This document shows, in pieces, positions 1-64,000 of a stretch of DNA of 64,000 nucleotides (within the stretch, counting starts at the first letter, position 1; the number at the start of each line of letters is the position of its first letter). Where the stretch lies: assembly GCA_025060695.1 (NCBI GenBank), contig JANXBH010000001.1, positions 1 to 64,000 of the forward strand, given 5' to 3'. Both the position numbers and the translations under genes were made by a program. This DNA is from Caldifarciminota bacterium. Its GTDB lineage: Bacteria; Hydrothermota; Hydrothermia; LBFQ01; DSFT01. The notes under the pieces are model-generated. The model saw only the letters and a list, made by a program, of their open reading frames with translations, did no database searches and was not told the origin of the DNA.

Positions 1-1
1 A

Positions 2-325
2 ATTCTGGACTATGAAGGTGATAAAAGGGTAAATAAAAATACAACTGTGGTATCTATTGGGATTTTCTTATCGCAATTACTTTCTATGATAGGACTTTTA
101 ATTGGATTTTTTATTTCAAGTGAAATTTATATTAAAACTGCATTTTTTTTATCTTTTTTATTTTTATCCTTAGATGAATATAAGCTCTCAATTGGCATAC
201 CATTGTTAATACTTCTTGTTTATCCTTCTATACACGGATATATTGAAATACTTATAATATCAATTTTGCTATTTTTGGCATCCGAAATATACTATAGATT
301 GGTTTTTAAAAGAGGCGTGCTTTAA
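2..325 (+). CDS. C-terminal part of a hydrophobic membrane protein (open at the window edge)
   Basis: Frame is open from base 2 to the stop at 325; strongly hydrophobic. The track start (GTG at 47) may not be the real start. Confidence 0.5.
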   Translation: MLDYEGDKRVNKNTTVVSIGIFLSQLLSMIGLLIGFFISSEIYIKTAFFLSFLFLSLDEYKLSIGIPLLILLVYPSIHGYIEILIISILLFLASEIYYRLVFKRGVL

Positions 326-354
326 AATTGTCAAAGCAAAAAAGGAGGGAAGTT

Positions 355-594
355 ATGAACTTCGATGTTGACAGATTCAAAAAACTTATAGCTGATGAGC
401 TTTCTATAGATCCATCTCAGGTAAAGGAAGAAGCAAAGTTTATAGAGGACCTTGGTGCTGATTCTATTGGGCTAATGGAACTTGTGATGAAATTTGAAGA
501 GGAGTATGGTATAAAAATACCAGACCAAGATATTGAAAAAATTAGAACTGTTGGTGATGCAATAAATTATATAAAGAGTAAATTGTCCTCATGA
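355..594 (+). CDS. acpP: Acyl carrier protein
   Basis: DLGADSIGLMELVMKFEEEYGIKIPDQD contains the phosphopantetheine Ser motif. AAGGAGGGA precedes ATG at 355, which is a better start than the TTG at 328. Confidence 0.92.
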   Translation: MNFDVDRFKKLIADELSIDPSQVKEEAKFIEDLGADSIGLMELVMKFEEEYGIKIPDQDIEKIRTVGDAINYIKSKLSS

Positions 595-1838
595 GAAGAG
601 TTGTAATAACTGGTATGGGGGCACTAACGCCCCTTGGAAAAACTGTAGAAGAATTTTGGAATAACTTAATCGAAGGTAAAAGTGGTATAAGAAAAATAGA
701 TAGGTTTGATACTTCAAACTTAAAGACTCAAATAGCAGGATTAATACCTGAGAACTTTGACCCACTTGAAAGATTAGACAAAAAAGAGGCAGGTGTTCCA
801 ATAAATAAACTTGATAGATTTTCAACTTACACGTTATATGCGTCCGCTGAAGCTATTGAAGATGCAAAATTATATAATGTAAATCCTGATAGAATAGGTG
901 TAATTATAGCAAGTGGTATAGGTGGTATTGAAACCTTAGTGAATGAGATAAAAGTATCATTAGAAAAAGGATACGATAGGGTTAGTCCGTATTTAATTCC
1001 TATGATGATACCCGATATGGCAAGTGGTCTTGTTTCAATTAAGTATAAATTTAAAGGTCCTAATTTTTGCACAGTCTCAGCATGTTCATCTTCAGCACAT
1101 GCAATAGGTGAGGCGTACAGACTTATAAAATATGGTGATGCGGATATAATAGTTGCAGGTGGAAGTGAAGCTCCCATTATTCCTATAGCAATCTCAGGAT
1201 TCAATCAAATTAGAGCGCTTTCTACAAGAAATGATGAACCACAAAAAGCCTCCAGACCTTTTGATAAACTTAGAGATGGATTCGTAATGGGTGAAGGCGC
1301 AGGTATAGTAGTTTTAGAAGAATTAGAACATGCGATAAAAAGAGGTGCGAGAATATATGCGGAGATTGTAGGTTATGGGCAAAGTGCTGATGCATATCAT
1401 ATTACTGCACCTTGTGTAGATGGAGAAGGTGCAATAAAGTGCATGTTAAACGCAATAAAAGATGCAAAAGTTGATATTTCCGAAATTAGCTATATAAATG
1501 CACACGGAACTTCCACTGAACTAAACGATAAGTCTGAAACTCTTGCAATAAAATCAGTATTTAAAGAATATGCATATAAAATTCCTATAAGTTCTACTAA
1601 ATCTATGATAGGTCATTTACTTGGTGCAGCGGGTGTAGTTGAAAGTATTGCAGTTATAAAGTCAATTCAAACAGGAATTATTCATCCTACTATAAACTAC
1701 GAAGTGCCTGACCCAGAATGTGATTTGGACTATGTCCCAAATGTTAAAAGAAATAGTGAAATAAGATATGCGCTAAAAAATTCTTTTGGTTTTGGTGGTC
1801 ATAATGTATCATTAGTATTTAAGAAATTTGAAGATTGA
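591..1838 (+). CDS. fabF: 3-oxoacyl-ACP synthase II
   Basis: KAS II motifs VSACSSSAHAIG (Cys), NAHGTSTELND (His) and KSMIGHLLGAAG (His); follows acpP. Confidence 0.95.
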   Translation: MRRVVITGMGALTPLGKTVEEFWNNLIEGKSGIRKIDRFDTSNLKTQIAGLIPENFDPLERLDKKEAGVPINKLDRFSTYTLYASAEAIEDAKLYNVNPDRIGVIIASGIGGIETLVNEIKVSLEKGYDRVSPYLIPMMIPDMASGLVSIKYKFKGPNFCTVSACSSSAHAIGEAYRLIKYGDADIIVAGGSEAPIIPIAISGFNQIRALSTRNDEPQKASRPFDKLRDGFVMGEGAGIVVLEELEHAIKRGARIYAEIVGYGQSADAYHITAPCVDGEGAIKCMLNAIKDAKVDISEISYINAHGTSTELNDKSETLAIKSVFKEYAYKIPISSTKSMIGHLLGAAGVVESIAVIKSIQTGIIHPTINYEVPDPECDLDYVPNVKRNSEIRYALKNSFGFGGHNVSLVFKKFED

Positions 1839-2424
1839 GCTAAAGGAAAAAACAAAAATTAGAGTATTTAGCCACGGTCCAGTGGAGGGAAAATTCAACA
1901 GGATTTATGCTTTCATTGGAGATGGAATTATTGATTTTTATTTAAGACAGAAGTTATTTCAAGTTTATTTTAATGATTTAAAAAAAGCATCTATTGAAAG
2001 GTCAATACTTGCAAGCACCAGAAGTCTTGCATATGTTGCAAAGTTATTAAATTTGGAAGAAGAAATAGTAAAATCTGAACAAGTAAATGTAAGTGATAGT
2101 TTACTTGCTACAATTTTTGAAGCATATTGCTGTGGTATATACTTGGACTATGGATTAAATAAAGTATTTGAATTTTTAGAAGAAGAACTATGGTCAAGAA
2201 GGGACTTCCTTATTGAAAATTTTGCAGACTTTATTAGTAAACTAAAATATGAATATCCAAACTCTCGTATTGAAATACAGAAAATAGGCAATATCTATAA
2301 ATTCAAACTTTACATTGGTAATAATTTTATTCTTGAGACTAATCATCATAACAAACACGAGGGTAAATACGAAATTGCTAAAAAATTCTTTCTTGAAAAG
2401 GTATATAGTCAACAACGTTTTTAA
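1828..2424 (+). CDS. Divergent RNase III-like protein (RNase III fold plus dsRBD-like tail)
   Basis: FIGDGIIDFYLR resembles FLGDAVLD; SLLATIFEAYCCGIYLDYGL resembles the second RNase III motif; dsRBD-like C-terminus; acpP-fabF-rnc gene order. Confidence 0.65.
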   Translation: MKIELKEKTKIRVFSHGPVEGKFNRIYAFIGDGIIDFYLRQKLFQVYFNDLKKASIERSILASTRSLAYVAKLLNLEEEIVKSEQVNVSDSLLATIFEAYCCGIYLDYGLNKVFEFLEEELWSRRDFLIENFADFISKLKYEYPNSRIEIQKIGNIYKFKLYIGNNFILETNHHNKHEGKYEIAKKFFLEKVYSQQRF

Positions 2425-3163
2425 TTTTAATATTTTCATTTTTGTACTTATTTACGATATAACCAATAAAATTTAAATTATGTTTCTTTAAAAAATCTTC
2501 CATACTCTTTGACCTTCTAATCACTATCTCACTTGGATTAATTACTATGTAGTAGTTAGCCAATTTAAAGAAACTTTCAATTTCTATAGCAATATTTAAA
2601 TTTTCCCTTATCTTTTCATAATTTCTTAACTTTCTTTCTGAAAAGTTTTCTAAAATTCTCTTCCAGTTTTCATAAATTTTTAAAACGAAATCCAAGTTTT
2701 TCTCTAAAGAGAATAATGTATTTAAAAATGAGATAAATTGGAAGGATGGAGGAGTATCAATAATAATAATATCAAAGTTTTTTTCAATTTTATACAATCC
2801 ATAGATTATTGCTGTATTTATTGCAACTTGTGAATTTAGTAATATCCTTGAGTAGTTTTTAATACTTTCTAAACTTTTTGGAGTTATTAACTCTTTTATA
2901 CTATCAATAGTTGAACTTATATAATGCTTTGCAATATCACTTGCATCTATTTCAATTGCATATAAATTTTCATCTAATTTAATAACCCTATTTCCAATTT
3001 CCCTATTGAATATAATAGAAATCGTATGGTCTTGGTCAATAGAAACGAGAAGAACCTTATATCCACTTGAAAGTTTTTTTGCATATATACTTGATACTGA
3101 ACTTTTACCAACTCCACCTTTTCCGCAAATTACATATATTTTAGCTTTTAATTCTTTTGACAC
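2378..3163 (-). CDS. ArsA/Get3-like ATPase
   Basis: Deviant Walker A ICGKGGVGKSS, SIDQDHTISIIFN and DTPPSFQFISFLNTL pattern of the ArsA/GET3 SIMIBI family. Confidence 0.7.
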   Translation of the reverse strand: MSKELKAKIYVICGKGGVGKSSVSSIYAKKLSSGYKVLLVSIDQDHTISIIFNREIGNRVIKLDENLYAIEIDASDIAKHYISSTIDSIKELITPKSLESIKNYSRILLNSQVAINTAIIYGLYKIEKNFDIIIIDTPPSFQFISFLNTLFSLEKNLDFVLKIYENWKRILENFSERKLRNYEKIRENLNIAIEIESFFKLANYYIVINPSEIVIRRSKSMEDFLKKHNLNFIGYIVNKYKNENIKIKNVVDYIPFQERIF

Positions 3164-6100
3164 CTTTTAGTAATTTTTTGTTTTCACTATCTTCTTGTTT
3201 TGTAGTAGGTGCAGCTACAGGTCTTATATCCGCTCTTAACACTCTCATTACTAATTCTTTCTTTAGTCTATTTATAAATTCATCAAAAAGATAATAGCTT
3301 TCCTTTTTAAATTCAACAAGTGGGTCTTTATTTCCATATGCTCTTAAATATACACCTTCCTTTAGTTGGTCTAATGCATATAAATGCTCTCTCCAATATT
3401 CGTCCAATGTTATTAGTGCTATCCATCTTTCCATATTTCTCATGTTTTCATATCCTACTACTTCTTCCTTTTTTGCATATATTTCTTTTATTGTATTCAT
3501 TGCAAAGTTTTTAATGTCTTCTCTTCTTTCTAAATTCAAAATTCCTTTAAAGTCTCCTAAGAAAATATAACTTAGTTCATCTGCTAATCCTTTCATATTC
3601 CACTTAATCTTTGATTCTTCCTTTGGTAAATAGTGTTCAATAAGTTCATCTAAATAGTCTTCAAAAAATCCTATATACATTTCTCTTAAGTCTTTTCCAT
3701 TTAAAATATCCTCCCTTAGAGAATATACAACTTCCCTCTGTTTATTTATTACATCGTCATATTCTAAAAGTCTTTTTCTTATTTGAAAGTGCATCATTTC
3801 AACTCTTTTTTGCGCTCCTTCAAGGGCTTTTAATACCGCTTTAGATTCAACTACGTCCTCTCCGGCTATTTTTAAAGCTCTTAGTATTTTATATTTTCCA
3901 AGCTTTTCATTTAGTTCTATGACTTTATCTGAACCGAAAAGTCTAAGAAGGTCATCTTCAAGCGATAAGAAAAATTTACTTGCACCGGGGTCTCCTTGTC
4001 TTCCACTTCTTCCCCTTAATTGATTGTCTATTCTTCTTGCTTCATGTTTATTTGTCCCAATTACATAAAGTCCATAGTATCCCCAAGTTTTAGAATTATT
4101 CTCATCGTACTCGGGAATATATCCAAGTTTAATAATTTCCTTCCAGTGTCCTGGAATTACTTCACCTTTTTCTATCTTTTTCTTTAAATCTTCTATTATC
4201 TCACTCACTACTTTACTATCGTACTGTGAGATTACTCCTTCTTGTAGTCTAATGTCAGTTCCTCTACCTGCCATATTTGTAGATATAGTGACCGCATACT
4301 TTTGACCTGCTTTGGCTATGATTTTTGCCTCTTTTTCATGATGCTTTGCATTTAGTACCTCATGCTTTATCCCTCTAAGTTTTAATAATCTTGATAGTAA
4401 TTCTGATTCTTCAATAGATGTGGTTCCAACAAGTATTGGTCTTCCAAGTTTATGCCATCTTTCAATTTCATCAACAACTGCTAAGTACTTGTCCTTTTTC
4501 GTTTTAAATATAATATCTACGTAATCTATCCTCCTTACAGGTTTATTAGTTGGAATTGCTATTACATCAAGTTTATATATATCCCAAAATTCTGCTGCTT
4601 CCGTTATAGCAGTTCCAGTCATACCTGCTAATTTTTCATATAGTCTAAAGTAATTTTGAAGCGTAATAGTTGCAAGTGTTTGAGTTTGTTCTTGAACTTT
4701 TACTCCTTCCTTTGCTTCAATTGCTTCGTGCAAACCATCGCTCCATCTTCTTCCAGGCATCATCCTTCCTGTAAATTCGTCTACAATTATTACTTGATTA
4801 TCCTTCACTACATAATTTACGTCCTTTTCAAATAACATATAGCCTTTTAGCATTTGTTGAATTGCATGTATTCTGTCAGTTTTTTCCGCATATTCTCTAT
4901 ATAACTCTTCTCTTAACTTGAATTTCTCATCAACCGGCAAATCACTCCTTTCAATTTTTTCTAATTCTATAGATAAATCAGGAATTTTAAATAAATTCGC
5001 TCTATATCTACTTTCTAAAAAGTCTCTTCCCTTTTCAGTTATATCTATGGTATTGTGCTTTTCATCTACTATGAAATATAGTTCTTTATCGTATTCCCTT
5101 AATTTTTTTTCTTTAATGAGTTTTAGCTCTATTTTATCAACTGTTCTTAAAACTCCTGGTTCTTGAAGAATTTTAAATAATCTCTTGTTCTTTGGGTCCC
5201 CTCTTCTTACTTGCAAAAGTCTAATACTTGCTTTTTCTATGTCTTCTTTTAAAAGTTTTTCAACTTCATCTAAGAATTTTCTAATAATTTCTTTTTGCTT
5301 TTCTACCATATTACTTACAAAAGGTTTAACTTCATAAAAATGTTCTACAGAAGAATGTTCAACTGGACCTGAAATAATTAAAGGTGTTCTCGCTTCATCT
5401 ATTAAGATTGAATCTACCTCATCTACTATTGCATAGTAGTGTGCTCTTTGAACAACGTCTTCAATATTAAATGCCATATGGTCTCTTAAATAATCAAAAC
5501 CAAACTCATTATTAGTCCCATAAGTTATATCAGTTTGATATACCGATTTTCTATTAGTATATATAATTTGAGTTTTCCCCTCTTCATTGAATACAATTAT
5601 CTGATCATTTCTATCACTTTGTATTGCTGAAACACTTAAACCTAATTTTAAGTAAAGTGGTGCCATCCATTGTGCATCTCTTCTTGCTAAATAGTCATTT
5701 ACTGTAACTATATGAACTGCACCAATGGGTTTACCATTTACTAAAAATCTTTTATCTCCTTTTTTTCCTCTTGCTCTTGAGATAAGTGCATGTAAATATG
5801 CAGGTAATGTTGCAACTAAGGTTTTACCTTCACCTGTCTTCATTTCCGCAATTTTGCCTTCAAATAGAACTATTCCACCAATTAGTTGAACATCAAAATG
5901 GACCATATCCCACTTGTATTTATTACCTGTAATTTCATACTCATAGCCAAGAAGTCTTCTTGCGGTTTCTTTTACAAGTGCAAATGCCTCAGGCAATATT
6001 TCAAAAACACTCTCACCGTCAGCTAATCTGTCTACAAACTCCTCAGTTTTTTGAACTATTTCTTCATCTCTAAGTTTCTTATAGCCTTCAAAAAAATAAT

Positions 6101-6185
6101 TTATTCTTTCAACTACTCTCCATCTTTTTTTTATCTCTCTTTCATTTCTTGTTCCTAAGAATCTAGATAACATTTCACTAATCAT
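3141..6185 (-). CDS. secA: Preprotein translocase ATPase SecA
   Basis: 1014 aa with MKTGEGKTLVATLPAYL, TNNEFGFDYLRDHM, VDEVDSILIDEARTPLIISG, GTDIRL and RRIDNQLRGRSGRQGDPG. Confidence 0.97.
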   Translation of the reverse strand: MISEMLSRFLGTRNEREIKKRWRVVERINYFFEGYKKLRDEEIVQKTEEFVDRLADGESVFEILPEAFALVKETARRLLGYEYEITGNKYKWDMVHFDVQLIGGIVLFEGKIAEMKTGEGKTLVATLPAYLHALISRARGKKGDKRFLVNGKPIGAVHIVTVNDYLARRDAQWMAPLYLKLGLSVSAIQSDRNDQIIVFNEEGKTQIIYTNRKSVYQTDITYGTNNEFGFDYLRDHMAFNIEDVVQRAHYYAIVDEVDSILIDEARTPLIISGPVEHSSVEHFYEVKPFVSNMVEKQKEIIRKFLDEVEKLLKEDIEKASIRLLQVRRGDPKNKRLFKILQEPGVLRTVDKIELKLIKEKKLREYDKELYFIVDEKHNTIDITEKGRDFLESRYRANLFKIPDLSIELEKIERSDLPVDEKFKLREELYREYAEKTDRIHAIQQMLKGYMLFEKDVNYVVKDNQVIIVDEFTGRMMPGRRWSDGLHEAIEAKEGVKVQEQTQTLATITLQNYFRLYEKLAGMTGTAITEAAEFWDIYKLDVIAIPTNKPVRRIDYVDIIFKTKKDKYLAVVDEIERWHKLGRPILVGTTSIEESELLSRLLKLRGIKHEVLNAKHHEKEAKIIAKAGQKYAVTISTNMAGRGTDIRLQEGVISQYDSKVVSEIIEDLKKKIEKGEVIPGHWKEIIKLGYIPEYDENNSKTWGYYGLYVIGTNKHEARRIDNQLRGRSGRQGDPGASKFFLSLEDDLLRLFGSDKVIELNEKLGKYKILRALKIAGEDVVESKAVLKALEGAQKRVEMMHFQIRKRLLEYDDVINKQREVVYSLREDILNGKDLREMYIGFFEDYLDELIEHYLPKEESKIKWNMKGLADELSYIFLGDFKGILNLERREDIKNFAMNTIKEIYAKKEEVVGYENMRNMERWIALITLDEYWREHLYALDQLKEGVYLRAYGNKDPLVEFKKESYYLFDEFINRLKKELVMRVLRADIRPVAAPTTKQEDSENKKLLKGVKRIKS

Positions 6186-6324
6186 AGAACATAAAATTTT
6201 AAAGCTTTTAGAAGTTGTTCAAAAATTTGAAAAAATAATGTATACTTTGGTAATTTTTTATTTGATTTAATATAACAAAGATTAGTCAATAATTTTGAAG
6301 TATTGAAATATTACATTTTCTTTG

Positions 6325-6330
6325 TATAAA
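6325..6330 (+). promoter_or_regulatory. Possible -10 element (TTGAAA, 16 bp, TATAAA) upstream of the FG-GAP cassette copy 1
   Basis: TTGAAA at 6303-6308 and TATAAA at 6325-6330, followed by a short leader containing GGAGG before ATG 6366. Confidence 0.4.
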
Positions 6331-6365
6331 CTTTGAAGTGTGCTCATAAGAAGGAGGTGGTTAAT

Positions 6366-8055
6366 ATGAAATGGCTATTAAGTTTGAGTGTGTTTTTGGG
6401 TCTGATTTCACAATTACATGCTCAAAATGCAAGGTATGGACCAATGTCTACAGAGTGGCTCCAGTCAGGCCATGACTACAAAAAAACCAGAAGAGCTCCA
6501 TTAAAGTGTACAAGTCCTGCAAATGTAAATAGAGTATGGACTAGTGAAGATAGTCCTGGTAATTGGTTTTCTTCAGGAGGAGCGGTGTATAATAATACAT
6601 TTGATTGGGACAATAATGGTTATGTGGAGGTTTCAGGTGGCGGTGAAGATTGCGATCAGTGGGATTGTGATGTTTTATGGAGACTACATCATGGAGGTGG
6701 TGGTATTATTTTTCAGACGGGTTATGGTGAAGAATACTATACAACTTATTGGGCAACAGGATATACTAACACGGGTGAGTCAAGAGTAGCTATGCATATA
6801 GATGATGATTTCAAGCTTCAAAGAGGTAATGGAAGTTTAATTTATAGTGTAGGAGTTGGCTGGAATGTATCGGATATAACTGTAGCGGATTTGAATAATG
6901 ATAATTGTGCTGAGGTTTATGTACAACATAGTAATAATTTCAGAGCCTTAAACTTATGTGCAAATAACTATTCCGCCATATGGAGTGTTCCTCAGGATGG
7001 TTGGACAATCGGTTCTGCAATAGGTTTTGTTCAAAATGTAGGAAGTTGGGATATAGTTCTTTCTAATGTAAATAACGGAAATGCAAGAATTATCATAAGA
7101 GACGCCCTAAGCGGTGCATGGAAGAATACTATAAACATGGGAACGGGTGCAAATTACATGACACTACCAACACTTGTTGATATAGACAATGATGGAAGAG
7201 ATGAGATAATAGTAGCTTACGCAGGTGAAACAGTCAATGGACCATATTTATCCATGCGAATTTTGTTTCCCTGTTTGCGACATAACTACTACTATAAATA
7301 TTTCTGCATATAAGTTTAATTCTACTGTATGGCAATATTCAACAAGTAACACAACAACAGTTCCTGCTGTATACGATGAATGGCAAGGATATTATTGTCC
7401 AACTTCTTATTACTCATATCTTTCTCATATAGCGGTTGGCAGAATACTTCCTAATGATCAATTAGGTATTGCTTATTTATTAAATGGTGAGCTTTACATC
7501 AGGTCAGCAAGTAACGGAACATTAATTGCAGGTCCAATAGGTAATTATTTTGGTTCTCCAAGTATAGCTGACATGAACGCTGATGGTATTGAGGGTGTTA
7601 TAGTTTCGGATGGTTGTGGTAATCCAAAAGAGCATTCGTATATAAACGGTTGGACTAACCCTGTATGGTCTGCATCTGGATGTGCGGATGAACCACCAAT
7701 CACATCAGATTTAATTATATCAAAGTGGTATATGTTTGGAAATCCTCCAACAGGTAAACTTATGATAGTAGAGGGGGATGCGAGTTGCTATACTAATGTA
7801 TGGCATTGTCAAAGTGCGGAAATGATAACACCTGTTGATGTTTCTGAAACTAATATACACCCAATTGTCAAGTATCAAAATGGAAATATAAAGGTTTTAA
7901 ACTATATAGGAAATGTTGAAATATATGATATAGCTGGAAGAAAGCTAATAAGTGATAGAGTTGAAAGTGAGAAGCGTTTTGAAATAAAGAAAGAAGGAGT
8001 TTATATTGTGAAGTTAGATAATAAACAATTTAAGGTTTTAGTAAGCGGGAGGTAA
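6366..8055 (+). pseudogene. Secreted Cys-rich FG-GAP/VCBS-like protein with T9SS type A-like C-terminal domain, frameshifted (cassette copy 1)
   Basis: SD AAGGAGG and signal peptide MKWLLSLSVFLGLISQLHAQ. Homology to 10507..12087 runs through ORF 6333..7313, then moves to ORF 7225..8055 in another frame within about 7240-7280. C-terminus NVEIYDIAGRKLIS...GVYIVKLDNKQFKVLVSGR. Confidence 0.7.
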
Positions 8056-8060
8056 AAAAC

Positions 8061-8612
8061 ATGTTAGTTCTAATTTTAAGCTCTATTGAAGATGAGATAG
8101 TTAATGCCTACAATAGTTATAAGTTAGTGAAATCTGAGATTGTAGAAATTCAATATAATAGATTTTATACAGATATACATAGAGGTTATAAGGTATTTCC
8201 AAAGCATGTAATTCAGGGTAGTGGTTCGGTTGTATACGATTTTGTAGCTAAAGTTGACCAATATGATATAAATGATACAAAGAGAGGGAATGTACAAGCA
8301 GTAGTAAATTACAATGAAGAAAGTAGAACTGCGAACTACAAGATAATCTATAACGGCAAGTCAGAAGAGGGTAGTATGCCATTTATGTATATTTCACCAT
8401 ATATTACTTTGAAACAATTGATTATGTCTGATATGGAGAGAACTATAAGTATAGAAGGTAGTAAAATTAAGTTAGAGTTTAAAATAAACGATAGAGAAAC
8501 TATAAGGTTTGTGCTAAATAAGAACGACTATACAATAAGATATGTTGCTCATTTAAAGGATGGACTTTTTAAAGCAAAGGTAAGGTTTGATAATACTCAG
8601 GTTATTCAATAG
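8061..8612 (+). CDS. Small secreted/periplasmic partner protein (possibly LolA-like fold), paralogous to 12099..12563
   Basis: Shared architecture with 12099..12563: N-terminal hydrophobic stretch, ISPY motif, and a C-terminal (D/N)QN/KNDYxIxYV strand. Confidence 0.55.
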   Translation: MLVLILSSIEDEIVNAYNSYKLVKSEIVEIQYNRFYTDIHRGYKVFPKHVIQGSGSVVYDFVAKVDQYDINDTKRGNVQAVVNYNEESRTANYKIIYNGKSEEGSMPFMYISPYITLKQLIMSDMERTISIEGSKIKLEFKINDRETIRFVLNKNDYTIRYVAHLKDGLFKAKVRFDNTQVIQ

Positions 8613-10377
8613 GGGCTATAGCCCCTTTTATATACTTAGATTTTTCAATAATTTCATTTAAAACTTTATATGGATGAAATTCTATTGCAAATGGAATAGA
8701 CTTAAATAGTTTTTTCGCTCTTTTTAGGTTGTTTGCTTCTATTGAGAGTAGTGCTTCATTTATATCAGTATGAACATTAGCATTTAAAACAATTTCTCCT
8801 TTATTTTCAAAAATTGGAATTTTTAGACGGTATTTTAATATCCTTAGTTCGTTTTTGCTTAATTTCCACGCAGGCAAGCTACATTTGTAAAAAAGTTCAA
8901 TTAATGCCAGATGTATTCCTTTTGTCTTTAAATAGTGTTTTTTATTCCTTAGTATAAAGTATGGTCTTTTCCTAAGAAAGAAAATTTTTATACTTTCTTT
9001 CTTTGCAAATTTAATAAAATCCTTTAATATCTTATATTTTTTTATCTTGCTAAATGATTTTGGTTGAAATAGCAGTAAAAGGTATAAAATTGTTCTAATT
9101 CCAAATCTACTTGCCAATTCAATAGCTCTATTTACCCTTCCACTAATCCAATACTTAATAACTAGATCCTTGGGAGACTTCTCTAAATGAGAAATATCAC
9201 CTGTTACTATTGCATAAAAGTGTTTATTAATATTATTACCCAAAACACTCTTTAGTTCTTCAAATATTTCCAAGTCCAATTTGGTATTTAAAAACCTATG
9301 GTAAACTATTAAGAAGGTATAGTAAAATTCTGCCACATTCGGAATAAGGTTCTCTCCCATCTCCTTGTATGCATTACTCATAGTTGTCATTGCCTTGCTT
9401 GTATCCGAGAGAAATAAATATGAGATGGCCTTTGCATAGTTAATTATAAAACTTTCTAATTTATTATTGGAAATATAATTACGTGAAATAACTTCTTGGT
9501 ATTTTCCCATGGCATATGCACTTAATATATTTATTAATGAGCCTTTCCTTGAAAGTCTATATGATTTTTTAAAATAACCTAAATTATAATAAAAAGCTTC
9601 AACAAACTTTAAAACTTTACGCTTTTGGCTTAAATTTAGCTTTCTATATATCTTTTTTTGCTTTTTTATTATGTTTAATGCTTTATTTGCGTCAATAAAA
9701 CTATAAGCGTTTGATAGAGAATTGTAAAGACGAGACTTTACTGTTAAAGATAGTAACTTATCAAATTTTTCATCATAGTAATTTATAATCTTTGAATATT
9801 CGCCCTTAAGAATAAAAATATCAAATTTAGAAGATAGTGCAAAATAATAGCTTAGCATGTAATTTCTTTCCTTTAGTTTATTTAGGTATTCTTCTATTTC
9901 ATATAGTAAATCGTCTGGTTTTTTTACTATTTGTGTAATTTCGTAATCAATTTTGAAAATCTCAAGTTCAAGTGGAATGTTCTTTAATTTTGCAATTACA
10001 TCGTATGGAACAATTATGTGATAATAATGTGCAAACTTTATTAAATTATCTATGTCATTTTTTTGTATAAGAAAATTTATAATGGTAAGGTCATTTTTGT
10101 CCGCATCTTTAAATACAAAGATGTTATACTTCTTCAGTGTTCTATATACAAATACTTTACTTAAATTAAGTTCAGTCGAAATTTCATTTATACTTTTAAA
10201 TGGATTTTTTTCAACATATTCAATCACTTTTAACTCTTTAGGTCTGATTTTTATAAAACCATAGTTTTTTATCTTATAAACTGTTCCTTTTGATATATTG
10301 TATGTTTGTAATATGTAGTCTATGTCTTTACCTTCTTTTATTGACTTGTATATTAAAAATCTTCTATAAAGATTCAT
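8602..10377 (-). CDS. Putative transcriptional regulator: N-terminal HTHs, long helical (TPR-like) region, possible divergent BTAD/SARP-like C-terminus
   Basis: HTH-like segments DYILQTYNISKGTVYKIKNYG and SINEISTELNLSKVFVYRTLKKY; C-terminal IKIFFLRKRPYFILRNKKHYLKTKGIHLALIELFYK...DINEALLSIEANNLKRAKKLFKS. Confidence 0.5.
   Translation of the reverse strand: MNLYRRFLIYKSIKEGKDIDYILQTYNISKGTVYKIKNYGFIKIRPKELKVIEYVEKNPFKSINEISTELNLSKVFVYRTLKKYNIFVFKDADKNDLTIINFLIQKNDIDNLIKFAHYYHIIVPYDVIAKLKNIPLELEIFKIDYEITQIVKKPDDLLYEIEEYLNKLKERNYMLSYYFALSSKFDIFILKGEYSKIINYYDEKFDKLLSLTVKSRLYNSLSNAYSFIDANKALNIIKKQKKIYRKLNLSQKRKVLKFVEAFYYNLGYFKKSYRLSRKGSLINILSAYAMGKYQEVISRNYISNNKLESFIINYAKAISYLFLSDTSKAMTTMSNAYKEMGENLIPNVAEFYYTFLIVYHRFLNTKLDLEIFEELKSVLGNNINKHFYAIVTGDISHLEKSPKDLVIKYWISGRVNRAIELASRFGIRTILYLLLLFQPKSFSKIKKYKILKDFIKFAKKESIKIFFLRKRPYFILRNKKHYLKTKGIHLALIELFYKCSLPAWKLSKNELRILKYRLKIPIFENKGEIVLNANVHTDINEALLSIEANNLKRAKKLFKSIPFAIEFHPYKVLNEIIEKSKYIKGAIAPIE
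8612..8630 (+). terminator. Intrinsic terminator GGGGCTATAGCCCCTTTT
   Basis: Perfect 7-bp palindromic arms and a T-run. Lies between convergent genes and overlaps the extreme 3' end region of the minus-strand gene. Confidence 0.75.
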
Positions 10378-10506
10378 TTTTTAAATTTTAAAGTGAAAAA
10401 ATTTAAAAATTTTTGTAAAAAAATTTTTGACATTTTATTTTAACTAGCTTTTCGTGTTTCTAAAATCTTGAAAAGTTTAATGTTTTTATGCTAAAATTTT
10501 CATGCT

Positions 10507-12087
10507 ATGATTTATTTAATTTTAAATCAAATGAGTTTGTATGGACCAGAAAGCCCAGATTGGCTACAAGGGAGACATGACTATAAGAAAACGGGAAAGT
10601 CTGCATGGAGATGTAACCAGCCTGCAATTACTAATAGACTTTGGCATGATAAGACAAGTTCGGACTGTTTCGGGGCAGGTGGAAATTTGGTTGTGAATGT
10701 AGTTATGGACATTAACAATAATAATGTAAATGAAGTTTTGGGTGCAGGCAATTATACTTGTCCCTTTATTGATAACGCGGTAAGGCTAAGAGTTTATCCT
10801 GCTAATAGTTCAAACCATTTATGGGAGCTAAAATGGAATGGCGGTGCTACTTCTGCGGATGCAAATGTGGATGCATTTATGGCAGGTGCATATACAAGCG
10901 TAGGAAGAAGGCTATTTAGTGTGGACTATAGAAGTCCATTCTTTGGCACTACAAGAAGATATTTTACAGCAGTGAACCTTACGAGCTCTTCAGGTTCAGT
11001 AATCTATCAAAGACAAGATTGCCAGAGTGATGATATATGTTCATCTGGATTGACAGTTGCTGATGTAGATAACAATGGTTGTCCTGAAATATATAGAGGA
11101 GTTCGTAATTTTGCAGTAGCGGTAAATGGTTGTGCTAATAGTTACACTGAAATATGGAGTGTTAATTTAGGAAATAGGGTAGGTATTCCTGCAATTGGAA
11201 AAATAGACAACAATCCTGATTGGGACGTCATTTATCCTGTAATGAATAATCTTTTATATGTAAGAAGGGCAAGTGATGGAAGTGCAAAATTTTCATTCAC
11301 ATTACCTTCAAATTTTCCAGATGTTTATGGACTTGATGACTATTCAACACTTATTAGTTTATACGATATTGATAATGACGGCTTGGATGAAGTATTTGTA
11401 AGAACATCTACTCAACTTATAGCACTAAAGTACAATGGTTCTTCATTTAATATACTATGGCAACAAAATTATATATCAAGCTCAGCACTTGCAATTGGAC
11501 CTATACTAAGTAATAATCAAATAGGTATAGCTTTTAGGAATAATTCTTCACTTTCAGTTGTAAGAGCAAGTGATGGCGCACTAATTTCTAATTCAGGTTC
11601 AAGTTTATGTGGTGCTCCGACAATTACTGACATAAATGGAGATGGTATATGGGATGTGCTTATATCTGAGTGTGGTTGTGGTAATCCGTATGGTTTTAGT
11701 AGGACTAATAATTTTTCTTCTCCTGTATGGCAAGCTGGTGGTTGTGCGGAGGAACCTCCAATAAGTTCTGATTTAATAGTTGCGAAATATTATTTAAATC
11801 CAGATAATACTGGTAAATTAGTCATAGTAGAAGGAGATCAAAGTTGTGATACTAATGTATGGATGTGTGATGGAGCAGAATTAGTAACTCCTATAAGTGT
11901 GGATGAAGTATATTATAAAGATGGCATTTTTTACATAGAAAATTACAAAGGAAAAGTGATGTTATATAATATAAATGGAAGATTAGTATATAGTGGATAC
12001 ATGAATGAAAAGTTAAATTTAAAGACGAAGCCCGGGATATACTTTATCAAAACTGAAAGTAGAAGTTATAAAGTTATTGTAAATTAA
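10507..12087 (+). CDS. Secreted Cys-rich FG-GAP/VCBS-like protein with T9SS type A-like C-terminal domain (cassette copy 2, intact)
   Basis: Repeated DxDxDG-like loops (DVDNNGCPE, DIDNDGLDE, DINGDGIWD); paralogue of 6366..8055; C-terminus GKVMLYNINGRLVYSG...KPGIYFIKTESRSYKVIVN. Confidence 0.7.
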   Translation: MIYLILNQMSLYGPESPDWLQGRHDYKKTGKSAWRCNQPAITNRLWHDKTSSDCFGAGGNLVVNVVMDINNNNVNEVLGAGNYTCPFIDNAVRLRVYPANSSNHLWELKWNGGATSADANVDAFMAGAYTSVGRRLFSVDYRSPFFGTTRRYFTAVNLTSSSGSVIYQRQDCQSDDICSSGLTVADVDNNGCPEIYRGVRNFAVAVNGCANSYTEIWSVNLGNRVGIPAIGKIDNNPDWDVIYPVMNNLLYVRRASDGSAKFSFTLPSNFPDVYGLDDYSTLISLYDIDNDGLDEVFVRTSTQLIALKYNGSSFNILWQQNYISSSALAIGPILSNNQIGIAFRNNSSLSVVRASDGALISNSGSSLCGAPTITDINGDGIWDVLISECGCGNPYGFSRTNNFSSPVWQAGGCAEEPPISSDLIVAKYYLNPDNTGKLVIVEGDQSCDTNVWMCDGAELVTPISVDEVYYKDGIFYIENYKGKVMLYNINGRLVYSGYMNEKLNLKTKPGIYFIKTESRSYKVIVN

Positions 12088-12098
12088 GGAGGTAAAAC

Positions 12099-12563
12099 AT
12101 GGTTCTAACTATATTTTTATTGAACCTTGAAGATGTTGTAAATTACTATGCTAATGTAAATATATACGATAATGTAAAGAGTTTTTCGTTCTATAAATCG
12201 AAAAAGTCTAAGTTTATGTATTCCATAAGTGCAAGTTTTTATGATAGTAAGGAATATACTTATTATTTTGGGTATTTGAGAAATGGAAATAAGTTTCTGA
12301 TTGAAAGAAAAAACGATAGTGTATTTTTATTTATAAATGATAATTTAGTAAGTTCGTCACCTGAGGAAATTCCAACAATTTCTCCATATCGCATGTTTAT
12401 TTATTTATACCAGAACAACTTCCCTTATACTGTAAAGTTAGATAACGGAAAATATTCAGTTAGATTTTATACAGAAGATAAGAATTTTCTATTTTTGATA
12501 GATCAAAATTATAGGATTTTAAAATATGTCCCACCTTCCACATTCGAAATAATATTTGAATAG
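12099..12563 (+). CDS. Small secreted partner protein, paralogue of 8061..8612
   Basis: AAGGAGGT SD before ATG 12099; same position in the cassette; ISPYRMFIYLYQ motif. Confidence 0.5.
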   Translation: MVLTIFLLNLEDVVNYYANVNIYDNVKSFSFYKSKKSKFMYSISASFYDSKEYTYYFGYLRNGNKFLIERKNDSVFLFINDNLVSSSPEEIPTISPYRMFIYLYQNNFPYTVKLDNGKYSVRFYTEDKNFLFLIDQNYRILKYVPPSTFEIIFE

Positions 12564-12584
12564 AGTATTTTAATCACCTCCCCG

Positions 12585-12605
12585 GGGGCATCTTTGTGCC
12601 CCTTT
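12585..12605 (+). terminator. Intrinsic terminator GGGGCA-TCTTTG-TGCCCC-TTT
   Basis: 6-bp GC stem, 6-nt loop, T-run; directly after 12563. Confidence 0.65.
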
Positions 12606-12623
12606 AAAATTTAAGTAAAATTT

Positions 12624-13493
12624 ATGAAAGTAATTAGAAAAATTGGTGAAATGATGGATATTTCTGAAATATATAGAAGAGAAGGAAGGACTATTGGTTT
12701 TGTACCTACGATGGGTTATTTACATCAAGGGCATACTTCATTATTTAAAATTGCAAGGAAAAAATCTCATATTTTGGTAGTCTCCATTTTTGTAAATCCG
12801 CTACAGTTTGGTCCAAACGAAGACTATAAGGAATACCCAAGGGACTTACAACGAGACTTAGAAATATGTAAAAACGAAAATGTAGATATAGTTTTTGCAC
12901 CTAGTGAAAGTGAGATGTATCTTAAGGACTTTTCAACATTTGTAGAGGTTAAAAATTTAGATGAGGAATTGTGTGGAAAGTATAGACCAGGACACTTTAT
13001 AGGTGTTGCAACTGTTGTTTTAAAATTATTTAATATAGTAAAACCGCATATTGCAGTTTTTGGACTAAAGGACGCTCAACAATATTTTATAATAAGAAGA
13101 ATGGTAAGGGATTTAAATTTAGATATTGAAATTATTCCAGGACCAACTATTAGAGAAAGTGATGGACTTGCAATGTCTTCAAGAAATGTTTATTTAAATT
13201 CTGAAGAAAGAAAGCAAGCAACTGTTCTCTATAAATCACTAATGTTAGCAAAAGACATAATAGAAAAAGGTGAAAGAAGTGCCAGTAGAATAATTTACGA
13301 GATGGAGAAATTTATAAAAGAAAATGCTCCACTTTCTAAAATTCAATATATTCAAATTGTAGATACTAATAATTTAAAGCCTATAGAAGAGCTAAAGAGT
13401 GAGTTTTTGATTGCGCTTGCGGTATTTTTTGGTAAAACAAGACTAATAGACAATATTATTATTTCTTTAGATGGGACAACGAATATAATATGA
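12624..13493 (+). CDS. panC: Pantoate--beta-alanine ligase
   Basis: GFVPTMGYLHQGHTSLFKIAR, FVNPLQFGPNEDYKEYPRD, FGLKDAQQYFIIRRMVRDLN, REXDGLAMSSRN-type motif. Confidence 0.95.
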   Translation: MKVIRKIGEMMDISEIYRREGRTIGFVPTMGYLHQGHTSLFKIARKKSHILVVSIFVNPLQFGPNEDYKEYPRDLQRDLEICKNENVDIVFAPSESEMYLKDFSTFVEVKNLDEELCGKYRPGHFIGVATVVLKLFNIVKPHIAVFGLKDAQQYFIIRRMVRDLNLDIEIIPGPTIRESDGLAMSSRNVYLNSEERKQATVLYKSLMLAKDIIEKGERSASRIIYEMEKFIKENAPLSKIQYIQIVDTNNLKPIEELKSEFLIALAVFFGKTRLIDNIIISLDGTTNII

Positions 13494-14671
13494 TAGTTTT
13501 ATCTGGTATGCGTCCTACTGGAAAATTACATATTGGGCACCTTGTAGGGGTTCTTGAGAATTGGAAACATCTTCAAGATAAATATAGGTGCTACTTTTTT
13601 ATAGCGGATTTTCATGCTCTTACGGAAAATCCAAAAAATGCATTTGAAATAGTTCAAAATACTCTTGAAGTTGTAAAAGACTGGATTAGTGTAGGTATTG
13701 ACTATAAGAAAAGTGTTATATTTGTTCAATCTAAAGTAATGGAACATGCACAGCTACATCTTATTTTATCCATGCTTGTATCACTAAATAGACTATTTAG
13801 AAATCCAACATATAAAGAAAAAGTTGAGGAACTTGCAAGAAGAGGTATTGAGAGTAAACTTGTTTTGAATGTAGATGAAAATAGAATAGAGGAGAGTATT
13901 AATTCAACTTTAGATTTTATATTCAAAACTATAGAAATTGAGAATGACAAATCAAAATCACGCGAACAGATATATAGAAAGCTAAAGAGTGATATAATGG
14001 AGTTATTGAGGACCACTTTAGATAGTTCTATTATAATAGAGCAATTTTTACCAAATGCTGAAATAAGCTATGGATTTCTTGGTTATCCGGTTTTACAAAG
14101 TGCGGATATTTTAATATATAGGGCAAATTTCGTTCCAATAGGTCAAGACCAAATACCACACCTTGAACTTGCAAGAGAATTAGCACGAAGATTCAATAGT
14201 CTATATTCAGAAGTTTTCCCTATACCAGAACCTATTTTAACCGAATTTCCAAAAGTATTAGGCATAGATGGTAGAAAGATGAGCAAAAGCTACAACAATG
14301 CTATTTATATATCCGATAGTAGTAATACAGTAAAAGAAAAAATAAGAAAATACTTTACTGACCCTAATAAAATCAGAAAAAATGACCCTGGAAGACCTGA
14401 CATTTGTCCAATATTTTACTTGCATAGGGTATTTAATAAGGAAGAAAAGGAAGAAATATATATAGATTGCTCTAAGGGTAAATTGGGTTGTGTAGATTGT
14501 AAGATGAAATTATTTAAAAAATTAGATAGTTATTTAGAACCAATACGACAAAGAAGAGAGGAAGTTAGTAGCAAAGAGATTTTTGATATACTAAACGATG
14601 GCTTTATAGAAGCTCAGAAAAGGGCACAACAAACATTAGAATTAGCATATAAAGCTATGAAATTTCAATAA
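13490..14671 (+). CDS. trpS: Tryptophanyl-tRNA synthetase
   Basis: SGMRPTGKLHIGHLVG and GRKMSKSYNNAI motifs. Confidence 0.95.
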   Translation: MIVLSGMRPTGKLHIGHLVGVLENWKHLQDKYRCYFFIADFHALTENPKNAFEIVQNTLEVVKDWISVGIDYKKSVIFVQSKVMEHAQLHLILSMLVSLNRLFRNPTYKEKVEELARRGIESKLVLNVDENRIEESINSTLDFIFKTIEIENDKSKSREQIYRKLKSDIMELLRTTLDSSIIIEQFLPNAEISYGFLGYPVLQSADILIYRANFVPIGQDQIPHLELARELARRFNSLYSEVFPIPEPILTEFPKVLGIDGRKMSKSYNNAIYISDSSNTVKEKIRKYFTDPNKIRKNDPGRPDICPIFYLHRVFNKEEKEEIYIDCSKGKLGCVDCKMKLFKKLDSYLEPIRQRREEVSSKEIFDILNDGFIEAQKRAQQTLELAYKAMKFQ

Positions 14672-15653
14672 TATTCATAAACTCTTCTACATAGTCCTTA
14701 CTATGAGCAGTAATTACTACTTGTAAATCTAATTCTGTCATTTTCTTTATAAATTTTTTTATGTTATCCTTATCTAAAACTCCAAATAGTTCATCAAATG
14801 CTAAAACAGGCTTAACGTTTTTAGTCTTCTCTACAAGTTTTACCATACCATTAACCAATTCAAAAAATGCTTTTCTCCTTTCGCCATCTGATGCATACAG
14901 CCTAGCATTTTTACCTCTATAGTAAAAATCAAACATATCCCTGTGAGGACCTACAATAGAAAAACCTCTTTTTAATTCAATCTCTTCAAAATCTTCAAAA
15001 GTTTTGTTTTCTAAAGTACTCGTATATTTTATTTTAACTTCATCTGGTATAATAGAATTTAATTCATTTATGTATTTTTTCCTTATATCATTAATATAAC
15101 TTGCATATGGCTTTAACTGACTATTCCATAGTTTTATATCCTTGCTTGTCTTTAATGATTTATTCTTTTGAATCAATATTTTCTTGTATCTATGTAGATT
15201 TATATAGTATTCTTCATCTATTAATGAAAAAAACCAATCAAAGAAATATCTCCTACTTGCAGGACTTTGTTCTATTATAGAGTAATTATAGTTATGAAAA
15301 GCAAGAACGATTATTTCTTTATGTAATTTAGTAATTAGTTTTTGCCTTTTATTGTCTACATATACTCTCTTTACTGATTTATCATTCTCCTTTCTGTATA
15401 TAATTTTTATTTCATGTTCTGTCAGGTTTGAAATATTTGCTGTTATAGAAAATTCCTTTTCACCAAATCTTAGAAGGTCTTCATCTTTTACATGTCTAAA
15501 CGAGCGTTGAAATGAAATGTAAGCCAAAGCTTCCACTATAGTAGTCTTACCACTTCCATTTTTACCTACTATAATGTTAAGTCCTTCTGCAAATTCCGCT
15601 GTAAAGTTTGAAAATTTCCCAAAATTTATCAAATTGAGTTTTTTAATTAACAT
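14655..15653 (-). CDS. recF: DNA replication and repair protein RecF
   Basis: N-terminal LNLINFGKF and VGKNGSGKTTIVEALAYISFQRSFR; YASDGERRKAFFELVNG; LAFDELFGVLD. Confidence 0.9.
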   Translation of the reverse strand: MLIKKLNLINFGKFSNFTAEFAEGLNIIVGKNGSGKTTIVEALAYISFQRSFRHVKDEDLLRFGEKEFSITANISNLTEHEIKIIYRKENDKSVKRVYVDNKRQKLITKLHKEIIVLAFHNYNYSIIEQSPASRRYFFDWFFSLIDEEYYINLHRYKKILIQKNKSLKTSKDIKLWNSQLKPYASYINDIRKKYINELNSIIPDEVKIKYTSTLENKTFEDFEEIELKRGFSIVGPHRDMFDFYYRGKNARLYASDGERRKAFFELVNGMVKLVEKTKNVKPVLAFDELFGVLDKDNIKKFIKKMTELDLQVVITAHSKDYVEEFMNIIEIS

Positions 15654-15735
15654 AGTTTCAAAATTTTAAAGTTTGAAAATTTCTTAAAATTTATCAAATT
15701 GAGTTTTTTAATTAACATAGTTTTAAAATTTTTTT
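15606..15735 (-). repeat. 65-bp imperfect tandem duplication covering the recF start and 5' region
   Basis: 15606-15670 and 15671-15735 differ at only 3 positions over the first 62 bp. Confidence 0.95.
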
Positions 15736-15777
15736 TATGATTTCTAAAACTAAATTTTAGTTAACATAAGGTCCATT

Positions 15778-17784
15778 ATGTTTAAATTAAGTGCACCATA
15801 TCTGCCATCTGGAGACCAACCAAAAGCAATAGAAGAAATTGTAAAAAAAATTGAACAAGGTCAAAAATATGTAGTTTTACTTGGTGCAACAGGGACAGGA
15901 AAAACATTTACAATTGCAAATGTAATAGCAAGACTAAATAAACCCACATTAATAATTTCACACAATAAGACACTTGCTGCACAATTATATGGTGAGCTAA
16001 AACAACTTTTTCCAGAGAATGCTGTAGAATACTTTATTTCCTATTACGATTATTATATACCTGAGTCCTATATTCCTGAAACTGACACATATATTGAAAA
16101 ACAAGCGGATATTAATGATGATATTGAAAGGCTAAGACTTAGGACTATTGCAAGTTTATTTAGTAGAAAAGATGTAATTGTAGTTGCAAGTGTATCTTGC
16201 ATATATACACTTGGAGACCCATCAGATGTAAGAGAATTTTTTATTCTATTTGAAAAAGGAAAAGAATATAAAAGAAGAAATACAATAGAAACACTTCTTT
16301 CTATGCAATATAAAAGAAATGATATTGAACTACAAAGGGGGTATTTTTCAGTAAAAGGAGAAATAATTGACATTCAACCTGCATACGAAGAGGCGATTTT
16401 TATAAGACTTGAGTTTTTTGACACTATACTTGAGAGAATAACTATAAGAGAAAAACTAACAAAAAAAATATTACAGGACTTAAACTCATATGCACTCTAC
16501 CCTGCAAGTCCATTTATCACATCTGAAGAAAAACTAAAAATAGCTTTAAAGAATATAGAAAAAGAGCTTGAAGAAAGAGTTAAATACTTTGAATCACAAG
16601 GAAGATATTTAGAGGCACAAAGATTAAAACAAAGAGTAAAATTTGACCTTGAATTACTAAGAGAAACTGGGACTTGTCCCGGTGTTGAAAATTATTCAAG
16701 ACATTTATCACTAAGACCACCTAATTCTAGACCATGGACACTAATAGACTATTTTCCAAAGGATTTTTTACTAATTATAGATGAAAGTCATGTAACTGTT
16801 CCACAACTAAGAGCAATGTACAATGGTGATAAAACAAGGAAGGAAAAGCTTGTGGAGTTTGGATTTAGACTTCCATCCGCACTTGATAATAGACCCTTGA
16901 AATTTGAAGAGCTTGAAAGTCTGTGGAGTCAAGTAATATTTATGAGTGCAACACCCGGTCCGTATGAACTAAAATTAGTAAATAACAAAGTAGTTGAGCA
17001 AATTGTAAGACCAACAGGTATAGTAGACCCAGAAATTGAAGTCAGACCTACTATAAATCAAATAGACGATATACTAAACGAGATTAGTAAGAGAATAGAA
17101 AAAAATGAAAGGGTTCTAATTACTACAACTACAAAAAGAACAAGTGAGGAACTTTCGGATTTCTTAACTAATGCAGGAATAAAAGCAAAATATCTACATG
17201 CTGAACTTGATGCAATAGAAAGAATTGAAATTCTGAGAGATTTAAGATTAGGTAATATTGATGTAATAGTAGGTGTTAATTTACTTAGAGAAGGTTTGGA
17301 TTTGCCTGAAGTTTCACTTGTTATTATTACTGAAGCTGATAAAAAGGGATTTTTAAGAAGTTATACTTCCTTAATTCAAACCATAGGAAGAGCTGCAAGA
17401 AACTCTGCAGGGAAAGTAATACTGTATGCAGATGAAATTACTGAAGCTATGAAAGATGCAATTGAGGAAACTGAAAGAAGAAGAAAAATTCAAATAGAAT
17501 ACAATAAAAAACATGGAATTATTCCAAAAACTATAAAAAAATCCATTGACCAAATACTAAAAATTACTGCTGTTGCTGATGAAAGAATATTTACGAAAAA
17601 AGATATAAAAGCTATTGAAGAAGAAGTAAATAAAGAAATTGTAGAATTATTAAAACAAAATAATAAAATAGAACTAATAGCGGAACTTGAATATAGAATG
17701 AAGAAATGTGCTGATGAATGGGATTTTGAAAAAGCAATGGTTTACAGAGATGCTATAATGAAGATATTAGGAAGAAAACTTTAA
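15778..17784 (+). CDS. uvrB: Excinuclease ABC subunit B
   Basis: [53 protein letters not shown] and C-terminal UVR motif. Confidence 0.97.
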
Positions 17785-17795
17785 AATTCTCTTGT

Positions 17796-19553
17796 ATGTT
17801 AAGAACTCACACATGTGGAGAAATAAAAAAGGAAGATATTGGAAAAACTGTGGTAGTATGCGGATGGGTAAGAAGATTTAGAGAAATTGGTGGGATAAAT
17901 TTTATAGACTTAAGAGACAGATATGGTAGAGTTCAAATAGTAGTAGAAGACAAGAATTTAATAAAAGAAATTGGCTTAGAATATGTTATAAAAGTTAAGG
18001 GTATTGTAAGAACAAGACCAGAAAAAGACATAAATCCAAATCATCCAACAGGTGAAATTGAAATATTAGCAAGTGAAATTGAAATACTAAATACATCAAA
18101 ACCACTACCCTTTTTACCTGAGGACGATATTAACATAAATGAAGAAACCAGACTAAAGTATAGATTTATAGACTTAAGAAGACAAAAGATGCAAAGAAAT
18201 CTTATTATAAGACATGAGACAGCACAAATTGTTAGAAACTTCCTTTCTGAAAATGGATTTTTAGAAATTGAAACCCCCTTTCTTACAAAATCCACACCAG
18301 AAGGTGCAAGAGACTTTATCATTCCCTCAAGACTTAATCCAGGAAAATTCTATGCCCTTCCACAATCACCACAACTATATAAGCAAATACTTATGGTTTC
18401 TGGTTTTGATAAGTATTTCCAAATTGTAAGGTGTTTTAGAGATGAAGATTTAAGAGCTGACAGACAGCCAGAATTTACCCAAGTAGATATTGAAATGAGT
18501 TTTGTAGATGTGAATGATGTATTAAATATTACAGAAGAGCTAATAAAGAGAATATTTTTAAAGACTTTAGACTACGAATTAGAAAAACCATTTTTAAGAA
18601 TTAGTTATAGGGATGCAATTTTAAAATATGGTTCGGATAAACCGGACTTAAGAAGTTCTATAACTATAGTAGATATTACAGATAAAATTTTCGCTCATAA
18701 TTTACTTGAAGAAATTAAACAAAAAGGAGGCAAAATTTTAGCACTTCCTATTAATATTGACATTTCAAGAAAGGAAATGGACCAGCTTAGAAATATTGTA
18801 AAGGATTTTATGTATTTTAAGAAGTTTTCTAATGAAATTTCAGGGCAGCTTTCAAAATATGTAGTTAATTGGGAAGAACTTACTGATGGAACATATATCG
18901 TAATCGGTGGTTATAATTTAGAACCATATAAAAAACTTGGTATTTTAAGAAATGAAATTATAAAGAAGTACAAACTATTTGAAAAAAAATTCTCTGCACT
19001 CTGGGTTGTAGACTTTCCAATATTTGAATATAATGAAGAGGAAAAAAGAATAGAGCCTTCACACCATATTTTTACAAGTATTTATGAAGAGGATATGAAG
19101 CATTTAGAGGAGTTGGAAAAAGCAATAATTGAGCAAAAGGACTATTTACATATTTTGGATAAAATTAGAGCTAAACAATATGACCTTGTAATAAATGGTA
19201 ATGAAGTGGGTTCAGGTTCAATTAGAATACATAATAGGCATTTGCAAGAAAGACTAATGAGAATAATTGGTTTAAGTGATGAAGATATTAATAGAAAATT
19301 TGGCTTTTTCTTAAATATATTAGAATACGGAGCACCACCACATGGTGGTATTGCTCTTGGATTTGATAGAATAGTAGCAATATTAACAGGCAATGAAAGT
19401 ATTAGAGATGTTATTGCATTTCCAAAAACAGCAATGGGTCAAGCATTGTTTGAAGAAGCTCCAAGTAAAGTTGACACTAATTTGTTAAGAGAACATGAGG
19501 AAACTTTTAAAATCGTACTTGAAATTCTAAGTAATTACAAAACAATTAGTTAA
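17796..19553 (+). CDS. aspS: Aspartyl-tRNA synthetase
   Basis: Class II motifs: [73 protein letters not shown]. Confidence 0.96.
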
Positions 19554-19690
19554 AGTTTTTATTAAATAAGTTTTTAATTTTCAATAACTTAATTATAAAA
19601 TTCTGTAATTTCTTGTTGAATTTTAATTTTAAATTCTTCATTTTCAAAAACTAAAATATTATAAACTTTAATTTTTTGATTTCTAATAAC

Positions 19691-19867
19691 TTATAAAGAT
19701 AGTCGTTTTTCCACTACTCTACCAATTGAAAATATTATTACAGCTATAATAATTAGAATAAATTCCCATTTTAACGAACCTTTAAGCATTGCTATTATAG
19801 CCATAAACCCTATTCCTAAGCCAATAGCCTGAACGAATTTAGACAAAAGAAATAAAAAATATCGCAT
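19691..19867 (-). CDS. Unannotated 58-aa small membrane protein
   Basis: MRYFLFLLSKFVQAIGLGIGFMAIIAMLKGSLKWEFILIIIAVIIFSIGRVVEKRLSL; two hydrophobic segments; CTTTAAAATTTATTT-ATG upstream. Below the length cutoff of the ORF track. Confidence 0.65.
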   Translation of the reverse strand: MRYFLFLLSKFVQAIGLGIGFMAIIAMLKGSLKWEFILIIIAVIIFSIGRVVEKRLSL

Positions 19868-19886
19868 AAATAAATTTTAAAGAGAG

Positions 19887-20789
19887 TTAAATACTTGACC
19901 TAATATAGATAATATCTCCATCATTTACTATATAGTCCTTACCTTCAATTCTAACAAGACCTCTTTCTTTTGCAAGTTTCATACTCTTTAAGCTTATAAA
20001 TTCACTATAGTTTATAACTTCCGCTCTAATAAACCCTTTTTCTAAATCAGAATGTATTTTTCTTGCACAGTCCTTAGCTGTCTTACCTTTTTGAATTATC
20101 CAAGACCTTACTTCTTTTTCTCCCACAGTAAAAAACAGAATAATATTTAACTTTTCCTTTAAAAGAGAAATAATCTTAGGTTTAATTTCTTCAAAATTAT
20201 ATAACCTTAAGAACTCCATTCTTTCCTCCTCATTCAGACTTAAGACTTCTTCTTGTAGTTTTAAATTTGTAATAATATCTACATCCAAGTTTTCAATGTT
20301 TTCACCTTCAAAAACATTATATACTACGATGAATGGTTTTAATGTAATTAAGTTCATGTCATTTAAAAAATTTTGTTCTATTTTAATAGAACATAAAAAC
20401 TCTTCATTTTCTAAATGATTTTTTAATTTCTCTAAAATTTTTACTTCCTCATTTTTTCCTTTTTTCCTTAAATTTTCCATTCTAGTTTCTATAGCTTTTA
20501 AATCAGAAATTATCATTTTATATTTTAAATCTAAAAGCTCTTTTCCATTTCTTATAACAAAAATAAACACGTCATATAGTGAGGACTTTTGAATATTTCT
20601 TTCAAAGTCATCAATATCGTGAACTTCAATATAAGCATGCGTTGTTTTTTTAGGATTAAATATTTTAGATAGCTCTTCTACTCTTTCATCGTATAGTGTT
20701 AAATTTCCTTCCTTTGAACTTGAACCAGTTAGTATTTTAAATAATGTGGATTTACCAGAACTTCTTAAACCCAAAATTCCTGCTCTCAT
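19887..20789 (-). CDS. Divergent YchF-like GTPase with C-terminal TGS domain
   Basis: P-loop GLRSSGKSTLFKILTG, TLYDERVEELSKIFNPKK, TGS-like KDCARKIHSDLEKGFIRAEVINYSEF and DYIVNDGDIIYIR. Confidence 0.75.
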   Translation of the reverse strand: MRAGILGLRSSGKSTLFKILTGSSSKEGNLTLYDERVEELSKIFNPKKTTHAYIEVHDIDDFERNIQKSSLYDVFIFVIRNGKELLDLKYKMIISDLKAIETRMENLRKKGKNEEVKILEKLKNHLENEEFLCSIKIEQNFLNDMNLITLKPFIVVYNVFEGENIENLDVDIITNLKLQEEVLSLNEEERMEFLRLYNFEEIKPKIISLLKEKLNIILFFTVGEKEVRSWIIQKGKTAKDCARKIHSDLEKGFIRAEVINYSEFISLKSMKLAKERGLVRIEGKDYIVNDGDIIYIRSSI

Positions 20790-20791
20790 AA

Positions 20792-21886
20792 CTAAAAATT
20801 ATTTATTACATCTATTATATAATCAACCTCTTCATCAGTAAGCTCAGGGAAAATAGGAATGGAGACAGTAGTTTTTGCCAATTCCTCACTAACAGGTAAA
20901 GAATTTTCTTTATAGTTAAGATGTGCGTACGCTTTTTGTAAATGAATGGGTTTTGGATAGTGGAATGCATAACCAATACCAAATTTTTCTAAGTGTTTTA
21001 CAAATTTCTCTCTATCTTTCAATTTAACTACAAAAAGGTGATAAACTCCCTTTCCTCCTTCTACTAATTTTTGAAAAGTTATTTTTGGATTATTTATTTT
21101 GCTCATATATTTATTTGCAATTTCTCTTCTTCTTTCATTCCACATATCTAAGTGTTTTAACTTTATATTTAAAATAGCACCTTGAAATCCTTCCATTCTC
21201 ATATTATATCCAACTTCTACATGTTCATATTTTTGTTTTTGTCCTTGATTTCTTAATATTTTTATTCTATTGGAAATGTCTTCTATGTTAGTAGAAACAG
21301 CTCCTGCTTCACCAAAACTACCTAAGTTCTTTGTGGGATAAAAACTAAATGCATTTACTATACCAAAAGTCCCAACTTTTTTTTGATAATACTCCGCTCC
21401 ATGTGCTTGTGCACAATCTTCAATTAAATGTAAATTATATTCTTTCGATATATCCAAAATTCTCTTGACATCAAATGGTTGACCATATATATGAACCCCT
21501 ATTATAGCTCTTGTTTTTTTAGTTATCTTCCTTCTTACATCATTTGGATCTATTTGCCACGTTTCCTCGTCCACATCCGCAAATACTATTTTTGCATTAA
21601 GATAACTTACAGACCAAGCGGTAGCTATAAATGTCCAAGATGGAAGTATTATTTCATCTTCTTCGCTTATATTTAAACTCTTTAAGGCCAAAAATAGTGC
21701 GGATGTCCCGCTATTTAGTGCAACAACGTGCTTTGCGCCTAAGTATTGGGAAAAATTCCTCTCAAACTCCTCAACTGCATATCCAAGAGAAAATTCACAT
21801 CTATCAATAACTTTTTCTATTTCCATTAGCACTTCATTTTTTAAAAAATTTGCCTGTCTTTTTAAATCAAAAAAAGGAATTTTCAT
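20792..21886 (-). CDS. DegT/DnrJ/EryC1/StrS-family aminotransferase
   Basis: IPFFDLKRQ, LNSGTSALFLALKSLNI, EDCAQAHGAEY, SFYPTKNLGSFGEAGAVST. Confidence 0.93.
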   Translation of the reverse strand: MKIPFFDLKRQANFLKNEVLMEIEKVIDRCEFSLGYAVEEFERNFSQYLGAKHVVALNSGTSALFLALKSLNISEEDEIILPSWTFIATAWSVSYLNAKIVFADVDEETWQIDPNDVRRKITKKTRAIIGVHIYGQPFDVKRILDISKEYNLHLIEDCAQAHGAEYYQKKVGTFGIVNAFSFYPTKNLGSFGEAGAVSTNIEDISNRIKILRNQGQKQKYEHVEVGYNMRMEGFQGAILNIKLKHLDMWNERRREIANKYMSKINNPKITFQKLVEGGKGVYHLFVVKLKDREKFVKHLEKFGIGYAFHYPKPIHLQKAYAHLNYKENSLPVSEELAKTTVSIPIFPELTDEEVDYIIDVINNF

Positions 21887-21924
21887 GAAACTTTAAATTT
21901 TAAGGTAAAATGGTCCATTACCAA

Positions 21925-22155
21925 GTCCAATATCCTGCAGAAGTTTGAAAAAACTCTTCAAAATATTTATTTACAACAAAAGTATAAATAGCATCACTTC
22001 TAAAGTCTAATGAATTACTAAAAAGTCGTGTCTTTCATATTTAAGAAGCCGTATCCCCTTGCTTGAATATATTCTCTATCTATTGGATTAGAAGTAAATT
22101 GAAGTGCAAAACCAGTAGAAAAAAATATAATAAAAAGGAATTTATTTATCTAAAC
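21925..22155 (-). pseudogene. Collapsed, multiply deleted copy of the 23401..24174 gene
   Basis: Shares near-identical blocks with 23690-24185 (tcctgcagaag.ttgaaaaaactcttcaaaatat, tttatttacaacaaaagtataaatagcatcac, aagccgtatccccttgctt.aatatattctctatctattggattagaagtaaattgaagtgcaaaaccagtagaaaa), separated by deletions. Confidence 0.9.
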
Positions 22156-22592
22156 TTTTCAAAAGGGTTCTTACAATTATTACAATAGTATATCATTCTA
22201 CATCTAGTTGGACCAAACTCACTTTTTAAAACTACATTCTTTGAATTACAGTATGGACAAGTTTCTTCGTCAGGAGGACAAATTCCTGCCTCTTTAAGAG
22301 CAATTTTTCCTCTTGGTGTAATATCCGAACTTCTCCAAGGAGGACTATAAACCCATACTACTTCAAAATCGTTTATATTCATATCTTTTAAGTCATTTTC
22401 AATACTAAGCTTTATCAAATCTAGTGCAATGCAGTTTGTATAGGTTTTCTTTATTTCAACTATTACTTTATTTTCTAAGACTTTTATATCATGAATTATG
22501 CCTAAGTCTAAAATACTAATAGTTGGAATTTCAGGGTCTTTTATGCGAGAAATTTTCTCCAATATTCTCTCTTTTAAATTACCACCTTGCAT
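22146..22592 (-). CDS. PaaD-like protein (MIP18/DUF59 domain plus C-terminal zinc ribbon)
   Basis: IKDPEIPTISILDLGIIHDIKV, YSPPWRSSDITPRGKIALKEAGICPP, CPYCNSKNVVLKSEFGPTRCRMIYYCNNCKNPFEKF. Confidence 0.85.
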   Translation of the reverse strand: MQGGNLKERILEKISRIKDPEIPTISILDLGIIHDIKVLENKVIVEIKKTYTNCIALDLIKLSIENDLKDMNINDFEVVWVYSPPWRSSDITPRGKIALKEAGICPPDEETCPYCNSKNVVLKSEFGPTRCRMIYYCNNCKNPFEKFR

Positions 22593-23307
22593 CTGGTTCT
22601 AATCTATATACTTCTGTAAAGGTTTCATAAAATTTTAAAAAACTTTCACTTTTTTCTCCTCTTCTTGATTTAAAACTACTTAAATTCAATAAAACCTCAT
22701 CTTTGCTTGGAAATTTATAAAACGGAAAATCTAATTTTATTCTTTCATAAAACTTATCAAAGTGCTCTTCATAACTTATAGGAAATATATCAGTTCCATA
22801 TACTTTCAGAATTTCATTGTCTACTTCAAAAATACTAAAAAGTTCATACTTAAACTTATCAATAGTGTTTGAAATTACCTTTTTACCTTCCTCTTTTTGT
22901 GCGAGTTTATTTAAAATTATCCTAAAATGTTTTAAATGATAGTCTTCTTCTATTATAATTTTTTCCGCTCTTGATTTTAGTTCATAATTACTTGAATTTA
23001 AAAGTGCACCTATTCTAATATAGTCAAATTCATCGTAAAATAGATGTCTAACTAATGTAAATACATAATCGTAGTTTTCAAGTTCTGTAATGTATGCATT
23101 TTTAAATAATTTTGGTTCTCTTTTATATACAAAATCATCAGGATTTCCTATAATTTCATAGAACATACTTGCATGTGATATTTCATCTTGAGCTATTGAT
23201 GAAAGTGCTAAATCTTCTTCTAAAAATGGTCCAACACCTGTCCACTCGCAATCTCTATAACCTAAAATTAAATCATCATCTGCAAAATAAAATATTAAGT
23301 TTTCCAT
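22579..23307 (-). CDS. PaaC-like ferritin-fold protein (phenylacetyl-CoA epoxidase subunit family)
   Basis: DDDLILGYRDCEWTGVGPFLEEDLALSSIAQDEISHASMFYEIIG and EEDYHLKHFRIILNKL; translationally coupled to the PaaD-like gene. Confidence 0.8.
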   Translation of the reverse strand: MENLIFYFADDDLILGYRDCEWTGVGPFLEEDLALSSIAQDEISHASMFYEIIGNPDDFVYKREPKLFKNAYITELENYDYVFTLVRHLFYDEFDYIRIGALLNSSNYELKSRAEKIIIEEDYHLKHFRIILNKLAQKEEGKKVISNTIDKFKYELFSIFEVDNEILKVYGTDIFPISYEEHFDKFYERIKLDFPFYKFPSKDEVLLNLSSFKSRRGEKSESFLKFYETFTEVYRLEPDARW

Positions 23308-23332
23308 ATAAAAAATTTTAAAGCCTCAATTA

Positions 23333-23400
23333 AGTATTAGGAAAAATTACTTTCCAATTCTTCTTTAGTAATTCATTTTTTAAAGAATCTACTTGCTTTT
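23333..23400 (-). pseudogene. Possible short remnant of a DegT-family gene N-terminus
   Basis: Minus strand encodes *LKKQVDSLKNELLKKNWKVIFPNT*, resembling DLKRQANFLKNEVLMEIEKVID of 20792..21886. Confidence 0.4.
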
Positions 23401-24174
23401 TTAACTAAATAAGGCACTTATTATATATAGAAAAATACCACCAGGGCAAAATGTTTCCTTTTCTATACGATAACACTTAAAAAACCCAGGTCCTCCAAAA
23501 CTTATAGCAAAATTTAGTATTGGAATAACTCTTCTATTTTCACTAAGGTAAACTGGGAAAAATCCTAATTCTATATTAAATCTAAAATCAGGTGATATGT
23601 CTTTAGAACTCTTTCTTTTTTGTTGGATGTATATATTAAATCCACTACCAAGTCCGAAAAATTGATAATATCCATTTCCTACATTGCCTAAAGGCTTGTA
23701 TCCTGCAGAAGCTTGAAAAAACTCTTCAAAATATGGATGATAATATGCTTGGTAAAAAACAAATGGTTCAAAATATTTATTTACAACAAAAGTATAAATA
23801 GCATCACCTCTAAAACCTAATGAATTACTGAAAAATGGATCATATAAAAAGTAAGGAGTTATTGAAAATATATGTCGTGTCTTTCCTATTTTTTTATTAT
23901 ATAGTTCAATTTTAAGAAATGGTCCAAGCCCTGCACCTGATAAATTAAAACCAACATCTAAACCTTTTAATATACCATATGAAAAACCAATATTAAAATT
24001 ACCTAATAAGCCGTATCCCCTTGCTTCAATATATTCTCTATCTATTGGATTAGAAGTAAATTGAAGTGCAAAACCAGTAGAAAAGTCAAAATTCCCTTCA
24101 CCAACTGTCCTTGGTCTTTGATATATTCCAAAAAAGCAACCGCTTAAAAATATAATAAAAAGGAACTTGTTCAT
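23401..24174 (-). CDS. Predicted outer-membrane/lipoprotein beta-barrel-like protein
   Basis: Lipobox-like MNKFLFIIFLSGC; aromatic-rich alternating strands; parent of pseudogene 21925..22155. Confidence 0.55.
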   Translation of the reverse strand: MNKFLFIIFLSGCFFGIYQRPRTVGEGNFDFSTGFALQFTSNPIDREYIEARGYGLLGNFNIGFSYGILKGLDVGFNLSGAGLGPFLKIELYNKKIGKTRHIFSITPYFLYDPFFSNSLGFRGDAIYTFVVNKYFEPFVFYQAYYHPYFEEFFQASAGYKPLGNVGNGYYQFFGLGSGFNIYIQQKRKSSKDISPDFRFNIELGFFPVYLSENRRVIPILNFAISFGGPGFFKCYRIEKETFCPGGIFLYIISALFS

Positions 24175-24210
24175 CTAAACTTTATTGCAATACTCTTAAT
24201 AAAAAAAACT

Positions 24211-25083
24211 TCAAAGCTTTAATTTTGATATATAAGAATAGCTTTCTATTTCAAGAATACTATAAGCCTGAATGACTTTTTCAATATCAACCATAACATT
24301 AGCTCCCAGTCTTTTTAGCATATATACTAAGTCCTCGGTCGCAATATTACCTCTCGCATTAGGTGCGAACGGACATCCTCCAATACCACCTACTGAGCTA
24401 TCGAACTTATAAATAGAAAATTCCCTATATGCAATATATACATTTGCACTTGCCATACCATAGGTTACATGAAAATGCATTACAATATTATCCCTTTTTA
24501 TATCCTTTAATATTAACTCTAATAACTCCCTTACGTCATCTGGACTTGCTTTTCCAATTGTGTCTCCCAATGAAATTTCATCAACCCCCATATTTAATAG
24601 CTTTAATGATATATCTCTTACCTTCATACTATCTATTTTACCTTCATATGGACACCAGAATGCTGTTGAAATATATGCCCTTGTTAGTTTTGAACTTTCC
24701 TTTGCAATCTTTATAATATTTTTAAATTTATTTAAAGATTCTTCTATACTCATATTGATATTCTTTAAATTAAACGTTTCACTCGCAGAAGTAAAAACGC
24801 TTATTTTATCTACATTTACACTTAATGCCCTTTCTAATCCTTTTTCATTTGGAACAAGTGCAGAATAGATAATTTTCTTGTTTCTCTTTATGTTTTTAAA
24901 TACCTCTTCCGCATCAGAAAGCTGCGGAACTAACTTTGGAGATACGAACGACGATACTTCAATTTCGTCCACATTGCTTTCAGAAAGTAAATTTATAAAC
25001 TCTACTTTTTTTTTAGTATCTATTATTTTAGGATAGTTTTGAAGTCCATCTCTTGGTCCTACTTCTGTTATATATATTTTCAA
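24211..25083 (-). CDS. Hydroxymethylglutaryl-CoA lyase-like enzyme
   Basis: KIYITEVGPRDGLQNYPKIIDTKKKVEFINLL, FVSPKLVPQLSDAEEV, SLGDTIGKASPDDV, GGIGGCPFAPNARGNIATEDLVY. Start reassigned to TTG 25083, just after the tRNA. Confidence 0.85.
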   Translation of the reverse strand: MKIYITEVGPRDGLQNYPKIIDTKKKVEFINLLSESNVDEIEVSSFVSPKLVPQLSDAEEVFKNIKRNKKIIYSALVPNEKGLERALSVNVDKISVFTSASETFNLKNINMSIEESLNKFKNIIKIAKESSKLTRAYISTAFWCPYEGKIDSMKVRDISLKLLNMGVDEISLGDTIGKASPDDVRELLELILKDIKRDNIVMHFHVTYGMASANVYIAYREFSIYKFDSSVGGIGGCPFAPNARGNIATEDLVYMLKRLGANVMVDIEKVIQAYSILEIESYSYISKLKL

Positions 25084-25084
25084 A

Positions 25085-25155
25085 GGCGACTCCCGGATTC
25101 GAACCGGGGTAAAGCGGTTTTGCAAACCGCCGCCTAGCCGCTCGGCCAAGTCGCC
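25085..25155 (-). tRNA. tRNA-Cys (anticodon GCA)
   Basis: Acceptor GGCGACT/AGTCGCC, D-arm GCC..GGC, anticodon arm GCGGT-TTGCAAA-ACCGC, T-arm CCGGTTCGAATCCGG; discriminator U at 25084 as expected for Cys; CCA not encoded. Confidence 0.95.
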
Positions 25156-25161
25156 AAGTTT

Positions 25162-26211
25162 TCAAATTTTAAAGTCCAAAAGAAATTTTACTTTTTCTTC
25201 TATTAAATGAGAAAAAGTTGGGGTATTTTCAAGAGTTTTACTTGCATTTTTTGAAAGTTTTTTTAAAAGTGCTTCATCCTTAGATAAACTATATACCGAG
25301 TTTACAAACTCATCTATATCAAATTTTCTTACTAAAATTCCGTTTTCTAAGTGTTTAATCTTTGTCCATATTGAAATATCAAATGCAATTACAGGTTTTG
25401 AATAGAATAAGGCTTCAATTGTTGGAAGTGTCATATTTCCATAATGAACAGGATTTATCAAAAAATCAATAGATGAATAAAACTTATAGTTTTGAAAATA
25501 CGGAAGATTACTTATTATAGTAATGTTCTTATATTTTCCTTGGAGTTTATAAAGTTTTTTATTTTCACCCTTCAAAAGCACAATAAGATGAATGTTTTTG
25601 TATTTTAGTATCTTTTCAAAAATTTCTAAAATAATTTTCTCACCTTTATATTTAGAGATTGCACCACAATAGCCAACATTTATACAACCCTCTTTTCTAT
25701 ATACTGGTTCAATCTTTAGAAAATCTGGCTTTGGATGTTCGTACAATTTTATTTTATATGAAGGTATTCCAAGAAGCATAGCAAATAGACTTCCATTAGT
25801 CCCATCTTCCCAAATAATATAAAAATTAGCTTGTTTTTTAAAACTATTTAAAAGTTGCTTATATCTTATTTTGATATAAAAACTATTTATATTCCACACT
25901 AAAGGATTTAAGACTATACCAAAATGCTCGTTAATATATGGAATGTTATGTTCTCTTGAAATTTCCAACGCAATATTATGAAACTGATGAGAAAATGCAA
26001 TAATTAAATCGTATTTTGAAGCTTTAAAGTCTCTAAAGTTTATAAAATTAATATTTTCATAAGGTTTATATTTACTGCTTCCACAAAAAACCCAATCTAC
26101 TATAGTATTTTTATACTTTCTAAGTTCGTTTAGCAAATAGTAATTCAAAGGTGCTCCTACCACATTTTCATTCCAGTCATTTTCCCAAGGACTAAGAATT
26201 AATATTTTCAA
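25162..26211 (-). CDS. Glycosyltransferase family 4-like protein
   Basis: GYCGAISKYKGEKIILEIFEKI and MTLPTIEALFYSKPVIAFDISIWTKIKHLENGILV. Confidence 0.75.
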   Translation of the reverse strand: MKILILSPWENDWNENVVGAPLNYYLLNELRKYKNTIVDWVFCGSSKYKPYENINFINFRDFKASKYDLIIAFSHQFHNIALEISREHNIPYINEHFGIVLNPLVWNINSFYIKIRYKQLLNSFKKQANFYIIWEDGTNGSLFAMLLGIPSYKIKLYEHPKPDFLKIEPVYRKEGCINVGYCGAISKYKGEKIILEIFEKILKYKNIHLIVLLKGENKKLYKLQGKYKNITIISNLPYFQNYKFYSSIDFLINPVHYGNMTLPTIEALFYSKPVIAFDISIWTKIKHLENGILVRKFDIDEFVNSVYSLSKDEALLKKLSKNASKTLENTPTFSHLIEEKVKFLLDFKI

Positions 26212-26711
26212 ACTACTTCTTTTATCTCTACTTTTATGGTATTATTTTTAATTTCTAAGATTGCATAGGTTCTTTTATGTCCTAAAAAAGTGTCAGTAGG
26301 ACTTCCAGGATTAACTACATGAATTCCATTTTCATATTTATAGTATGCAATATGACTATGACCGAATATAATTACATCAAAGTTCTCAGAATAATTTTTT
26401 AATTTTTGAATAACTCTCTCTTTTAGTCCAACAGGTGGTCCAAGACCATGAAATAGACCAAATTTAAATCTTTCAATTTCAAAAACTTCAACTTCTTTTA
26501 GTATATCAAGTAATTTTACTTCATCCATGTTTCCATATACTGCAACGATTGGCTTTAGAGTTTTTAGCTCATTGTACACATCAGCTATTACAAAATCCCC
26601 AGCATGAATAATCATATCGCTATTTTCAATCTCCTCATAAATTATCTTTGGTAAGGATTTTGCTCTAAATGGAATGTGCGTATCAGATAGTATTATAATT
26701 CTCATTTCCAA
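26208..26711 (-). CDS. Metallophosphoesterase (YfcE/MJ0936 type)
   Basis: ILSDTHIPF, IIHAGDFV, VYGNMDEVKLL, FGHSHIAYY, VVNPGSPTD. Confidence 0.9.
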   Translation of the reverse strand: MEMRIIILSDTHIPFRAKSLPKIIYEEIENSDMIIHAGDFVIADVYNELKTLKPIVAVYGNMDEVKLLDILKEVEVFEIERFKFGLFHGLGPPVGLKERVIQKLKNYSENFDVIIFGHSHIAYYKYENGIHVVNPGSPTDTFLGHKRTYAILEIKNNTIKVEIKEVV

Positions 26712-27253
26712 CTTACATATTCTTCTTCTATATTATCTAACTTGGCAACATATCTTGCTAAGACAAAAAATAGGTCAGATAGTCTATTTAGATACACTAA
26801 AACATTTTTATTAACTTCTTCCTCTTTCATTAATCTTACTACATTTCTTTCCGCTCTCCTTGTAATTGTCCTACATATGTGAAATAGTGATACTTTTTCA
26901 TTTCCATATGGTAAAATAAAGTCCTTTAATGGTTCTAATTTTTCATTATATTCATCTATCCAATTTTCCAATATTTTTATTTTCTCTTCTTCAATTCTAA
27001 ATGTTTTTTCGAAACTCATAGGTGTTGCTAAGTCTGAACCAATGATAAATAAATCATTTTGAATTGTTTTAAGCTTCTCGTCTATTTCTTTATATTCCTT
27101 TACTTTTATTCTGAGATAGCCGATAAAGCTATTTAGTTCATCTACATCTCCATACGCACTTACTCTTGCGCTATCTTTATACACTCTACTTCCATCTACA
27201 AGTTGAGTTAAACCATTATCTCCTTGCTTTGTATATACCTTCGTTATACGCAT
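26702..27253 (-). CDS. ATP:cob(I)alamin adenosyltransferase, PduO type
   Basis: TKVYTKQGDNGLTQLVDGSRVYKDSARVSAYGDVDELNSFIGYLR, ICRTITRRAERNVVRL, LNRLSDLFFVLARYV. Confidence 0.93.
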   Translation of the reverse strand: MRITKVYTKQGDNGLTQLVDGSRVYKDSARVSAYGDVDELNSFIGYLRIKVKEYKEIDEKLKTIQNDLFIIGSDLATPMSFEKTFRIEEEKIKILENWIDEYNEKLEPLKDFILPYGNEKVSLFHICRTITRRAERNVVRLMKEEEVNKNVLVYLNRLSDLFFVLARYVAKLDNIEEEYVSWK

Positions 27254-27259
27254 AAATAA

Positions 27260-27280
27260 ATTTTAAAGCTACTTTAAAAT
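27260..27280. promoter_or_regulatory. Paired divergent TAAAAT elements (minus 27265-27260; plus 27275-27280)
   Basis: Positions -12..-7 relative to start 27253 (-) and -13..-8 relative to start 27288 (+). Confidence 0.55.
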
Positions 27281-27287
27281 TTTATAT

Positions 27288-28211
27288 ATGAACTACGATG
27301 TGATTATTGTAGGTGGTGGACCTGCAGGTTTTACTGCAGGAATTTATGTAGCAAGGGCGATGTACAAGGCTATAATTGTAGAAAAAAGTGTACCAGGTGG
27401 TCAAGTGGCAATATCAGACATTGTGGATAATTATACTGGTTTTATTGAAATTACAGGTTCTGAATTAAGTCAAAAGATGTTGGAGCATGTTATGAAATTT
27501 GATGTCCCAATTGAATATAGCGAGGTAGTTGAAATTTGGAAAGAAGACAAAACCTTTTATGTTAAACTAATAGATGATAGAATTTTAACTTCAAAGGCAT
27601 TAATTGTAGCAACGGGAGCAAGTCCAAGAAAATTAAATGTTAAGGGAGAGGCTGAGTTTTATGGAAGAGGTGTTTCGTATTGTGCGGTATGTGATGGTGC
27701 ATTTTTTAAAAATAAAGTAGTAGCAGTTGTAGGTGGCGGAGATTCTGCATTTACTGAAGGTTTATATCTATCTAATATAGTATCGAAACTATATTTAATA
27801 CACAGAAGAGAACAATTTAGAGCTCAACCTATATACGTTGAAAGGTTAAAACAAAGACAAAATACAGAATTTATATTAAATAGTGTAGTAAAGGAAATAA
27901 TAGGAGAAAAGAAAGTTAGTGATATTATATTAGAAAATTTAAAAACAGGAGAAATTAGTAGTTTAAGAGTTGATGGTATTTTCATATACATAGGTATGGT
28001 GCCACAAAATCAGATTTTAAGGAATTTCAAAGAATTAAAGTATGATGAAAATGGATTTGTAATAGCAGATGAAACTACAAGAACAGAAATTGAAGGATTG
28101 TTTGTCGCAGGTGATTTAAGAAGTAAGCACTTAAGACAGATTACGACTGCTGTAAGTGATGGTGCATATGCAGGAACTATGGCAGTAGAGTATATCCAAA
28201 ATAACTTTTAA
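27288..28211 (+). CDS. trxB: Thioredoxin reductase
   Basis: IVGGGPAGFTAGIYVARA, GRGVSYCAVCDGAFF (CxxC), VVGGGDSAFTEGLYLS, VAGDLRSKHLRQITTAVSDGAYAG. Confidence 0.95.
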   Translation: MNYDVIIVGGGPAGFTAGIYVARAMYKAIIVEKSVPGGQVAISDIVDNYTGFIEITGSELSQKMLEHVMKFDVPIEYSEVVEIWKEDKTFYVKLIDDRILTSKALIVATGASPRKLNVKGEAEFYGRGVSYCAVCDGAFFKNKVVAVVGGGDSAFTEGLYLSNIVSKLYLIHRREQFRAQPIYVERLKQRQNTEFILNSVVKEIIGEKKVSDIILENLKTGEISSLRVDGIFIYIGMVPQNQILRNFKELKYDENGFVIADETTRTEIEGLFVAGDLRSKHLRQITTAVSDGAYAGTMAVEYIQNNF

Positions 28212-28212
28212 A

Positions 28213-29388
28213 ATGGTATATATTACACTTGCACTGAGAACCCCTATTGGTAAATACGGAGGTGCTTTAAAGGATGTAAGACCAGATGACTTACTTGCAT
28301 ATTTACTAAAAGAAGTAGTAGAAAGGTCTCAGATTGAACCTGAGTTAATAGATGATGTATATGTAGGCTGTGCGAATCAGGCGGGCGAGGATAATAGAAA
28401 TGTTGCAAGGATGGCTGTATTGCTTGCAGGTCTTCCCTATACTATTCCCGCATGTACTGTAAATAGGCTATGTGGTTCAGGACTTGAAGCGGTTAATATA
28501 GCATATAAAAGTATAGTTTCACATGAGGCGGATATTATAATTGCAGGTGGCGTAGAAAGTATGACGAGAGCTCCATATGTAATGCCAAAGTTTAATGAAC
28601 CATTTAAAAGAGGTAATTTTGAAGTATACGATACATCCTTAGGATGGCGTTTTATAAATCCAAAATTTCCATACTATCCATATTCTATGGGTGAAACTGC
28701 AGAAAATCTTGCAAGTTTATATAAAATTTCAAGAGAGGAACAAGACCTATTTGCATATGATAGCCATAGAAAAGCAATTAAAGCAATAGATGAAGGAAAA
28801 TTTAAAGATGAAATTGTGCCTGTAATATTACCTGATAATACTATATTTGAGACAGATGAAGGGCCAAGAAGAGATACAAGTTTAGAAAAACTCTCCAAGT
28901 TAAAGCCAGTATTTAAAAAAGATGGAACAGTTACAGCTGGAAATTCTTCTAATTTAAATGATGGAGCAAGTCTATTAGTTTTAGTCTCAGAAAGAAAACT
29001 AAAAGAGTTAAATTTAAAGCCATTAGCAAGAATAATAGGAACAAGTGTGGTTGGTGTTAATCCTGATATTATGGGTATAGGTCCCGTATACGCTATTAAA
29101 AAGCTATTAAATAGGTTTAATTTAAAGCTTGACGATGTTAAACTATTTGAGATAAATGAAGCATTTGCTGCCCAGATTTTAGCAGTATTAAGAGAATTAC
29201 CAATAGAAGAAGAAAAATTAAATGTAAATGGGGGGGCTATTGCACTTGGTCATCCACTTGGATGCTCAGGAGCAAGAATTCTAACTACATTAGTCCATGA
29301 ACTAAAAAGGAGAGGAGGTGGATTAGGTATAGCAAGCTTGTGTATAGGTGTAGGACAGGGAATTGCAACACTTGTTGAGGTATATTAA
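28213..29388 (+). CDS. Acetyl-CoA C-acyltransferase (thiolase)
   Basis: NRLCGSGLEAVNIA, GGVESMTRAPYVM, NVNGGAIALGHPLGCSGARI, SLCIGVGQGIA. Confidence 0.95.
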   Translation: MVYITLALRTPIGKYGGALKDVRPDDLLAYLLKEVVERSQIEPELIDDVYVGCANQAGEDNRNVARMAVLLAGLPYTIPACTVNRLCGSGLEAVNIAYKSIVSHEADIIIAGGVESMTRAPYVMPKFNEPFKRGNFEVYDTSLGWRFINPKFPYYPYSMGETAENLASLYKISREEQDLFAYDSHRKAIKAIDEGKFKDEIVPVILPDNTIFETDEGPRRDTSLEKLSKLKPVFKKDGTVTAGNSSNLNDGASLLVLVSERKLKELNLKPLARIIGTSVVGVNPDIMGIGPVYAIKKLLNRFNLKLDDVKLFEINEAFAAQILAVLRELPIEEEKLNVNGGAIALGHPLGCSGARILTTLVHELKRRGGGLGIASLCIGVGQGIATLVEVY

Positions 29389-29402
29389 GCTTTAAACTTT
29401 GA

Positions 29403-29963
29403 GTGTTGCTACTTTTGATATTTCAGCTTGATAGTTTAAAAGTTGGAGATATTTTACAGATAAATATAATAGGATATAACTACGAAACTAAGACAATTAT
29501 AGATAATAATGGCTATGCACTTATTCAACCATTTGGATACTTTAAATTAGCAAATTTAGACTTACTGTCCGCTCAAGATAGTATATTAGAGAGAATAAGG
29601 GATATTTACCCGCTTGCAAGAATTTCCATTACTATACTAAATAAAATGCTTCCTAAGGTATATATTCTAACTAATAAGGGTATTTCCGCAGCTATAGACT
29701 ATCAAAAGGGAATGGATATTAAGTTTGTTCTTTTTTCAAGTGGAAAATTTTCTGAAGATAAAATAGAAAGAATAATTCTTATAAGAAATGGCAAAGGTCA
29801 AGCAATTAGAAAAAATCAATACGATGTGGAAGTTTTACCGAACGATATTATAAAGATAGACCTAAAGGAAGATTTTCCTTGGCAAAATTTACTCACGCTT
29901 ATAAATGTTATTACAAGTAGTTTAACACTTTTAATTCTTTTGGGAGTTATATCACCAAGATGA
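29403..29963 (+). CDS. Polysaccharide export (Wza-like/SLBB) protein
   Basis: DSLKVGDILQINIIGY...DNNGYALIQPFGYFKLANLDLLSAQDSI and PNDIIKIDL; C-terminal TM segment. Start may be TTG 29406. Confidence 0.6.
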   Translation: MLLLLIFQLDSLKVGDILQINIIGYNYETKTIIDNNGYALIQPFGYFKLANLDLLSAQDSILERIRDIYPLARISITILNKMLPKVYILTNKGISAAIDYQKGMDIKFVLFSSGKFSEDKIERIILIRNGKGQAIRKNQYDVEVLPNDIIKIDLKEDFPWQNLLTLINVITSSLTLLILLGVISPR

Positions 29964-30214
29964 AAATAAAGAAGGATTTAGTAATTGAGATTATTGAGGA
30001 TAGTTATACTATATATGACCCAATTGAAGATAGACTAATTAGTCTAAATCTCTCAGCATCTTTAATATTTGAATGGATACTAAAGAATAAGGAAATTAAC
30101 GATATGATAAAAGAGTATGCAAAAATTTATGAAATAAGCCAAGAAAAGGCAAAGGAAGATATATATGGTGTAATAGAGGAACTAAAAAAAGAGGGAGTGA
30201 TAGTAAATGATTAA
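29960..30214 (+). CDS. PqqD-like protein (RiPP recognition element fold)
   Basis: [34 protein letters not shown]...[18 protein letters not shown] pattern. Confidence 0.7.
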
Positions 30215-31565
30215 GAGAGTGCTTATAGCAAATAGGGGTGAAATTGCAGTAAGGATAATATATGCATTAAAGGAACTTGGTATAGAGAGTGTCGCAGTTT
30301 ATTCAGAAGCTGATGAAAATTCATTACATGTTATGCTTGCCAATTATGCAATTAGGATAGGACCTCCAGCATCAAAAAGTAGCTATTTAAATATGAAGAA
30401 CATAATATCAGCAGCGGAAATTTCAGGAGCAGATGCAATTCACCCCGGATATGGTTTTTTAGCGGAAAATCCTGAGTTTGCAGAAATGTGTAGAGATCAT
30501 AATATTACATTTATAGGTCCTCCTCCTGAAGCAATTAGAGCAATGGGAGATAAAATAGAAGCAAAGAGAATTATGAAAAAAGCAGGTGTTCCAGTAGTGC
30601 CGGGAAGCGATGACCCAATAAGCAGTTTAGAGGAAGGACTAAATATCGCGAAGGAAATAGGTTTTCCAATAATTATTAAAGCAGCAGCAGGTGGTGGTGG
30701 AAGAGGTATGAGATTAGTAAGAGATGAGAGCGAATTTACTAATGCTTTTCTTTCTGCAAGTAATGAAGCGCTAAATGCATTCGGTGATGCAAGAGTATAC
30801 ATAGAAAAGTATCTTGAAAAGCCAAGACATATAGAAATACAATTGCTTGGAGATATGCATGGCAATATGGTTTATTTAGGTGAAAGGGAGTGTTCTATTC
30901 AAAGAAGACATCAAAAGATTATAGAAGAAGCATTAAGTCCTGCACTTAGTGAAGAAAAAAGAAGGTGGCTTGGTGAGGTTGCAGTAAAAGGAGCAAAGGC
31001 AATAGGATATTATTCTGCAGGAACTATGGAGTTTCTTATGGACAAAGATGGTAATATTTACTTTATAGAAATGAACACAAGAATACAAGTTGAACATCCT
31101 GTAAGTGAAATGATAACGGGCATTGATATAGTAAAAGAAATGATTTTAATTGCTATGGGAGAAAAACTAAGGTATAAACAGGAGGACATTAAATTCAATG
31201 GACATTCGATAGAAGCAAGGATAACTGCGGAAGACCCTGAAAGAAACTTTACACCAACTGCAGGTAAAATTGACTTTGTTCACAAACCCGGAGGACCGGG
31301 AATAAGAGTAGATAGTCATATTTACTCAGGTTATAGTATTCCACCATATTACGATTCACTAATTGCAAAGCTTATAGTTTGGGATAAGGATAGAATTAGT
31401 GCAATTAGTAGGCTAAAAAGGGCACTTGAGGAATTTGTTATAAGAGGAGAAGGTATTAAAACAACAATTCCATTACATTTAAAAATAATAGAAGATGAAA
31501 GATTTAAAAAAGGAGACATTCATACTGGATTTATAGAGAGTATTCTTAAGTTAGATAATATTTAG
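30207..31565 (+). CDS. accC: Acetyl-CoA carboxylase biotin carboxylase subunit
   Basis: [84 protein letters not shown]. Confidence 0.95.
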
Positions 31566-31587
31566 ATTGCACTACTAAAACCGAACA

Positions 31588-33858
31588 TTAATCTTTCCAA
31601 TTATATATAGCATTATAAACTACAATAATATCAGAAATAGCCATTGCAAATGCTGACCATATAGGATTAAAATAATCATTAAATAAAATGAAATATAAGC
31701 CACCTGCAAAGGGAATAAGAATGATATTATAAATAAATGTCCAAAATAAATTCCACCTCATCTTATATGCTGAAGTCTTTGAAATACTAAAAGCTTTTAA
31801 GATAGAACTAATGTCATTTTTAAATAAAACAATATCCCCACTCTCTTTTGCAATATCAATAGCATTAGAAACAGCAATTGACAAATCCGCTTTTGAAAGT
31901 GCAATAGCATCATTTATACCATCACCTACATAAAGAACCTTATTTCCATTTTTCTTTAAACTTTCAATAAAATCTGCCTTTTCAAAAGGGCTTAAATTAG
32001 AATAAAATTCATCAATCCCTAACTTCTCACAAACCTTTCTCACATTTTCATAACTATCTCCACTTAGAACAATTACTCTATACTTCTTTCTTAACTCGGA
32101 AATTAATACTTTAGCATCTTTTTTAATCTCATTTTCAAATGTTATACTAAAACTACCATAGCCCTCAATAAAATATCCAAAATCAAAATCTACATTAAAA
32201 CCTTCCCTAAAAAAGAGCTTTCTATTACCAAACAATAGCTTTCTATTATTTACCCTCGCCTTAATACCCTCTCCTTTTATATACTCAAAATCACTAACTT
32301 CATAAAAATCATTTCCTTTGTATAAATTTAAGATTGCATTTGATATGGGATGACTAACCAACTTTTCTACAGATGCTAAATATTTTAAATGTTCCTCTGG
32401 AATATAAGAACTAATAGTTAATTTACTTTCAGTCAAAGTCCCAGTTTTATCAAAAACAACTACATTTATCAAGTTTGCATTTTCCAGTGATTTTGAGTTT
32501 TTTATAATTATTCCCTTTTTTAGACCTATATTTATAGCCCTTGCAATCACAAGGGGAATAGCTATACCAATTGCACAGGGGCATGCAATTACTAATACTG
32601 AAATTAAACTTAAAAGTGCAAGCTCAAAATTATTAAAAAATACATACCAAAAGAAAAATACAACTATAGCAAAAGTTAGAACAACAGGAATAAAAATTGC
32701 AGAAACCCTATCTGCAATACTTTCCAATTTAGTCCTCTCTCTTATTTCATATCTTGAAATTCTTATAATCTCATTGAATATAGTATTCTTTACATTTATT
32801 GCCTTCACCTTTACATAACCTGACTTTAACATTGTTCCTTGATATACAAAATCATTTATGGACTTTTTTATAGGGAAAGACTCTCCGCTAAAAGCGCTTT
32901 CATCAAAAATTCCCTCTCCTTCAACAACTATTCCATCTGCAGGAGATATAAACCCTTCTTTAAGGATAAAAACATCTCCTTCTGAAAGCTCAAAAATATC
33001 AATCTCCTTATTTGTTTCTAATAAAACTTTTTTAGGCTTTTTTGTATATAGTGATCTTAAATTTTCAAAAACTTTAAATTTTGCTCTTTCTTCAAAATAT
33101 TTACCAAGTAAAATAACACTTATTATTATACCACTTGCCGAAAAGTATACATGATGAAAAACATGGGGATTTACAAAGTGGAGAAAGGAAGCAAAGAATG
33201 CGGATAATGTCCCTAATGATATTAGCACATTCATATCTAAATTTCCTGCCCTTAATGATTTATATGCATTTTTAATAAAGTATAGTCCGAAATAAAATTG
33301 AATAGGTATAGCTAAGACCATTTGAAAAATAGGATTTAGATTTAAGCCAAATTCATGTAATAATAATGGAAATGCAATAGCTGAAGAAATAATAGCACTA
33401 TACTTGAGTTTCTTTAATTCTTTAACTCTTTCACTATACTCAATATCAAAAATACTTTTTTCTTGATTTATTAGATAGCACCTATATCCCAAATTTCTAA
33501 TTTCTCTAATTAATTCCGATACATCATTACTTACCTCCAGTCTTATAATTCTAAGCTCTTGATCAAAACCAAAATTTATTACCAAGTCATGGTTTTTTAA
33601 AAAATTCTCCAAATTCTCATCCATATTAGAAACGTATAGCTCATAAGTTTGTGTAATAATTTTATAACCAAACTCAGCTAACTCTTGGTTTAACTTTTTA
33701 AAATTATAACCATTTTCTAATTTTATAGTAATAGTGCTTGATGTTATATCTACATCTATGATCTCAATATCACTATAATTTTTTGCTATATTTTTTATAG
33801 CCCTTGCACAACTCACACAATCAACACCTTTTACAGGTAATTTAAATAATTTTTCCAA
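31588..33858 (-). CDS. P1B-type heavy-metal (Cu) translocating ATPase
   Basis: ACPCAIGIAIPLVIARAINIGLKKGIIIK, VFDKTGTLTESKL, VGDGINDAIALSKADLSIAVS, N-terminal CVSC HMA domain. Confidence 0.92.
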   Translation of the reverse strand: MEKLFKLPVKGVDCVSCARAIKNIAKNYSDIEIIDVDITSSTITIKLENGYNFKKLNQELAEFGYKIITQTYELYVSNMDENLENFLKNHDLVINFGFDQELRIIRLEVSNDVSELIREIRNLGYRCYLINQEKSIFDIEYSERVKELKKLKYSAIISSAIAFPLLLHEFGLNLNPIFQMVLAIPIQFYFGLYFIKNAYKSLRAGNLDMNVLISLGTLSAFFASFLHFVNPHVFHHVYFSASGIIISVILLGKYFEERAKFKVFENLRSLYTKKPKKVLLETNKEIDIFELSEGDVFILKEGFISPADGIVVEGEGIFDESAFSGESFPIKKSINDFVYQGTMLKSGYVKVKAINVKNTIFNEIIRISRYEIRERTKLESIADRVSAIFIPVVLTFAIVVFFFWYVFFNNFELALLSLISVLVIACPCAIGIAIPLVIARAINIGLKKGIIIKNSKSLENANLINVVVFDKTGTLTESKLTISSYIPEEHLKYLASVEKLVSHPISNAILNLYKGNDFYEVSDFEYIKGEGIKARVNNRKLLFGNRKLFFREGFNVDFDFGYFIEGYGSFSITFENEIKKDAKVLISELRKKYRVIVLSGDSYENVRKVCEKLGIDEFYSNLSPFEKADFIESLKKNGNKVLYVGDGINDAIALSKADLSIAVSNAIDIAKESGDIVLFKNDISSILKAFSISKTSAYKMRWNLFWTFIYNIILIPFAGGLYFILFNDYFNPIWSAFAMAISDIIVVYNAIYNWKD

Positions 33859-33881
33859 AGCTTTAAAATTTTAATGCTAAT

Positions 33882-34325
33882 ATGTTAAAATATAAAAAGA
33901 AAACAAATATCTTTCCTATAGTAATTGCATTTTCCATTCTCATAATGATGATTTCGTACTACTTTACAAAAAAAATCACATTACTAATTTTATTGGCTAT
34001 AAGCACGATAGTTCTTACAATAATTTCATATTTATTGCAAAAGAATTACAATAAAATTTCGGACTTTGAAATAAAAGTTGATGATGAAGGCATATACTAT
34101 AAACTGCCGAGAAACATAGCAGATTATTACAATATTGAGCATGAAAAAGCGAAGTACTTATGGAAACAGATAAAACTAATTAGATATAGTAGTGAGGAGA
34201 ATTTAATTTACATTGTGCTCGTAAGCAAAGTGAAAATTCCTATATTAGTAAGTATGCTGAGTAAAAATGAAATTGAGAAACTAATTGAAAAGATTAGCAG
34301 TTATACCAATATAGAAGTACTATGA
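33882..34325 (+). CDS. Hypothetical membrane protein with two N-terminal TM segments
   Basis: ORF with two hydrophobic helices then a charged domain; overlaps nusB by 4 nt. Confidence 0.5.
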   Translation: MLKYKKKTNIFPIVIAFSILIMMISYYFTKKITLLILLAISTIVLTIISYLLQKNYNKISDFEIKVDDEGIYYKLPRNIADYYNIEHEKAKYLWKQIKLIRYSSEENLIYIVLVSKVKIPILVSMLSKNEIEKLIEKISSYTNIEVL

Positions 34326-34828
34326 TTTATCCCTTTCACAGAAGAAGACTTTCTAGAGCATTAGCAGTTGAGGCAATATACAATAGCGAATTGATGGAAA
34401 AACCAATTAAAGAAGCTTTTGGTGAAATAGTAAGTTTAAAAAGAAGCTATTTTGAAAGCATAATAAGTGAAATTAAAAATCAAAAAGTAAGAAGTAAATT
34501 TGAGGATGATTTGAATAATTGGGATAGTATTGTCAATTTTTCTAAAAAAATTATTGATTCATATGAACAAAATTTAGAAAAGATTGAAAATATTCTAAGG
34601 CAAAATATTACAGGAAGTTGGGAATATGAAAGAGTATATAATCTTGAAAAGGCTATACTAAAAACTGCGATAGCGGAAGCAATTTCTTTAGATACACCCT
34701 ATAAAGTTATAATATCAGAGGCTTTAAAGATAAGTGAATATTTTTTATCTACGGAATCCTTAAAGTTTATAAATGCAATTCTTGATAAGACTATTAAAAA
34801 ATTAATGTCAGAAGTAAGCAATCACTAA
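34322..34828 (+). CDS. nusB: NusB-like transcription antitermination factor
   Basis: RRLSRALAVEAIYNSEL and LEKAILKTAIAEAISLDTPYKVIISEALKISEYFLSTESLKFINAILDKT. Confidence 0.85.
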   Translation: MIYPFHRRRLSRALAVEAIYNSELMEKPIKEAFGEIVSLKRSYFESIISEIKNQKVRSKFEDDLNNWDSIVNFSKKIIDSYEQNLEKIENILRQNITGSWEYERVYNLEKAILKTAIAEAISLDTPYKVIISEALKISEYFLSTESLKFINAILDKTIKKLMSEVSNH

Positions 34829-35542
34829 ATCTCCAATTTTTGCATCCAAAAAGCTCTTTAAATCATCCTCTACTCTACTAATCTCTAAAAATTCATATGA
34901 ACCTTTTAAAAAAACTATATCCCCCTTACTTGCATTAGCATAAGTTCTAACTTTTTTATATACTCTAATTCCATTTATTTCAACCATCTTAAATTTCTCA
35001 TCAAACTCTATATTTGTTATAAGATTTCCGAAATCATCAATGTATATAACTTCACCAACTACATAGTCTCTATATACTTCTACTTTTCTAAAATCAAATT
35101 CTAAGATTTTTTCTATTGGTTTTAAATTTTCTAAATTCTCGCTTAATGCAATTTTTGCGCAAGTAGGAGCAAATACATCTCTCGCGTGAAATGTAGGACT
35201 TGCAGTTTCCGAAACACTAATTTCATATGCACTATAATTTTTTAAAAATCCAAATAATCCATTGTCAGGACCTATAAAATAATATCCTTCCGATTTTACT
35301 ACTATTGCTTTTCTACTTGAACCGACACCCGGATCAACTACCACTAAGAATATAGTACCTTTTAGAAAGTATTTATAAGATGAATATAAAATAAATTGTC
35401 CTGCCTTTATATTGAACTTTGGCACATTATGAGTAATGTCAATAATTTCTACATTAGGATTAATACTCTTAATAACTCCTTTAACTTGTCCTACATAAAA
35501 ACTTTCACCAAAGTCTGTAATTAGTGCAATTATTCTTTTCAT
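34808..35542 (-). CDS. SAM hydroxide adenosyltransferase family protein (DUF62)
   Basis: ALITDFGESFYVGQVKGVIKSI, IDITHNVPKFNIKAGQFIL, VVDPGVGSSRKAIVV, IGPDNGLF, HARDVFAPTCAKIA. Confidence 0.9.
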   Translation of the reverse strand: MKRIIALITDFGESFYVGQVKGVIKSINPNVEIIDITHNVPKFNIKAGQFILYSSYKYFLKGTIFLVVVDPGVGSSRKAIVVKSEGYYFIGPDNGLFGFLKNYSAYEISVSETASPTFHARDVFAPTCAKIALSENLENLKPIEKILEFDFRKVEVYRDYVVGEVIYIDDFGNLITNIEFDEKFKMVEINGIRVYKKVRTYANASKGDIVFLKGSYEFLEISRVEDDLKSFLDAKIGDLVIAYF

Positions 35543-36265
35543 TTAGAAAATTTTAAATTTATAGTAAAAACCAATTTTAAAATCTTCTTCGTTTAAGATA
35601 ATATCAGCTCTCAAATTTTCATAATTTAGAGAAAAACCGTAGTTTAAAAATATACTATTTTCCCTTAAGTTTTCATAAACGCCAGCTCTTAGGCCAACGT
35701 ACTGCCTATATATAAAAAACTCTACATTACTAAAAGCATAGTAATTACTATCAATAGCTGATATTCCAAATGACAAAAATCTATATATGGTAGGCTCGTA
35801 GAATATTCCCAAAGATAAAAAAATATTATTTCTGCGCTCAATAGCTAATCTAAAATTAGTTTGCTCAAATGCTCCTATACTAAAAAAGCCTCTAAAATAA
35901 GCACTATCCTTAATATCAATTGCTAACTTTAATTCGGAATTTTTTAAAAATTTATAATGTAATCCAATAATGAAGTAAAATTCATTTTTATGCTTAAATG
36001 CATTTGCGCCGATAGAAAGAGAACTTAAATTTCCATAAGCGAAACCAAAACCATATGAACTATCAAAGTAAAAAGAGTAAGATAAATTTTCAAATATAGG
36101 AAATGTAAAGTATGCTTTTTTGTAAGTAATTTCAAATTGTAATGCACCAGCATAAGTTAATTGAGATGAAGGGAAATATATTCTTTCGTTCTCATCTGGA
36201 ATAACTAAACTTGATATACCAAACACCTCATGTCTTACAATTGTTGATATGGTAATTAAAAGCAA
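35543..36265 (-). CDS. Predicted beta-barrel-like hypothetical protein
   Basis: Alternating aromatic/hydrophobic strands throughout, C-terminal FKIGFYYKFKIF; TTG start. Confidence 0.45.
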   Translation of the reverse strand: MLLITISTIVRHEVFGISSLVIPDENERIYFPSSQLTYAGALQFEITYKKAYFTFPIFENLSYSFYFDSSYGFGFAYGNLSSLSIGANAFKHKNEFYFIIGLHYKFLKNSELKLAIDIKDSAYFRGFFSIGAFEQTNFRLAIERRNNIFLSLGIFYEPTIYRFLSFGISAIDSNYYAFSNVEFFIYRQYVGLRAGVYENLRENSIFLNYGFSLNYENLRADIILNEEDFKIGFYYKFKIF

Positions 36266-36287
36266 ACGTAAAGTTTAAAGGTTATTT

Positions 36288-36896
36288 CTAATAACCTATC
36301 TTAATTTCAAAAGTAGCAATGTAATATCTACCCTTACTTTTTATATAGTAAAGCCTGCTTCCTTTGTAATTTTTTATTTTTTCTAAAATATTTAAAATTT
36401 CGTCTTTATCATTTACTTCAACAGTTCCACTATTTTCCTTTAGTTCAAGTTCACTTAAGTCAATATAATAAGGTTTTTCAAAGAAGTCCAACAAGCTATA
36501 GTAAATTATAATCTTAGATGGAAGAGTTTTATTTAAGATTTTATAATTTATATTTCTTGAAAGCTCATAAACTTTATTTATAAACATTCTATCTGCTTTA
36601 TTTCCAAATCCTATAGCATAAACTTCCAATTCCTTTTTACAGGGCTTATTTATTATAAGTTTAAAAGTAGTTGCATCGGTAGGTAATGGAACTTCATGAA
36701 AATCAAAACTTTTTCTTTTACAAACTTTTTCAATGTAGTTGTAAATTCTTTTGTCTAAAATTTCTACTTCATAAAAATCAAAGTCCTTCCTTATTATAGC
36801 TCTTGAATTATGTATGTATAAATATTCGTCATAAATACCTGCAAAGCCTCCATATATTATAAAAACTACAGAAAATTCTTTAACTCCGGATACCAT
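36288..36896 (-). CDS. Hypothetical protein
   Basis: 202-aa ORF between a secreted peptidase and a barrel-like gene; no recognised domain. Confidence 0.4.
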   Translation of the reverse strand: MVSGVKEFSVVFIIYGGFAGIYDEYLYIHNSRAIIRKDFDFYEVEILDKRIYNYIEKVCKRKSFDFHEVPLPTDATTFKLIINKPCKKELEVYAIGFGNKADRMFINKVYELSRNINYKILNKTLPSKIIIYYSLLDFFEKPYYIDLSELELKENSGTVEVNDKDEILNILEKIKNYKGSRLYYIKSKGRYYIATFEIKIGY

Positions 36897-38354
36897 CTAG
36901 TTTATAATAATTTTACCTTTATATGTTTTTTTGTCCATTTTTAATTGGTAAAAATATACACCCTTTGCTAAGTTCCTATTTGAAACAGCCTTTCCATCTA
37001 TTGAAAATAATCTAAAGTCAAAATCTTTTTTATCTGTAATAATTTCAACATTTCTTCCATTTACTAAAATTTTATATTCGCTATATCTACTTTCTAAAAC
37101 ATTTGATGCAGGTTCTATTCTATATCTATATACTATATCATTTCCACCAAGTGTCTTTGAAACTATTACTATTGAAGCATAACTATAACCACTAAAGTCA
37201 TATATAACATTTATTGAATCACCATTTCCTGTAATATTATCTATTACTGGTCCTGGAATTCTAATTAAATAGACATTTGCACAACCTTGACATTGCTTAA
37301 ATTTTATCACAATTCTAAGAGCACCACTATACGGAGATAATCTTATAAATTGAGCACCACCTGGATTTTGAATACTAAGAGTTTGATTACTATCTACACT
37401 TGGATATGTAGAGATGTTTCTAAAAAGAGTAGATGTAGGATATAAATTTCCTTCACTATATCTATAACCTATTCCATCATTCCATCTATTTCCAGTAAAA
37501 AACCTCCAAATTGCATAATAAGATAAAATTTCTTCTTGACTCTTAGAATAATTCCCACTAAGGACATCAAAAATATCAATTAAGGTATTATTACCGGGAA
37601 CTGTACCCATTCTATGCCAAATGTCTTTTAAAGCTTGATGGTTATTTCCTAAGTATTCATAAATAAAATAAGGAAATATTGCACCCGCATACTGATAAAG
37701 ACCTCCATTTTGAAATGTATTAATTCTATATTGTGGAGCTGTTAAAGGACTTTGTCCCGAGACACCAAGATAACTAATATAGTCATTTACATTGTCATAT
37801 ACTATATCCTCTATCCAAGTAGCTGTGTTTTCATAGAACCATCCGCCGTCTAAAGCAGTATATGCAAATTGAACTGCATGATGAAACTCATGTGCAACAG
37901 TAACTTTTAAAACACCTATTCCGTATGCAGCATCTATATTTTTATTTATTACAAAGTAGCTTGTATAACCTTCTGTTCCGTATCCATAGTATGGACTTTC
38001 TGGGACAGCATAACCAAGAACTCCAGCTCCAATGTTTTTAATATAGATATCGTATTTATTATTTCCACCTTGATTATTATCTGGTGGTGGTGCAAACCAT
38101 CCAATTTGGTTAACTAATATATTCCAAGAATATTCCGCAAAAACTGCTACACTTTCCGCATATGCAGGACTTACCGCGTCAGTTCCACTTGTAGTATAGT
38201 GAATAACAAAATTCTGAGTTTGAATAATTTGCTCAGGACCACTTAGAGTGGGTCGAGAAAAGGTCTTATATTCACCTTTTTGAAAACTTTCCAATACTTG
38301 AGGCGTTAAACATCTTTCTGATATAAAAGAGTTAAAATATAGAAGAAGTAGCAT
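36897..38354 (-). CDS. Secreted zinc metallopeptidase (MXAN_6640-like) with T9SS type A-like C-terminal domain
   Basis: VAHEFHHAVQFAYTALDGGWFYENTATWIED (HExxH); C-terminus RLFSIDGKAVSNRNLAKGVYFYQLKMDKKTYKGKIIIN. Confidence 0.75.
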   Translation of the reverse strand: MLLLLYFNSFISERCLTPQVLESFQKGEYKTFSRPTLSGPEQIIQTQNFVIHYTTSGTDAVSPAYAESVAVFAEYSWNILVNQIGWFAPPPDNNQGGNNKYDIYIKNIGAGVLGYAVPESPYYGYGTEGYTSYFVINKNIDAAYGIGVLKVTVAHEFHHAVQFAYTALDGGWFYENTATWIEDIVYDNVNDYISYLGVSGQSPLTAPQYRINTFQNGGLYQYAGAIFPYFIYEYLGNNHQALKDIWHRMGTVPGNNTLIDIFDVLSGNYSKSQEEILSYYAIWRFFTGNRWNDGIGYRYSEGNLYPTSTLFRNISTYPSVDSNQTLSIQNPGGAQFIRLSPYSGALRIVIKFKQCQGCANVYLIRIPGPVIDNITGNGDSINVIYDFSGYSYASIVIVSKTLGGNDIVYRYRIEPASNVLESRYSEYKILVNGRNVEIITDKKDFDFRLFSIDGKAVSNRNLAKGVYFYQLKMDKKTYKGKIIIN

Positions 38355-38363
38355 GCTTAAATT

Positions 38364-40025
38364 TTAAAACATATTTCCTATACCAAAGTATAAAAACAAG
38401 TCTTTTGGTAATATCTTAGAATTTGGATTTAGGGCTATATCAAACCTCAATGGAATAAGGTTTACATAAAACCTAAAACCTATACCATAACCAGAATATA
38501 ACTTGCTATTAAAAAGTTTTAAAAACTCATTTGATGTTATAGCAAAATCGTAAAAGAATACTATTGCAAAAATACTATTAAATCTCCATCTGTACTCAAA
38601 ATTTCCATTTATAAAATGATTTGATGCAGGCTGTAAATTATCAAAACTTTCACCTATTGAATTATTTAAATATCCCCTTACACTACCTTCCCCTCCAAGA
38701 AAGAACTTTTCCGAATATGGAATATTACTGCCGAATATCTGTCCCATTCTTATTCTAAGCGCAAAACTATAAAAATACTTACTATAAATTTCACTCAGTT
38801 TAATAAACCTTGCCTGACCAAACGCTTCCAAAATAGAAAGACTTAGATTAAAACCCCTCGTTGCATCCAAATAGTTATTTCTGTCATCGTAAAACGCCCT
38901 TTGAGAGAAAGAGAGTATAAACCTACTTTCTTCATAACCAAGAGTTATACTTCTTTTTAAGGACATACCGAATGCACTATAAAAGTATCTTGAAAATTGT
39001 CTAATAATTTCTGAGAACAAACTAAACTCCTCAATCTTTCCATAATCACTAAACTCTCCAACTTGACCATATTTATTATAAATCAAATTAGAACTTAGTA
39101 GCAAATTTTTTCTGTCTAAAAAATACCTTTCACGATAGTTTATAGTAAATGACCTGTCATTTAGAAGAACTCTATTATTTTTATAGCTAAATAAACCTGA
39201 AAGCTCTATTTCCGCGTTTTGTGCATTTCCAAATATATTTAAATGTCCAAGTAAAATACTCAAATTTAAAAAATAAGGATAAGTAAAACCTGCATTTGTT
39301 TCTAAGTATCTTTGTGGAACCTCATTTACACTAAAAATTAATATACTATCATCCTGAATTCTATAATCTACGCTACTAAAAAGTCTAAGTGAATATAACC
39401 TTTGGCTACTTTCGCTAATTTTGTCGTAATTAAAGTATTCATTTGGTCTGATAGTTATTTCTTTATAAAAAATTCCATCTCTTACACTACGATTATTTTC
39501 AATCTTTATTGACTTTATAAGAATTCTTTTTCCTGCTGCTATTTTCTCTTTAAAAATTAATAAGCTATCGTTTAAAAAACTTGTATCTCTTTCTAATCTA
39601 ACAAATGGATAACCATTGTTGTAATAAAGATAGTATATTTTATTTTCAATAGTATTTATAAATTCATCTGAATAAGCTATAGGCAGTTTTTTAGGCATAA
39701 TGTAAATCAAGCTATCTAAGATAATATCTCCATCAAATTCAATATTGCTTATTAGTGCTCTCTTTCCCTCATTTATTTTTATGGTTATGACCACTTTACT
39801 TGCCTCAACGAATTCATATTCGTGATTAATACTTACTTGAAAATATCCGCTTGCATAGTATTTTGAATAAAGTCTTGAAATAGCACTTTTTAATTTTATT
39901 TTGCTAAATTCTTGATTTTTTCTTAATCTTAAAATATCCAATATTTCTTTTTTTGATAAATATTTATTACCTTCAACGTTTATATCCTTTATAGTTATTA
40001 GCTGTGCAAAGATTAGACTAAGCAG
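38364..40025 (-). CDS. BamA/Omp85-family outer membrane assembly protein; start likely CTG 40025
   Basis: POTRA repeats and GSVRGY-type barrel motif ([19 protein letters not shown]). In-frame upstream extension [28 protein letters not shown] precedes the track start. Confidence 0.75.
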
Positions 40026-41817
40026 CTTTCTCCCTTTGAATAATGTATTCTTTTAGAGAATTTAATATCTCCTCTATCTCATTTTCTATGTGTTTCTCTT
40101 CCACTTCTTTTAATCTTATTATTTTCTCAACCTGTGGTAGCTTCTCTATTTCATCCGCAGATATAAGTTCCTTTTCAATACTCTCTTTTAGTATATCGTA
40201 AAATTGAAAAATTGCTTTCATCATATAAAATTGCTTCTTCAAAGAACAACTTGCATCAATAGGATTGAATGCATTTTGCTGTAAATAACCTAATCTTATT
40301 ATCTTTCCTATCTCAAGAATTAGTCTTTCCATTTCTTGAAGCGCATCAGGTCCAATTAACTGGACTATGTCTTGTAATTCAGCTTCTTTTTGTAATATAC
40401 TACTAATAAAGTTTCTAAGTTCAGACCACTTTTCATTTACATTTTCTTTATACCACTTTTCAATAAGCGGATAGTATAGTGTATAGCTTCTTAACCAGTT
40501 TATAGCAGGGTAATGCCTTCTTCTTGCCAAGCTTGAATCCAATGCCCAAAATGCACCTACTACTCTTAGCGTAGACTGAGTTACTGGTTCAGAATAATCA
40601 CCGCCTTGTGGTGAAACCGCTCCAACCGCAGTAACTGAACCTTCCAAATTACTTAATGTTATAACTCTTCCCGTTCTTTCGTAAAAAGCGGAAAGTCTTG
40701 AAGATAAATACGTAGGATAACCTTCTTCTCCTGGCATTTCTTCAAGTCTCGAAGATAATTCTCTTAAAGCTTCTGCCCACCTGCTTGTAGAATCCGCCAG
40801 TAGCAGAACATTATAGCCCATGTCCCTATAATATTCGGCAAGTGTAATTCCTGTATATATTGATGCTTCTCTTGCAGCAACTGGCATATTTGAAGTATTT
40901 ACAACGAGTATAGTTCTATCCATAAGTGGAGAGCCCGGTCTTGAAGGATCTTCAAGATGTGGAAATTCAGTTAAAACCTCTGTCATTTCATTTCCTCTCT
41001 CACCACATCCAATATATACTACAATATCAACAAGTGCATATTTTGCAAGTGTCTGTTCGGTCACAGTTTTACCTGTACCAAATCCTCCAGGTAGTCCTGC
41101 ATTTCCACCAAGTGCAATAGGAAATAGTGTATCCAATATCCTTTGACCAGTTAGTAATGGTATAGTAGGAAGCTCTTTTCTAATTACAGGTCTTGGTATT
41201 CTAACGGGCCATTTATGAGATAGTGTAATAGTATATTCTTTCTTGTCCTTTTCACTCTTTATAATACATACAGTATCTTTTACAGTATATTCTCCTTCTT
41301 TAATCTCTAAAATTGTAAATGTTTCTTCTAAGTCTTCCTTGTTTAATTCGGTCTTTCCTTTTAAGTTTGGAGGAATTATTATTCTGTGTACTACTGAGGG
41401 AGTTTCTTGAACTTCGCCTATGATATGTCCAAGTTTTACCTTATCTCCAGATTTTACTCTTGGTTTAAAGAACCACTTTTTCTCGTAGTCCAATGCTGGA
41501 ATATCTATTCCTCTTGAGATGAATGGACCTGTACTGTTCATTATTACATCTAATGGTCTTTGAATACCATCAAATGCTTTTCCAAGTAAACCTGGTCCAA
41601 GTTCAACTGCAAGAGATTCATTAGTTCTTTCAATTGATTCTCCTACAAATAGTCCCGATGTATCTTCGTAAACTTGAATATATGCAGTATCCTCTTTAAG
41701 TCTAATAATCTCACCTATAAGTTTTTCTTTTCCAACTTTAACAATTTCATTCATCCTTGCTCCTTTAAGTCCTTTTCCTACAACAAGAACACCTGCTATT
41801 CTTGTAATTTCTGCCAT
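40018..41817 (-). CDS. atpA: V/A-type H+/Na+-transporting ATPase subunit A
   Basis: [74 protein letters not shown]-like motif. Confidence 0.95.
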
Positions 41818-41834
41818 ACTGAAATTTTAAAGTA

Positions 41835-42521
41835 TTAAATAATACTTGAAGTTCCTATTCTATTTGCACCACATAATATCATTTTAATAGCAGTTTCTCT
41901 ATCCCTTATACCACCAGAAGCCTTCACTCCAAAATCATTGCCAACTACTGCTCTAATTAATGCTACGTCATAAAAAGTAGCACCATGCTTGGAAAAACCT
42001 GTCGATGTTTTTACAAACTTAGCTTTTGAATTTCTTACTATTTTAGATAACTCTATTTTTTCTTCATCAGTAAGAAGAGAAGTTTCAATAATAATTTTTG
42101 AGTTTGGGAAAATCCTTGAGATTTCCCTAATTTCATTTTCAACGTATTTATAGTTTTTATTTTTAACTTCTGAAATATTTATTACAAAATCAATTTCATC
42201 GACACCTTGTTCCATTAGCCAGTATAACTCGTATAGTTTTAAATTCAACGGTAGAGCGCCAAGTGGAAAACCCACAACTGAGCACAATTTTATCTCACTA
42301 CTTATTAGCTCCTTTGCCATTGGCACAAAGTATGGATTTATACATATAGCATAGTATCTCTTTTCCGTTGCAATTTTTATTAAATTCCTAAGGTCTTCGT
42401 AAGTTGCGTCAGGTCTTAGTAAGGTAAAATCTACCATTTGATTTATATCTATATTTGGAATTTGAGTTAAGTTTTCAATTTCCTTTTGTTTTTTTGTAGC
42501 TATTTCAGTATAATAGTTCAT
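41835..42521 (-). CDS. deoC: Deoxyribose-phosphate aldolase
   Basis: VDFTLLRPDATYEDL, VGFPLGALPLNLK, FVKTSTGFSKHGAT, VKASGGIRDRETAIKMI. Confidence 0.93.
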   Translation of the reverse strand: MNYYTEIATKKQKEIENLTQIPNIDINQMVDFTLLRPDATYEDLRNLIKIATEKRYYAICINPYFVPMAKELISSEIKLCSVVGFPLGALPLNLKLYELYWLMEQGVDEIDFVINISEVKNKNYKYVENEIREISRIFPNSKIIIETSLLTDEEKIELSKIVRNSKAKFVKTSTGFSKHGATFYDVALIRAVVGNDFGVKASGGIRDRETAIKMILCGANRIGTSSII

Positions 42522-42555
42522 AAGTTAAAAAATTATAAAGCAAATTTAAATTTCG

Positions 42556-44322
42556 TTATTTGTTTTCAATTTTCATTACCTCAAGGAATACTTCGCTTGG
42601 CACTTCAACTCTACCAATCATTTTCATTCTCTTCTTCCCTTCCTTTTGCCTTTCAAGTAGTTTTCTTTTTCTTGTAATATCTCCTCCATAACACTTCGCA
42701 GTTACGTCCTTTCTAAGTGGAGGTATTCTTTCACTTGCTATTACTCTTTTTCCGATGCTTGCTTGAATTTTTACTTCAAATAGTTGTCTTGGTATTAAAC
42801 TTCTTAGCTTTTCTACTATATTCTTAGATACTTCATATGCCTTTATTCTTGGAACTACAAAACTAAGAGCATCTACTTTTTCATTTGCAACATAAATATC
42901 GACCCTTACTAAATCACCCTCCTTAAATCCAATAAACTCATAGTCCATAGAAGCATATCCTCTGCTTAGGCTTTTTACTTTATCAAATAAGTCAAAAATT
43001 ACTTCATAAAGTGGTATCTCATACTCCATCTCAACAGTCTTACTATCTAAATAGAATAAATTCCTTTGAATTCCTCTTCTATTTTGAAGTAGCGTTATGA
43101 GATTTCCTAAATATTCTGAAGGCGTTATAATTTTTAGTAATACATATGGTTCAAATGCCTTTTCATAGTAATCTGGAAAGTCCTTTGGGTTATTTATAAA
43201 AACTTTCTCTTCGTTTGTTAAAATTACTTCATATTCTACATTGGGTATGGTTATTACGATATCTAAATCGTATTCTCTTTTTATCCTTTCTTTAAAAATC
43301 TCTAAGTGCAATAATCCTAAAAATCCCATTCTAAAACCTGGACCAAGTGCAGGAGAATTTTCTGGAATATATACAAGCGATGCATCATTTAGCGAAAGCT
43401 TTTCTATTGCTTTTCTTAATTCTTCAAACTCAGAAGGATTTATAGGATATATACCTGCATATATCATGGGTTTTATTTCTCTAAAACCTTCAATAGCAAT
43501 GGTTTGTGGATATCTTGCATCTACTATGGTATCACCAACTCTCGCTTCTCTGATTTCTCTTATATTAGCAACGACATAACCTATTTCACCTGAACTTAGT
43601 TTATCTTTCTTAATCCTCCCGTTAGGATGAAAATACCCGACTTCTAAAACTTCATATTCTCTTGATGTTGATTTAAATAATATTTTCATCTTTGGTCTTA
43701 TTTCTCCATCAAATACTCTAATATATGGAATAACCCCTAAATAGTCATCGTATATTGCATCAAATATTAGTGCTTTTAGTTTATCGCTATTGGTTTTTGG
43801 ACTTGGAACTTCGTTTATTATTCTCTCTATTAATTCCTCTACCCCCCAACCGTATTTCGCCGATATTCTTGAAACTTTGACATTTCCAATAAGCTCCCTT
43901 ATCTGACTTTCTACCCTTTCAATTTCCGCATTCGGAAGGTCTATCTTATTAATTACAGGAATAATTACTAAATTATTTTCAAGTGCAAGATATAGATTAG
44001 ATATTGTTTGTGCTTCAATGCCTTGAGTAGCATCTATTAGTAATATAGCACCTTCTACAGCTTTTAAACTTCTTGATACTTCGTATGTAAAATCTACATG
44101 TCCAGGTGTATCGATTAAATTTAAAATGTAGTCTTTATATTCCATTCTTACAGGATGCATTTTAATAGTAATACCTTTTTCTCTTTCTAAGTCCATACTA
44201 TCTAATACTTGTTCTTTAATTTCATCTTCTCTTAAAGTTTTTGTAATTTCTAAAAGTCTATCTGCAAGTGTAGATTTACCATGATCTATATGTGCAATTA
44301 TGCAAAAATTTCTTATATTCAT
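42556..44322 (-). CDS. lepA: Elongation factor 4 (LepA)
   Basis: NFCIIAHIDHGKSTLADRLLE, DTPGHVDFTYEVSRSL, NKIDLPNAEIERV, KCYGGDITRKRKLLERQKEGKKRMK. Confidence 0.97.
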   Translation of the reverse strand: MNIRNFCIIAHIDHGKSTLADRLLEITKTLREDEIKEQVLDSMDLEREKGITIKMHPVRMEYKDYILNLIDTPGHVDFTYEVSRSLKAVEGAILLIDATQGIEAQTISNLYLALENNLVIIPVINKIDLPNAEIERVESQIRELIGNVKVSRISAKYGWGVEELIERIINEVPSPKTNSDKLKALIFDAIYDDYLGVIPYIRVFDGEIRPKMKILFKSTSREYEVLEVGYFHPNGRIKKDKLSSGEIGYVVANIREIREARVGDTIVDARYPQTIAIEGFREIKPMIYAGIYPINPSEFEELRKAIEKLSLNDASLVYIPENSPALGPGFRMGFLGLLHLEIFKERIKREYDLDIVITIPNVEYEVILTNEEKVFINNPKDFPDYYEKAFEPYVLLKIITPSEYLGNLITLLQNRRGIQRNLFYLDSKTVEMEYEIPLYEVIFDLFDKVKSLSRGYASMDYEFIGFKEGDLVRVDIYVANEKVDALSFVVPRIKAYEVSKNIVEKLRSLIPRQLFEVKIQASIGKRVIASERIPPLRKDVTAKCYGGDITRKRKLLERQKEGKKRMKMIGRVEVPSEVFLEVMKIENK

Positions 44323-44361
44323 AGGCTTTATAATTTTAAAGCTTTAAAATTATCGTAAATT

Positions 44362-45114
44362 ATGGCAGGACATAGTAAATGGGCACAAATTAAGCATAAA
44401 AAAGCTATAAAAGATGCAAGAAAGGGAAAATTATTTTCTAAAATCGTAAGAGAAATTACAGTTGCGGTAAAAGTTGGAGGTCCTGACCCTGAAGGAAATC
44501 CAAGACTAAGATTAGCACTTGAAAAAGCAAAAGAAGTAAATTTACCAAAAGATAACATTGAGAGAGCAATAAAAAAAGCTATAGGAGGCGATGAAGGCAA
44601 TAATTATGAAGAGGTAATATATGAAGGTTATGGACCTGAGGGTGTTGCTTTTGTAGTAAAGACACTTACTGACAATAAAAATAGAACTGTAAATGAGATA
44701 AGATATATATTTTCTAAGTATGGAGGTAGTTTAGCAACTAGTGGTTCAGTCCTTTGGCAGTTTTCTGAAAAAGGAACAATTTACATATTAAAGAATAAAG
44801 TAAGAGAAGAGGAAGTTTTTGAATTAGCACTTTCTTTAAACATAGAAGATATAAAGGAAGACGAAGATAGCTATGTAGTATATACATTGCCTAAGGACTT
44901 TCATAGTGTAAAAGAAAAACTACAGGAAAGTGGTATAGAAATTGAAAGTGCAACAATTACTCTAATACCGCAAAATACTATAAAGGTTAGTTCAGATAAA
45001 GCTCAAAAAGTGCTAAAGTTATATGAAGCACTTGAAGAACACGATGATGTTCAGGAAGTATATGCAAACTTTGATATTGAAAAGGAAGTATTAGAAGCAT
45101 TTACGAGCGAATAA
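44362..45114 (+). CDS. YebC/PmpR-family protein
   Basis: MAGHSKWAQIKHKKAIKDARKGKLFSKIVREI; ALEEHDDVQEVYANFDI. Confidence 0.97.
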   Translation: MAGHSKWAQIKHKKAIKDARKGKLFSKIVREITVAVKVGGPDPEGNPRLRLALEKAKEVNLPKDNIERAIKKAIGGDEGNNYEEVIYEGYGPEGVAFVVKTLTDNKNRTVNEIRYIFSKYGGSLATSGSVLWQFSEKGTIYILKNKVREEEVFELALSLNIEDIKEDEDSYVVYTLPKDFHSVKEKLQESGIEIESATITLIPQNTIKVSSDKAQKVLKLYEALEEHDDVQEVYANFDIEKEVLEAFTSE

Positions 45115-45570
45115 AAATAAGTCTTTATCTTTAAAGTTACACTTGTTTATATTAAAGTTTAAGCTGCTATATCCTCTTGATATTATTTCAAGCAAAGGGA
45201 TTACAAAAAATTTCCTACTATATAAATCATAGTGTGGAATTTCTAAGTTATTACTTTTGATTGTGAGTTCATTAAAAAGCAAAATGTCTATGTCTATAAC
45301 TCTTGGTGAATTTTTAAATAGCCTTTTTCTGTTCATTAGGTTTTCAACCTTTTGAATATTCTCCAAAAGTAAAAATGGACTTAAGTTAGTTACTATAAGC
45401 AAAGTCATATTTAAGAATGTATTTTGTTTTTCATACCCATATGGATAGCTTTCATATATACTTGATATTTCAAGTATCTTTGAAAATTCAGATATTTTCT
45501 TTATTGCATATTTTAAGTTTCTTTCTCTAACGAATAAGTTAGTTCCAAGTGAAAGATAAACGTAGTTCAT
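45091..45570 (-). CDS. folK: 2-amino-4-hydroxy-6-hydroxymethyldihydropteridine pyrophosphokinase
   Basis: VYLSLGTNLFVRERNLKYAI, IDIDILLF, IPHYDLYSRKFFVIPLLEI. Confidence 0.9.
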   Translation of the reverse strand: MNYVYLSLGTNLFVRERNLKYAIKKISEFSKILEISSIYESYPYGYEKQNTFLNMTLLIVTNLSPFLLLENIQKVENLMNRKRLFKNSPRVIDIDILLFNELTIKSNNLEIPHYDLYSRKFFVIPLLEIISRGYSSLNFNINKCNFKDKDLFLFARKCF

Positions 45571-46445
45571 TTTAAATACTTAAGCAGGATGAATATGAAA
45601 AATGGCACACCTATAAGCGAAGTAATAATTCCAACAGGAATTGAAAGTTTAGAAAACTTTAAAAATATAACGGAAACTATAAGAAGAAATATAGAAAGGT
45701 TTATAGAACTTACTAATATCCAAAAGTAATTGTCTTTATGTATAATTCTTGAAATGTGTGGGACTATAAGACCTAAAAAACCGATAATACCTGAAAAGTA
45801 AACACTTATTGAAGTAAGAATAAATGCAATAGATAGGAAAATTTTCTTGTATTTTTTTATATTTAATCCAAGGCTAAGTGCTTCCTCATCCGAAAGCGAT
45901 AAAATTAAAAGCTTCTTTCTTTGAATTATGGTATATAATATTGAAACTAAGACAACTACAAAGCAAAAGTAAAGAAATATTGCATCTTGCTTCGTTAAAA
46001 CTCTATCTAAATTACCCCATAGTATAAATATCGTTTTAAATATATCTTGTTTTGAAATTGCCATAATCAAATTTATCAAACTGGAACAAATAAGATTTAT
46101 TGATATTCCTATTAAAATGAACTTTAGATTACTTCCATAGTTTGATATGATTACTAAAAAACACAATATTACTAAAGATAGCATTATAACATTTGTGAAG
46201 AAGATATTTAGATTAAAGACTATAGAAATTACAAAGCCTATACCTGCACAGGAAGAAATTCCAAGAATATATGGCTCTACAAGTGGATTTTTTAAAATTA
46301 CTTGTAGTATAAGACCGGCAATAGAAAGTGAACTTCCTACTATGAAAATAAGCATAAGCTTGTGTATAGTAAGTTCAATTAAAGAAATATCGCTGCCAAG
46401 AATATAAACTACAATTGAAAGAATAGATAAAATAAGAAATATCAA
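45567..46445 (-). CDS. FecCD-family ABC transporter permease
   Basis: GSSLSIAGLILQVILKNPLVEPYILGISSCAGIG, FLGLIVPHISRII; TTG start. Confidence 0.85.
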   Translation of the reverse strand: MIFLILSILSIVVYILGSDISLIELTIHKLMLIFIVGSSLSIAGLILQVILKNPLVEPYILGISSCAGIGFVISIVFNLNIFFTNVIMLSLVILCFLVIISNYGSNLKFILIGISINLICSSLINLIMAISKQDIFKTIFILWGNLDRVLTKQDAIFLYFCFVVVLVSILYTIIQRKKLLILSLSDEEALSLGLNIKKYKKIFLSIAFILTSISVYFSGIIGFLGLIVPHISRIIHKDNYFWILVSSINLSIFLLIVSVIFLKFSKLSIPVGIITSLIGVPFFIFILLKYLK

Positions 46446-46459
46446 CTTTAAAATTTTAT
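46446..46459. promoter_or_regulatory. Shared palindromic element CTTTAAAATTTTAT between divergent start codons 14 bp apart
   Basis: TAAAAT at -11..-6 of start 46460 (+) and -13..-8 of start 46445 (-). Confidence 0.55.
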
Positions 46460-48535
46460 ATGCTTAAGATTTTAGAGCCCAAAAGTATAGCAGTTATTGG
46501 AGCATCAAGAGATGAAAATAGTGTAGGTTTTGGAATTTTAAGAAATATCATATTTGGTGGCTATAAAGGTGTAGTTTATCCTGTAAATCCAAGGGCAAAG
46601 TCCATACTTGGTATAAAATCATATAGTAGTGTTCTTGATATAGAAGATGAAGTTGATATAGGTATAGTAGTTACGCCTTATTATATAGTAGAGGACATTT
46701 TAACTGAGTGCGGTAAAAAGGGCATTCCATATTGCATTATCATAAGTTCGGGATTTAAGGAAGTAGGTGAGGAAGGATTGGAAAGAGAAATTAGAATTTT
46801 AGAAATAGCAAGGAGGTATAATATAAGAATATTGGGACCTAATTGTTTTGGTATAATGAATACCGATAGCAAGATTTCACTAAATGCAACATTCTCAAAG
46901 CAGATATTTAAAGATGGAAACATTGCATTTATAAGTCAAAGTGGTGCTCTTGCTGCAGGTGTTCTTGATTATGCAAAGGACAAAAACATAGGCTTTAGTA
47001 AAGTAATAACTCTCGGTAATAAAGCTGATTTAGATGAAGTAGATTTCTTATTGTATTTAAAGGATGACCCATTGACTAAGGTTATATTGCTATACTTAGA
47101 AGACATCTCAAGGGGAAGGGAGTTTCTTGAAGTAGCAAGGGAAATTACTGAAAATTATAAGCCCATACTTGCTATAAAATCTGGTAGAACTGAAGAGGGT
47201 AAAAGGGCTGTTAGTTCTCATACAGGTTCACTTACAAGTTCAGACGAACTATACGAAGCTGTTTTTAAACAAAGTGGTGTTTTAAGGGTAGAGAGTGTTG
47301 AAGAATTATTTAACTATGCTACTGCTTTTTCAAATTTAAACATTCCAAAGAGCAATAGAATTGTAATTTTAACTAATGCGGGAGGACCTGGTATTTTAGC
47401 AGTAGATAGTGCAATTAGAAATAAACTAAGTATACCTGAGACATCAGAAAAAACAAAAGAAGAATTAAGGAAAATACTACCAAACTATGCATCTTTAAAA
47501 AATCCTATTGATACAACTGGAGGCATAAGTGTAGATGAATATATTAAAGTGCTAAATATATTAGATAAAGATGATAGTTTTGATGGTATTATAGCGATTT
47601 TTGTTAGGGCATTTACTATGGACATAAATGAATTTTGTGATAAGGTCTTAAGTATTTATAAAGATATTAAAAAGCCAATAATTATTACTCTTATGGGTAT
47701 TACAGAAATTGAACAGGGTTTAAGAAAGCTTCAGGAAAATTCAATAGTAGTTTATACATTTCCTGAGGATGCAGTTAGAAGCTTTAAGGAACTGTATGAA
47801 TATAAAACTTGGCTTGAAAGACCAAGAACAAAAATTAGGAAGTTTGATGTAAATAAGGAAAAGGCAAGAAACTTAATAATAAATGCCAAAAGAGGTAAAG
47901 AGGGTTTTATAATGGAAGATAAGGCTTTTGAAGCGTTAAGAATTTATGGATTTAATGTAGTGAATTTTGGTGTTGCGAATAGTATAAATCAAGCTAATTC
48001 AATTGCAAGGGAAATAGGATTTCCAGTTGTATTAAAAGTGTTATCAAGCGAGATAGTCCATAAATTTGATATAGGAGGTATTAAACTTAATATAAGGAAC
48101 GAAAAAGAGTTAGAAATTGCGTTTAGTGAAATGTTAGAAAAATTTAATGACAAAATAGATGGGATTATAGTGCAAAAAATGATAAGTAAAGGATATGAAG
48201 TAATAGTTGGTGCAAAGAGAGATAAAAAATTTGGACCTATTGTCCTTTTTGGTCTTGGTGGTATATATGTGGAGGTATTTAAGGATATTTCATTTAGGCT
48301 TGCTCCAATTAGAGAATATAGTGCACATAGGATGATTCAGGAAACAAAGGCGTACGAACTACTAAAAGGCGTAAGAGGTCAAAAGCCTGCAAATATAGAT
48401 AGCTTAGTTGAAACTATAGAAAGACTATCTCAAATGATAGTTGAAATTGAAGAAATAGACGAGATAGATATTAACCCTGTTATCGTAAACGAAGAAGGTG
48501 CATTTATTGTAGATACGAGAATAAGAATTAGGTAA
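46460..48535 (+). CDS. Acetate--CoA ligase (ADP-forming), fused alpha-beta
   Basis: PKSIAVIGASRDENSVGFGILRN, GPNCFGIMN, SQSGALAAGVLDYA, ATP-grasp-like C-terminal half, LFGLGGIYVEVFKDISFRLAP. Confidence 0.92.
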   Translation: MLKILEPKSIAVIGASRDENSVGFGILRNIIFGGYKGVVYPVNPRAKSILGIKSYSSVLDIEDEVDIGIVVTPYYIVEDILTECGKKGIPYCIIISSGFKEVGEEGLEREIRILEIARRYNIRILGPNCFGIMNTDSKISLNATFSKQIFKDGNIAFISQSGALAAGVLDYAKDKNIGFSKVITLGNKADLDEVDFLLYLKDDPLTKVILLYLEDISRGREFLEVAREITENYKPILAIKSGRTEEGKRAVSSHTGSLTSSDELYEAVFKQSGVLRVESVEELFNYATAFSNLNIPKSNRIVILTNAGGPGILAVDSAIRNKLSIPETSEKTKEELRKILPNYASLKNPIDTTGGISVDEYIKVLNILDKDDSFDGIIAIFVRAFTMDINEFCDKVLSIYKDIKKPIIITLMGITEIEQGLRKLQENSIVVYTFPEDAVRSFKELYEYKTWLERPRTKIRKFDVNKEKARNLIINAKRGKEGFIMEDKAFEALRIYGFNVVNFGVANSINQANSIAREIGFPVVLKVLSSEIVHKFDIGGIKLNIRNEKELEIAFSEMLEKFNDKIDGIIVQKMISKGYEVIVGAKRDKKFGPIVLFGLGGIYVEVFKDISFRLAPIREYSAHRMIQETKAYELLKGVRGQKPANIDSLVETIERLSQMIVEIEEIDEIDINPVIVNEEGAFIVDTRIRIR

Positions 48536-49499
48536 TATCCCTAAAGCAGATTTTACAAATGAGGTTTTTATCAAATAAATATATTCCTTGTTTTGGAACT
48601 CTTCTTAATATTGACTTATGACTACTTTTATGAATTTTGTCGTCTTTTGCAAAGCCGCATATTTCTTCTGCTTTTTCATTATTTTTTATTTCTTCATAAA
48701 TTTCTTTTAAAAGTAGTGCGTCCATTTCCATGTATGGACTCTCACTTACAACTATTCCACTTACTTTAAGTTCTACCAAAACCTTTATAAAATCAAAATA
48801 GTTCATATCACTTTCCTTTTCCCATAAATTTACATGTTTCTTTTCTCCTTTACTATCATATACTATACCTGAGTAGTGTATATGTATATCATTTAAGAGG
48901 TCTTTTGGAAATTTTTCAAATAAGTTAAAAATCTCCTCATAAGTATTATATCTTCCATTTTCTCTTGCATGCAAGTGGGCAATGTCAATACACGGCTTTA
49001 CATTTTCTATTTCCATTAGGTCTATTATCTCTTCAATACTTCCGTATTGCGAAGGCTTTCCCATAGTTTCAGGTCTTAAGACAACATTTATGTTTTCATT
49101 TTTTAAAATTTCTGATATTTCACTTATTCTTAGTTTAATTTTTTTGTGAACCTCTATGGGATTTTCATTTTGATAATAACCGGCATGAAAAACTATATTT
49201 CTTGCACCTGCTATATAACCTATTCTTGATGCATCTAATATGAACTTTATGGAATTTTTTAGCTTTGAATTATCATTAGTATTTAAATTTATATAGTATG
49301 GAGCATGTACTGAAAGAGTTAAATTATTTTCCTTAGAAAACTTATTGACTTCTATTGCTTTATCTTTACTCATTTTTACACCTCTTACAAATTCTAATTC
49401 CATACCACTTAAATTTAGTTCCAATATCCTTCTTAAACCACTAATTGTGTCAGATTTTTTTGAACTTATAGGGACACCTGCTGTTAAAAAAAGTATCAT
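48528..49499 (-). CDS. Endonuclease IV/xylose isomerase-like TIM barrel protein
   Basis: LSVHAPYYINLN, IVFHAGYY, RPETMGKPSQYGSIEEII, CIDIAHLHAR, DIHIHYSG. Confidence 0.8.
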   Translation of the reverse strand: MILFLTAGVPISSKKSDTISGLRRILELNLSGMELEFVRGVKMSKDKAIEVNKFSKENNLTLSVHAPYYINLNTNDNSKLKNSIKFILDASRIGYIAGARNIVFHAGYYQNENPIEVHKKIKLRISEISEILKNENINVVLRPETMGKPSQYGSIEEIIDLMEIENVKPCIDIAHLHARENGRYNTYEEIFNLFEKFPKDLLNDIHIHYSGIVYDSKGEKKHVNLWEKESDMNYFDFIKVLVELKVSGIVVSESPYMEMDALLLKEIYEEIKNNEKAEEICGFAKDDKIHKSSHKSILRRVPKQGIYLFDKNLICKICFRDIT

Positions 49500-50557
49500 T
49501 TCTTAATATTCTTCAAACTTCCTTCTACAAACGGCAATCTCACGACCTTAAATTTGTTTCCATTTATTAATATTTCTGTATCTAATTTTGAATATTCTTT
49601 TAACATGTAGCCCATACCTATACCCTTTTTCAATGTAGGTGAAAATGCTCCACTTGTTACATAACCCACTTTTTTTTCATTAATATAAATATCGTCTTTT
49701 TCTCTTGGAATACCTCTATCAATTGCAATAAAACCAACTCTTACATAATTTACTCCATTTTCTATAATTTTTAATAGTCTCTCCTTACCTAAAAAATTCT
49801 TATCTAAGTAAATAGTCCATCTCAATCTTGCGCTAATTGGATTTATATTTTCGTCTATATCATTTCCATAAAGACAATATCCCGCTTCAAGCCTTAATGT
49901 ATTTCTTGCACCAAGACCAGCCATTTTTATATTAGGATTTTTTAATAGATTTTCAGTGAATTCTAAAGCTCTATCTGAATTAATATAAACTTCAAATCCA
50001 TCTTCGGTTGTATAGCCAGTTCTTGATATTATCATATCATCATGTTTTACAAAACAATAATAAGGAATATCTATGGAAATACCTAAAACTTCTTCTAATA
50101 CTGATTTTGACTTTGGACCTTGGATTGCTATTTGTGAAATATTAAAAGTAATATCCTCTATTTTTATATCAAACTCCTCTGAATGTCTTCTTATATGCTC
50201 TAAGTCTTTATTTCTTGTTCCTGCATTTACTACTAATAAGAAACCTAATTCATCTATTCTATAAACTACCAAGTCATCAACTATACCTGCATTTTCATTT
50301 AATATTAGTCCATATTTTGCACTACCTATCTGCAAATTCAATATATCAATTGTAGTAATGTAGTTAAGAAAATCTATACTGCCTTTACCATTAATTAGTA
50401 TTCTACCCATATGAGAAACATCAAATATGGAAGCATTTTCTTTTGTCCAAAGATGCTCGTTTATAATGCTATCGTAATAAAGAGGCATTTTCCAATTATG
50501 AAAATCTACAATTTTGGCATTTAACTTCTTATGTAATTGAATTAATGGAGTTTCCAT
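49496..50557 (-). CDS. gcvT: Aminomethyltransferase (glycine cleavage T protein)
   Basis: IFDVSHMGRILINGKGSIDFLNYI, YGLILNENAGIVDDLVVYR, GLGARNTLRLEAGYCLYGNDI. Confidence 0.92.
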   Translation of the reverse strand: METPLIQLHKKLNAKIVDFHNWKMPLYYDSIINEHLWTKENASIFDVSHMGRILINGKGSIDFLNYITTIDILNLQIGSAKYGLILNENAGIVDDLVVYRIDELGFLLVVNAGTRNKDLEHIRRHSEEFDIKIEDITFNISQIAIQGPKSKSVLEEVLGISIDIPYYCFVKHDDMIISRTGYTTEDGFEVYINSDRALEFTENLLKNPNIKMAGLGARNTLRLEAGYCLYGNDIDENINPISARLRWTIYLDKNFLGKERLLKIIENGVNYVRVGFIAIDRGIPREKDDIYINEKKVGYVTSGAFSPTLKKGIGMGYMLKEYSKLDTEILINGNKFKVVRLPFVEGSLKNIKK

Positions 50558-50562
50558 AAGTT

Positions 50563-51759
50563 TTATTCCTCTTTTATATCTTCCATATAATGACCATAAC
50601 CTGGAACATTAGAAAACATTAGTTTGTATTCTCCCGTACCCAATTGGTCTAAAAATTTAAATCTTAAATTGTTTTGATAATATATCCAAATTACGTAGGA
50701 TTTTGTACCAAGTGCAACTTCTTGTCTTCTTATATCATCCGGTTGTCCAAATAGTATATAAATTTTCCCCATATCAGTATATCTTCCTTCTTTAAATGGT
50801 GTTGAGAATTTCATGTCCGCCTCTATTACCCTTTGTTTATATATTGGATAAAATGAACCATCTGGGTCTTTTTTCTTCCAAAACTTATCTATCCATAGTT
50901 CTCTTGCTTGCTTATTTTTAATACTTCTAAATTCATTTAGTTCAGTCTGACTTGCTATATAATCTATAAAATATCTAATATCATCAATTATTGCTTGTTC
51001 TCTTTGTATTTCAAAACTTTTTTCTAATAACTTTTTAATATTTAATCCTAAGTCCACAACTTCAAACTTTATCTTATATTGACCATCCTTAATGGAACTT
51101 ATAGGAATTTTTCCTGTAATTAAAAATTCTCCTTTATCTTTTAGCAATATTTGCTGGTTAGATATAAGAACTGTACTGTCATTTTTTACATCCTGAATAT
51201 AAAATCTTATTGAAATTTTCTTGCTGTCTATTTTTACATTATAAATTTCAAAAAAGTAAAATATCGTATCTTTGAAAATAGAAGATGGATTTGGTAAAAA
51301 TCCGATACCATTTCTATAAAATGGACTATTTAAACTATCTTCATAAAATTTACTTGCTAAAATAAGCGATGAGAAGTTTAAGTAAGTATCTTCTACAATT
51401 TCAAGGGGAAAGTCTACTCTTGAATTCCTTGACTTACTTTTAATTTCAAATTTTATATTGTATTTTCCGGGTTTTGAAAGTATTTCATAGCTATCTACCA
51501 TATATACCGCACTTTTTGAAATTTTTTTATCCTTTTTTTCCTCCATTAACTTTTCCCTATCTTTAAAAACCCTTAAATGTATTTGATAATTATCTGATAT
51601 ATCGGAAGGATTTATGGAATATACAAAACTAACAATATATATATCTTCCGAGAGCTTAAAATATATTGGCTCAACATAACCTCTGATACTACCATCCAAT
51701 ACAAAGTTCTTATTATCTAAACTCGTTATACCAACTAATAGGAGCAAGTTCATAATCAC
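50563..51759 (-). CDS. GWxTD domain-containing protein (copy 2)
   Basis: KQARELWIDKFWKKKDPDGSFYPIYKQRVIEADMKFSTPFKEGRYTDMGKIYILFGQPDDIRR...YVIWIYYQNNLRFKFLDQLGTGEYKL. Confidence 0.8.
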   Translation of the reverse strand: MIMNLLLLVGITSLDNKNFVLDGSIRGYVEPIYFKLSEDIYIVSFVYSINPSDISDNYQIHLRVFKDREKLMEEKKDKKISKSAVYMVDSYEILSKPGKYNIKFEIKSKSRNSRVDFPLEIVEDTYLNFSSLILASKFYEDSLNSPFYRNGIGFLPNPSSIFKDTIFYFFEIYNVKIDSKKISIRFYIQDVKNDSTVLISNQQILLKDKGEFLITGKIPISSIKDGQYKIKFEVVDLGLNIKKLLEKSFEIQREQAIIDDIRYFIDYIASQTELNEFRSIKNKQARELWIDKFWKKKDPDGSFYPIYKQRVIEADMKFSTPFKEGRYTDMGKIYILFGQPDDIRRQEVALGTKSYVIWIYYQNNLRFKFLDQLGTGEYKLMFSNVPGYGHYMEDIKEE

Positions 51760-52774
51760 CCGTCCCGTATTTATCTACAAAGACAAATTTTAAACCTAAA
51801 CTTTCATAATACCATATTTGGTATGGTCTATCGTATAAATTAAACTCACTTTTTTCTATATAATCAGGTGGTCCATGCTTTAAATAGATTAAACCCATAT
51901 CGTTTATTTTACCCCTTTTAGCATAGTTTTCAATAACATATTTATATCTTTGTAAAAATAGCTCCTTGTCTTCATTTAATTTAGTATTGGGAGTTGGGTC
52001 TTTATCTTCCCAAAACCTATCCCAAGCGGATTTTAAATCCTTGTATTTTTTGAGATAAATATTAAATTCACCCGAATATAAATAATTTAATGCAAAAACC
52101 AAGTTATCTAATTCTTTTTTTGTCATATCAAACAAACCAAGCTTATAAAATTTAAATTTTTGCTCTGCTTTAAACTTCTTGTAAGCTATTAATATTTTTC
52201 CTTCATATCTATCAAGACCTAAATCTTTAATATTTAGATTTATATCCAGCTCATTATATCCTTGATTTAGATACTTAGTATAGTTCAATTTATTTACTCT
52301 ATTTTCATTTTCAAAAGATAATTTAATTTGCACACTGTCTGACATTGTGGAGTATAATGGAATTTTTAAATTTACAAGTGTATCTGAAGAACTATACTTT
52401 TCCCTATCAGTAATTATATCTCCAATGATTATTGGTTGCTTTTTCATATATAACATAAACGTTGTATCTAAAATATTAGCATTCGCATTTAGGTCAACAG
52501 CTCTAAAGTTAACCTTATATTTTTTATCATAAGGAAAGCTTAAACTGATTTTTAATATATGAAAACCTTCTTTTAAACTACTATCTATAACATTTGAAGC
52601 AACTATGGTTTTACCTAAAAATATGTCATATTGAATTCTATAATGTGCAATACTTTTTAAAAATAGTAAATCTGATTTATTTAGCTTGTAAATAATGTTA
52701 ACTATAAAACTATCCTGCTCCGGTATTCTTTGTATTTCAAATATACTAATAAGCCACACCAAGCTCTCGTGCAA
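51713..52774 (-). CDS. GWxTD domain-containing protein (copy 1)
   Basis: [63 protein letters not shown]...[26 protein letters not shown]. Confidence 0.8.
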
Positions 52775-53600
52775 GTTGTTTTAATCTTTTTATCCTTTCT
52801 TCTGTTGGTGGGTGAGTAGAGAATAGTTTAAATAATCCTTCAAGAATTGGTGGTATAATAAATAGATGACTTGTTGAAGGATTTGCTTCCAATGGGACTT
52901 TATATGCATAGTTTTGTATTTTATCTAATGCATTTGCAAGTGCTATTGGGTCTCTTATGATTTTTGCTCCTGTTTCATCAGCCAAAAACTCTCTTGAACG
53001 AGAAATAGCCATTTGTATTATAATCGCTGCTATTGGTGCAAGTAAAATAACCAAGATATCTAATATAGGGTTATGATTTTCTCTATTACTTGAACCTCTA
53101 AATATCATTGCCCACTTAGCCATCTCTACTAAGTAAGTTATAGCACTTACTATAATTGCTGAAATAGTAGAAATTAAAATATCTCTGTTTTTTATGTGGG
53201 CTATTTCATGCGCTATTACACCTTTTAGTTCTCTTTCGTCTAAAAGTCTTAAAATTCCAGTTGTAAATGCAACAGCTGAATGCTTTGGGTTTCTCCCTGT
53301 TGCAAAAGCATTAGGACTTTCCTCTTCAATAATATACACTCTTGGCATAGGAATACCTGCTTTTATTGCAACTTCCCTTACCATATTGTATAGCTTTGGA
53401 TTATCCGTCTCAGTTATTTCCTTTGCTCTATACATAGAAAGCACTATCTTATCTGAGAAGAAATATGAAAATAAATTAAAAAGAATTGCAAAACCAAGAG
53501 CTATCGTAAGTCCTATCTCACCTCCTAAATAACCACCAATTACTATAAACAATGCGGAAAGTGTAGCTAAAAGTATTAAAGTTTTGAACTGATTAATCAT
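52746..53600 (-). CDS. htpX: Protease HtpX (M48 family)
   Basis: [71 protein letters not shown]. Confidence 0.95.
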
Positions 53601-53629
53601 AACAAAATTTTAAAGGATAGTTTAAAATT

Positions 53630-54769
53630 TTGATAAGATTGCTACTTTCCGATTTATCTATATATTTTCTCATTTTCAATCAATATGACTATAGATTTCT
53701 TATATACTCAAAGAATAATTATTCCATTAAAAACTTTCAAATTAGTTATGACGGTAGAATTTATTTTTTTAGAAATGATGTAAATAGCTTCTCACCCACA
53801 CAACTTTCTTCAAAATTTTCGTATAGCTACTTCTTTCGTAATTTCTCTATTTTTATTGACCACTTTTGTGAAAATACCATTGAATATAAACCATACGATA
53901 TTAAAAGATTCGATATTTTAGGAATTAAGTATAAAAATTTCGGTGTTGGCTGGACATTTAATAAGCGATATGTAAATTATGAATTCTGGTTTCTTTACGA
54001 ATTTCATTATTTTCTATTTAGAGGAAGTTTTTACTTTGGTATTAGTGAAGACTTTAGAAAAATTTATCCATTTATTTCTATTTGGATGCTAAATGTTTTA
54101 GGAATTGAAAGCTTTTCCAATCCAAATAGTGCGGATACATTAAAGCAAGGTGAAATACCTAATGTAGAAAAGCTTAGTATAATTTCAATAGGAGCAAGTT
54201 TAGGATTTTTGTTAAATAAAGCTAAACTTGAGTTTAATAAGTATATTCCAATAGACAACTATATTTATAATTTTAATTATAAGTATGAAGTGGATTTTCT
54301 TATAAAGAATATGTTTGGCATCAGAACATATTTAGAGGCTAATTCTGCAACGCAACTTATTTATCCTAAGTGGTTAGTCTTGGGAATGAATTTAAACTAT
54401 AGGGGCTTTGGTATTGGACTAAGTGAGTTATATACTACTAATGTAAGATATGAAGAGAAACCAATTAGAAGAAAAGAATACTTTTTAAGTTTTTTAAAAA
54501 ATTTTAAAAATTTAGAATTAGACTTAAGATATCGCTTATATAAGTCAGATAGCTTAAGGCGAGTCTTCTTAAAATTCGGCATAAATTTTGAGTTAAAAAG
54601 TATATTTCTAAATTTAAAATACGAAATTTTTAGTAATAGTTTTGATGGTTATATCGGTTTTAAGTATAGCTATTTTAGGATATACTACCTCCATAAGCTC
54701 AGAAGCAGACTGGCTTTTGATTATTTTTCAGATACAAATAATTTATTTGGTATTCAAATAGAATTTTAG
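53630..54769 (+). CDS. Predicted beta-barrel-like hypothetical protein
   Basis: 379-aa aromatic-rich ORF ending FGIQIEF (C-terminal Phe); start TTG 53630 or TTG 53639. Confidence 0.45.
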   Translation: MIRLLLSDLSIYFLIFNQYDYRFLIYSKNNYSIKNFQISYDGRIYFFRNDVNSFSPTQLSSKFSYSYFFRNFSIFIDHFCENTIEYKPYDIKRFDILGIKYKNFGVGWTFNKRYVNYEFWFLYEFHYFLFRGSFYFGISEDFRKIYPFISIWMLNVLGIESFSNPNSADTLKQGEIPNVEKLSIISIGASLGFLLNKAKLEFNKYIPIDNYIYNFNYKYEVDFLIKNMFGIRTYLEANSATQLIYPKWLVLGMNLNYRGFGIGLSELYTTNVRYEEKPIRRKEYFLSFLKNFKNLELDLRYRLYKSDSLRRVFLKFGINFELKSIFLNLKYEIFSNSFDGYIGFKYSYFRIYYLHKLRSRLAFDYFSDTNNLFGIQIEF

Positions 54770-54792
54770 ATATACTTTAAAATTTCAAAACT

Positions 54793-55581
54793 ATGAGAGA
54801 TTGGGCTTTAATACTTGGTTCTTCAAGTGGATTTGGTGCAGCAGTAAGCATAGAACTTTCAAAAAGGGGATTTAATATAATTGGAGTACACTTTGATACA
54901 AGAGCTACAATAGAAAATGCAGAAAGTGTAAGGAGGGAAATAGAAAATAATGGAAAAATAGCACTATTTTTTAATTTAAATGCAGGTGATGAAGAAAAAA
55001 GGAAATTAGTTTTGGATGAATTTGAAAAGAAATATCCAAATGAAAAAATTAGAGTTTTACTCCATTCTATTGCATTTGGTACTTTAAAGCCATTTATTGG
55101 AGAAAATTTAGAATCATCTATAAATCAGAAACAAATAGAAATGACACTCCACTTAATGGCTAATACTTTAGTATATTGGACTCAGGATATATTTTTTAGA
55201 AACCTATTTAAAATACCTGGTTCAAGAATATTTGCTATGACTAGTGAGGGTAGTTTAAGAGTCACAAAGTACTATGGAGCTGTTTCAGCAGCAAAAGCGG
55301 TATTAGAAAGTCATGTTAGACAATTGGCTTTAGAATTAGTACCATATGGTATAACTGTAAATGCGATAAGAGCTGGTGTAACTGATACACCTGCCTTAAG
55401 AAAAATTCCTTCAAGCGATAAGATTATAGAATTAACTTTAAAAAGGAATCCTTCTGGAAGACTTACGACTCCAGAGGATGTAGCAAAAGCAATTGCAGTT
55501 CTTTGTAATGAGGATTTATACTGGATGACAGGTAATATAATAAACGTAGATGGTGGAGAAACTATAACAGGAATTTCTTAA
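54793..55581 (+). CDS. Enoyl-ACP reductase-type short-chain dehydrogenase
   Basis: LILGSSSGFGAAVSIELSKRG, YYGAVSAAKAVLESHVRQLALELVPYGITVNAIRAGVTDTPALRKIP, GNIINVDGGETI. Confidence 0.88.
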   Translation: MRDWALILGSSSGFGAAVSIELSKRGFNIIGVHFDTRATIENAESVRREIENNGKIALFFNLNAGDEEKRKLVLDEFEKKYPNEKIRVLLHSIAFGTLKPFIGENLESSINQKQIEMTLHLMANTLVYWTQDIFFRNLFKIPGSRIFAMTSEGSLRVTKYYGAVSAAKAVLESHVRQLALELVPYGITVNAIRAGVTDTPALRKIPSSDKIIELTLKRNPSGRLTTPEDVAKAIAVLCNEDLYWMTGNIINVDGGETITGIS

Positions 55582-55620
55582 TGAATACTTTAAAATTTTC
55601 AAGTAAAAAGGAGGATGAAA

Positions 55621-56919
55621 ATGAGAAAGTTAATTTTGACCATTGTTCTTGTTGGATGTGGTGTAACTTATAATGTAAGAGTTGTGGATCAAGCAACAAA
55701 TCAACCAATTGACGCTAAGCTAACAGTAAAAAAAGGTGATAAGGTTATAAAACAGCAAGAAGCAAAAGGAGGACAGGCTAAGGTAGGTCTATCAAGAGGG
55801 GAATTTTTATTACAAGGAGAAAGCAACAATTATTATACTGATTCAGTAAGAATAAGTCCACAAAATAGAGAAATAACGCTTGCACTGGAACCTATGAAGA
55901 GCTTAGTAGTAAGAAGCATAGATGGTAGAACACAAAATCCTGTATCTGCTCAAGTAGAGCTAACTTATCCAGATAATAAGAAAGAGCAAAAAACAGGAGA
56001 AGTTGTTCAGTTCGATAATTTAAGAAGTGGAAAGTATTCTATAAAAGTATCCGCTAAAGACTACGAAGAGTATAAGCAAGATATCCAACTTACAAAAACT
56101 GAGACTTTACTAGTTAGATTAAATTATACAATAACTAATGCCACAGTTAAAATAGTGGATGATAAGGGAAAACCAGTTAAAAATGCAACTGTAACATTAA
56201 GAGATGGTGCAGGAAATGAGTATAAAGCTATAACGGATGAAACTGGGAATGCAAAAATTAGTGTTCCAGCAGGGACATATACTATAAAAGGTAGTGGAGA
56301 GGGTTATGTAACAAATGCAAAAGTAGTTCAACTTCAACCAGGAGATACTACATTAGATTTATCTATTGCAAGAAGTGGAATATTTAAAGTCTATTTTGAT
56401 TTTGATAAGTCAGATATAAGAAGTGATGCGGATGCAACATTAAAAATAGCCTGTGATTTAGTAAAGGAAGTTCAAAATCAAACTAATAAGTTCTCTATTA
56501 AAATAGAAGGACATGCAGACCAAAGAGGAACAGATGCTTACAACTTAGCACTTTCAGATAGAAGAGCAAAAAGTGTATTAAATTATATTACACAAGTTTG
56601 CGGTATTGACAGAAAGTATATAAAAACATTTGCTTTTGGTGAAAGACAACCTGAAGATAAAGGATGCGATATGAAGAATAAATCAATATGGGAAAATACA
56701 AGGGATAACTCACCTATTCATTGGTTCAATTGGAATAAAGAGCAAGAGTTAAACAGTGCAACGCCTTGCCAAAAGAATAGAAGAGCAGTTGTTTTAACTA
56801 CAAGAACTGATCAAGTGAAAAAATCTTCAGTTGAATACGACTTTGGAAATTATTGCTCAGTTGATGGAAATATAGAAGGAGATTATAGTGGTATTATATT
56901 AACAATTGAGCTTCAGTAA
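55621..56919 (+). CDS. OmpA-family lipoprotein with carboxypeptidase-regulatory-like repeats
   Basis: Lipobox MRKLILTIVLVGC; VYFDFDKSDIRSDADATL...IEGHADQRGTDAYNLALSDRRAKSVLNYI. AAGGAGG SD favours ATG 55621. Confidence 0.85.
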   Translation: MRKLILTIVLVGCGVTYNVRVVDQATNQPIDAKLTVKKGDKVIKQQEAKGGQAKVGLSRGEFLLQGESNNYYTDSVRISPQNREITLALEPMKSLVVRSIDGRTQNPVSAQVELTYPDNKKEQKTGEVVQFDNLRSGKYSIKVSAKDYEEYKQDIQLTKTETLLVRLNYTITNATVKIVDDKGKPVKNATVTLRDGAGNEYKAITDETGNAKISVPAGTYTIKGSGEGYVTNAKVVQLQPGDTTLDLSIARSGIFKVYFDFDKSDIRSDADATLKIACDLVKEVQNQTNKFSIKIEGHADQRGTDAYNLALSDRRAKSVLNYITQVCGIDRKYIKTFAFGERQPEDKGCDMKNKSIWENTRDNSPIHWFNWNKEQELNSATPCQKNRRAVVLTTRTDQVKKSSVEYDFGNYCSVDGNIEGDYSGIILTIELQ

Positions 56920-56940
56920 GCCCCCTTGGGGGCTAATTTT
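56919..56940 (+). terminator. Terminator hairpin AGCCCCCTTGGGGGCT followed by AATTTT
   Basis: Perfect 8-bp palindromic arms directly after the OmpA-like stop codon. Confidence 0.65.
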
Positions 56941-57504
56941 ATGAAAAGTATTAAGGAAAAACAAAGAGAATGGAAAAGACAAGAAATAATAAATGCAGTA
57001 ATGGATATTGCACTAAAGGAAGGAGTGTTAGAACTTTCAGTAGAGGAAATAGCGAAAAAATCGGGATTTGCAAAATCTTCAATTTATTACTACTTTAAAT
57101 CAAAAGACGAAATATTTAAGGAAATTCTTATAAATGGTTGGAAAAAAATGCTCTCAAAAATAAAAAGTATAAAAATTGACCCAAATAAGCCGTATGAAAG
57201 TTTAGTTGAAGTTATAAAAACTCACTTAGATTTTACACAGGAAGAAAAAAAACTATTTCAGTTTCTCGCAAGATTTACAAAAGCTCTAAAAAATAAAGAA
57301 ATTGAAAAGTATTTAAAACAAGAAAGTGAAATTTATCTATCACTTATTGAAAAATGTATAGAAAAGGGGATTTTGAAAGGAGATATAAAGTTCATTTATA
57401 ACTCCTTAGCAGGTTCTGTAAAGCAAATTGCACAAAATGAAGATTTAACATTTCAAGAAAAACTAAAATATATTTTAAAAAACTTAGAAGAATTCAAGCA
57501 ATAA
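56941..57504 (+). CDS. TetR-family transcriptional regulator
   Basis: QEIINAVMDIALKEGVLELSVEEIAKKSGFAKSSIYYYFKSKDEIFKEIL; ATG 56941 lies after the terminator. Confidence 0.9.
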   Translation: MKSIKEKQREWKRQEIINAVMDIALKEGVLELSVEEIAKKSGFAKSSIYYYFKSKDEIFKEILINGWKKMLSKIKSIKIDPNKPYESLVEVIKTHLDFTQEEKKLFQFLARFTKALKNKEIEKYLKQESEIYLSLIEKCIEKGILKGDIKFIYNSLAGSVKQIAQNEDLTFQEKLKYILKNLEEFKQ

Positions 57505-58672
57505 TTGAAATAGAATAATGTTCAAAGTTTTCTAGTATTTTAATAACTTTTAAAATATCTTCAAAATTCAGACTTTCAATCTGATATAGAATATCCTCAA
57601 TTTTTAAAATTTTTCCGCTTTGAAGATATTCACTTATAACAAAAAACAAATAATTTAAATAACTATCAAACTCTATTATAATAGATGTCTTAAACTTTTG
57701 CTTTAACTTCTTAAAATTTACATGGCTTTCTAAGCTTCTTAGTATTTTAATAATTTCCTCCACTACCCTTTCATTAACGCTTTTGCTTACTACATAACTT
57801 ATACCAAAGACACTAACTTCTCTATATAAATCTAAAAATGTATGTATATCATAAACCAAACCATATTTTCCCCTTATAATGTCAAATAGAATAGAGCTAC
57901 TTCCTGAACCAAGAAAATAGGAAAATGCATTAAGAGCTAACTTAAATTCATGGTAATTAAATATTGGAATTCCAAGTGAGACATAATTATTGTAAGCTTT
58001 CCTTTTTTTTATAATGTTTGAAGGATAATATGAATTAAATGGTAAGAAAGCCAACTTATAATAATTTTCCAAGTAAAAATTATCTTCTATAAATCTTATA
58101 ATGTCATCAATGTTAACACTACCAGAAATTAGCATGACTACATTGTCTTTTGAAAATACTTCATTTTTTCTCCTTAATAAATCATCCATAGTAAAATTCA
58201 GAATATTTTCCTTTGTCCCTATAATTTCTCTTGAAAGCGGATGCTCTTTAAATATTGCCTTGTTTAAATAATAATAACTTCTTTCTTCATAGTTATCAAG
58301 AATTTCCCTGTATTCTTGTATTATTACACTCTTCTCTTTTTCATAATTCTCAAATGTTGAATTAGCAATTATATCAAATATTATTTTGAGAGCTTCCTTT
58401 AGTTTTTCGTTTAAAATGCTCGTAAAAATTACTAAATTTTCTTTTGTAGTCCATGCATCAATAGAACCTCCATACAACTCAAAAAATTCATTTATCTCTT
58501 CATAACTATAGTGTTTTGAGCCTCTAAATATTGTATGTTCTAAAAAATGAGTTATACCAGACTTTTGTTCATATCTTGAGCCTACTCTTGAAGCTAAAAT
58601 GATATGGGATAGTCTTGAGTTTTCTCTGTTATCTAAAATAACTTCTAATCCATTAATTTTATATATTTCCAA
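57494..58672 (-). CDS. M16-family metallopeptidase
   Basis: GVxxxxEHTIFRGSKHYS (HFLEH inverted zinc motif); TTG start at 58672. Confidence 0.9.
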   Translation of the reverse strand: MEIYKINGLEVILDNRENSRLSHIILASRVGSRYEQKSGITHFLEHTIFRGSKHYSYEEINEFFELYGGSIDAWTTKENLVIFTSILNEKLKEALKIIFDIIANSTFENYEKEKSVIIQEYREILDNYEERSYYYLNKAIFKEHPLSREIIGTKENILNFTMDDLLRRKNEVFSKDNVVMLISGSVNIDDIIRFIEDNFYLENYYKLAFLPFNSYYPSNIIKKRKAYNNYVSLGIPIFNYHEFKLALNAFSYFLGSGSSSILFDIIRGKYGLVYDIHTFLDLYREVSVFGISYVVSKSVNERVVEEIIKILRSLESHVNFKKLKQKFKTSIIIEFDSYLNYLFFVISEYLQSGKILKIEDILYQIESLNFEDILKVIKILENFEHYSISIIA

Positions 58673-58689
58673 ACTTTAAAATTTTAAAC
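58673..58689. promoter_or_regulatory. Shared palindromic element ACTTTAAAATTTTAAAC between divergent start codons 17 bp apart
   Basis: TAAAAT at -13..-8 of CTG 58690 (+) and -14..-9 of TTG 58672 (-). Confidence 0.5.
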
Positions 58690-61128
58690 CTGAATACTAA
58701 AATATTAAGTATATTTGATGCGAATTCTATTGCATATAGGTCGTTCTTTGCATTTAAAGACGAACCACTATATAATTCAAGTGGTGAAAATACTTCAGCG
58801 GAATTTGGCTTTCTAAATACACTATTAAAAGTCCTAAAAATAACAAAAAGCAACTATATTGCTGTTTGCTTTGACAGAGGGAAAAGTAAAAGAGAACAAT
58901 ACTATATTAAATACAAAGCACAAAGGCCAAAAATGCCTAATGAACTTAGAATGAGTATAGATAGGATTAAGGAAATTGTAGAAGCACTAAAATATAAAGT
59001 TTTTGAAATTGAGGGATATGAAGCAGATGATATTATAGCATCGATTGTTAGAAAATCAAGTGAAAAGTTTGAAAAAGTTTATATTGTAAGTTCTGACAAA
59101 GATTTATTACAACTTATTGATAAAAGCGTAAACGTATTAGTATACGATAATCAAGGTTATACTATATACGATAGAAATAAAGTTTTTGAGAGGTTTTCAG
59201 TTTTTCCTGAGTTTATACCTGATTATTTCGTGCTTGTTGGAGATAGTGCGGATAATATTGAAGGAGTTAAGGGCATTGGCAAAAAAACAGCAAGTGAAAT
59301 TATAAATAAATATGGAAAATTAGAAAATATACTAAATCACATAGACGAACTACCTGCAAAGATTGGACTTAAACTACATAGCATAAAGGAAGAAATAATA
59401 AAAAGAAGAGACCAGCTATTTAAACTAAAAACTATAGATATTGAAATAGATGAAGAAGAGTTAAGTATAAAACAACCAGACAAGAATAAATTGTTTTCTA
59501 TCTTTAGAGAACTTGAGTTTTATAAATTTATGGAAGAATTTTCAGAAACTGCACCAATTATAGAGATAAAAGAAGAGGAGTTTGAGATATTTGATGGTGA
59601 TATAGTAGAGATATTGAATGGATATATTTATAAACTAAATGGAAGTGTTGTATTAAAGAGAAAAATAAGAAAAGAAGACTTTGAAAAAAATATTAGTGTT
59701 TTTGAAAGTAAAGAACAATTTAAACATGGAGCAAAGCACATAGTATTCGATTTAACTTTAGCAGACTATTTAATTGACCCAGAATTTGCATCTCATAAGA
59801 GCAATGAAAACACAGTTGAATATATACTTTTGAAATATTTTGGACAAAAACCAAGTCAGAATGAAGAGCAACAAATTGCATACAAATTAAAATCGGTTTA
59901 TTTATTGAAAGAACAAATAGAAGAAAAACTAAGAACACTTGATATGTTAAATTTACTAAAAGAAATTGAAATACCTGTTTCTAAAGTCATTTCAAATATG
60001 GAAAAGGTAGGAATAAAAATTGATGTAAATTATTTAAGTGCACTTTCATTAGAGTTTCAAGAAAATCTTAGGAATATTGAAAGAGAAATATATCAATTAG
60101 CAGGGAAAAAATTTAACATAAACTCTCCAAAACAATTGCAAGAGGTTCTATTTAAAAGATTAGGCTTAAAACCCATTAAGAAAACTAAAACAGGATATTC
60201 TACAGACACTGAAACACTAATAAAACTTAGTGAAATACACCCGATTGCAAAGAAAATACTTGAATATAGAGAAGTTTTTAAGCTCAAAAGTGCATATATT
60301 GATAGCATATTGCCTATGGCAAATCCTCAAACTCATAGAATACATCCAATTTACAATCAAAGGGGAACATCAACTGGAAGAATTTCCGCATCTAATCCAA
60401 ATATCCAAACTATTCCAATAAAATCAGAACTTGGTAAAAAAATAAGAAAAGCATTTATTTCAGATAAATCAAAGTTATTTATAAAAGCGGACTATTCTCA
60501 AATTGAACTTAGAATACTTGCACACTTAAGCGAAGATGAAAAACTCATATATGCATTCTTAAATGACTACGATATTCATACTATTACATCAAGAATAATA
60601 TTCTCAAAAGATGAAATTAGTGAAGAGGAGAGAAGAATAGGAAAGACAGTAAATTTTGCTATTATATATGGTGTAAGCCCTTATGGACTAAGTAAGCAAA
60701 TAAATACAGACCAAGAAATAGCAGAAAAATTTATTGACACATACTTTAAACACTACGAAGGAGTAAAAAATTGGATTGAATATATTAAAAACTTTGCAAA
60801 AGAAAACGGATATGTAAAAACTATATTAAACAGAAGAAGAATTATTCCAAAACTTGCTATAAATAGTCAAAACAAAGTTATAAGAGAAAGCTGGGAAAGA
60901 ATATGTATAAACTCACCTGTTCAAGGTTCTGCAAGTGATATTATAAAATTAGCAATGATAAAAACCGAGAAATTTAATCCAATACTTCAAGTTCATGATG
61001 AACTTGTATTTGAAGTAGACGAAAATAAAGCAAATGAATATGCAAATACAATTAAGGAAATAATGGAAAATGTCATAAAGCTAAAAGTTCCACTAAAAGT
61101 AAACATTGAGATATCAAATTCGCTTTAG
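58690..61128 (+). CDS. polA: DNA polymerase I; start likely CTG 58690 (track start 58933 truncates the N-terminus)
   Basis: In-frame NTKILSIFDANSIAYRSFFAF...FDRGKSKREQYYIKYKAQRPKMPNEL is the 5'-3' exonuclease N-terminus; KADYSQIELRILAHLS, NFAIIYGVSPYGLS, QVHDELVFEV. Confidence 0.93.
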   Translation: MNTKILSIFDANSIAYRSFFAFKDEPLYNSSGENTSAEFGFLNTLLKVLKITKSNYIAVCFDRGKSKREQYYIKYKAQRPKMPNELRMSIDRIKEIVEALKYKVFEIEGYEADDIIASIVRKSSEKFEKVYIVSSDKDLLQLIDKSVNVLVYDNQGYTIYDRNKVFERFSVFPEFIPDYFVLVGDSADNIEGVKGIGKKTASEIINKYGKLENILNHIDELPAKIGLKLHSIKEEIIKRRDQLFKLKTIDIEIDEEELSIKQPDKNKLFSIFRELEFYKFMEEFSETAPIIEIKEEEFEIFDGDIVEILNGYIYKLNGSVVLKRKIRKEDFEKNISVFESKEQFKHGAKHIVFDLTLADYLIDPEFASHKSNENTVEYILLKYFGQKPSQNEEQQIAYKLKSVYLLKEQIEEKLRTLDMLNLLKEIEIPVSKVISNMEKVGIKIDVNYLSALSLEFQENLRNIEREIYQLAGKKFNINSPKQLQEVLFKRLGLKPIKKTKTGYSTDTETLIKLSEIHPIAKKILEYREVFKLKSAYIDSILPMANPQTHRIHPIYNQRGTSTGRISASNPNIQTIPIKSELGKKIRKAFISDKSKLFIKADYSQIELRILAHLSEDEKLIYAFLNDYDIHTITSRIIFSKDEISEEERRIGKTVNFAIIYGVSPYGLSKQINTDQEIAEKFIDTYFKHYEGVKNWIEYIKNFAKENGYVKTILNRRRIIPKLAINSQNKVIRESWERICINSPVQGSASDIIKLAMIKTEKFNPILQVHDELVFEVDENKANEYANTIKEIMENVIKLKVPLKVNIEISNSL

Positions 61129-62265
61129 TCCATCTAAAATATTCATTCTTGAGATATTCAAAGATGTTAATATAGAAAACGATAAAACTATAAAAAATGC
61201 AAATCCAGAAATAATTAGATAGTCCATAATTGAGGTTTTTATTGGTATGTAGTCTATAAAATAAATTTCAGGTTGAAGTTTAATAAGTTTTAAATCAGTA
61301 ATAAGAAACGAGAGTATAAAACCCAAAAAATTTCCAAGCACTATTCCAATTAAACCTATCAAAATTCCAAGCATTAAAAAAACAATCATTATATCTTTAC
61401 TTTTAAATCCAAAAACCTTCAAAATTGCAATATCATACGCTTTTTGCTGGGACATTATTGACAGTGTTGAAATTATATTAAAACTCGCAACAATTGTTAT
61501 TAAAAGTAAAACCAAGAACATACCAAGTTTTTCAAGCTCCAGTGCTGAAAATAAATTTCTATTTAAATCTATCCAAGTATATATGTGCATATTTTCTAAG
61601 TCTTTTCTTAATAAGTTTGCCAAGCTTGTAGTATTACTTGGTCTATATAAATATACCTCAATACCACTTATTTCAAAATCAATCAATTTTTCCAAAGTTT
61701 TAAAACTTGTAAGCACAAAGTGCTCATTTATATCATATATACCAGCATCTACTATACCATTTACTCTAAGTTTTATAGGAATGAGGTTCATCCCAAAAAA
61801 AATATCTATACTATCTCCATCTAATATATTTAGTTTCTGGGCAAGACCTTTACCTAAAACAACACCATCTTCTATATTTAAACTCCCACTTATAACCGCT
61901 TCTTTAAGCTCTTTATAAGGACTATCTACTACCTTCAAAACAACACCATCCATTTTATCATGTGATCTAACAACTGTTTTAATAATTGTAAATCTTTTAA
62001 TTTCTCTTATTTCTTGAAATCTCCTTAATTTTTCCTCTATTTCACTATAATCTAATATACGGTTTGGAATAATAGAAATATGTGGAGTAAATCTTAGTAG
62101 TCTATTTTCTATCTCACTTCTAAAACCATTCATAATTCCAATAACTACGAGCAAAGCACTTACACCGAGCATTATACCAACTATAGAAAAAATTGAAAGG
62201 AATGATAATATACCTTTTCTCGTTGTCTTGAAAAACCTAAGTACAAGAAGGATGTATATGTTCAT
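61114..62265 (-). CDS. LolC/LolE-type ABC transporter permease
   Basis: MacB/FtsX-type permease layout; GIMNGFRSEIENRLLRFTPHISI; C-terminal three-TM block. Confidence 0.88.
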   Translation of the reverse strand: MNIYILLVLRFFKTTRKGILSFLSIFSIVGIMLGVSALLVVIGIMNGFRSEIENRLLRFTPHISIIPNRILDYSEIEEKLRRFQEIREIKRFTIIKTVVRSHDKMDGVVLKVVDSPYKELKEAVISGSLNIEDGVVLGKGLAQKLNILDGDSIDIFFGMNLIPIKLRVNGIVDAGIYDINEHFVLTSFKTLEKLIDFEISGIEVYLYRPSNTTSLANLLRKDLENMHIYTWIDLNRNLFSALELEKLGMFLVLLLITIVASFNIISTLSIMSQQKAYDIAILKVFGFKSKDIMIVFLMLGILIGLIGIVLGNFLGFILSFLITDLKLIKLQPEIYFIDYIPIKTSIMDYLIISGFAFFIVLSFSILTSLNISRMNILDGLKRI

Positions 62266-62840
62266 AGAATTCTTGCTTTAATACTTCTTATAACTAATTT
62301 TAATATTATTTCCAGTGTTTCAATAACCCCTTCTCCTATACTTGCTATTGCTAAGACATAGGGAAAATTATTCCAGTTTAAGTCTTTTTGCAATATTTCT
62401 ATACTTAATGCATCCTTTAAATCTCTTTTATTATATTGCAAAACAACAGGAATATCTTTCATTCCTAATTCTTCCATAAATTCCTTCATCTCTTCCATAC
62501 TACTGATATTAAATTCTCTTCTTTCAGGCATAGAGTCCGCTACAAATACTATACCATCCGCACCCCTTATCACTAACTTCCTTGAGATTTTATAAAATGT
62601 TTGACCCGGCACTGTATAAAGATGGACTTTAAGGGTATATGGACTAAATTGAAACTCAACAGGTATAAAGTCAAAGTATAGTGTCCTTTCTCCCTTAGTA
62701 TCTATTTTTATAAGTTCTCCTCTATACTCGGGCTTTACTTTTGAGTATATATATTTTAAATTTTCGGTTTTCCCTGCAAGTGCAGGACCATAGTATACAA
62801 TTTTTATATCCAATTCTTTTTTTGACTTATTTAATAACAT
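62262..62840 (-). CDS. MglA-like small GTPase
   Basis: KIVYYGPALAGKTENLKYIYSKV, VPGQTFYKISRKLVIRGADGIVFVADS, VVLQYNKRDL. Confidence 0.9.
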   Translation of the reverse strand: MLLNKSKKELDIKIVYYGPALAGKTENLKYIYSKVKPEYRGELIKIDTKGERTLYFDFIPVEFQFSPYTLKVHLYTVPGQTFYKISRKLVIRGADGIVFVADSMPERREFNISSMEEMKEFMEELGMKDIPVVLQYNKRDLKDALSIEILQKDLNWNNFPYVLAIASIGEGVIETLEIILKLVIRSIKARIL

Positions 62841-62841
62841 A

Positions 62842-64000
62842 CTATACCTTCAATTCTTTATACGCTCTTACTATTTCGGTTAATACTGGTTTTGCATCAC
62901 CAAAAACCATAATAGTATTTTCTCCTATAAATAGTGGATTTACTATACCTGAAAATCCTGGCGCTAAACTTCTCTTAATAACTACTACTGTTTTTGATTT
63001 ATCTACATCTAAAATAGGCATACCATATATTGGAGAATCTTGCTTTTCTCTGGCTAATGGATTTACTACATCATTTGCTCCAACTACAATTGAAATATCA
63101 GTTTGTGGTAATAGTTCATTACTTTCTTCTAATGTCTTTAACTTATCATATGGTATATCTACTTCTGCAAGTAATACGTTCATATGACCCGGCATTCTTC
63201 CCGCAACAGGATGAATAGCAAAATATACTTCTTTATTATCTTTTGTTAATAATTCGTATAGTTCTTTAACTATTTGCTGTGCTTGTGAAACCGCAAGACC
63301 ATAGCCAGGAACAAAAGCTATGGTTTTTGCATAGTCAAGTAGCATAGCAATTTCCTCAGGAGCTGCAGTTTTTATTTTTCCTTCATAATAACCTCTATCA
63401 TCAGAAGCTTTAGAAACTTCAGGCGGAGTAATATTTCCTAATAGTATTCCCCAAAAGTCTCTATTCATAGCCTTTGCCATTATTCTTGTTAAAATTAAAC
63501 CTGATGCACCAACTAATGAACCCACCATAATCAATCCATAATTACTAAATGTAAAACCTAACGCTGTCGCAGAAAGTCCTGCATATGATATAAGAAGTGA
63601 AATTAAAACTGGCATATCCGCACCACCTATAGGAAGAGTAAGAGTTAGTCCTAAAATAATGGAGCTTATTAAAACTATCCAAAGAAGCATTGGATATTTA
63701 TATATTGCAAAAGCAAATATGGAAACAAGACTAACTAATAAAAGTATTAAATTTATGAAATTCTTAAAGGGGATTAAAATAGGCTTTTCTGTTATTATAC
63801 CTTGAAGCTTTAAAAATGCAATAATACTACCAACAAATGTTATAGTTCCTATAAATGTATCAAATCCTACAGAAATATAGAACTGATATACGTTAACAAT
63901 TTCAGGAATTCTATTTTCTAAAAATGCCCATATACCTACAAGTGCGGAAACAGCACCTCCAAAACTATTTAATATTGCTACAAACTGTGGTATTGCTCTC
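62842..64000 (-). CDS. pntB: NAD(P) transhydrogenase subunit beta (5' end beyond the window)
   Basis: FVPGYGLAVSQAQQIVKEL, HPVAGRMPGHMNVLLAEVDIPYD, GANDVVNPLA, RSLAPGFSGIVNPLF. Frame stays open to 64000 (ERAIPQFVAILNSFGGAVSALVG...). Confidence 0.95.
   Translation of the reverse strand, partial: RAIPQFVAILNSFGGAVSALVGIWAFLENRIPEIVNVYQFYISVGFDTFIGTITFVGSIIAFLKLQGIITEKPILIPFKNFINLILLLVSLVSIFAFAIYKYPMLLWIVLISSIILGLTLTLPIGGADMPVLISLLISYAGLSATALGFTFSNYGLIMVGSLVGASGLILTRIMAKAMNRDFWGILLGNITPPEVSKASDDRGYYEGKIKTAAPEEIAMLLDYAKTIAFVPGYGLAVSQAQQIVKELYELLTKDNKEVYFAIHPVAGRMPGHMNVLLAEVDIPYDKLKTLEESNELLPQTDISIVVGANDVVNPLAREKQDSPIYGMPILDVDKSKTVVVIKRSLAPGFSGIVNPLFIGENTIMVFGDAKPVLTEIVRAYKELKV

Follow-up and report, generated by a model that had tools for sequence, protein, structure and literature searches.

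Leaderless genes with a -10-type signal close to the start codon are known in many bacteria (PMC3160421; PMC12340547). In such genes, as Zheng et al. (2011, PMC3160421) describe them, the start codon is preceded by a TA-like -10 signal at a distance of about 10-12 bp. For the Deinococcus-Thermus group, Zhong et al. (2025, PMC12340547) give an average of approximately 30% of ORFs with an adjoining -10 motif. Extended -10 promoters of the TGn-TATAAT type are mentioned in PMC3160421 as working without a -35 element, for example in Lactococcus. A further described arrangement is the bidirectional promoter of E. coli, in which one -10 is shared and binding in the two directions is mutually exclusive (PMC12825309). 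In these promoters, 18, 10 and 23 bp are the most frequent distances between the opposing start sites (PMC12825309). No specific account of leaderless promoters in candidate phyla came up in a search of the literature.

The locus considered here lies in a window of 64,000 nucleotides from a Caldifarciminota bacterium, the whole stretch of DNA that was analysed. We put at about 0.62 the probability that a single extended -10 copy at this locus is shared, in the full sense, by a ligase gene on one side and a permease-folK unit on the other.

Two divergent genes around a 14-bp spacer

The spacer (46446-46459; CTTTAAAATTTTAT) is the entire 14-base intergenic region between a FecCD ABC-permease gene on the minus strand (45567..46445, TTG start) and a gene for an NDP-forming acyl-CoA (acetate-CoA) ligase on the plus strand (46460..48535, ATG start, predicted to be leaderless). 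An earlier note on this DNA had placed TTG 46445 (-) and ATG 46460 (+) 14 bp apart, and both the coordinates and the sequence are exact. It had also named the two products, and these identities are backed by Pfam, which assigns FecCD to the minus gene (PF01032, E 4.5e-56) and the ligase domains PF13380, PF13607 and PF13549 to the plus gene. Pfam further identifies an HPPK (folK) gene (45091..45570, -), which overlaps the 3' end of the permease gene and forms one minus transcription unit with it. The permease gene had been said to have no other canonical start before an in-frame stop. The minus frame upstream of TTG 46445, which reads TAA GCA TAT AAA ATT TTA AAG, agrees with this, there being no ATG, GTG or TTG between the stop and that TTG. 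The spacer contains no Shine-Dalgarno site.

TAAAAT is present on both strands, just as had been described. The plus hexamer (46449..46454, at -11..-6), whose last base lies 6 nt before the A of the ligase ATG, fits the TAnnnT-type -10 of leaderless genes, in which the first T is expected at about 12 bp from the start codon. The minus hexamer (46458-46453, at -13..-8) is 8 nt from the permease TTG. The two overlap within TAAAATTTTA (46449-46458), as in a shared symmetric -10. One part of the original description has to be trimmed, namely that the spacer is a 14-bp palindrome. The inner 10 bp are perfectly palindromic, but the outer bases are not, and the symmetry does not extend to all 14 bp.

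A recurrent extended -10 motif

On the plus strand the spacer holds an extended -10 element, CTTTAAAATTT (46446..46456), that is an exact match to a genome-wide 11-mer; the 12-mer ACTTTAAAATTT begins at 46445. A comparison of the sequences upstream of all window ORFs finds the same string recurring. There are 16 exact copies in the window, where a first-order Markov model predicts about 1. The 1.497-Mb assembly contains 360, versus 91 for a reversed control. With these counts, the earlier note's treatment of the element as special has to be given up. It is instead the ordinary promoter of this organism.

Could the element be a product of chance in an AT-rich spacer? The genome is certainly AT-rich (29.6% GC, as measured in the window). 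However, CTTTAAAATTT is approximately 16-fold over the first-order Markov expectation in the window and 4-fold over the reversed control genome-wide, it is start-codon-proximal, and the two members of the family with 53% GC carry this motif as well. The probability of a chance origin is therefore negligible. More precisely, chance is refuted for the plus side and possible for the minus-side match alone.

Gene-level statistics were obtained from 424 kb (28% of the fragmented assembly) with simple longest-ORF calls. A 12-column matrix was trained on 97 first genes with ATG starts, the target pair being kept out. The matrix consensus is (A/G)CTTTAAAATTT. An estimated 88% of the training first genes carry the motif, and in these 97 genes the last base of the hexamer is almost always 7-11 nt from the ATG. 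Across 123 gene-linked sites, conservation is 0.87 for C at -15, 0.81 for T at -14, 0.94 for T at -13 and 0.91-0.99 per base for TAAAAT at -12..-7 (T at -12 reaches 99%), followed by T at -6/-5. The hexamer-to-ATG spacing of the 123 motif-led genes has two peaks, at 7-8 and 10 nt, which suggests leaders of 0-1 and 3 nt. The usual step from a -10 hexamer to the start site is 7 nt, and hexamer-ATG distances of 7-11 nt therefore correspond to leaders of 0-4 nt. TTG starts are found at 21 of the 123 genes with the same spacing, a count that the longest-ORF calls may inflate; a TTG start is in itself no objection to a promoter of this kind. Scored with this matrix, the plus site of the target reaches 17.0 bits and is near-perfect. 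Its 6-nt spacing lies at the short edge of the distribution (6 nt at 3 of the 123 sites, 5 nt at one).

Placement at transcription units without a -35 element

The motif occupies the leaderless position before 72 of 103 divergent genes and 32 of 222 operon-internal genes, defined as same-strand genes with gaps of <=20 nt (p 6.5e-23; 424 kb), although the divergent-gene count is not independent of a matrix trained on first genes. Independent checks are provided by the exact-string comparison with the reversed control, by start-like codons inside genes and by tRNA genes. Only 0.8% of in-frame start-like control codons inside genes have a site of at least 6 bits in position, compared to 70% of the divergent genes. 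Shine-Dalgarno-like sites have the opposite distribution, being found at 2 of the 103 divergent and 54 of the 222 operon-internal genes (p 3e-8; 424 kb), and none of these genes has both a motif and a Shine-Dalgarno site. The motif stands before all 11 tRNA units in the 424 kb, including one in the window (25084-25174), and its hexamer ends 11-16 nt short of the mature tRNA. Just two tRNAs lack it, each the second member of a tandem pair. Because the motif precedes all of the tRNA units, the signal is transcriptional and not translational. A hexamer 11-16 nt upstream also leaves these units with very short 5' leaders for RNase P.

These observations bear on the suggestion that the element, in place of a core promoter, could be a palindrome bound by a regulator or a signal for translation. 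It is palindromic and it sits where a ribosome-binding site would be. Nevertheless, the number of copies (some 360), the presence before tRNA units and functionally unrelated genes, the exclusion of Shine-Dalgarno sites and the conservation of TAnAAT at the right distance make this very improbable.

No -35 element accompanies the motif. Among the 123 gene-linked sites, no column between -60 and -17 rises above about 0.13 bit. TTGACA-like hexamers (<=2 mismatches) at 15-19 bp are found at 44 of the 123 sites, and at 38, 24 and 30 for control spacings, which is no excess. Genome-wide, the canonical TTGACA-N16-18-TATAAT has one match and its control also has one. The arrangement of a canonical sigma-70 promoter, with a TTGACA hexamer 16-18 bp upstream of the -10, was not found, and neither was the TG at -15/-14 of a TGn extended -10, the consensus bases there being C and T. 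The lack of a -35 column signal or a TTGACA excess therefore indicates a -10-only promoter with a CTT extension. Combined with the placement at first genes and tRNAs and the exclusion of Shine-Dalgarno sites, this in turn indicates a -10-only promoter that makes leaderless mRNAs. Judged from sequence, CTTTAAAATTT is the organism's general promoter, standing before most transcription units, and the ligase side of the locus is very probably a leaderless promoter of this -10-only kind. The earlier note had proposed this for both genes, and for the plus gene the position, the missing -35, the tRNA units and the Shine-Dalgarno exclusion all speak strongly for it.

Can one element serve both genes?

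In the proposed mechanism the spacer would be one copy of the lineage's housekeeping promoter, R-C-T-T-TAAAAT-T-T, which the primary sigma factor (presumably sigma-A) would read without a -35. Polymerase would bind CTTTAAAATTT, melt it and start at approximately A46460 to make an mRNA beginning with AUG. Bound in reverse, it would start at approximately G46446/T46445 and make a leaderless, or almost leaderless, permease-folK mRNA initiated at UUG. The core TAAAATTTTA equals its own reverse complement, which makes binding both ways conceivable, and the two orientations of polymerase would be mutually exclusive. We infer that the minus face is actually used and that translation from the UUG is leaderless. 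One aspect that does not fit easily is the geometry. The predicted start sites are about 15 bp apart, and this distance, being outside the 10, 18 or 23 bp preferred in E. coli, would count against sharing.

The minus side is also where the earlier claim of a bidirectional promoter is upheld only in part. The overlapping hexamers stand, and the distance of 8 nt from the permease TTG fits. However, the minus 12-mer CATATAAAATTT (46451-46462) scores 6.0 bits, compared to a median of 13.8 for divergent genes, it is without CTT at -15..-13, and another site upstream scores 6.3 bits. In addition, for 56 of 201 strong motifs (28%) the opposite strand reaches 5.9 bits or more at the same offset, simply as an outcome of the motif's own near-symmetry. 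By its score, the minus site is the kind of by-product that is seen with 28% of strong copies. Use in both directions is likely, although less well supported than the plus side.

Perhaps, then, the spacer is the promoter of the ligase gene only and permease-folK is transcribed from its own -10. The candidate is a minus-strand -10-like site, GCTCTAAAATCT (46467..46478, hexamer 46469-46474), located within the ligase coding region 16 bp further upstream of the palindromic minus site, with a leader of about 17 nt. Its 6.3 bits are slightly more than the score of the palindromic site, and symmetry alone produces a weak opposite face in 28% of strong plus motifs. Nevertheless, this explanation is unlikely. 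Few motif-led genes of this genome place the hexamer at a distance of over 13 nt from the start codon, and the leader of about 17 nt would be without a Shine-Dalgarno sequence. Furthermore, GCTCTAAAATCT overlaps conserved N-terminal codons of the ligase (I-L-E-P) and may be coincidental.

The reading in which one copy is shared can be set beside other divergent pairs in the 424 kb. The motif is present on both sides in 31 of 47 pairs. Two back-to-back copies within about 29-90 bp account for 28 of the 31, and in the other three, target included, a single copy is shared via TAAAATTTTA with the matches offset by 6 bp. One of these is formed by a P-type ATPase gene (TTG 33858, -) and an ORF (ATG 33882, +), identified with Pfam, around the spacer 33859..33881 (AGCTTTAAAATTTTAATGCTAAT), which scores 11.4 bits on the minus and 17.9 bits on the plus strand at the same offset of -6. 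The other, also identified with Pfam, is an MscS/SDR pair on contig C3 (14467/14489, spacer 14468-14488) in which both genes start with ATG. Both of these pairs score 11-18 bits on each side, which speaks for sharing, and their minus sides are stronger than that of the target. Of the three spacers, that of the target is the shortest, and its two scores are the most unequal (17.0 and 6.0 bits).

The locus and the motif in relatives

The divergent ligase/permease pairing is absent from a sister species of the same genus (G001). Its ligase ortholog (71% identity) has a different neighbour gene, and its permease ortholog (66% identity) is operon-internal, behind a gene of 421 aa (L130:228-1490) for which there was no Pfam match. 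The gene divergent to the G001 ligase (TolC-like; L047 ~7900-9036) has an apparent N-terminal in-frame stop, possibly an assembly error. The G001 permease starts six codons further up, and by eye these codons align with bases of the target spacer (residues MQFVFKL in G001 and AYKILKL in the target). Compared with the arrangement in G001, therefore, both the pairing and the new start of the permease are recent. A rearrangement probably brought the permease to the ligase promoter, whose back face it then took over.

The same history could be read differently, with the spacer driving the ligase alone and the permease either silent or weakly transcribed by antisense read-through from minus genes beyond 48528. 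A gene that is operon-internal in G001 may have lost its own promoter in the recent rearrangement, and between 48528 and 46446 no good minus-strand terminator was found, only one weak candidate (47826-47808), the number expected by chance. This reading is nevertheless improbable. The permease has an intact ORF that matches FecCD strongly, its overlap with folK suggests an expressed unit, and any read-through would have 2 kb to cover against the direction of the ligase gene.

Enrichment of the exact motif over the reversed control is seen only within the family: 360/91 in the target genome (G000), 502/218 in G001, 76/34 in G002 and 72/28 in G003. De novo motif searches find CttTAAAATTt in G002, and the match in G003 is weaker. 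With 53% GC in both genomes, base composition is no explanation for the motif. In a sister family of the same order (G005 and G008; 55-59% GC), the de novo signal is C..TA.AAT at the same distance from the ATG. Leaderless promoters with an adjacent -10 thus appear in these four relatives with 53-59% GC too; they keep the C at -15, the rest of the motif being looser. The long CTTTAAAATTT form is strongest in the target genus, with a weaker form across the order. In small de novo samples from G012 and G022 (same class) and G050 (same phylum), no leaderless -10 signal was found, a weak negative at this sample size.

The primary sigma factor of the target (contig C44, 20301-21029) keeps the equivalents of E. 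coli Q437, H455 and E458, numbered by the range over which it aligns with the E. coli chain. At position 440, where E. coli has T, the target has I and G001 has M, an unusual change; the 28 further relatives inspected all have T. Position 449 is also changed from T to I in the target. T440I in E. coli is reported to favour C at -12 (PMC8321222). As the sole cause of the CTT extension T440I is insufficient: G002 and G003 have the CTT motif yet retain T440, and the preference of E. coli T440I for C at -12 (PMC8321222) is at odds with the 99% T found here. The change at position 440 is best regarded as a lead, not an explanation.

Comparison with known systems

A broader scenario is tentative and rather doubtful. 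The whole order might have given up -35-dependent, leadered initiation at first genes. Within it, one genus, in which T440 was altered to I or M, might have hardened its promoters into a CTT-extended -10 of 12 bp, which would let divergent leaderless genes share symmetric elements across spacers down to 14 bp. The shared reading of the target locus has consequences of its own. If it is right, one sequence of 10-12 bp, making up the whole intergenic region, would serve two start codons 14 bp apart, near the smallest possible divergent switch. On a wider scale, almost all first genes and tRNAs of an uncultured order would depend on one -10-type signal, and its promoters, transcription units and gene starts would be readable from sequence alone. 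The system would also be a natural setting in which to ask how residue 440 of sigma region 2.4 and the bases at -15..-13 determine promoter choice.

Like the leaderless systems described previously (PMC3160421; PMC12340547), this one has a TAnnnT/TAtAAT-like -10 at the start codon, needs no -35, is predicted to make leaderless mRNA and leaves Shine-Dalgarno sites to operon-distal genes. Unlike them, it has a 12-bp motif, RCTTTAAAATTT, with C at -15, TT at -14/-13 in place of the TG of extended -10 promoters, and T at -6/-5. The motif is found at approximately 70-88% of first genes, whereas the Deinococcus-Thermus figure is approximately 30% of ORFs, although the denominators differ. The TGn extended -10, as it is noted in PMC3160421, is similar in having conserved bases at -15/-14 and no -35, but here CT(T) and not TG(n) precedes the hexamer. 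Like the symmetric bidirectional promoters of Warman et al. (2021), as they are presented in PMC12825309, the locus would use one pseudo-symmetric -10 for two opposite starts. It would differ from that account in that the starts are about 15 bp apart and not 10, 18 or 23, and in that both products are predicted from sequence to be leaderless, with the promoter filling the intergenic region. In other words, -10-adjacent leaderless promoters and symmetric bidirectional promoters are both known, and it is their combination, together with the unusual consensus, that is new here.
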